Source: an uncultured Clostridium sp. (GTDB lineage Bacteria; Bacillota_I; Bacilli_A; Acholeplasmatales; Anaeroplasmataceae). From it: a stretch of DNA of 32,657 nt. A model generated the notes under the pieces. It did no database searches, was not told the origin of the DNA, and saw only the letters and a list, made by a program, of their open reading frames with translations. A program made the position numbers and the translations under genes. This document shows positions 1-32,657 of this stretch, piece after piece. The stretch is taken from contig CAMNGZ010000007.1 of assembly GCA_946538835.1 (NCBI GenBank), positions 1 to 32,657 on the forward strand, written 5' to 3'. Each line of letters begins with the position of its first letter. The first letter of the stretch is position 1.

Positions 1-33
1 TTTTTTATTTTATATGGATAAATTAGCAAAATA

Positions 34-59
34 AAAAAGTTAGAAAAAACTAACTTTTT
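34..59. terminator. Hairpin terminator at window start
   Basis: A perfect 10-bp inverted repeat (34-43 with 50-59, loop of six A) has T-rich sequence after each arm, so it could terminate in either direction. It probably ends a gene lying left of the window. No coding sequence is visible in 1-133. Confidence 0.6.
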
Positions 60-112
60 ACGTGCATATCGTTTGAAGTTTTAAAATAGTAAAGTTAAAA
101 TGATTTTAGACA

Positions 113-126
113 TATAATGAAAGAGG
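113..126 (+). promoter_or_regulatory. -10 box and RBS of the glutathione peroxidase gene
   Basis: A consensus TATAAT lies at 113-118, followed by AAAGAGG at 120-126, 7 nt before the ATG at 134. No convincing -35 box is present at 16-18 bp. The -10 and the RBS are close together, so the 5' leader is very short. Confidence 0.45.
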
Positions 127-133
127 TAATAAT

Positions 134-676
134 ATGGCTAATATTTATGATTTTAATGTTTTAAAAAGAGACGGTTCTGAATTTTCTTTATCTGAACTTA
201 AAGGTAAAGTTTTATTAATTGTAAATACTGCGACAGGTTGCGGTTTTACTCCACAATATGAAGAAATTGAATCTTTATATGAAAAATATCATGAAAAAGG
301 ACTTGAAGTATTAGATTTCCCTTGTAATCAATTTAAGGAACAAGCTAAAGGAACTGATGAAGAGATTCATAGTTTCTGCCAATTGAAATATAATACTAAG
401 TTTGATCAATTCAAAAAGATTGAAGTAAATGGTGAAAATAAGATTGCATTATATGCATTTCTTGAGGAAGCTGCGCCATATAAGAAACCTAAAGGAATTA
501 AGAATGGTGTAGCAATGTCTCTACTTGAAAAATTATCAGGTACTAAAGGTACAAACGAAATTCATTGGAACTTTACTAAATTTTTAGTATCACGTGATGG
601 TGAAATTATCAAGAGATTTGAACCTGTTGAAAAGCTTTCTGACGTTGAAAAGAATATTATTGAATTTTTAAAGTAA
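134..676 (+). CDS. Glutathione peroxidase family thiol peroxidase (Cys type)
   Basis: 180-aa cytoplasmic peroxidase of the GPx/BsaA family, which reduces H2O2 and organic hydroperoxides. The thioredoxin-like fold is complete. The peroxidatic residue is Cys36 in NTATGCGFTPQY, encoded by TGC and not selenocysteine. Gln66 in the PCNQF motif and Trp145-Asn146 in WNFTKF complete the usual catalytic tetrad. Cys82 in the FCQLKYNTKF segment is where the resolving Cys of thioredoxin-dependent members lies, so thioredoxin is the more likely reductant (family knowledge plus inference). The usual Gly before FPCNQF is Asp61 here. The length is typical of bacterial members. It is monocistronic, with its own -10 box and a strong terminator directly after the stop. 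Confidence 0.93.
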   Translation: MANIYDFNVLKRDGSEFSLSELKGKVLLIVNTATGCGFTPQYEEIESLYEKYHEKGLEVLDFPCNQFKEQAKGTDEEIHSFCQLKYNTKFDQFKKIEVNGENKIALYAFLEEAAPYKKPKGIKNGVAMSLLEKLSGTKGTNEIHWNFTKFLVSRDGEIIKRFEPVEKLSDVEKNIIEFLK

Positions 677-682
677 GAATAT

Positions 683-709
683 GATGCTAGGAAACTAGCA
701 TCTTTTTTT
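683..709 (+). terminator. Terminator of the GPx gene
   Basis: A perfect 8-bp stem GATGCTAG/CTAGCATC (683-690, 695-702) with a GAAA tetraloop is followed by seven T. Confidence 0.9.
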
Positions 710-772
710 AACCTTTTATTATATCACAAAATGTTGTGTTTTTACATCCTTATAAGTAAAATCTTTCTAACC

Positions 773-796
773 TATAATATAGTTAGGTAGGGTGAT
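773..796 (+). promoter_or_regulatory. -10 box and RBS that set a TTG start
   Basis: TATAAT lies at 773-778. TAGGGTGAT (788-796) matches the anti-Shine-Dalgarno end of 16S rRNA and stands 4 nt before TTG 801. The in-frame GTG at 792 lies inside this RBS, so it is unlikely to be the start. Confidence 0.5.
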
Positions 797-800
797 AAAA

Positions 801-1088
801 TTGAAGAAATTTAAATTGAGAAAAGATTTATTTAAAGGCACTCTAAATGATCAAGAATGTGATGAATTATTTGATTTATTTTTAAAGAATAAGTACATCG
901 ACAAAGATAATATATTAAGTATTAGATTTTTTATGTTTTATCAAAATTACTTTTTATATTTGCCACATAATTTAGAGCCAAGAAGAAAAGAGGTATTTGA
1001 TTGTATCAATAAGTTAAACTTTACTGAGCGTGACTTCATGCAAAGCAAAGCTGACTTTAAGAAGAAGCCTGTTGGCTTTAAAGATTGA
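801..1088 (+). CDS. Small basic hypothetical protein
   Basis: I do not recognise this 95-aa protein. It is rich in Lys, Phe and Asp, with basic stretches at the N terminus (KKFKLRKDLFK) and C terminus (KADFKKKPVGFKD) and a central aromatic segment (RFFMFYQNYFLYLPHNL). It has no signal peptide, no clear membrane span and no Cys motif; its single Cys residues are scattered. I chose the TTG start because the RBS is well placed for it. A TGA stop ends it, which argues against a code in which TGA means Trp. It stands alone between a terminator and the next small gene, with a -10 box just upstream. The codon bias matches its neighbours. Confidence 0.6.
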   Translation: MKKFKLRKDLFKGTLNDQECDELFDLFLKNKYIDKDNILSIRFFMFYQNYFLYLPHNLEPRRKEVFDCINKLNFTERDFMQSKADFKKKPVGFKD

Positions 1089-1152
1089 GCATTTTTATAC
1101 AAAAAAAATTTCACTTGTGATAAAATACTAAAGTATTTAGCAGGTGAATATT

Positions 1153-1476
1153 ATGAATATTAGTAAAGAAGCTAGTGTACTAATTAATGAAACTTTAAAA
1201 AAGTATAATAAAGAAGTCTTAGCATTTAAATATATAAAATCTTTAGAACAAATGTCTGTTTCTATTTTAACAAAGGAAGAGGCAATAGATTTTGAAGAAT
1301 TAGATGGTGTTTTAGTTAAATTTGTTGATGATGCAAAGAATGCAACTAAAAACTGGTCTATCGTAGAAGAAAATGGTAAATTAACAATTCAAAAGAAGTG
1401 TAAGTGTTGTACAGATGATTGTTGTGAATATGTTTGTAACAAAATTACACCTGAGTGCAGTAAAAATAAAAAATAA
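1153..1476 (+). CDS. Small protein with Cys-rich C-terminal tail, possibly HesB/IscA-like
   Basis: 107 aa from ATG 1153; GCAGGTGA sits upstream, and the in-frame GTG at 1144 is inside that RBS. Residues 1-80 start with ISKEASVLINETLKK and later carry a DGVLVKFVDD ... NGKLTI pattern, which weakly recalls the HesB/IscA fold. The conserved Cys residues of true A-type carriers are not in their normal places. The tail (residues 83-102) instead holds seven Cys: 83, 85, 86, 90, 91, 95 and 102. This suggests metal or Fe-S binding, or a redox role, but no function can be assigned. It is soluble, with no signal peptide, and monocistronic with its own terminator. HesB-like is a guess from the pattern of residues. 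Confidence 0.6.
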   Translation: MNISKEASVLINETLKKYNKEVLAFKYIKSLEQMSVSILTKEEAIDFEELDGVLVKFVDDAKNATKNWSIVEENGKLTIQKKCKCCTDDCCEYVCNKITPECSKNKK

Positions 1477-1485
1477 ATCTAATTA

Positions 1486-1519
1486 GATGTTGATAACTTA
1501 TGTTACCGACATCTTTTTT
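1486..1519 (+). terminator. Terminator after the Cys-rich gene
   Basis: A 12-bp stem (1486-1497 with 1502-1513) with one A-C mismatch and one G-U pair has a TTAT loop and a run of six T. Confidence 0.85.
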
Positions 1520-1614
1520 GTTAGATTTAAAACAAAAAAAGATACTATATAAGCTAATTAGTCAAAGATTTAAAAACTTATTGGTTATCACTTATATAAA
1601 GTCTCAAATTAGTA

Positions 1615-1620
1615 TATAAT
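1615..1620 (+). promoter_or_regulatory. -10 box of pyk
   Basis: TATAAT lies 28 bp before the pyk start. The -35 region is poor. A GGAGG RBS follows at about 1638-1642. Confidence 0.45.
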
Positions 1621-1648
1621 TAAAGACGAGATAAAGTGGAGGTTTTCA

Positions 1649-3067
1649 ATGAGAAAAACAAAAATTATATGCACACTAGGACCAGCAGTAGATACAAAAG
1701 AAATGCTAATTAAAATGGTAGAAAACGGTATGAACTGCTGCAGACTTAACTTTTCACATGGTACACATGCAGAACATGAAGTAAGAATTAAAAGAATTAA
1801 AGAAGTGAGAGAGGAAATGAATATCTCCCTTCCAATTATGCTTGACACAAAAGGACCTGAAATTAGAGTTAGAGATTTTAAAGATGGTGTTCAAACTTTA
1901 ACAGAAGGTAGTTTATTTAGAATCACTCCTGACGATGGTAGTCTTGGTGATGCAACACATACATGCATCACATATCCTCGTTTAGCTGAATTCGTTCACG
2001 AAGGAGATATGATACTTGTTGATGATGGTTCAATCGAACTTGAGGTTGTTAGAACAGAAGGTAAAGATGTAATTACTAAAGTTTTAAACACTGCAGTAAT
2101 TAAAAATCATAAATCTATTAATGTTCCTAATGTTATTATTGATCAACCATTTATTTCCGAAACTGATAAAGAGGATTTGATTTTTGGATGTCAACAAGGC
2201 GTAGATTATGTTGCAGCCTCATTTACAAGAAGAAAAGAAGATGTACTTGAACTTCGTAAGCTTCTTGATGATAATGGTGGAAAAGATATTAAGATTATTT
2301 GTAAGATTGAGAATACTGAAGGTATTCAAAATATGAATGACATTATCGAAACTGCTGATGGTGTCATGGTAGCTCGTGGTGATATGGGCGTTGAAGTAGC
2401 ATTTAAATATTTACCTGCAATTCAAAAGGATATGATTTCAAAATGTTATCGTATGGGTAAGATTGTTGTAACAGCTACACAAATGCTTGACTCAATGCAA
2501 CACAACCCACGTCCAACTCGTGCAGAGGTTAGTGACGTTGCCAATGCTATTTATGATAGAACAACAGCAATTATGTTATCTGGTGAATCTGCTGCTGGTA
2601 AATATCCTGTTGAATCTGTTCGTGCAATGCGCGATATTGCGATTGCAACTGAATCTGATATCAATTATCAAGAACGTTTCTACAAGAATAATTTAAATCT
2701 TGGTGAAGGTGTATTATCTACAATTTGCAACAGTGCTGTACAAGCAAGCTTTCAAATTGATGCAAAGGCTATTGTTTGTGTAACTATGCATGGTGTAACA
2801 GCTCATGTATTATCATCATATCGTCCTGAATGCCCAATTATTGCGGTAACAGTAGATCGCAAGGCATATCATCAATTAGGCCTTGTATGGAACGTTACTG
2901 CTGTTAAGGCTGAAGAGCAACATTCAACAGATGAATTATTCTTATATGCTGCTAAAAAGGCTGAAGAAACTGGTCTTGTTAAAAAAGGCGATAAGATTAT
3001 TATCCTTGGTGGATCTTACATTGGTTGTGGTATTACAGATACTATGAAAATTCATACAATGAAATAA
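1649..3067 (+). CDS. pyk: Pyruvate kinase
   Basis: Last step of glycolysis: phosphoenolpyruvate plus ADP gives pyruvate plus ATP, in the cytoplasm. 472 aa, the usual length for the form without the extra C-terminal PEP-utiliser domain found in Bacillus and Geobacillus. The N-terminal motif TKIICTLGPA is followed by Arg32 in CRLNFSHG. The active-site lysine is Lys219 in IICKIENTEG, followed by VARGDMGVE (metal and substrate site) and VTATQMLDSM. The C-terminal allosteric domain runs from about residue 345. It is monocistronic, with a GGAGG RBS 6 nt from the ATG. It stands just upstream of ccpA, and gapA lies elsewhere in the window, so two glycolytic genes share the region with their likely regulator. 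Confidence 0.98.
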   Translation: MRKTKIICTLGPAVDTKEMLIKMVENGMNCCRLNFSHGTHAEHEVRIKRIKEVREEMNISLPIMLDTKGPEIRVRDFKDGVQTLTEGSLFRITPDDGSLGDATHTCITYPRLAEFVHEGDMILVDDGSIELEVVRTEGKDVITKVLNTAVIKNHKSINVPNVIIDQPFISETDKEDLIFGCQQGVDYVAASFTRRKEDVLELRKLLDDNGGKDIKIICKIENTEGIQNMNDIIETADGVMVARGDMGVEVAFKYLPAIQKDMISKCYRMGKIVVTATQMLDSMQHNPRPTRAEVSDVANAIYDRTTAIMLSGESAAGKYPVESVRAMRDIAIATESDINYQERFYKNNLNLGEGVLSTICNSAVQASFQIDAKAIVCVTMHGVTAHVLSSYRPECPIIAVTVDRKAYHQLGLVWNVTAVKAEEQHSTDELFLYAAKKAEETGLVKKGDKIIILGGSYIGCGITDTMKIHTMK

Positions 3068-3135
3068 TTTTGAATTAAATTAGGATATACTTTTGTATAT
3101 CCTTTTAAATTGAAATATTTATTTCAAAAAAACAA

Positions 3136-3186
3136 TAAAAGCGTTTTCAAAATTCTATTGAAAACGATTTTCATAAATGCTATAAT
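3136..3186 (+). promoter_or_regulatory. ccpA promoter overlapped by cre-like palindromes
   Basis: The promoter is TTGAAA (3158-3163), a 17-bp spacer and TATAAT (3181-3186). Three overlapping repeats cover the -35 region. The arms CGTTTTCAA (3142-3150) and TTGAAAACG (3158-3166) form a perfect 9-bp inverted repeat. TGAAAACGATTTTCA (3159-3173) is a near-perfect palindrome. TAAAAGCGTTTTCA (3136-3149) matches the cre consensus TGWAANCGNTNWCA at 13 of 14 positions. This fits autorepression by the LacI-family product of the next gene. The sequence match is seen; binding is inferred. Confidence 0.65.
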
Positions 3187-3210
3187 TTTAATAGTAGCGA
3201 GGTGTTTTCC

Positions 3211-4203
3211 ATGTCAAATGCAACTATATATGATGTAGCCGGTAAAGCTGAGGTATCTCTTGCCACAGTTTCTCGTGTTTTAAATAATCCAGAGAAGGTT
3301 AATGAGGCTACTAGAGAAAAAGTTTTAAAGGTAATTAAAGAATTAGGATATAGACCTAATGCCATTGCACGTGGTTTAGCAAGTCATAAGACAACTACTG
3401 TAGGTATTATGTTAAGTGATGTAACAAGAGCATCAACAAGCCAATTACTTGGTGGTATTATTGATATCGCTAAAAAGTATAGCTATTCAATTAAGATTTT
3501 CTCAATGTCAGGTGAAACAGATGTCCTAGATAGTATTCGTGATGTTGTTGCAGAGCAAGTTGATGGTATCCTTTTATTAAATGATGAACTTGATACTCGT
3601 CAAATGAATATTATTAAAGAACAAGCTAGCAATGCTAACATTCCACTTGTATTAACAAATGTAATTTCAGATGATCCTGAATTGCCAAGCGTAGCAATCG
3701 ATTACTTTGGTGCAAGTTATGACATCACTAAAGAGTTGTTGGCTCAATCTAGAAAAGATATTTATCTTCTTTCAACTGTTACTCGTTATTCAGTTAATTT
3801 ACAAAAAGAAGCTGGATATGCTAAAGCTATGGAAGAAGCTGGTTTAGAAGCTAGAGTATTTAGAACAAGTGGTGATCTTTCAATTAATACTCCGCACTTT
3901 GAAGAATATTTTGAAACTCACAAAGTTGATGGAGCTATTGCAGTAAGAGACTCAATTGCCGTCTCGTTTATGAATGTTATGATCAATAAAGGATATAATG
4001 TTCCAAAAGATATTGCTGTTATTGGTTATCAAAACACTAAATATGCAATGCTTGCAAGACCAAAATTAACTTGTATCGATACACCTGTTTATGACATTGG
4101 TGCTGTAGCGATGCGCTTACTTACAAAGTTAATTAAAGGTGAAGAAGTAGATTCAATTAAGATTGTTTTACCACATAAGGTAATCAAAAGAGAAACTTTC
4201 TAG
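3211..4203 (+). CDS. ccpA: Catabolite control protein A (LacI family regulator)
   Basis: 330-aa DNA-binding regulator. The N-terminal helix-turn-helix and hinge helix (residues 1-60) read ATIYDVAGKAEVSLATVSRVLNN and YRPNAIARGLASHKTTTVG, very close to the CcpA pattern. The periplasmic-binding-protein-like core carries VAIDY, VIGYQNT and, near the end, PVYDIGAVAMRLLTKL, which is nearly identical to Bacillus CcpA as I recall it. CcpA works with Ser46-phosphorylated HPr to repress or activate carbon genes at cre sites. The start is ATG 3211, with GAGGTG upstream; the in-frame GTG at 3202 lies in that RBS. It is probably autoregulated through the palindromes over its promoter. A cre-like site also precedes oppA. 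It stands alone between pyk and the tyrS leader. Confidence 0.93.
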   Translation: MSNATIYDVAGKAEVSLATVSRVLNNPEKVNEATREKVLKVIKELGYRPNAIARGLASHKTTTVGIMLSDVTRASTSQLLGGIIDIAKKYSYSIKIFSMSGETDVLDSIRDVVAEQVDGILLLNDELDTRQMNIIKEQASNANIPLVLTNVISDDPELPSVAIDYFGASYDITKELLAQSRKDIYLLSTVTRYSVNLQKEAGYAKAMEEAGLEARVFRTSGDLSINTPHFEEYFETHKVDGAIAVRDSIAVSFMNVMINKGYNVPKDIAVIGYQNTKYAMLARPKLTCIDTPVYDIGAVAMRLLTKLIKGEEVDSIKIVLPHKVIKRETF

Positions 4204-4232
4204 TTGACAACTTATTTTAAAAATGGTAAAAC
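4204..4232 (+). promoter_or_regulatory. Probable tyrS promoter
   Basis: A perfect TTGACA (4204-4209) begins directly after the ccpA stop codon. At 17 bp a TGGTAAAAC element can serve as an extended -10 (4227-4232). The predicted start, near 4239, is just before stem I of the T-box, which supports this reading. Confidence 0.5.
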
Positions 4233-4244
4233 CATAATATAAAG

Positions 4245-4445
4245 TTAATCGGCGAAATAATTTAGTAGTTTAAAATAAGCTTTTAGAGAAGTTCTGGTTG
4301 GTGAAAAGAATTAGTGAGTTTTAAATGAATTACACTTATGGAGATTGACCGTTACTCGCGTTAAGAGTTTGAGTGCAATGTTTATACATTGAACTAAGGT
4401 GGTACCGCGTATTAGACGTCCTTAGAATTTAGGGCGTCTTTTTTT
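4245..4445 (+). promoter_or_regulatory. T-box riboswitch, tyrosine specific
   Basis: The leader senses uncharged tRNA. Stem I closes with UUAAUC/GAUUGA (4245-4250, 4343-4348). Its internal loop has AGUA on the 5' side, and GAA followed by the specifier UAC (Tyr, 4331-4333) on the 3' side. The T-box sequence AAGGTGGTACCGCG lies at 4396-4409. Its UGGU bulge would pair with an ACCA tRNA end, as expected for tRNA-Tyr with A73. The terminator stem is 4414-4422 with 4431-4439, followed by a U run. When uncharged tRNA-Tyr binds, the antiterminator forms and tyrS is transcribed (family knowledge). Confidence 0.95.
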
Positions 4446-4465
4446 ATTTAAAGGAGATATTACAT

Positions 4466-5692
4466 ATGGGTATTTATGAAGAACTAGAATGGCGTGGATT
4501 AATTAAAGATGTATCTGATCCTAGCTTAAGAGAAAAATTAAATGCTGGTGGAATGACTTTCTACATTGGAACTGACCCTACTGGTGATTCACTTCACATT
4601 GGTCATTTCTCAAGTTTCTTAATTTCAAAAAGACTTGCTGATGCTGGACACCATCCAATTCTATTAGTAGGTGGAGCTACTGGTTTAATTGGTGATCCAA
4701 AGCCAAACAGCGAACGTCCTATGATTACATATGAACAAGTTCAACACAATTTCGAATGCTTGAAGAAACAAGCTCAAGAAATTTTTGGATTCAAAGTTGT
4801 TAATAACTTTGATTGGATTAAGGATATCAACACAATTGACTTCTTAAGAGATTATGGTAAGTATTTCAATGTTACTTATATGCTAAATAAGGACATCATT
4901 AAGAGAAGACTTGATGAAGGTATTTCATTTACTGAATTCTCATATATGATTCTTCAAGCTTTAGACTTCGTTCATTTGAATGAGACTTATGGTTGTACAC
5001 TTGAAGTTGCAGGCCAAGATCAATGGGGTAACATTACTTCTGGTATTGAACTTGCCAGAAGAAAGAATGGTACTGAATTATATGGATTTACAATGCCTTT
5101 ATTAACTAAGTCAGATGGTACTAAGTTTGGTAAGACAAATGGTAAAGCTATTTGGTTAGATAAGACTAAGACTAGTCCATATGAAATGTATCAATTCTTC
5201 ATCAATGCTGAAGATGAAAAAGTTATCGATTACTTAAAATTCTTAACATTCTTAACTCGTGAAGAAATTGAAGAAATTGAAGCTAAACAAAAAGCTGAAC
5301 CAGAAAAGAGATTAGCTCAACAAACATTAGCTCATGAAGTTATTAAGTTCTTACATGGCGAAGAAGCTTATCAACAAGCTTTAAAAATTTCTAAGGCTTT
5401 ATTCTCTGGGGATATTAAGTCATTAACAAAAGAAGAAATTCAAATGGGATTCAATGATCTTCCATTGAATGAAATTGAAGAAGGATCTTTGCTTGTAGAT
5501 GTATTAATTCAAGTAGGACTTGCTAAGTCAAAGAGAGAATCAAGAGAATTTATCACTAATGGTGCTGTTCTTGTGAACGGTGACAAGTGTACTGATCTTA
5601 CAAAGACTTTAACTAAGGCAGAAGCAATTGGCCAAACTTATATTGTTATTCGTCGTGGTAAAAAGTTATACGCTTTAACTCAAGTTAAGTAA
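4466..5692 (+). CDS. tyrS: Tyrosyl-tRNA synthetase
   Basis: Class I synthetase that charges tRNA-Tyr in the cytoplasm; 408 aa, typical of the bacterial TyrS type. The Rossmann domain has FYIGTDPTGDSLHIGH, with HIGH at residues 44-47, and tyrosine-pocket residues in VAGQDQWGN (about 181-189). The KMSKS-type loop is KFGKT (220-224). An S4-like RNA-binding domain occupies about residues 340-405 (VDVLIQVGLAKSKRESREFI). The RBS AAGGAGATAT overlaps the end of the T-box terminator region. Expression is set by the upstream tyrosine T-box. It is monocistronic and convergent with cysE. Confidence 0.98.
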   Translation: MGIYEELEWRGLIKDVSDPSLREKLNAGGMTFYIGTDPTGDSLHIGHFSSFLISKRLADAGHHPILLVGGATGLIGDPKPNSERPMITYEQVQHNFECLKKQAQEIFGFKVVNNFDWIKDINTIDFLRDYGKYFNVTYMLNKDIIKRRLDEGISFTEFSYMILQALDFVHLNETYGCTLEVAGQDQWGNITSGIELARRKNGTELYGFTMPLLTKSDGTKFGKTNGKAIWLDKTKTSPYEMYQFFINAEDEKVIDYLKFLTFLTREEIEEIEAKQKAEPEKRLAQQTLAHEVIKFLHGEEAYQQALKISKALFSGDIKSLTKEEIQMGFNDLPLNEIEEGSLLVDVLIQVGLAKSKRESREFITNGAVLVNGDKCTDLTKTLTKAEAIGQTYIVIRRGKKLYALTQVK

Positions 5693-5713
5693 TATATTAT
5701 ATATAGATAATAA

Positions 5714-5741
5714 AAGGGTTTCGAAATTAATCGAAACCCTT
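5714..5741. terminator. Bidirectional terminator between tyrS and cysE
   Basis: A perfect 11-bp stem (5714-5724 with 5731-5741) and a loop of six have T-rich flanks on both strands. The right arm overlaps the cysE stop codon (5740-5742) by two bases. Confidence 0.88.
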
Positions 5742-6261
5742 ATTTGTTATCTTTAAATATAAGTTTTCCTTTGTAACCGACAACTGTTTGTCCTTCAGGT
5801 ATGTCTTCAAGAACAGTAGCGTTAGCTCCAATTCTAGCATTTGAACCAATATTTATTGGTCCAAGCAATTGAGAATGAGCACCAATAATAACATTGTTAC
5901 CGATTGAAGGGTGACGCTTTCCATGAGTTATACCACGTCCACCTAATGTTACTCCATGATACATGGTTACGTTATCTCCGATAACTGATGTTTCTCCAAT
6001 TACAACACCTGTGCCATGGTCAATGAAGAAGTTCTTACCAATTTTTGCGCCAGGATGTATTTCAATTGAATACTTTTTCCTTGAATGATATGTAATTAAT
6101 TCGGCAATTAATTTAAAATGAATTTTCCAGAAGAAGTGAGCTATCCTATAATTGATAAGAACTTTAACTCCGGGATAAGTTAATAAGATTTGCAGATTGC
6201 TTCTAGCAGCAGGATCTCTTAACTTTATTGATTTTAAAAAGCCAATCTTTTTTTCTTTCAT
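5740..6261 (-). CDS. cysE: Serine O-acetyltransferase
   Basis: Makes O-acetylserine from serine and acetyl-CoA, the first step of cysteine synthesis. 173 aa, the short form lacking most of the N-terminal helical domain of the enterobacterial enzyme. It starts with the conserved [20 protein letters not shown] segment. The C-terminal part is a left-handed beta helix of hexapeptide repeats: [22 protein letters not shown] (with the catalytic Asp-His pair), [26 protein letters not shown]. The RBS AGGAG stands 9 nt before the ATG. A T-box leader controls it; the specifier there is unusual (see findings). The next Cys pathway enzyme (CysK) is not in the window. No partner gene follows it. Confidence 0.95.
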
Positions 6262-6275
6262 AATAATTATCTCCT

Positions 6276-6471
6276 AAAAAATAAAATGCATCCTTACTTA
6301 AAGGACGCAATGCGTTATTCCACCTATTGTAAGAAGTATTCTTAACGCGAATATACGTCTTTTGCTAGAAGAACTCATCAGGTGCCTTCAAAAATAATTT
6401 AATCCAAAATTCTCATCATCATTTGGTCTCTTAAAATAAATTATAGTTTACTATCCTGAATCATAGAGATA
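6276..6471 (-). promoter_or_regulatory. T-box riboswitch upstream of cysE; specifier reads GGC
   Basis: On the minus strand the leader shows stem I with pairs UCAGG/CCUGA and AUAAUUUA/UAAAUUAU enclosing a specifier loop (AGUA on the 5' side, GAAGGCA on the 3' side). The T-box sequence AGGTGGAATAACGC is at 6312-6325. A terminator stem pairs 6287-6295 with 6301-6309, followed by a T-rich run (6276-6286). The UGGA bulge expects a tRNA ending UCCA, that is U73, which fits both tRNA-Cys and tRNA-Gly. The triplet in the codon position (6384-6386) is GGC, glycine. No UGC or UGU is present in the loop. The T-box call is strong; the amino acid sensed is uncertain. Confidence 0.88.
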
Positions 6472-6476
6472 TCTTC

Positions 6477-6504
6477 ATTATAATTTATTTAGGAATATTG
6501 TCAA
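6477..6504 (-). promoter_or_regulatory. cysE promoter
   Basis: A consensus TTGACA (6499-6504, minus strand), a 16-bp spacer and TATAAT (6477-6482). Its -35 box is 4 bp from the -35 of the divergent promoter. Confidence 0.8.
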
Positions 6505-6508
6505 ATAA

Positions 6509-6537
6509 TTTACATTTCAAGATTTTTAAGTTATAAT
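6509..6537 (+). promoter_or_regulatory. Promoter of the membrane protein gene
   Basis: TTTACA (6509-6514), a 17-bp spacer and TATAAT (6532-6537). It is back to back with the cysE promoter. Transcription would start about 10 nt before the ATG, leaving room for little more than the GGTGAT RBS. Confidence 0.7.
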
Positions 6538-6554
6538 CGAGCCATGGTGATAAA

Positions 6555-7100
6555 ATGTCAGTTTTATATAAAGATAATAAAGATAATAATAAAAATGAAA
6601 ATCTTGAATCACAAGATAATAATGTAAATAAAGATCCTCATTACGGTATGCCTAATTATGTTCCGGCACCAGAAAAAGAAGAATCTAAATTTCATAAAAT
6701 CTTTTTTTCTAATAAAAGTAGATATATTGTAGCATTAATTGTAAGTGTTGTATTGTTTATTGCATTAAGCTTGGGATTTGGATTTAAAATATTTCAAAGC
6801 TATGTTGATGCCTCTTTTGTAGTAGCTATAGTTGATTTAGGTTTTGCTGGATTGTCTGTTGCAACAAGGGAAGGTACATTTGATGGTTTGTCTTATGGAT
6901 TCTATAAAATTTTTGTGTCTTATCGTTTTAACAATCCTAAAGGCAAATATAATGATTTGTATGACTATAAGATGGTTCATGATGCTAAAAGAAAAGATAA
7001 CCCATACAAATTTGTCCCATATATTGTAGTTGGTTTGGTATTTTTGATAATTTCTCTAATTTTATTTTCTATCTTACAGGAAAAAATAGCAAAAGCATAA
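6555..7100 (+). CDS. Three-TM membrane protein, possibly DUF3899-like
   Basis: 181-aa protein of unknown function. Residues 1-50 are hydrophilic, rich in Asn, Asp and Lys, and likely cytoplasmic and disordered. Three hydrophobic segments follow: about residues 57-77 (YIVALIVSVVLFIALSLG), 84-102 (DASFVVAIVDLGFAGLSVA) and 154-174 (VPYIVVGLVFLIISLILFSI). The loop between the second and third contains FDGLSYGFYKIF and a charged stretch YDYKMVHDAKRKDNPYK. The Gly-rich FDGLSYG segment resembles small Firmicute membrane proteins annotated as DUF3899, but that match is from memory and tentative. The ATG has a GGTGAT RBS 4 nt upstream. It is monocistronic with its own promoter and terminator, divergent from cysE with no functional link that I can see. 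Confidence 0.75.
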   Translation: MSVLYKDNKDNNKNENLESQDNNVNKDPHYGMPNYVPAPEKEESKFHKIFFSNKSRYIVALIVSVVLFIALSLGFGFKIFQSYVDASFVVAIVDLGFAGLSVATREGTFDGLSYGFYKIFVSYRFNNPKGKYNDLYDYKMVHDAKRKDNPYKFVPYIVVGLVFLIISLILFSILQEKIAKA

Positions 7101-7121
7101 GTTAAAATATTTCAAAATAGC

Positions 7122-7169
7122 AAAAAAGACTTCTAGAGCATGAAATAATATTCTAAAAGTCTTTTTTTT
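7122..7169 (+). terminator. Terminator after the membrane protein gene
   Basis: An 11-bp stem (7122-7132 with 7157-7167) continues past one mismatch for four more pairs, then a run of T. Confidence 0.8.
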
Positions 7170-7248
7170 ATTGAATATTATTTTAAATTATTCAATAAAC
7201 TAATTTTAATTTTGCATAAATGGGATTTTTTTAGATTTAAAGATGGGT

Positions 7249-7262
7249 TGCAACCGTTTTCA
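7249..7262 (+). promoter_or_regulatory. cre-like operator upstream of oppA
   Basis: TGCAACCGTTTTCA matches the cre consensus TGWAANCGNTNWCA at 13 of 14 positions. It overlaps a perfect 10-bp palindrome GGTTGCAACC (7246-7255). It lies about 24 bp upstream of the likely -35 box, a position closer to CcpA activation sites than to repression sites. The match is seen; its function is inferred. Confidence 0.55.
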
Positions 7263-7285
7263 TAAAAGATAATTTGATAAAATGC

Positions 7286-7441
7286 TTGATTTGTGAAATG
7301 AATAGTGTATAATTGTATACAAAGATATGAAAAATATGTTTTTAGCTCACATTTTAGAATTTAATTTCAAAAATAAGGCTATAAATTAAATTTATATCAT
7401 TAAAGATTTACTCTAAAGGGGTAAAACGAGGAGGATTTAAT
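7286..7441 (+). promoter_or_regulatory. oppA promoter and long 5' leader
   Basis: TTGATT (7286-7291), a 16-bp spacer and TATAAT (7308-7313). The transcript would have a leader of about 120 nt, very A+T-rich, with only a weak AATTTA/TAAATT hairpin and no riboswitch that I recognise. A strong RBS, GAGGAGG, precedes the ATG. The rest of the gap from 7170 to 7248 holds nothing I can identify. Confidence 0.6.
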
Positions 7442-10150
7442 ATGAAGAAATTAACTAAGAAATTAGGAATCTTATCATTAGCAACTCTAGGAGCAATTTC
7501 AGTTGCATCATGTGGTACGACTCCTGCTCCAACTGATTCTACTGCGACAGGTTCAAATCCTGTTGAATCAGGCTCTAAAGATTCAGGCTCTAAAGAATCA
7601 GGTTCTGATGAAAACCCAACAAGCGAATCAGAAGAATCAACTAATCCAGTAACAAAGACATTAACAGTTTCTGATAGCTATAATTATCATGCTAATGTAC
7701 AAAACAAAGATGTTACTGTAGTTGCTGAAGGTGTAAGAAAGACTTACTCTAATGCTGATTATACAAAGAGAACTGAAATTCTAGGATTACTTGAAAAGTA
7801 TGCTGTTGAAAATGGTTTAACAGGTTTAACTTTATATGGTGATGGTGCTATAAGAAAGTATAACGAACGTCTACAATCACCAACATCTTGGAAATATGTT
7901 CCAGGTTATGGCTTTGGTGTTTTCAAAGAAGGTAGAGCTACTGCTCCACTTTCAGGAGAAAAAAATGATGCATTTAAGATGTATTACCATACAGCAACTG
8001 ATAATGCTATCACTACAGTTAACCCATTAAATGCTACTGAATCTACAGTATCTGACTTTGCAAGTTATACTGATGGTACATTAGCAACTAAGAGATTAAA
8101 TGACACAATGACAGGTTATGAATGGGTAGGAGATCTTGTAGAACCAGAAGTTGGACCACACAATATTGCAATTGCAGTAAATCCAAACGCTGATAACAAG
8201 ACAAAGGAATATAAGTTTAAAGTTAGAGTTGGTGCAGATTTAAAATATGCTACATTAACTGGTAAAGATTCGTTAAAGAAATATAATGGCAAAGAAGCAG
8301 AATTAGAAGACTACTTAACTGTTGCTAAATTAGTATATGCTAAGAGTGTTGGTTATGCTCGTGCTACTGATACATTTAATACAAGCCAAGAAATCCTTGG
8401 TGCTCAAGAATATTATGCAGCTACAGGTGCAGCAACAACTTGGGAAGAATTAAATGAAGCTTATGAAAAGACTTTAAAGAAAGGTTTATTCATTGATGAT
8501 GATGGATATTTACATATCGTATATAAGCAAGAACAAAACAACTTCTATGGTATGTATTATGCGCCATTCTATCAACCAGTTCCACAATCATTCATTACTG
8601 ATCTAGCTAAATTAGCTAAGGGTGAAACTGTTGTTGATGGTTCTAAGGTTTGGGCTGCTGTTAATAAAGATAATGATTTAACACCAGTTGATACTGTTCT
8701 TTCTACAGGTGCTTATGCTTGGGAAACTTGGTCAGACACAATGTATACATTAAAGAGAGTAGAAACTCATGATTATGATGGTTTATACAACTTTGAAGGT
8801 GTACATATTGCTCTTGACACATCAATGAAGTCTGATACTGAAGCTGCTTGGAAGAAGTATGAGAACAATTTAATTGATTCATGTGCTATTCCTTCAACTA
8901 AATTAGCTGAACATCGTGGTGATCGAGATGCTCATATGGAAGATGATGAAACAACTTACAAGATTAATATGAATACTTGTACAGAAGAATTATGGGAAGA
9001 ATTATTTGGTGAAAATGGTACTATTGTACAAACTCCAAAGGCTGACTATTGGGATGTTAAACCAGCTATGTCAAACAAGAACTTTACAACAGGTTTAAGT
9101 TATGCATTAGACAGAAAGACATTTGCAACAACTTATGGTCGTTCTGCATCTGGTAATTTCTTCGGTAATGGTTACTATTCTGACCCTGAAAATGGTATTG
9201 TTTATAATACAACTGACGCTCATAAAAATGCGGTTGCTTCAGTTAGAGAAAATGGTTCTGATGAATACGGATACAGTTTAACTTTAGCACAACAACATTT
9301 TACTGCTGCTGCAAAAGAATTAGTTGAATCTGGTGCAAACAAGGCTGGAGATACTATTAAGATTTCAATCGGTTGGCAAACTGCTGACCAAGCTTCAAAG
9401 CAAGGTGCAACATTAAAAGAAATGTTCGAAAAAGCATTCAATGAATCTGATGCAAAGAGAGTTTATGGTTTAACTCTTGAAATCGAAAACATTGGTGCGG
9501 TTGTATGGTCAGATGTATACTACAACATGATGATGGTTGGTCAATTTGACTTATGCTTCGGTTCAATTTCAGGTAACCCAATGAACCCAATCAACTTCCT
9601 AGAAGTATTAAAGAGTGACAACTCTTCAGGATTCACTCTAAACTGGGGTTCAGATACTAATACTGTAGATCCTAAGATGGTATATGATGGTATGGCATGG
9701 TCATTTGATGCATTATGGACTGCTGCGGATACTTCAGCTCTTGTAAAAGATGGTAAGTTAGTTGATTATGTTGATACTAAACTTGAATCTTCAGTATATG
9801 ATGCTGCAACTGGTACTCGTATAACAAAGATTAAGTATGCTGCTTGGACAACTGATGATGCTCGTGCTACATTCTTAAATGCTGATGGTACAATCAAAGA
9901 AGGTTATATTTCAGCTGTTGCTTATGACTGCAATGGTAACAAGATGAATCTTGATGCTTCTCAATTTGCTGTAAAAGATGGATATATTGTCATTACATTA
10001 AATAAGGAACAAGAAGATTATACTGTCCAATTAAATGTTAATATTTACTTCGACGTTGAAGTTAAGACAGGTGATACTTGGAACGTTGTTGATGAAGGTA
10101 AGACATCTGTAAATAACTCATTAGAAGTTTTAACAGCTACTGTAAAGTAA
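7442..10150 (+). CDS. oppA: Oligopeptide ABC transporter substrate-binding lipoprotein, oversized
   Basis: 902-aa extracellular lipoprotein that would deliver peptides to the OppBCDF importer. The signal peptide ends in a lipobox, VASC, with Cys24 as the lipidated residue. A Ser/Glu/Gly-rich linker with three SGSK/SGSD-type units (about residues 40-70) tethers the protein to the membrane. The body fits the SBP_bac_5 family; the clearest stretch is FTTGLSYALDRKTFATTYG followed by NGYYSDPENG. Family members usually have 500-650 aa, so about 250-300 residues are extra. Part of this is a C-terminal segment after about residue 790, with a beta-strand-like pattern and no family that I recognise. 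It has its own promoter and is separated from oppB by a terminator, giving more binding protein than permease. Peptide specificity cannot be read from the sequence. Confidence 0.88.
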   Translation: MKKLTKKLGILSLATLGAISVASCGTTPAPTDSTATGSNPVESGSKDSGSKESGSDENPTSESEESTNPVTKTLTVSDSYNYHANVQNKDVTVVAEGVRKTYSNADYTKRTEILGLLEKYAVENGLTGLTLYGDGAIRKYNERLQSPTSWKYVPGYGFGVFKEGRATAPLSGEKNDAFKMYYHTATDNAITTVNPLNATESTVSDFASYTDGTLATKRLNDTMTGYEWVGDLVEPEVGPHNIAIAVNPNADNKTKEYKFKVRVGADLKYATLTGKDSLKKYNGKEAELEDYLTVAKLVYAKSVGYARATDTFNTSQEILGAQEYYAATGAATTWEELNEAYEKTLKKGLFIDDDGYLHIVYKQEQNNFYGMYYAPFYQPVPQSFITDLAKLAKGETVVDGSKVWAAVNKDNDLTPVDTVLSTGAYAWETWSDTMYTLKRVETHDYDGLYNFEGVHIALDTSMKSDTEAAWKKYENNLIDSCAIPSTKLAEHRGDRDAHMEDDETTYKINMNTCTEELWEELFGENGTIVQTPKADYWDVKPAMSNKNFTTGLSYALDRKTFATTYGRSASGNFFGNGYYSDPENGIVYNTTDAHKNAVASVRENGSDEYGYSLTLAQQHFTAAAKELVESGANKAGDTIKISIGWQTADQASKQGATLKEMFEKAFNESDAKRVYGLTLEIENIGAVVWSDVYYNMMMVGQFDLCFGSISGNPMNPINFLEVLKSDNSSGFTLNWGSDTNTVDPKMVYDGMAWSFDALWTAADTSALVKDGKLVDYVDTKLESSVYDAATGTRITKIKYAAWTTDDARATFLNADGTIKEGYISAVAYDCNGNKMNLDASQFAVKDGYIVITLNKEQEDYTVQLNVNIYFDVEVKTGDTWNVVDEGKTSVNNSLEVLTATVK

Positions 10151-10169
10151 TTTAAGAACACTTTAGATG

Positions 10170-10210
10170 AAAAAATAGAATTGGAGAATCGAACTTCAAT
10201 TCTATTTTTT
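10170..10210 (+). terminator. Strong terminator between oppA and oppB
   Basis: A perfect 14-bp stem (10170-10183 with 10197-10210) extends by three more pairs into a 7-nt loop. The 3' arm ends in six T. It should cut most oppA transcripts before oppB. Confidence 0.9.
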
Positions 10211-10276
10211 CTTAATTTTTCGAATAAAATTTTATGAAAAGCTTAATTACAATTTTTAATTTTAAGTACAAAAGTG

Positions 10277-10305
10277 TTGATTTCTAATGAAATTTTATGT
10301 AAAAT
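10277..10305 (+). promoter_or_regulatory. oppBCDF promoter
   Basis: TTGATT (10277-10282), a 17-bp spacer and TAAAAT (10300-10305). It explains how oppBCDF is expressed after the oppA terminator. Confidence 0.6.
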
Positions 10306-10331
10306 AATAAAAAGCACAAAGGAGTGAAAAC

Positions 10332-11369
10332 ATGGGCAAATATGTAAGAAAAAGATTAATTCTTGCGTTTTTCACAGGATTAATCATTTTAACTGTTGTA
10401 TTCATTCTTGCTAAGTCATTGCCTGTTGATAAACCAATAGGTACAGATGCACAAAAAGCTTCATTCTGGGAAACTGAAATTGCAAGAGGATACATTATCA
10501 AAAGTAATATAAATATTGTCGGCATGCGTGCTATTGATACAGTGAAGACTAACGAAGGTAGTGTTTACTATTATCAAGTTCCAGTTATGCAACAATACTT
10601 TAAATGGGTTCAAAATATTTTAACAAAGTGGGACTGGGGTGTTTCACAAAAAATTGATATTAATACTTCAGTAGGAACAATTATTAGAACAAAGCTACCT
10701 TATTCTATTAAGATTAATCTTTGGGCTACATTAATTTCTGTTCCACTAGGTATTTTAGTTGGTATTTGGGCAGCTTTAAAGAAAAATAAGCCAACAGATA
10801 GTATTATTTCAACTATTATTATTATCTTTATTTCTGTTCCATCATTCGTATTAATCACTTTCTTGTTACAAATTTTCTGCTATTCAGGTACACAAATTCT
10901 ACCTCCAAAATGGCCAGACAAGACAGCAGCATTAGATATAAAGATTAGAGGTTATATTATTCCTGTAATTTCATTATCTGTAGGTTCTATTGCAGGATAT
11001 GGTCGTTTCACAAGAGCTGAATTATGTGATGTTATGTCATCTGAATACCTTCTTTTAGCACGTACTAAAGGTTTAACACGTGGACAAGCTATTCGTCGTC
11101 ACGCCCTACGTAATGCGATGGTTCCAATTTTACCAAGCATTGTAGCTGAAGTTATTGGAATTTTCGTTGGTGGTGCAATGATTACTGAAACATTATATAC
11201 TATTCCTGGTATTGGTTCTCTATTCGTAGACGCTATTAATACTAAGGACTGGAACGTATTATTCGTAGTTATGGCTATTCAAGTCGTAGTTGGTTTATTA
11301 TCAGGTATCATTGTTGACTTATCTTACGGATTTATTGACCCAAGAATTAGAATGGGGGCAAAGAAATAA
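10332..11369 (+). CDS. oppB: Oligopeptide ABC transporter permease OppB
   Basis: 345-aa inner permease subunit. The first membrane segment is at about residues 9-28 (LILAFFTGLIILTVVFILAK). A loop of about 90 residues outside the membrane follows, then the core of five segments. The cytoplasmic EAA loop that contacts the ATPase is clear: SSEYLLLARTKGLTRGQAIRRHALRNAMVPILP. The protein ends with DLSYGFIDPRIRMGAKK, typical of the family. It is slightly longer than the usual 305-320 aa because of the first outer loop. The RBS AAAGGAGTG precedes the ATG. Its stop overlaps the oppC start in TAATG, so the two are translationally coupled. Confidence 0.95.
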   Translation: MGKYVRKRLILAFFTGLIILTVVFILAKSLPVDKPIGTDAQKASFWETEIARGYIIKSNINIVGMRAIDTVKTNEGSVYYYQVPVMQQYFKWVQNILTKWDWGVSQKIDINTSVGTIIRTKLPYSIKINLWATLISVPLGILVGIWAALKKNKPTDSIISTIIIIFISVPSFVLITFLLQIFCYSGTQILPPKWPDKTAALDIKIRGYIIPVISLSVGSIAGYGRFTRAELCDVMSSEYLLLARTKGLTRGQAIRRHALRNAMVPILPSIVAEVIGIFVGGAMITETLYTIPGIGSLFVDAINTKDWNVLFVVMAIQVVVGLLSGIIVDLSYGFIDPRIRMGAKK

Positions 11370-13354
11370 TGGAAAACACTAATAAATTATTAGATGCAAA
11401 CGGTAATGAAGTTATTCTAACTGAAGATGATTTCAAGTTCGTTCAATCTGAAAAAAAAATTAAAGAGAAGAGTTTTGACACTAAGCCTACAACATTCTTT
11501 AAAGATGCATTAACTAGATTCGTTAAGTCGAAGAGTTCTGTTGTTGCAGCATTTATCATTGGTATTCTTATATTATTATCAATTATTGTTCCAGTTGCAT
11601 CTCCTTATAAATATAATGGCTCATTCTCTTATCAAGCCCTTTTGTCACCAAAGCTATTTGACAATGGTAATTTCTGGGCTGGAAAATATAAATATAAGAA
11701 TATTACATATAATCTTAATACAGGTTCTTATACTGCAGGTGAGGGTGCAAGTGCAATTACTTATGAATCTGATTATATGAACGATGTACAATTTTCATAT
11801 TCTAAGGTAAATAACCAATCAGATGCTGCTGTAGGTGGAATCTTTGTTGCTACTTCATCTACTAAGAGTTCTTCATCAAATAGAAGCGGTATTTATAATA
11901 AAATTCCATTCACAATTTCAAAATCTGATGATCTTGTATTACATCTAGACCTTGTTGAAGATGATGAAATTGCAAAGTCGATTGATACAGTATTAGCGGA
12001 ATACAGCATTGTTTTAAAATCTTCAACAACAGCTGATATTGTTTTAAAAGATGTGTCTAAAGATTATTCATCTCAAACTATCAATATTAGTGAAGTTTTA
12101 CAAAATAAGAATATTGATAAAGTTGAAAATGCTGAAGTAAGGGTATTATTAAAAACAAGCAAGACTGAATTTGTTTGTCTTCCTATTAAATCTTTATATT
12201 TCACAACTTCAAATGCAGAATTAAAAGCTAAGACTGATACTTATCAAATCAAAAATGACAAATTTGCAACTGAAGGTGTTATAAATTATAACAATGATAT
12301 GACTCAAGAAGAAATTGATGCATACATTGATTCTCTTAAAGATTATGGTGCAAGTGCCCAAGTAAATACTACTGCTAATATAGTCACATTAAGATCTACT
12401 AAGAATTTATATGATGCTGAATTTGCAAGCGCAAGTTTCTATTATGATGAATATGCTGCTAAGTTTGGCGCACAAGCACATGCGATTACTCAAACAGAAA
12501 TGCAAACTTATATTGACAATGGTTGGTGTAAATATACATTTGGTAACCCATCATCATTTGAAAAACTTTCTGAAAAGTGCCCAGTAAACGAAGTTTTAAG
12601 CGAAAAAGAAGTTGGTACTTCAGTAGAATTATCTGCTAATGTAACAATGTATCGCTATTATGGTTACAATTCAATGCCTCATTTCATTATGGGAACTGAT
12701 CAATATGGAAACCCTATGTTCTCATATGCATTCTTCGCTTTACAAACAAGTTTATTAATTGCAGTTATAATCTTTATTATCAACTTTACAATTGGTATTA
12801 TCTATGGTTCTGTTGAAGGTTACTTCGGTGGTAATGTAGACTTATTCATGGAACGTATTACTGATATTTTAGCTTACATTCCAGGTACAATTCTATTAAC
12901 ATTATTATTCTTAAATTTAGGTAGAACTATTAAAACATTCACATTAGCTATGTGTTTAACTGGTTGGATTGGTGTTGCTGGTGGTACTCGTACACAATTC
13001 TATCGTTTCAAGGGTAGAGAATATGTACTTGCATCTCGTACACTAGGTGCTTCAGATGCTCGTTTGATTTTTAAACACGTCTTACCAAATGCTATGGGTA
13101 CACTTATTACATCAACAGTATTAATGATTCCAGGAATTATTCGTTCAGAAGCCACTCTTGCTTATCTAGGTCTTGGTCTTAAAGGTACTGCATCATTTGG
13201 TGTAATCCTTTCTGAAAATCAAACATTATTGTCTTCTCGTGGTTACCTAGTAATCTTCCCAGACGTTATTCTTGCATTATTAATGATTACATTTAACCTA
13301 TTTGGTAATGGTCTTCGTGACGCATTTAACCCAACATTAAAAGGAAGTGAGTAG
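11369..13354 (+). CDS. oppC: Oligopeptide ABC transporter permease OppC with large ectodomain
   Basis: 661 aa, about twice the usual 300. Residues 1-55 are a charged cytoplasmic tail, and the first membrane segment is 57-77 (SSVVAAFIIGILILLSIIVPV). Residues from about 78 to 440 lie outside the membrane and have no domain that I recognise. They are rich in Ser, Thr, Asp, Tyr and Lys and beta-strand-like in pattern. The normal OppC core then starts with GTDQYGNPMFSYAFFALQTS (about 442), and the EAA loop is intact: REYVLASRTLGASDARLIFKHVLPNAMG. The core ends with DVILALLMITFNLFGNGLRDAFNP. The reading frame is uninterrupted and the codon use uniform, so this is a real insertion and not an assembly join. 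The ectodomain could help dock the oversized OppA (inference). Confidence 0.93.
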   Translation: MENTNKLLDANGNEVILTEDDFKFVQSEKKIKEKSFDTKPTTFFKDALTRFVKSKSSVVAAFIIGILILLSIIVPVASPYKYNGSFSYQALLSPKLFDNGNFWAGKYKYKNITYNLNTGSYTAGEGASAITYESDYMNDVQFSYSKVNNQSDAAVGGIFVATSSTKSSSSNRSGIYNKIPFTISKSDDLVLHLDLVEDDEIAKSIDTVLAEYSIVLKSSTTADIVLKDVSKDYSSQTINISEVLQNKNIDKVENAEVRVLLKTSKTEFVCLPIKSLYFTTSNAELKAKTDTYQIKNDKFATEGVINYNNDMTQEEIDAYIDSLKDYGASAQVNTTANIVTLRSTKNLYDAEFASASFYYDEYAAKFGAQAHAITQTEMQTYIDNGWCKYTFGNPSSFEKLSEKCPVNEVLSEKEVGTSVELSANVTMYRYYGYNSMPHFIMGTDQYGNPMFSYAFFALQTSLLIAVIIFIINFTIGIIYGSVEGYFGGNVDLFMERITDILAYIPGTILLTLLFLNLGRTIKTFTLAMCLTGWIGVAGGTRTQFYRFKGREYVLASRTLGASDARLIFKHVLPNAMGTLITSTVLMIPGIIRSEATLAYLGLGLKGTASFGVILSENQTLLSSRGYLVIFPDVILALLMITFNLFGNGLRDAFNPTLKGSE

Positions 13355-13355
13355 T

Positions 13356-15377
13356 ATGGCAGAAAAAGTACTTGAAGTTAAAGATTTAAGAGTTTCATTT
13401 AAAACTGATCATGGTATTGTTAAAGCCGTACGTGGAGTTTCCTTTGACCTTTATAAGGGTGAAACATTATGTATCGTAGGTGAATCTGGTTCTGGTAAAT
13501 CAGTTTCATCTAAGGCCATAATGGGTATTCTTGCTAATAATGCCATCGTTGAAAATGGTACTATTATGTATGAAGGTGAAAATTTACTTGAAGTTTCTGA
13601 AGAAGAATATGTAAATATTCGTGGTCATAAGATTGGTATGATTTTCCAAGACCCACTTTCAAGTTTAAACCCTATCATGCGTATTGGTAAACAAATTACT
13701 GAAGCAACTTTATTAAATGGTAATAAGCTTAAAAAGTTATATTTAGATTCAATCAATAATGAAAATGTAGCTTACAAGAATCTTGTTACATTTAAAAAAG
13801 TTAAAACTGAAAAGATTAAGACTAAATTAGCTGAAGATATCTTAACTATTCGTTCAGGTGAAAAGATTCAAGCTAATAAAGAAATCGCTAAACTTGAACA
13901 AAGATATGATGTTGAAGTTTATAACATCAAAGATAAGAGTGATTTTGATATATCTGACTTCAAAGATGACATTAAAGAAGCTAATACTGAATTAGTTAAA
14001 GCTAGAAATAGCGAAATTAATAAAATTAAGAAATCTCTTAAGGCTGAAAATCTAGTCACAGCTGAACAAGATGCTAATGCATTATCAGCTGCTGAACAAA
14101 AGATTGCAGAAATTAAAGCCAAATATGACGCTTTAATTGCAGAAAATAATAAGAAATATGCTGATTTTGCAGCAGAAAGACGTACTCAAAGAGATGCTGA
14201 ATTAGCTAAGGCTCGTGAAGCTTATCTTGCAAAAGTAAATGTTCAAAAAGAAATTATAAAGAAAAAAGCTACTCAAGAACAACTTGAAGAACAAAAGAAG
14301 CAAATTGAAGAATTAAAAGCTAAAGCTCAAAAAGAATTAGAAGCAGTTAATCTTGAATTTAATTCAAAGATGCCTGCTGCAAAAGCTAATTTAGTTGAGG
14401 CTAAGAAGAAAGCTAAGATTACTGTTCAAAATTATAAGCAAGAAGTTGAAAGAACTTATAATTCTGATAAGTCTGATGTTGATTCTAAGCATAAAGAAGT
14501 ATTAGCTGAACTTGAAACTAAATATGGTTCTCAAGTAGAATCTGCTAAAGAAGCTTTAGCAAATGCAGGCAAGAATAGCGCTGAATATAATTCATTAAAA
14601 GCGGCTTACGAAAAAGTAAACAGTGAATATAACGATAAGTTAAATGAAGAAAATAAGCGTTATAAGTCAGAAGTTACTCGTGTTAAGACTAAAAAAGTTG
14701 ATTCATTAAAGATTACTAAAGCTGAAGCTAAAAAGAGAGCTCTTGAAATAATGAAGGAAGTAGGTATTCCTTATCCTGAAAAGCGTTTCAATCAATATCC
14801 ATTTGAATTCTCAGGTGGTATGAGACAACGTATCGTTATTGCAATTGCATTAACTGCTAGCCCAGACATCTTAATTTGTGATGAACCTACTACAGCTCTT
14901 GACGTTACTATTCAAGCTCAAATTCTTGAACTAATTAATAAGTTAAAGAGAGAACGTAATTTATCAGTTATCTTTATTACACATGACCTTGGTGTTGTTG
15001 CTAACATGGCAGACAGAGTTGCCGTTATGTATGCTGGTAAGATTGTTGAATATGGTTTAGTAGAAGAAATCTTCTATAATCCAAAGCATCCATATACTTG
15101 GTCTTTATTATCTTCAATTCCAGATGTTGATTCTAAAGAAAAACTTGAAGCAATCCCAGGTACTCCACCAAATCTTGTTTACCCTCCTAAGGGTGATGCG
15201 TTCGCAGACAGATCTCGTTATGCGATGGAAATTGATTACAAGTATGAACCACCTTATTTCAAGGTTAGTGATACTCATTATGCAGCAACTTGGTTACTTG
15301 CACCAAATGCTCCAAAGGTTGAGATGCCAAAGATTGTAGCTCAACGTATTAAAAAATCATTAGAAGGAGGAAAATAA
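13356..15377 (+). CDS. oppD: Oligopeptide ABC transporter ATPase OppD with coiled-coil insertion
   Basis: 673 aa from ATG 13356; the RBS AGGAAGTGAG precedes it and the start lies just after the oppC stop. All ATPase motifs are present: Walker A GESGSGKS (42-49), Q-loop MIFQDPLSSLNP (Q98), signature FSGGMRQR (485-492), Walker B ILICDEPTTALD (D509-E510) and the H-loop ITHD (about 541). The C-terminal oligopeptide domain ends in GDAFADRSRYAMEID and SDTHYAATWLLAPNAPKV, as in the AmiE/OppD type of lactic acid bacteria. Between TLLNGNKLKK (127) and AEAKKRALEIMKEVGIP (456) are about 325 extra residues. They are rich in Lys, Glu, Ala and Gln, with heptad-like spacing, and probably form a long coiled coil on the helical subdomain. 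A normal OppD has about 340-360 aa and almost nothing at this place. Confidence 0.95.
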   Translation: MAEKVLEVKDLRVSFKTDHGIVKAVRGVSFDLYKGETLCIVGESGSGKSVSSKAIMGILANNAIVENGTIMYEGENLLEVSEEEYVNIRGHKIGMIFQDPLSSLNPIMRIGKQITEATLLNGNKLKKLYLDSINNENVAYKNLVTFKKVKTEKIKTKLAEDILTIRSGEKIQANKEIAKLEQRYDVEVYNIKDKSDFDISDFKDDIKEANTELVKARNSEINKIKKSLKAENLVTAEQDANALSAAEQKIAEIKAKYDALIAENNKKYADFAAERRTQRDAELAKAREAYLAKVNVQKEIIKKKATQEQLEEQKKQIEELKAKAQKELEAVNLEFNSKMPAAKANLVEAKKKAKITVQNYKQEVERTYNSDKSDVDSKHKEVLAELETKYGSQVESAKEALANAGKNSAEYNSLKAAYEKVNSEYNDKLNEENKRYKSEVTRVKTKKVDSLKITKAEAKKRALEIMKEVGIPYPEKRFNQYPFEFSGGMRQRIVIAIALTASPDILICDEPTTALDVTIQAQILELINKLKRERNLSVIFITHDLGVVANMADRVAVMYAGKIVEYGLVEEIFYNPKHPYTWSLLSSIPDVDSKEKLEAIPGTPPNLVYPPKGDAFADRSRYAMEIDYKYEPPYFKVSDTHYAATWLLAPNAPKVEMPKIVAQRIKKSLEGGK

Positions 15378-15379
15378 TC

Positions 15380-16792
15380 ATGTCTAGTATTCAAAAAAAG
15401 GTTCCTAATTCAGATTTTGAAGATGATGCTAAGAGCATGCTTCAAAATGAAGATGCTATTAAAGTTTTCAATGATGATGATCATGAAGACCGTATTAAAC
15501 ATGATAACTCTCAAGATGATACAACAGCAGGAGATAATCCTTACCACGTAAATCCACATGTTAAAACAAAAATGGAATTAATGGATAAGGATGTAATCCT
15601 ATCTGTAAGAAATTTAAAGCAATTCTTCTATTTTGGTAAGGGTTCAACTCGTACTAAATTAAAAGCTGTTAATAATGTTTCATTTGATGTACACACTGGT
15701 GAATGCTTCGGTATTGTAGGTGAATCTGGTTGTGGTAAGACTACAACAGGTCGTTCTATTATTAAGCTTTATGACATTACCGGTGGTTCTGTATACTACA
15801 AGGGTTACAGAATTAGTGCTGGTGATCGTTGGAACCGTAAGGAAATCAAATATACAAAGATTCGTTTAAACAAAGCTTTAAAAGAATTATCAGCTGATTA
15901 CCATGCTAAGCTAGCTTTATTAGAAAAGTCTGACTTATCTTATAAAGACAAAGCTACAGTTTTGAAAAATGAATATCTTGCTCAAGTTAATGCTAAAAAA
16001 GCAGAAGCTAAAGTAATTATTGATGAACAAAACAAGAAGATTAAGCAAATCAAATTTGATAATAAGCATGTATCAAAAGAATTAACTCATGAAATTCAAA
16101 TGATTTTCCAAGACCCAGTTGATTCACTAGATCCAAGAATGACTGTTGAAGACATCATTCAAGAAGGTTTAATCATTCAAGGTCAAAAGAATCGTAAGAA
16201 GAATCATGAAAAGGTTGTTGCCGCTCTTGAACGTGTAGGTTTAATTAGTGATTTCGCTTCTCGTTATCCACATGAATTCTCAGGTGGACAAAGACAACGT
16301 ATTGGTATTGCTCGTGCATTAATAATGAATCCAAAGTTATTAATTTGTGACGAACCTATTTCAGCACTTGACGTTTCTATTCGTGCTCAAGTTATTAACT
16401 TATTAAATGATTTAAAAGAAGAATTAGGTTTAACTCTAATCTTCATTGCTCACGACTTATCAGTTGTTAAATATTTCTGTGATCGTATCGGTGTTATGTA
16501 TTTTGGTAAGATGGTTGAACAAGCTAGTTCAGATGAATTATTCAAGCACCCATTACATCCATATACAAAAGCTCTATTATCTGCTATTCCAAAGCCAGAT
16601 CCTAGAACAGAAAAAACTCGTAAGAGAATTGTTTACAATCCAGCTACTGCTCATGATTATTCAGAGGATAAACCTGTTTGGACAGAAATTCTTCCAGGTC
16701 ACTTCGTTTATTGTAATGAAGCTGAAAAGGCTAAGTATCTTGAAGAAATCAAGGCTAGTGATGAAGCTTCTAGCAAAAAAGATGCTGAATAA
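15380..16792 (+). CDS. oppF: Oligopeptide ABC transporter ATPase OppF with N-terminal extension and helical insertion
   Basis: 470 aa; family members usually have 305-330. Residues 1-70 are an acidic, Asp/Asn-rich extension before the ATPase domain starts at VILSVRNLKQFFYFGKG. Walker A is GESGCGKT (114-121), the Q-loop QMIFQDPVDSLDPRM (about 240-254), the signature FSGGQRQR (about 300), Walker B LLICDEPISALD, and the H-loop IAHD. The C-terminal part (YDEPH-like region with NPATAHDYSEDKPVW and PGHFVYCNEAE) matches the AmiF/OppF type. About 80 extra, charged, helical residues (about 150-232) lie between Walker A and the Q-loop, a different site from the OppD insertion. The RBS GAAGGAGG is strong and 2 nt separate it from oppD. 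It is the last gene of the operon. Confidence 0.95.
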   Translation: MSSIQKKVPNSDFEDDAKSMLQNEDAIKVFNDDDHEDRIKHDNSQDDTTAGDNPYHVNPHVKTKMELMDKDVILSVRNLKQFFYFGKGSTRTKLKAVNNVSFDVHTGECFGIVGESGCGKTTTGRSIIKLYDITGGSVYYKGYRISAGDRWNRKEIKYTKIRLNKALKELSADYHAKLALLEKSDLSYKDKATVLKNEYLAQVNAKKAEAKVIIDEQNKKIKQIKFDNKHVSKELTHEIQMIFQDPVDSLDPRMTVEDIIQEGLIIQGQKNRKKNHEKVVAALERVGLISDFASRYPHEFSGGQRQRIGIARALIMNPKLLICDEPISALDVSIRAQVINLLNDLKEELGLTLIFIAHDLSVVKYFCDRIGVMYFGKMVEQASSDELFKHPLHPYTKALLSAIPKPDPRTEKTRKRIVYNPATAHDYSEDKPVWTEILPGHFVYCNEAEKAKYLEEIKASDEASSKKDAE

Positions 16793-16815
16793 AGTTAAAA
16801 TCAAAATAAATTCTA

Positions 16816-16846
16816 AAAAAGGTGAACATTTGTTTGCCTTTTTCTT
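16816..16846 (+). terminator. Terminator of the opp operon
   Basis: A 12-bp stem with two G-U pairs (16816-16827 with 16832-16843), an ATTT loop, and a T-rich tail that continues to 16850. Confidence 0.85.
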
Positions 16847-16867
16847 TTTTTATCTATTAGTATTTGA

Positions 16868-16890
16868 TATAATAAAATAGAAAGGGTGAT
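16868..16890 (+). promoter_or_regulatory. -10 box and RBS of spx
   Basis: TATAAT at 16868-16873 is followed by AAGGGTGAT (16882-16890), 4 nt before ATG 16895. The -35 region falls in the T run of the opp terminator and is poor. Confidence 0.5.
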
Positions 16891-16894
16891 GAAA

Positions 16895-17359
16895 ATGGTA
16901 ACAATTTATACAACAAGTTCATGTTCTAGCTGCAGAAAAGCTGTCGCTTGGATGAAAGAGCATAATATTCCTTTTAAAGAAAAGAATATCTTTACTGAGC
17001 ATATTACCATTAAAGATTTACATAAAATCCTAAAGAATACTGAAAACGGATATGATGATATTATCTCTACTCGTTCTAAAGTATTTACTGAAAATAACTT
17101 CGATCTTGATTCAATGAAGACTAGTGAACTAGAGCAATTGATTATTGAGAATCCTTCGATTTTACGTCGTCCTATTATCATTGACGATAATAAGATTCAA
17201 GTTGGATATAATGATGATGACATTCGTGTATTTATTCCACGTGAATTAAGAAGTATGTTTAACTGCGTTGATTGTCAAGGAAGCTGCGAATATTGTGAAC
17301 AACTTTCTAAACAATTAAAAGGAATTTCTGAAGAACAAAAGAAGGCCGCTAACGATTAG
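16895..17359 (+). CDS. spx: Spx-type redox-sensing transcription regulator with Cys-rich tail
   Basis: 154 aa of the ArsC/Spx family. Spx binds the alpha subunit of RNA polymerase and redirects transcription under thiol stress. The N terminus MVTIYTTSSCSSCRKAVAW carries the redox CxxC switch (Cys10, Cys13). IISTRSKVF, the RRPIIIDDNKIQVGYNDDDIR block and FIPRELR match Bacillus Spx closely. Bacillus Spx is about 131 aa; here a tail adds Cys124, 127, 131 and 134 in a CxxC-x3-CxxC arrangement, a possible zinc site or second thiol switch. The start is ATG 16895 because AAGGGTGAT is well placed; upstream GTG 16886 and ATG 16889 lie within that RBS. Its stop overlaps that of the opposite gene. Confidence 0.94.
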   Translation: MVTIYTTSSCSSCRKAVAWMKEHNIPFKEKNIFTEHITIKDLHKILKNTENGYDDIISTRSKVFTENNFDLDSMKTSELEQLIIENPSILRRPIIIDDNKIQVGYNDDDIRVFIPRELRSMFNCVDCQGSCEYCEQLSKQLKGISEEQKKAAND

Positions 17360-17369
17360 CGACCTTTTT
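17342..17369. terminator. Terminator hairpin covering both convergent stop codons
   Basis: An 11-position stem (17342-17352 with 17356-17366), one mismatch and loop CGA, with T-rich sequence on the plus strand. It contains the spx stop (17357-17359) and the minus-strand stop (17356-17358), so it may serve both genes. Confidence 0.8.
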
Positions 17370-17916
17370 CTTTGACTTTATAATATTCATTAAATGCTCT
17401 TTTTGATTTTGAGATTGGGGTGTTTAATTGAATGTTGTGTGATTGTAAAAATTCTAGGAATGTTTCTTTACCTGTTTCATAATCGTTGGCTTCATACTCA
17501 ATCTCATAATCTATAACGCCCATATAAATGGATTTATCGAAGAATATTGTGCCATCTTTATAAGGAGCTTTAGCTCTAATTGTTTTTAAACTACATATAT
17601 TTGTTACAAATTTATTAATTCCAATTCTGCTAGCATCAAATCCGTTTTGAATCATTTGAACAGCTTCATCATCTTTTAAGAATTCACTTGTTTCATAATT
17701 AGCATTTTCAGCTTTTTCTTTTTTGGTTAGTTTATATTTATCTTTTTTTCTAATACGAAGAACTATTTTATTGTTTAATAATTCATTATCGTTTGTATCA
17801 AAATAGTAATTTGTTTGGTCGAATGTTTTATTTTCTAAATCGAACTCTTTTAATAAATTTAAATATTCTTGTTCGGTTATGAAAGTTTTAAATTCAATTT
17901 CTAAATGATTATGCAT
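17356..17916 (-). CDS. CYTH-domain triphosphatase (YjbK-like)
   Basis: 186-aa cytoplasmic protein of the CYTH family (adenylate cyclase CyaB / thiamine triphosphatase fold). Members hydrolyse triphosphates such as inorganic tripolyphosphate or thiamine triphosphate. The signature ExExK is at Glu6-Glu8-Lys10 in HLEIEFK. Further charged residues of the tunnel are in VLRIRKKDKYKLTKKEK, TIRAKA and DYEIEYEAND. Its substrate cannot be read from the sequence. In Bacillus subtilis, yjbK lies near spx (yjbD) and the NAD kinase gene, so the neighbourhood here is partly conserved. A -10 TATAAT (17932-17937, minus strand) and a GGTGAT RBS precede the ATG. It is convergent with spx and divergent from nadK. 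Confidence 0.9.
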   Translation of the reverse strand: MHNHLEIEFKTFITEQEYLNLLKEFDLENKTFDQTNYYFDTNDNELLNNKIVLRIRKKDKYKLTKKEKAENANYETSEFLKDDEAVQMIQNGFDASRIGINKFVTNICSLKTIRAKAPYKDGTIFFDKSIYMGVIDYEIEYEANDYETGKETFLEFLQSHNIQLNTPISKSKRAFNEYYKVKEKGR

Positions 17917-17931
17917 ATTATCACCGATTTG

Positions 17932-17976
17932 ATTATAACATAATTTATAGAATAAAAATTTAATATATGGTAAAAT
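17932..17976. promoter_or_regulatory. Divergent promoters of the CYTH gene and nadK
   Basis: The minus strand has TATAAT (17932-17937). The plus strand has an extended -10 TGGTAAAAT (17968-17976). The -35 boxes are weak on both. The whole gap is only about 80 bp. Confidence 0.5.
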
Positions 17977-17999
17977 TATCTTAAAGTTAGGTGATTAGA

Positions 18000-18773
18000 T
18001 TGAAATACAGTATTGTTACAAAAAAAGATGATAATTGCGATATTATTGCAGATAAAATAAAAAAAGAATTAGATTTTGAATATGATGAAAAAAATCCAGA
18101 ACTTGTCATATGTGTTGGTGGAGATGGTACTACATTAAGTGCCATACATAAATATACAGATATATTAGAAAAATTATATTTTATTTCATTTAATGCCGGA
18201 CATTTAGGATTCTTTTCTTCGTTTGAAAATAATGAATTCGATGAGTTCATTGAATATATTAAAAAAGGTGAATTCACTTATGATAATTTAAATTTAATCA
18301 AATATAAGATTGATACATTATCAAATGAATCTCATGAAGGATACGCTTTAAATGAAGTTACTATTGTAAATCCTAGAAGAACATTAATATTAGATGCTTA
18401 TATCAATAATCAACATTTTGAACACTATAGAGGTACTGGTATGTGTGTATCTACAGCAGTCGGTTCAACAGGTTATAATAAGTCTTTACATGGTGCTGTT
18501 GTCTTACCTAGTGTTGAGGTGTTCCAAATGACAGAAATAGCTTCAATTAATTCTAATTTATATCATACATTATCAAGCCCACTTATTTTATCAAAGAATG
18601 ATGTTATAAAACTTACTAGTGAATGGAATAAAGAATTATTTATTACAAGTGACTCAATGAGTCTTTCGTTTAAAGATTTTAAGTCTTTAGAAATAGGCTT
18701 ATCTGATAAGAAAGCTCGTTTAATCAATCGTAATATAGATTACATAGAGAGAATAAAGAAGAACTTTATTTAA
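18000..18773 (+). CDS. nadK: NAD kinase
   Basis: Phosphorylates NAD to NADP using ATP or polyphosphate. About 257 aa, the usual length of the Firmicute enzyme. The nucleotide motif GGDGT is at residues 40-44 (VICVGGDGTTLSAIHKY). The second conserved block is GTGMCVSTAVGSTGYNKSLHGAVV, with NEVTIV before it. Start choice: AGGTGAT (17989-17995) is the RBS and TTG 18000 lies 4 nt downstream, giving MKYSIVTKKDDN. The in-frame GTG at 17991 lies inside the RBS. This TTG start pairs with the one at 801. NADPH from this enzyme supports reductive steps such as that of Dxr. No terminator is obvious after it. Confidence 0.95.
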   Translation: MKYSIVTKKDDNCDIIADKIKKELDFEYDEKNPELVICVGGDGTTLSAIHKYTDILEKLYFISFNAGHLGFFSSFENNEFDEFIEYIKKGEFTYDNLNLIKYKIDTLSNESHEGYALNEVTIVNPRRTLILDAYINNQHFEHYRGTGMCVSTAVGSTGYNKSLHGAVVLPSVEVFQMTEIASINSNLYHTLSSPLILSKNDVIKLTSEWNKELFITSDSMSLSFKDFKSLEIGLSDKKARLINRNIDYIERIKKNFI

Positions 18774-18796
18774 ACTTAAAATCTAAACGTTTTTAG

Positions 18797-18825
18797 TTGA
18801 AAACAATTTTGAAAAGTATTAAAAT
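18797..18825 (+). promoter_or_regulatory. gapA promoter
   Basis: TTGAAA (18797-18802), a 17-bp spacer and TAAAAT (18820-18825). The -35 lies in TGAAAACAATTTTGA, which differs by two bases from the palindrome over the ccpA promoter. TCTAAACGTTTTTA, just upstream (18782-18795), is a poor cre match (12 of 14). CcpA control is possible but weakly supported. Confidence 0.6.
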
Positions 18826-18868
18826 ATATTCGGTAAAAATTCATATTAATTAGGAGGACGATTTTACT

Positions 18869-19912
18869 ATGGTTAAAGTTGCAATTAACGGTTTCGGACG
18901 TATTGGACGTTTAGCATTCAGACAAATGTTTGGCGCTGAAGGTTACGAAGTAGTAGCTATCAACGACTTAACTAAGCCATCAATGCTTGCAAATCTATTA
19001 AAGTATGACACTGCACAAGGTGGTTACGCTGGTTATATCGGTGAAAATAAGCACACTGTTGTAGGTAATGATGAAAAAGGTACTCTTACTGTTGACGGTA
19101 AGGAAATTACTATTTATGCTCAAGCAGATGCTGCTCAATTACCTTGGGGTGAACTTGGTGTAGACGTAGTTCTTGAATGTACTGGTTTCTATACAAAGAA
19201 AGAAAAGGCAATGGCTCATATCAATGCCGGTGCTAAGAAGGTTGTTATTTCAGCTCCAGCTGGTAACGATGTTAAGACAATTGTTTACAATGTAAACAAT
19301 GAAACATTAACTGCTGATGATCAAATCATTTCAGCTGCTTCTTGTACAACTAACTGCTTAGCTCCAATGGCAAAGGCTTTAAATGACTTTGCTCCAATCG
19401 AGTCAGGTATTATGACAACAATTCACGCTTATACAGGTGACCAAATGATCCTTGACGGACCACACCGTAAGGGTGATTTAAGAAGAGCTAGAGCTGGTGC
19501 TGCTAACATTACTCCAGCTTCATCAGGTGCTGCAAAGGCTATCGGTCTTGTATTACCAGAATTAAATGGTAAGTTAATCGGTGCTGCTCAACGTGTTCCA
19601 GTTCCTACTGGTTCAACAACAATCCTTTCTGCAGTTGTTTCAAGCGACAAGGAAGTTACTGTTGATGCTATCAATGCTGCAATGAAGGCTGCTTCAGATC
19701 CTGAAACATTCGGTTACAATGAAGATCCAATCGTTTCTTCAGACGTTATCGGTATGCGTTATGGTTCATTATTCGATGCTACTCAAACTATGGTTTTAGC
19801 ATTAGGTAATGGTAAGTACCAAGTTCAAGTTGTTTCTTGGTATGACAACGAAAACTCATATACTAGCCAAATGGTTAGAACAATCAAGTATTTCGCTGAA
19901 TTAAGCAAGTAA
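18869..19912 (+). CDS. gapA: Glyceraldehyde-3-phosphate dehydrogenase, NAD type
   Basis: Glycolytic oxidation and phosphorylation of glyceraldehyde 3-phosphate. 347 aa. The Rossmann motif INGFGRIGR leads to Asp33 in AINDLT, which favours NAD over NADP. The catalytic residue is Cys159 in [12 protein letters not shown], the base His is in TIHAYTGDQ, and the C-terminal [16 protein letters not shown] motif is intact. The RBS TTAGGAGGA is strong, 9-10 nt from the ATG. Codon use is biased toward C-ending codons (GTTATC, AAC), stronger than in most neighbours, as expected for a highly expressed gene. It is monocistronic with its own terminator. Confidence 0.98.
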
Positions 19913-19925
19913 TATTTGAAATGTT

Positions 19926-19954
19926 AGAGTCTCACATTTGTGGGACTCTTTTTC
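19926..19954 (+). terminator. gapA terminator
   Basis: A 10-bp stem (19926-19935 with 19940-19949) with one G-U pair, loop ATTT, and a T run. Confidence 0.9.
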
Positions 19955-19971
19955 TTTTGCATAATTTTTGC

Positions 19972-19990
19972 TATAATTAATCTTAGAGGT
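19972..19990 (+). promoter_or_regulatory. -10 box and RBS of ung
   Basis: TATAAT lies at 19972-19977, without a good -35. AGAGGT (19985-19990) is right for ATG 19997 and too close for ATG 19991. Confidence 0.5.
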
Positions 19991-19996
19991 ATGGTT

Positions 19997-20647
19997 ATGA
20001 CTTGGACGGAATTTATTTTAGAAGAAGCTAAAAAAGATTATTTTAAAGAATTAAAAAAATTTGTAGATAATGCATATAAAACTAAGACTTGTTTTCCTAA
20101 ATATGAGGATATTTATAACGCATTTAAGTTGACTGAATATGATGATGTCAAAGTCGTAATTTTAGGACAAGATCCATATCATGAAATTAATCAAGCTCAT
20201 GGTTTATCATTCAGTGTTTTATGTGAGAAGCTACCACCAAGCCTTAAAAATATATATAAAGAAATGGCTAGTGATTTAGGCACTGTAGTAAACCAAGATG
20301 GTGATTTAACATACTTAGCTAAACAAGGTGTCTTATTATTAAATACAACTTTAACTGTTGAATCAGGTAAAGCTAGCAGTCACTTTGGTAAGGGTTGGGA
20401 AATATTTACTGATAATGTAATTAAAGAATTAGACAAATCAGATAAGCCTATGGTATTTATACTATGGGGTAATAATTCTAGAAAGAAGAAAGAATATATC
20501 ACAAATCCTAATCATTTTGTGATTGAAAGTGCACATCCAAGTCCATTGAGCGCATATCATGGCTTTTTTGGAAGTCGTCCATTTTCAAAAACGAATGATT
20601 TTTTAATTAGTAAAAATGTAAGTCCAATAAATTGGATTAAGAAATAG
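19997..20647 (+). CDS. ung: Uracil-DNA glycosylase, family 1
   Basis: Removes uracil from DNA as the first step of base excision repair. About 216 aa, near the usual 220. The water-activating motif GQDPYH is at residues 57-62 (Asp59). [12 protein letters not shown] and the DNA-intercalation loop [13 protein letters not shown] are intact. I chose ATG 19997 because the AGAGGT RBS is 6-7 nt upstream; the reading frame extends further upstream through the gapA terminator, but that part is not plausible as protein. trmFO starts 8 nt after the stop, so ung-trmFO-xerC probably form one transcription unit. Confidence 0.96.
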
Positions 20648-20655
20648 GTGTAATT

Positions 20656-22008
20656 ATGAATGTAAAAATTATAGGTGCAGGTCTTGCTGGATGCGAGGCT
20701 GCAAATTATCTTGCAAATCATGGAGTCAAGGTTGATTTATATGAAATGAGACCTAAGAAGATGACTCCAGCTCATAAGACCGCTAAGTTTGGCGAATTAG
20801 TCTGTTCTAATTCGCTTCGTGCTGATGGCCTTGAAAATGCTGTTGGTATTTTAAAGGCTGAGATGGAACAATTTGATTCTTTAATTATCAGAGAAGCTAG
20901 AGCTCATAAAGTGGAAGCTGGTGGAGCTCTTGCGGTTGATAGAGAAGGCTTTAGCCAAGCAATTACAGATGCTATCTTATCTAATCCAAATATTACTTTG
21001 CATTATGAGGAAGTTGATGAAATTGATCCTAATGTTCCTACAATTATTGCAACAGGACCATTAACTGATAATACTCTTGCAAATAATATTATGAAGATGT
21101 TTGATGCAACTAATTTTCATTTCTATGATGCTGCAGCCCCTATTGTTTATGCAGATAGTTTGAATTATGATATTGTTTATCTTAAATCAAGATATGATAA
21201 AGGTGAGGCAAGTTATTTAAATTGCCCAATGACTAAAGAACAATTTGATGTATTCTATGACGCGTTAATTCATGCTGAAGGTGTTGTTCCTCACGATTTT
21301 GAAGATATTCCTGGAGATACTAAGAAAACAAATAATGTTAATGATGAGGTTAAGGTGTTTGAAGGATGTATGCCTGTTGAAATTATGGCTAAGCGTGGTC
21401 CTCAAACACTGCTATTTGGTCCTTTAAAACCTGTTGGTTTACGTCGTCCTGATGGTACAAGCCCTTATGCAGTAGTTCAACTTAGACAAGATGATGCTGC
21501 TAAAACTATGTATAACTTAGTTGGATTCCAAACACATTTAAAATATCCTGAACAAAAGAGAGTTTTCTCACTTATTCCTGGTCTTGAAAATGCTCGTTTT
21601 GCAAAATATGGTGTAATGCATAGAAATAGTTTTATCAATGCCCCACTTATTCTAAATGAAACATATCAAACTAAGAAATATCCTAATATATTCTTTGCAG
21701 GACAATTAAGTGGTGTTGAAGGATATGTTGAATCTGCAGCTAGTGGTATTGTTGCTGGTATAAATATGTTTAGATATTTGAATGGAAAAGAGTTATATAA
21801 GTTTAGTCGTAAGACTGTTATGGGTTCTCAAGCATATTATATTACTCATGCTTCAAGCGTTGGATTTGAACCTATGAATGCTAATTTTGGTATTATGGAG
21901 GACCTTGATTTTAAGCATAATAAGAAAGATAGAAAGCGTCTATATGGCCAAAGAGCATTAGAAGAAATAAAGAAAGCTTATGAGGAGATAGAAAATGACA
22001 GAAGATGA
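20656..22008 (+). CDS. trmFO: tRNA (uracil-54) C5-methyltransferase, folate and FAD dependent
   Basis: Makes ribothymidine at position 54 of the tRNA T-loop, with methylene-tetrahydrofolate as carbon donor and FAD as cofactor. 450 aa. The dinucleotide motif is [16 protein letters not shown] (residues 5-20), followed by the family block [11 protein letters not shown] (Cys50). A second redox Cys lies in [14 protein letters not shown]. The FAD-binding C-terminal part has [19 protein letters not shown]. It ends in TGA, and the xerC ATG lies 14 nt before this end. trmFO-xerC adjacency is conserved in Bacillota (gid-codV in Bacillus). Confidence 0.97.
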
Positions 22009-22921
22009 GGTAATTCAAAAATACCTAGATTATCTTTTGTCTGTTAAAAACTATTCGGAAAACACGATTAAAAGCTATAAAGAAGATATCTTAGAATTTA
22101 AGAATTTTATTCATGATGAAAAGAGAGCTAGCGATATACTTCATATTAGAAATGATAGAGCTGCTAAAGACTTTAAATCAAGTCTAAGATATAAGAATGA
22201 CTCAATCAGTTCGATTGATAGAAAATTATCGAGTCTTCGTAGCTTTTATAAGTATTTAGTAAAAGAAGAAATTGTAAAAGAAAACTTCTTTGAATCTATT
22301 GAATCTATTAAAAAAGAGAAAAGATTACCTAGAGTTGTCAAGGAACCTGAGTTGAAGCAATTGTTTGAATCGATAGATACAAACGATACATTAGGTTTTA
22401 GAAACTATTTAATACTTGAAGTCTTATATGGATGTGGACTTCGTGTATCTGAACTTTGTAATATTCAAATTTCAGATATAGATTTTGCGACTAATACCAT
22501 TAAGATTCGTGGTAAAGGTAGCAAAGAACGTTTAGCAATGCTATTTGATGAACTTGTTAGAGATTTAAAAGAGTATTTGAGTTTATATAGACTTCAATTA
22601 CTTAAGAAGAGTAAAAATATTGAAAACAGAACAGTATTTTTAAATAAGAATGGAACATCTTTAACACCAAGAGGAGTTAGAGTAATTCTTGAAGGTATAA
22701 TTAGTAAAGCTGGAGAGACATATCATTTAACTCCCCATATGTTACGTCATTCTTTTGCTACATCAATGCTAGATCATGGAGCAGATCTTCGTAGTGTCCA
22801 AGAATTGTTAGGACATGAGAACTTATCAACAACCCAAATTTATACTCATGTTTCTATTGAAAAGATGAAGAGTGAGTATATGATGTCTCACCCTCGTGCT
22901 AAGAAGACAAGTGATAAATAG
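21995..22921 (+). CDS. xerC: Tyrosine recombinase XerC
   Basis: Resolves chromosome dimers at dif with a partner recombinase. 308 aa. The N-terminal SAM-like domain (residues 1-95) contains [19 protein letters not shown]. The catalytic set is complete: Arg150 (GCGLRVSEL), Lys in GKGSKER, His248 and Arg251 (HMLRHSFAT), His274 ([10 protein letters not shown]) and Tyr283 (IYTH). XerC is preferred over XerD because of the overlap with trmFO, the place of codV in Bacillus. It overlaps trmFO by 14 nt, with its RBS GAGGAGA inside the trmFO coding region. No phage or integron genes surround it. No dif site was found in the window. Confidence 0.92.
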
Positions 22922-22923
22922 TA

Positions 22924-22952
22924 TTGTAAAAATAGTCAAATTATGATAAACT
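22924..22952 (+). promoter_or_regulatory. Possible promoter of the lipoprotein gene
   Basis: TTGTAA (22924-22929), a 17-bp spacer and an extended -10 TGATAAACT (TAAACT at 22947-22952). The match is moderate. Confidence 0.4.
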
Positions 22953-22981
22953 TTTTCTAGTAAATAAAGGAGTGTTACTCT

Positions 22982-23683
22982 ATGAAAAAAAATATTGCGA
23001 CAATAATGACAGCCTCTGCATTATTATTAGGTCTTGCTAGCTGCAGAAATAATGGTGGAGCAACTGTTGATACATCTTCAATCCAATCTAACATTGCTAA
23101 AACATGGTTTGCAAATGGTAATTATGTTGATAATTATTTTGATGATAATTATAAAACAGTTGTTTATGATCCTGTAAAAGAAGATTTTAATGAGTCTAAT
23201 TATATGCGTTTACATGCTGCAACTGATGTTAAGTCTACTTTAAGAATGACAAAGACAGCAATCACAAAAGATTCATTTGGTTCTAATAAAGTAAGCAGAA
23301 TTAACTACTTACAAACAAGTGCATTTAATACAGCTACTCATAACCAATTAGCTTCATATGTATCTGAAAAGGTTGCTGATTTAAAAACTTTAGATTTAGG
23401 ATTTGAATCTGATATTCAAACATCTTGGCAAAAGGATTTGACTGAATATGATATTACTGAAGAGTCTTTATCAACAACTGATTTAAATTACTTATATGTT
23501 GTTTATATGCCTATGTTTGTTAGAGTTTATCAAAATAAGTCAATTTCAATCGCATCATTCATTTGTGTCCCTGTTTATACAACAGTAAGCACTGAAGAAA
23601 ATGGTTCTGATAATGCTGTTGTTCAAGCATTTAAAGATAAGATTGTTTCTTTAACTTATGCTAATTCAGTAGTAAATTTATAA
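22982..23683 (+). CDS. Lipoprotein of unknown function
   Basis: 233 aa. The signal peptide MKKNIATIMTASALLLGLASC ends in the lipobox LASC, so the protein is lipidated at Cys21 and held on the outer face of the membrane. The mature part has no family that I recognise. It has many Asn, Asp, Thr and Tyr and a likely mixed alpha/beta pattern. Notable segments are NYVDNYFDDNYKTVVYDPV after a short linker, a helical QLASYVSEKVADLKTLDLGF, and strands near LNYLYVVYMPMFVRVYQ and SIASFICVPVYTTVS. There is no transporter, protease or cell-wall-binding motif. It has its own RBS (AAAGGAGTG), possibly its own promoter, and a strong terminator, so it is not clearly linked to xerC or rpsB. Its biased codons resemble those of its neighbours. 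Confidence 0.85.
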   Translation: MKKNIATIMTASALLLGLASCRNNGGATVDTSSIQSNIAKTWFANGNYVDNYFDDNYKTVVYDPVKEDFNESNYMRLHAATDVKSTLRMTKTAITKDSFGSNKVSRINYLQTSAFNTATHNQLASYVSEKVADLKTLDLGFESDIQTSWQKDLTEYDITEESLSTTDLNYLYVVYMPMFVRVYQNKSISIASFICVPVYTTVSTEENGSDNAVVQAFKDKIVSLTYANSVVNL

Positions 23684-23687
23684 AATG

Positions 23688-23713
23688 ACATTCCGAGAAA
23701 TCGGAATGTTTTT
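23688..23713 (+). terminator. Terminator after the lipoprotein gene
   Basis: A perfect 9-bp stem (23688-23696 with 23701-23709), a GAAA tetraloop and a T run. Confidence 0.92.
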
Positions 23714-23760
23714 CTTTTGAAAAAATCTAAATAATTAAAATTTTATTTTTACAAATCAAC

Positions 23761-23789
23761 TTGTTTTTATAGTCTAGTCGTGTTATAAT
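23761..23789 (+). promoter_or_regulatory. rpsB promoter
   Basis: TTGTTT (23761-23766), a 17-bp spacer and TATAAT (23784-23789), preceded by TGT, giving an extended -10. Transcription would start near 23796, leaving a leader of about 135 nt. Confidence 0.75.
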
Positions 23790-23817
23790 TACAAAGGCAT
23801 TAAATAAAACATGTTTA

Positions 23818-23896
23818 TCGGAGCTCACCGTCGAGTACATTTAACTTGCCGTTAAATGGGGCGGTGCTTAAGGAAAGCGTTGATGATAGGCAGAAG
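23818..23896 (+). promoter_or_regulatory. Structured 5' leader of rpsB, probable ribosomal-protein autoregulatory RNA
   Basis: The leader is more GC-rich than the surrounding intergenic DNA. It folds as an outer helix CACCG/CGGTG (23826-23830 with 23862-23866) and an inner perfect 7-bp helix ATTTAAC/GTTAAAT (23839-23845 with 23851-23857) with loop TTGCC. The loop GCC and the GGGG at 23858-23861 could form a pseudoknot. There is no U run after it, so control would act on translation or mRNA stability. A feedback role for S2 is inferred from the position; I cannot confirm a known family. Confidence 0.6.
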
Positions 23897-23931
23897 AAAA
23901 ACAAAATAAAATTATGGAGGAAAAATATTTT

Positions 23932-24828
23932 ATGTCAGTAGTTTCAATGAAACAATTATTAGAAGCTGGTGTTCATTTCGGACATGCAACTCGTAGATGG
24001 AACCCTAAGATGGCTAAGTACATCTATACTTCAAGAAATGGTATTTATATCATCGATTTACAAAAGACAGCTAACGCTATCGAAGAAGCATACAAGGCTT
24101 TATTCGAAGCAACTAAGGACGGCGGTAAGGTTTTATTCGTAGGTACTAAGAAGCAAGCTCAAGACGCTGTTAAGGAAGAAGCTGAAAAGTCTGGTCAATA
24201 TTATGTTAATAACCGTTGGCTAGGTGGTACTCTTACTAACTTCAAGACAATTCGTAAGAGAATTAAGAGATTAAATGATTTATATAAGATGGAAGAAGAC
24301 GGAATTTATGAAGCTCTTCCTAAGAAAGAAGTAGCAAAGTTAATTGCTGAACGTCAAAAACTAGAAAAGAACCTTGGTGGTATCAAAGAAATGAAGGAAA
24401 TGCCACAAGCATTATTCATCGTTGATCCTCGTAAGGAACACAACGCTATTCTAGAAGCTAGAAAGTTAAACATTCCTGTATTCGGTATTGTTGACACTAA
24501 CTGTGATCCAGAAGATGTTGATTACTGCATCCCTGCAAATGATGATGCTATTCGTGCAGTTAAGTTAATCACTGCTACAATGAACAACGCTGTTATCGAA
24601 GCTAACGGTGGTGTTGTTGAAAAGGTTGACGATAGCCAAGACGCTGGATTAAACATCACAGAAGAAATGACTAAGGATACTAACAACAAGAAAGATGGTT
24701 CATTCGGTAACCGTCAAAGAAGACCATTTAACAAAGATGGTAAGAAGCAATTCAACAAAGACGGACAAAAGCCAAGAACTCCAAGAGCTCCAAAGGCTGA
24801 ATCAACTGAAAACAAAGAATCTAAGTAA
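23932..24828 (+). CDS. rpsB: Ribosomal protein S2 with basic C-terminal tail
   Basis: 30S subunit protein, about 298 aa. The core is typical: [62 protein letters not shown] and [29 protein letters not shown]. After about residue 225, where many S2 proteins end, there is a 65-70-residue tail rich in Asn, Lys, Asp, Arg and Pro, with repeats of FNKDG (three times) and PRAPKAES, probably disordered. The start is ATG 23932, because GGAGG (23916-23920) is 11 nt upstream; the in-frame ATG at 23914 overlaps that RBS. It is followed by tsf after 22 nt, in the classic rpsB-tsf operon. Confidence 0.96.
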
Positions 24829-24850
24829 TAATTAAACGGAGGCAATAATT

Positions 24851-25753
24851 ATGAAGGTTACACCTCAATTAGTAAAAGAATTACGTGATCGTACTCAAGC
24901 TGGTATGATGGACTGTAAGAAAGCTCTTGAAGCAAATGATTGCGATATGGAAAAGGCAATTGTTTGGTTAAGAGAAAAAGGTATGGCTAAGTCTTTAAAG
25001 AAGACAGGTCGTACAGCCGCTGAAGGTCTTTGCAACTTCGTTGTTAAGGGTAATACTGCTCTTACTTATGAAGTTAACTGTGAAACAGACTTCGCTGCTC
25101 AAAACCAAAAGTTCCTTGATCTTGTTGCAAAGATCGGTGACGTTTTAATTGATGCTACTTTCTCAAATGATGAAGAAGCATTAAATGTTGATGTTAACGG
25201 TAAGGCTCTTTCTCAAGTTATTCTTGAAGATTCAGCTGTTATCGGTGAAAAAGTTTCTTTACGTCGTGTTTCAAAGACTGTTAAGACTGATGCTCAAACA
25301 TTCGGTGCTTACAAGCATATGGGTGGTAAGATTGTTTCAGTTGTAGTTCTTGAAAACGGTAATGATGCTGTTGCTAAGGATGTTGCTATGCACATTGCTG
25401 CTAACAACCCAACTTATGTTTCAAGAGAAGACATTTCTGCAGAAGTTGTTGCTCAAGAAACAGAAATCATTAAGACTGAAGCTTTAAACGAAAATGCTAA
25501 GGCTGAAAAACCAAAGCCAGAAAATATCGTTGAGACTAAGATTGTTCCAGGTCGTGTTGATAAGCACTTTAAGGAAATTTGTTTATTAGATCAACCATTC
25601 GTTAAGAATCCTGATGAAACAGTAGCTGTATTCCTATCTCATACTCAATCTAGCGTTAAATCATTCACTAGAATTGAAGTAGGTGAAGGTATTCAAAAAG
25701 AAGTAGTTGACTTCGCTGCTGAAGTTGCTGCTCAAGCTGGTTTATCTAAGTAA
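24851..25753 (+). CDS. tsf: Elongation factor Ts
   Basis: Guanine nucleotide exchange factor for EF-Tu; 300 aa. The N-terminal UBA-like domain VKELRDRTQAGMMDCKKALEANDCDMEKAI is followed by the signature TAAEGLCNFVV and YEVNCETDFAAQN, the part that contacts EF-Tu. Two core subdomains and the C-terminal YEVGEGIQKE-like motif (RIEVGEGIQKEVVDFAAEV) follow. The RBS AACGGAGG precedes the ATG. It is cotranscribed with rpsB and ends at a strong hairpin. Confidence 0.97.
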   Translation: MKVTPQLVKELRDRTQAGMMDCKKALEANDCDMEKAIVWLREKGMAKSLKKTGRTAAEGLCNFVVKGNTALTYEVNCETDFAAQNQKFLDLVAKIGDVLIDATFSNDEEALNVDVNGKALSQVILEDSAVIGEKVSLRRVSKTVKTDAQTFGAYKHMGGKIVSVVVLENGNDAVAKDVAMHIAANNPTYVSREDISAEVVAQETEIIKTEALNENAKAEKPKPENIVETKIVPGRVDKHFKEICLLDQPFVKNPDETVAVFLSHTQSSVKSFTRIEVGEGIQKEVVDFAAEVAAQAGLSK

Positions 25754-25762
25754 AAATCAATT

Positions 25763-25791
25763 GAGAGGCAACTTCTTGCCTCTCTTTTTTT
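25763..25791 (+). terminator. Terminator after tsf
   Basis: A perfect 9-bp stem GAGAGGCAA/TTGCCTCTC (25763-25771 with 25776-25784), a CTTC loop and seven T. pyrH starts 30 bp further on and has no clear promoter in between. Confidence 0.93.
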
Positions 25792-25820
25792 GAAAAAACA
25801 GAAAATTGAAGGAGATTACT

Positions 25821-26531
25821 ATGTACAAAAGAGTTTTATTAAAGATGTCAGGTGAAGCCTTAAAGGGTAACCAAAGTGCCGGAATCGATTCAAAAACAGT
25901 ATTAGAACTTGCTAAACAAGTTAAACAAGCACATGATTTAGGTATTGAAATTGGAATCGTTGTTGGTGGTGGAAACTTCTGGAGAGGTAAAACTGGCCAA
26001 GAATTAGGCATGGATCGTGCTCAAGCTGATTATATGGGTATGTTAGCAACTATGATGAATAGTTTAGCTATCCAAGATGGATTAGAATCTGTTGGTGTTT
26101 CAACAAGAGTTTTAAGCGCCTTAAATTTACAACAAGTTGCTGAGCCTTACATCAGAAGAAGAGCAATTCGTCATCTTGAAAAAGGTAGAGTTTGTATTTT
26201 TGCTGGTGGAACAGGATCTCCTTATTTCTCTACAGATACTGCAGCTGCATTGCGTGCTACTGAAATCAATGCAGATGCATTATTAATGGCAAAGAACGGT
26301 ACAGATGGTGTTTATGATAGTGACCCTAGAAAGAATCCTGATGCAAAGTTATTTGACCATATCTCATTTGCAGATGTTTTAGCTAAGAATCTGGTTGTTA
26401 TGGATTCAACAGCTGCAGCACTTTGCAAAGATAATGATGTTAAGATCGTCGTATTCAATATGAACGAAGATGGTAACATTGTAAAGGCAATGAAGGGTGA
26501 CAAAATTGGTACCCTAGTTGATAATAACTAA
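25821..26531 (+). CDS. pyrH: UMP kinase
   Basis: Converts UMP to UDP in pyrimidine nucleotide synthesis; amino-acid-kinase fold, about 236 aa. Key segments are [44 protein letters not shown] and [20 protein letters not shown], then [22 protein letters not shown]. The start is ATG 25821, because GAAGGAGAT is 6-7 nt upstream; the in-frame TTG at 25806 lies before that RBS. It is followed by frr after 21 nt. The pyrH-frr pair is conserved across Bacillota. Confidence 0.97.
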
Positions 26532-26552
26532 AAAAAGAAAGGAATAAAAATT

Positions 26553-27107
26553 ATGTCAGATTTAGCAGATGAAATCTTATTAGAAGCTGAAGAAAAAATG
26601 ACTAAGGCTATCGCTTCTTGTCAACATGAATTAAATCAAGTTAGAACAGGTAGAGCTAACCCAGCTATTTTAGATTCAATCTATGTAGATTATTATGGTG
26701 CTCCAACTCAACTAAGACAATTATCAAGTGTTACTAGCCCAGAAGCTAACCAACTTTATATTAAGCCTTATGACAAGTCATCATTAAAAGACATTATGGC
26801 TGCAATTCAAGCATCTACACTAGGTATTAATCCTCAAAATGATGGTACTGGTATTCGTCTTGTATTCCCACAAATGACTGAAGACAGACGTAAGCAATTA
26901 GTTAAAGATGTTGCTAAGCTAGGTGAACAAGGTAAGGTTCAAGTTAGAAACGTTAGAAGAGATGCTAATGAAGCAATTAAGAAACTAGAACTTCCTGAAG
27001 ATGAAGAGGCTGGTTACTTAGATGATGTTCAAGCATTAACTGATAAGTACATTGTTAACGTTGATAAAGAAGTAGAAGCTAAGAGCAAAGAATTAATGAC
27101 TATTTAG
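26553..27107 (+). CDS. frr: Ribosome recycling factor
   Basis: Splits the post-termination ribosome together with EF-G; 184 aa, the usual length. The helical domain has the conserved block LNQVRTGRANPAILDSIYVDYYG, then the loop domain with YIKPYDKSSLKDI and GTGIRLVFPQMTEDRRKQLVKDV, and the end VRNVRRDANEAIKK. AGAAAGGA is the RBS. It is cotranscribed with pyrH and ends at its own terminator. Confidence 0.98.
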   Translation: MSDLADEILLEAEEKMTKAIASCQHELNQVRTGRANPAILDSIYVDYYGAPTQLRQLSSVTSPEANQLYIKPYDKSSLKDIMAAIQASTLGINPQNDGTGIRLVFPQMTEDRRKQLVKDVAKLGEQGKVQVRNVRRDANEAIKKLELPEDEEAGYLDDVQALTDKYIVNVDKEVEAKSKELMTI

Positions 27108-27113
27108 TCATAT

Positions 27114-27143
27114 AAAGCATCGCCTTTGGGTGATGCTTTTTTT
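27114..27143 (+). terminator. frr terminator
   Basis: An 11-bp stem with one G-U pair (27114-27124 with 27129-27139), loop TTTG and a T run. Confidence 0.92.
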
Positions 27144-27167
27144 CTTTTAATTAGGCATAAAGTATTG

Positions 27168-27191
27168 TATAATTTAGATAAGAAATGAGGT
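27168..27191 (+). promoter_or_regulatory. -10 box and RBS of uppS
   Basis: TATAAT at 27168-27173, with a weak -35. ATGAGG at about 27184-27189 is the RBS for ATG 27199. Confidence 0.45.
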
Positions 27192-27198
27192 ATATTTT

Positions 27199-27933
27199 AT
27201 GACAGAAGAAGAAATTATCTCGCGTGGAGTCCCTGAGCACGTTGCAATCATACTTGATGGTAACGGCAGATGGGCAAAAAAAAGACTCTTACCTAGAACT
27301 TTTGGACACCGTAAAGGTGCTTTTAATATTCGTACTATTGCACGTTATGCTAACAAGATTGGCATTAAATACTTATCTGTTTTCTGTTTCTCAACAGAAA
27401 ATTGGTCTCGCCCTAATGATGAGGTTTCATATTTAATGAATCATCCGGTTAGATTTATTAAGCGTTATAGAGATGATCTATTGAATTCAAATGTGAAAAT
27501 AACTTTTAGTGGTCGTCGTGATAGATTACCTTCACCATTATTAAATGCTTTACTTGATCTTGAAGAAAATAGTAAGGGACATACTGGTATGGTATTAAAT
27601 CTATGTATTGATTATGGCTCATTTGATGAATTATCTCGTGGTATTAAAGAGATGGTTAAAGAAATTCAAGCTGGTAAAATGAGTGTTGAGGATATTAATC
27701 AACAAACTATTTTATCTCATCTTGACACAAGAAATTTTCCACCAGTTGATTTATTAATCAGAACAAGTGGAGAAATTCGTATTTCTAATTTCTTAATGCT
27801 ACAAATTGCTTACGCTGAACTTTATTTTACAGACACATTATGGCCTGATTTTAGTGAACGTGATTTGTTAAAAGCTATTGAAAATTTTCAATCTAGAAAT
27901 AGAAGATTTGGTGGCTTGAAGGAGAGTAAATAA
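27199..27933 (+). CDS. uppS: Undecaprenyl diphosphate synthase
   Basis: Builds the C55 lipid carrier used for peptidoglycan and other envelope polymers, by cis-condensation of isopentenyl diphosphate; 244 aa. The substrate motif is IILDGNGRWAKKR (Asp20). STENWSRPNDEV and DLLIRTSGEIRISNFLMLQIAYAELYF are the further family blocks. The presence of this gene with cdsA and dxr means the cell makes its own isoprenoids and envelope lipids. This argues against a wall-less, parasitic Mollicute. Its stop overlaps the cdsA start (TAATG). Confidence 0.97.
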   Translation: MTEEEIISRGVPEHVAIILDGNGRWAKKRLLPRTFGHRKGAFNIRTIARYANKIGIKYLSVFCFSTENWSRPNDEVSYLMNHPVRFIKRYRDDLLNSNVKITFSGRRDRLPSPLLNALLDLEENSKGHTGMVLNLCIDYGSFDELSRGIKEMVKEIQAGKMSVEDINQQTILSHLDTRNFPPVDLLIRTSGEIRISNFLMLQIAYAELYFTDTLWPDFSERDLLKAIENFQSRNRRFGGLKESK

Positions 27934-28934
27934 TGAAAAAGAGAATTATTACTGCGATTTTCATGCTTGCGATATTTGTACCAGTGGTAGTTTTGCCTGA
28001 AATGTTCCAAATATTTCAAATTATCATGGCATTATTATCACTACTTGCAAGTAATGAATTGATCCATATGTATGAAAAAAAGAAAAAATTTCCAGGAATT
28101 TCCAAATATATCATTATGTTATGTGCACTATTGATATATCTTGCAGCAAGTGCTGAGTGGCAATCATTAGCTGATGACTGGGTATTACAATCTAGTGAAA
28201 TAGATATGAATAAGTTGACTGTCTCTTATGACTTATTATCTATTTTAAATATTAATATTCGTTTCTTACCAATGATGATATTGTGTTCAATACTTATTTT
28301 CTCTATGCTTGTTGTGTATAGAGATTTTGATGGAACTGATGTTGGTAAGGCATTAACAATTATTATTTATTCTGGTGTTGGATTTGCTGGAATGACTATT
28401 TTGAGATCTATTGGTTTAAGATTCATAATGTATATGTTCTTGATCACTTCACTAACTGATGTGTTTGCATATTTCTGTGGTGTTGCGTTTGGAAAACATA
28501 AGATGTGCCCTCATATATCTCCACATAAAACATGGGAAGGATCTATTGGGGGTACAACTGTTGCTACACTTGTTGCAACATTGTATGGTTATTTTTATGG
28601 TGCAATGTTTGGAAACCCACCATTTGGACCAAAAGATGCGACAACTATTTTAAATGACGCTCCATTCTTAACAAGTGCCTTTGTTAGTAAAATGAATGAA
28701 TTAGAAAAATTCTTCTGCATTTTTGCGTTAACATTGCTTGCATCTATTGTTTCTCAACTTGGTGATTTAGTTGCGTCAAAATTAAAGAGAACATATGATA
28801 TTAAAGACTATGGTGATATATTCCCTGGACATGGTGGAGTTCTTGATAGATTTGATAGTGCTATTTTCTCATCAATGTTCTTGGTTACTGTATTTACTAT
28901 GTTAATCAGTATTTCATATCGTTTTGCAGGTTAA
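27933..28934 (+). CDS. cdsA: Phosphatidate cytidylyltransferase
   Basis: Makes CDP-diacylglycerol from phosphatidate and CTP, the branch point to all phospholipids; integral membrane protein, 333 aa with about eight hydrophobic segments. The family signature is complete near the end: SQLGDLVASKLKRTYDIKDYGDIFPGHGGVLDRFDS. It is somewhat longer than usual (about 270-290). The extra length is in the loops at about residues 70-100, with WQSLADDWVLQSSEIDMNK, and near residue 225, with the NPPFGPKDATT stretch. Translation is coupled to uppS by the TAATG overlap; dxr follows after 9 nt. Confidence 0.96.
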   Translation: MKKRIITAIFMLAIFVPVVVLPEMFQIFQIIMALLSLLASNELIHMYEKKKKFPGISKYIIMLCALLIYLAASAEWQSLADDWVLQSSEIDMNKLTVSYDLLSILNINIRFLPMMILCSILIFSMLVVYRDFDGTDVGKALTIIIYSGVGFAGMTILRSIGLRFIMYMFLITSLTDVFAYFCGVAFGKHKMCPHISPHKTWEGSIGGTTVATLVATLYGYFYGAMFGNPPFGPKDATTILNDAPFLTSAFVSKMNELEKFFCIFALTLLASIVSQLGDLVASKLKRTYDIKDYGDIFPGHGGVLDRFDSAIFSSMFLVTVFTMLISISYRFAG

Positions 28935-28943
28935 GGAATAAAC

Positions 28944-30089
28944 ATGAAAAAAGTATATTTGTTAGGATCTTGTGGTTCAATTGGAACACAATCCATTGAT
29001 ATTTTATTAAAGCATAAAGATGAATTTGATATTGAAGCAATCTCTGTTGGTCATGATTTAGAACTTGCTAAAAAGGTTATAGATTTGACCAACCCTAAGG
29101 TTGTTTGCTTTAGAAAAGAAGAAGATATTCTTTCTTTTAAAGATTATACATTTGAAAAAGTATATGGAGATGAAGGATTGTTATATATTTCTTCTTTGCA
29201 TAGAAGTGATGATGAATTATTCATTAATGCACTTGTAGGTAGTGCTGGTTTAAAGCCAACTGTTTATGCAATTAAAGCTCATAAGGATATTGCTCTTGCA
29301 AATAAAGAAACTCTAGTCATGGCTGGTGACATTATCAATGATTTAATCAAAGAATATAAAGTTCATTTATATCCTATTGATAGTGAACATAGTGCCATTT
29401 GGCAATGCATCCAAGGTGAAGAACATAATGAAATCTTAAATCTTATCATCACTGCTAGTGGTGGATCTTTTAGAGATAAAACTAGAGAAGAGTTAGAAAA
29501 TGTTACAAGAGATGATGCTTTAAAGCATCCAAATTGGCACATGGGTGAAAAGATTACTATTGATTCGGCTACAATGATGAATAAAGGATTTGAAGTTATG
29601 GAAGCTCATCATTTATTCCATATTGATTATGATCATATTAAAACTATTATGCATAGAGAATCAGTTGTGCATTCCTTAGTTGAATTTAAAGATCATATGA
29701 TTAAGGCTGAACTTGGTGTTGCTGATATGAGAGGACCTATTTCATATGCTCTTTTATATCCACATCATGAAGATTTTGCTGGAGAATCTTTAGATTTAGC
29801 AAAACTTTCAACTATGCATTTTGAAGAATTAAGTCAAAAAAGATTCCCATGCTTAGCTTATGCGTATGAAACTGGTAAAAAAGGTGGAGTCTATCCGGCT
29901 GTTTTAAATGCAGCTAATGAGGCTGGTGTAAGATTATTTTTAGCAAGAAAAATTAAGTTTTTAGATATTGAGAAGATTATTAAGGATTATATAAGCAGAA
30001 ATTATAATGTTGAAGCTACAATTGACAATATTCTAGCTTTAGACAAGGAAATTCAAAATGAGATATATAGTCTTTATGGAGGAAAGTAA
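28944..30089 (+). CDS. dxr: 1-deoxy-D-xylulose 5-phosphate reductoisomerase
   Basis: First committed step of the MEP isoprenoid pathway, NADPH dependent; 381 aa. The NADPH motif is LLGSCGSIGTQSIDIL, with Cys where most members have Thr. NKETLVMAG, the metal-binding DSEHSAIWQC, SGGSFRD and HPNWHMGEKITIDSATMMNKGFE are intact. The C-terminal helical domain is present. It is coupled to rseP by a TAATG overlap. Isopentenyl diphosphate made by this pathway is the substrate of UppS, two genes upstream. Confidence 0.97.
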   Translation: MKKVYLLGSCGSIGTQSIDILLKHKDEFDIEAISVGHDLELAKKVIDLTNPKVVCFRKEEDILSFKDYTFEKVYGDEGLLYISSLHRSDDELFINALVGSAGLKPTVYAIKAHKDIALANKETLVMAGDIINDLIKEYKVHLYPIDSEHSAIWQCIQGEEHNEILNLIITASGGSFRDKTREELENVTRDDALKHPNWHMGEKITIDSATMMNKGFEVMEAHHLFHIDYDHIKTIMHRESVVHSLVEFKDHMIKAELGVADMRGPISYALLYPHHEDFAGESLDLAKLSTMHFEELSQKRFPCLAYAYETGKKGGVYPAVLNAANEAGVRLFLARKIKFLDIEKIIKDYISRNYNVEATIDNILALDKEIQNEIYSLYGGK

Positions 30090-31777
30090 TGGTAGTAGTA
30101 TCACTGATAGCATTTATTTTTGTAATTGGTATTATTATATTGGTTCATGAAGCTGGACATTTTTTTACTGCTAGAAAAGCTGGAATTAAATGTAATGAAT
30201 TCTCCATTGGTATGGGTCCTGTAATCAAGCAATGGAAGAGTAAAGAAACAACCATCTCTTTACGTTGGATTCCACTTGGTGGTTATGTCTCAATGGTAGA
30301 TGGAAATGAATCAGATTTATATATTGAATTAAATAAAGAACTAGGGTTGAACCTTGAAAGTGGTTGTGTATCTGAAATTGTATGTGATTCTAATATGGAT
30401 GCTGATGTCAAAGGTATAGTAAAACGTGTATCGCTTAAAGGATTACATGATGAACCTCTTGAAATTGATTTAGAAATAGATGGTCAAACTAAGACATATC
30501 CTGTGTTAGATAATGCAAAATATGTATTAGATAAATCAACTAAGATAGAATTAACTCCATACAAAGAATCATTTGATTCTAAAAAGATATGGCAAAGATT
30601 GTTAGTTTTAGCTGCAGGTGCAGTTATGAACTTTATTTTAGGACTTATCATTTGTATTATTGCATCATTCTCGCAAGGTACAGCAAATATTAACTCTAGT
30701 GTTATGGGTAGTGTTGATGCTGAAATGGCTCTTGGTAAACAAGGAGTATCTGCAGGAGATGAAATTAAGTCTGTTAATTTTGGCAATGGCGAAATTAAGA
30801 TTAATACTTGGTCAGATTTTTCTAATATTGTGTCAGCTAATTATGCTAAAGAATACAAAACAATGACTATGACTTATGTTCACAATGGTGAAACTAAGAC
30901 AACAGATTCAATGAATCCATATGTGTATATTATTAAAGCTGGTTTAACTAATGGTAATGCTGATAACTATACTAACACATCTGGCAAAAATGGTGTTGTC
31001 GTTGGTGAAGTTGATACTCAATATGGCGATAATTTTTCATCAGGTGATGTAATTACTGCTATTGAAGTAAGTGTTCATGAAAATGGCAAGTGGTTAGATT
31101 ATGTTAAGTATGATGTAAAATCATGGACAGATATTTTAAAGGCTACTCTTGGTACTAACTATGATGGTAAAGATATTAGTACGGCTATTGATAATGAAAA
31201 AATTAAAATTCATTTCTTAGATAGAGTTGAAAATGATGGTGTTGTAACTTATAGTGATCCTATGGTTACAAATGAATATAATGCATATTCTAACGAAGTT
31301 TTAAGTGCACAAGGTTATTTACCTGCTAGATTTATATTTGGTTGCTCAGCATCCATTTATAGAGAGTTTGGACCTTGTATGTCTCAAGCATTTGCAAAAT
31401 TTAGTTCTTACTTCAGCCAAATCGTTAGAACTCTTAAAGCTTTATTATTTCCAAGCAATGGTGTAAGAAGCATAGGTGCTAAAAACTTGTCTAGTGTTGT
31501 TGGTATCTATGATATGGTTAATCAATATTTAATGTTAGGTCCTGCCACATTCTTATTCTTTGTGGCAATGTTATCTATAAATATTGGTATTATGAACTTA
31601 TTACCAATTCCAGCTTTAGATGGTGGTAGAATAATATTTGTGTTATATGAGTTATTGACAGGTAGAAAGCCTAATAAGAAATTTGAAACTATTTTGAATT
31701 TCATATTCTATATTTTGTTATTAATCTTGTTTATATATGTAACTTATAATGATGTCTTACGTTTAGCACGTAAGTAA
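30089..31777 (+). CDS. rseP: RIP metalloprotease RseP/RasP with tandem PDZ-like region
   Basis: Site-2 intramembrane protease that cleaves membrane-bound anti-sigma factors and signal peptide remnants. 562 aa; Bacillus RasP has about 420. The zinc site is HEAGH (residues 20-24) in the first membrane segment. The second metal ligand motif is NLLPIPALDGGR (about 502-513). The region around residues 60-170, before IWQRLLVLAAGAVMNFILG, resembles the RasP insert. The extra length lies outside the membrane between about residues 195 and 440. It contains two stretches of PDZ type, GVSAGDEIKSV and NFSSGDVITAI, each followed by a Trp-Ser/Thr-Asp turn, so two PDZ-like domains are likely. It is the last gene of uppS-cdsA-dxr-rseP. 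Confidence 0.95.
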   Translation: MVVVSLIAFIFVIGIIILVHEAGHFFTARKAGIKCNEFSIGMGPVIKQWKSKETTISLRWIPLGGYVSMVDGNESDLYIELNKELGLNLESGCVSEIVCDSNMDADVKGIVKRVSLKGLHDEPLEIDLEIDGQTKTYPVLDNAKYVLDKSTKIELTPYKESFDSKKIWQRLLVLAAGAVMNFILGLIICIIASFSQGTANINSSVMGSVDAEMALGKQGVSAGDEIKSVNFGNGEIKINTWSDFSNIVSANYAKEYKTMTMTYVHNGETKTTDSMNPYVYIIKAGLTNGNADNYTNTSGKNGVVVGEVDTQYGDNFSSGDVITAIEVSVHENGKWLDYVKYDVKSWTDILKATLGTNYDGKDISTAIDNEKIKIHFLDRVENDGVVTYSDPMVTNEYNAYSNEVLSAQGYLPARFIFGCSASIYREFGPCMSQAFAKFSSYFSQIVRTLKALLFPSNGVRSIGAKNLSSVVGIYDMVNQYLMLGPATFLFFVAMLSINIGIMNLLPIPALDGGRIIFVLYELLTGRKPNKKFETILNFIFYILLLILFIYVTYNDVLRLARK

Positions 31778-31783
31778 ATATAT

Positions 31784-31812
31784 GGTGCCTTTGAACTGGC
31801 ACCTTTTATTTT
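31784..31812 (+). terminator. Terminator after rseP
   Basis: A 6-bp GC-rich stem GGTGCC/GGCACC (31784-31789 with 31798-31803), a loop of eight and a T-rich tail. Confidence 0.75.
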
Positions 31813-31824
31813 GAACTCAGAATA

Positions 31825-31847
31825 TGATATAATGGAGCAAGAAAGGA
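31825..31847 (+). promoter_or_regulatory. Extended -10 and RBS of the deaminase gene
   Basis: TGATATAAT (31825-31833) is an extended -10. AAAGGA (31842-31847) is the RBS; it lies 6 nt before TTG 31854 and 15 nt before ATG 31863, which favours the TTG. Confidence 0.5.
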
Positions 31848-31853
31848 TGGTAT

Positions 31854-32318
31854 TTGAATATTATGAATAAATATATGTTTCTTGCGATAGAAGAAGCCAC
31901 TAATGGTATTGAAGCAGGAGATGGAGGTCCTTTTGGTTGCGTAATAGTTAAGAATGATGAAATTGTAGGTAGAGGTCACAATAGAGTCGTTCTTAAAAAA
32001 GATCCAACTTGTCATGGAGAAATGGAAGCTATTAGAGATGCTTGTAAAAAACTTGGTACATTTGATTTGTCTGGTTGTACTTTATATACTACTGGTGAAC
32101 CATGTCCAATGTGCTTTGGAGCTATTCTATGGGCTAACATTGAAAAGGTTTATTATGGTTGCAATGTAGTTGACACTGATAAGATTGGATTTAGGGATGA
32201 TATTTTCTATCACATGACTGCAGAAAAGAAAGCAATCTTCCAAACTGAGTTAGATAGAGAAGAATGCTTAAAACTTTATGAGAAGTATATGGCAATAGAA
32301 AATAAAACAAATTACTAA
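31854..32318 (+). CDS. Cytidine/guanine deaminase family protein (GuaD-like)
   Basis: 154-aa zinc-dependent deaminase. The zinc ligands are His54 (CHGE, with proton-shuttling Glu56) and Cys84/Cys87 (GEPCPMC). GGPFGCVIVKNDEIVGRGHN and the ends IGFRDDIFYHM and FQTELDREECL resemble Bacillus guanine deaminase more than the tRNA adenosine deaminase TadA; the latter would normally have CHAEI and a different C-terminal helix. It probably deaminates guanine to xanthine, but the substrate is inferred. In the usual HAE motif, Ala is Gly here. The start is either TTG 31854 (better RBS spacing) or ATG 31863 (151 aa). It is monocistronic. Confidence 0.88.
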   Translation: MNIMNKYMFLAIEEATNGIEAGDGGPFGCVIVKNDEIVGRGHNRVVLKKDPTCHGEMEAIRDACKKLGTFDLSGCTLYTTGEPCPMCFGAILWANIEKVYYGCNVVDTDKIGFRDDIFYHMTAEKKAIFQTELDREECLKLYEKYMAIENKTNY

Positions 32319-32347
32319 TTTTAGAGAAAGAAAATGAAATTAAATGT

Positions 32348-32380
32348 AGAACTTTGGCGGACATCCAAGGTTCTTTTTTT
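32348..32380 (+). terminator. Terminator after the deaminase gene
   Basis: A 10-bp stem with one G-U pair (32348-32357 with 32365-32374), a 7-nt loop and seven T. Confidence 0.92.
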
Positions 32381-32438
32381 AATAAATTTTATAAAACGAA
32401 AAAAGCTTTAGAAAAAGCAAAAAAATAACATTTTACTG

Positions 32439-32467
32439 TTGACTTAAAAGTCTAAAAAGAGTATAAC
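32439..32467 (+). promoter_or_regulatory. rRNA operon promoter P1
   Basis: TTGACT (32439-32444), a 17-bp spacer and TATAAC (32462-32467), in a very A-rich context that could act as an UP element. Its 14 bases 32453-32466 are repeated exactly in P2. Confidence 0.8.
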
Positions 32468-32541
32468 TATTACCGGTTACTTATTTAGTAACTATTCAAT
32501 AAAAACCGCTTAGCAAAAAGAAAAAATGATTAAAATTCTTC

Positions 32542-32571
32542 TTGACATTAAAGTGGTAAAAAGAGTATAAT
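32542..32571 (+). promoter_or_regulatory. rRNA operon promoter P2
   Basis: TTGACA (32542-32547), an 18-bp spacer and TATAAT (32566-32571), 104 bp downstream of P1. Confidence 0.88.
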
Positions 32572-32604
32572 AGATTCGCACTAGAAAATAAGTTCTAATG
32601 CAAT

Positions 32605-32657
32605 TAGGTCTTTGAAAACTGAACAAATGACAATAAATAAACGAAACACAAAATGTT
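32605..32657 (+). promoter_or_regulatory. 16S rRNA leader with boxA-like sequence
   Basis: AGGTCTTTGAAAACTGAACA (32606-32625) is the conserved leader and antitermination region before 16S rRNA in Bacilli. The 16S gene itself has not begun by the end of the window. The gap from 32319 on holds only a terminator, two promoters and this leader. Confidence 0.85.

Follow-up and report, generated by a model that had tools for sequence, protein, structure and literature searches.

Which amino acid is sensed by the leader RNA that precedes the serine O-acetyltransferase gene cysE? T-box specifiers serve to predict the amino acid of the downstream gene, and it is a known rule that Cys T-boxes precede cysE and cysK (PMC2940859). 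The leader described here lies in a window of 32,657 nucleotides (the whole stretch of DNA analyzed), and our best reading is that it represents a genus-restricted T-box variant, with its amino-acid identity swapped relative to the gene.

A T-box leader ahead of cysE

The window corresponds to contig C7 of a genome that is 63% complete (960 kb in 72 contigs). Judged by cysE, its nearest named relatives are an Acholeplasmatales MAG (isolate Tb.RUG.207) and, more distantly, an Anaeroplasmataceae MAG. The gene is identified by its product, scoring 219.3 bits against TIGR01172 (serine O-acetyltransferase), above the cut-off of 210.65, matching EpsC NF041874 as well, and resembling solved serine acetyltransferases down to 4e-39. 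On the TIGR01172 basis, the gene under the leader is a cysteine gene and not a glycine-related one. The gene is monocistronic; it converges with tyrS, from which a bidirectional terminator separates it. Elsewhere in the window, an OppD-like ATPase (13347-15377, 676 aa) was seen by eye to carry a Lys/Glu-rich insert of ~270 residues between the Q-loop and the signature motif. A deaminase at 31854-32318 had TadA as its top NCBIfam match, at 84.5 bits and below the cut-off of 150, and is possibly a guanine deaminase instead.

Table 1. Predicted features of the cysE locus (window coordinates)
Feature	Position	Strand	Basis
cysE, serine O-acetyltransferase, 173 aa	5740..6261	minus	TIGR01172, EpsC NF041874, solved enzymes
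T-box leader RNA	~6476-6287	minus	RF00230 match 6473..6298; dedicated two-species covariance model (R1)
Sigma-70-type promoter TTGACA-16-TATAAT	6477..6504	minus	consensus match 12/12
Helix below specifier loop, 5' strand UCAGG	6455..6459	minus	congener UUAGG; compensatory C-G to U-A
Helix below specifier loop, 3' strand CCUGA	6378..6382	minus	congener CCUAA
Specifier-loop 5' strand AUAGUA (AGUA motif)	6449..6454	minus	same in both species
Predicted specifier triplet GGC (Gly)	6384..6386	minus	between GAA 6389-6387 and A 6383
T-box UGGA, predicted partner a tRNA ending U73-CCA	6319..6322	minus	sequence read and genus tRNAs
Antiterminator AGG/CCU + ACGC/GCGU, bulge UGGAAUA	6302..6325	minus	identical in two species
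Intrinsic terminator UGCGUCCUUUAAGUAAGGAUGCA then U-run	6287..6309	minus	9-pair stem, -12.3 kcal/mol

Both halves of a T-box were found in the leader (Table 1). The specifier loop of Stem I is bounded by two helices, a long A-U helix above and UCAGG/CCUGA below, and its strands carry AGUA and GAA. The AGG/ACGC antiterminator with its UGGA bulge overlaps the terminator ahead of cysE. Against RF00230 the leader scored 63.7 bits (E = 1.1e-13 in 401 bases, 6e-14 genome-wide), which falls below the curated gathering cut-off of 93 bits; it was absent from the Rfam gathering-threshold search and was recovered by an E-value search. The score is lowered by the bulge UGGAAUA (6322-6316), where AUA replaces the ACC of the consensus UGGNACC in both species that have the leader, a replacement that may weaken the switch.

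The second of these species is a congener (G001, independent assembly, protein 80% identical), in which the same leader occupies the same place, with a promoter TTGACT/TATAAT at the same position. Between the window genome (G000) and G001, all 39 proposed pairs are preserved. Nine of them, all in Stem I, are compensatory on both sides; one of the nine lies in the helix beneath the specifier (C-G to U-A) and six lie in the helix over it. This pair covariation was reached by none of 500 shuffles and was lost on sliding partners, although this last control is biased towards the structure, since both sequences had contributed in part to its derivation. While 33 of the 82 Stem I columns differ and 49 are unchanged, the 13 specifier-loop bases are all unchanged (hypergeometric 6e-4, for two sequences only and with columns assumed independent), as are the paired antiterminator bases. 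On sequence comparison, the nine compensatory pairs and the unchanged loop imply selection on both structure and loop. A third congener (G002) has cysE and no leader (best match 4.8 bits with filters off).

The specifier triplet

The codon was taken as the triplet ending one base before the lower helix, a helix-anchored frame (triplet, one base, helix) that is the first-choice rule of TBDB (PMC7778990). In this frame, the cysE leader holds GGC and then A (GGC-A-CCUGA; GGC-A-CCUAA in the congener) on a 3' loop strand that reads GAAGGCA. The first-pass annotation had placed GGC in the codon position between helices on both sides, in a loop strand free of UGC and UGU, and both points were borne out: neither cysteine codon occurs in the specifier loop in any frame or in either species, and GGC is kept in the related genome despite nine compensatory changes around it.

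The frame was calibrated on other leaders. A scripted helix-anchored reading of synthetase leaders in the same genome returned the expected Val, Phe, Ile, Thr and Ala codons, and the reading of transporter leaders returned Met (metNI-like) and Arg CGU (an amino-acid transporter with an inferred substrate). By eye, the trpS leader reads UGG-G, and the frame also fits sister-genus trpS (UGG) and the Anaerotignum cysE leader (GAAG-UGC-G, L134). The exception is tyrS, which had been offered as the internal control; it does read UAC, but with a two-base spacer before its UUAU helix, where Rfam needs an insertion. A better control is the pheS leader of the same genome (GAA-UUC-A-CUUUC), the layout of which matches that of cysE exactly.

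The gap-free RF00230 alignment is shifted by one base and puts GCA (Ala) into the specifier columns, so that this covariance alignment, proposed earlier as a check, likewise has neither UGC nor UGU there. Among the tRNAs retrieved from three genus genomes (a set lacking those for Ala, Ile and Met), U73 is confined to tRNA-Gly and tRNA-Cys, in agreement with the previous remark that UGGA suits the U73 of both. Of the loop triplets GAA, AAG, AGG, GGC and GCA, only GGC (Gly) is compatible with U73. Since UGGA needs U73 and the loop then fits Gly only, GGC was chosen over GCA, a choice that also follows from counting the extra G-C as paired. A predicted specifier of GGC, with no reading that gives cysteine, is well supported, and the placement of a putative non-Cys specifier ahead of cysE is supported. 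GGC makes up 38 of the 584 glycine codons in the window genes; T-box specifiers generally favour C-ending codons (PMC7778990), with which the cysE GGC is in line.

Candidate tRNAs and competing readings

In the genus, the only tRNA-Gly anticodons found were ACC and UCC. The three genus genomes, which are 63-75% complete, yielded no tRNA-Gly(GCC), which is likely to be truly absent from the genus. The ACC gene is the counterpart (81%) of a GCC gene in sister genus g3, and is present in one copy in G000 (C23:15438-15512), two in G001 (C28) and three in G002 (C7) (L191, L180, L185). In the ACC tRNA-Gly of the window genome, C33 replaces U33. Because the candidates (Gly ACC or UCC, Cys GCA) all end in U73-CCA, the anticodon is the main discriminator. 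With the genus tRNA-Gly, the first two positions of GGC pair and the C of position 3 faces A34, I34 or U34; against tRNA-Cys(GCA), positions 2 and 3 pair and position 1 faces A36.

A position-3 C would thus have to be tolerated opposite A34, I34 or U34, and we infer that it is. A natural third-position mismatch is known from alaS of C. acetobutylicum, where GCU meets a UGC anticodon (PMC4695836), and an arginine-type leader in G001 has CGC while the tRNA-Arg is ACG, setting the specifier C opposite a genomic A34, with inosine expected. This arginine-type transporter leader has CGU in G000 and CGC in G001 (L002, L151), and tRNA-Arg(ACG) is present in both.

The cysE leader is probably a transcription-attenuating T-box with the glycine specifier GGC that senses tRNA-Gly, and tRNA-Gly would be its physiological ligand. 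An uncharged tRNA-Gly (ACC/ICC or UCC isoacceptor) would be read at GGC and its U73-CCA end at UGGA; once bound, it would stabilize the antiterminator over the terminator, and RNA polymerase would proceed into cysE. A shortage of glycine would then raise cysE transcription. Induction of cysE by uncharged tRNA-Gly, as claimed in the first-pass annotation, is accordingly retained as the most likely reading given GGC and U73, with the qualification that only ACC and UCC tRNA-Gly were found and that tRNA-Cys also pairs at two of three positions. Several points speak against a glycine reading, namely that cysE makes a cysteine precursor, that a GCC partner is missing, that Rfam aligns GCA, that the bulge has AUA, that only two sequences carry the leader and that the third congener has no leader.

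More tentatively, and somewhat short of an even chance, this may be a natural T-box that has switched identity, so that a shortage of glycine (tRNA-Gly) gates cysteine synthesis, in a genus whose tRNA-Gly would have exchanged a GCC for an ACC anticodon and would have to be read with inosine or a non-Watson-Crick contact at the third position. Such control would create the tie of cysteine synthesis to glycine, and so to serine, that the first-pass annotation put forward. Serine would be consumed by an acetyltransferase switched on when glycine runs short, and the two amino acids are interconverted by SHMT, but we found no adaptive rationale for the arrangement.

The main rival, which we regard as possible though unlikely, is that the leader still senses tRNA-Cys through a G.A mismatch at position 1 (GGC against the GCA anticodon), so that regulation would be ordinary. 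Such a ligand is what the function of cysE leads one to expect, tRNA-Cys(GCA) has the U73 that fits UGGA, and the perfect glycine partner was not found in the genus; moreover, a Cys-type loop GAAGUGCA (GAAG-UGC-A, where the Anaerotignum leader has GAAG-UGC-G) might have turned into GAAGGCA by losing one U. However, UGC is near-universal in reported Cys T-boxes (PMC7778990; PMC2940859), the codon-anticodon contact of T-boxes is described as consisting of three Watson-Crick pairs (PMC7583486), the documented natural mismatch sits at position 3 and not 1 (PMC4695836), and GGC has been retained in two species though a single base would restore UGC. A pairing between U33 and the base that follows the specifier would favour tRNA-Cys; this idea was dropped, as the literature ascribes the conservation of that base to stacking (PMC7583486). 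Taken together, we judge tRNA-Gly to be rather likelier than tRNA-Cys as the ligand.

It is improbable that the leader is a decaying T-box that has ceased to sense tRNA and acts as a fixed terminator or a weak constitutive leader. Its score below the gathering cut-off, AUA in place of ACC and the leaderless third congener would suit such decay, but not the nine compensatory pairs or the specifier loop and paired antiterminator bases that are unchanged between the two species. Least probable is an alanine specifier. tRNA-Ala carries A73, with which UGGA is mismatched, and the genome's own alaS leader combines GCU with UGGU. The GCA of the gap-free RF00230 alignment, obtained when the G-C pair is counted within the loop (consensus size 7/8), would also place after the codon a C that pairs with G, at a position usually held by a purine (PMC7583486), and would explain cysE no better.

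Distribution and comparison with known T-boxes

A covariance model built from both leaders (R1) scored 200.6 and 198.3 bits on its own two species, and an R1 search of 160 Acholeplasmatales genomes and 395 sampled Bacilli found no third copy, the best score on any other genome of the order being 73 bits and the Bacilli sample giving none higher. The next R1 matches inspected were ordinary leaders of the pheS, serS, alaS, valS, trpS and aspS types, many of them laid out as GAA-XXX-A. By a strict pattern search, which could miss divergent cores, the order has few UGGA cores; no Gly or Cys T-box ancestor was found among the UGGA-core matches inspected, the sole other T-box there being a CAC leader with an amino-acid ABC transporter downstream. 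Present in two congeners and found elsewhere in neither the order nor the class sample, the cysE leader therefore looks like a genus-level acquisition. A single base change from UGC to GGC, as suggested in the first-pass annotation, is possible, and the one-U deletion would also give GAAGGCA, but the R1 and strict UGGA-core searches found no Cys-type T-box in the order that could have been the source.

cysK of the genus had no T-box match, and the incomplete window genome yielded no cysK. In sister genera, cysE follows either trpS, which has a Trp T-box, or cysK. The Trp T-box and trpS stand directly upstream of cysE in L014 (G052; 160-358) and L015 (G030; 266-462), and cysE in those sister genera may be co-transcribed under tryptophan control. 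Other acetyltransferase genes also neighbour T-boxes, with a GNAT-type gene between T-box and valS in the genus (L001, L139, L140) and a GNAT-like gene directly after Asp-type (GAC) T-boxes in other genera (L211, L214, L219).

If true, a conserved disagreement between codon and gene would mean that the prediction rule can fail, or that regulation has been rewired across pathways; the cysE leader is in addition a small, synthesizable test of mismatch tolerance in T-boxes. Among its closest counterparts are the Cys T-boxes before cysE or cysK-cysE (Clostridium perfringens cysK-cysE, Anaerotignum L134), which are likewise attenuators ahead of serine acetyltransferase with UGGA for U73. Those have UGC and the canonical ACC bulge, whereas the leader here has GGC and AUA. 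With the genome's own pheS T-box (L006) it shares the short loop GAA-XXX-A-helix, although that leader has UUC and UGGU and is cognate to its gene. The Gly T-box of B. subtilis glyQS and its relatives similarly has a GGC specifier followed by A, UGGA and a U73 tRNA, but controls glycyl-tRNA synthetase, in contrast to the serine acetyltransferase downstream here. In addition, glyQS leaders are without Stem II and IIA/B (PMC4695836), whereas the cysE leader contains a CGCGUUA F-box-like element.
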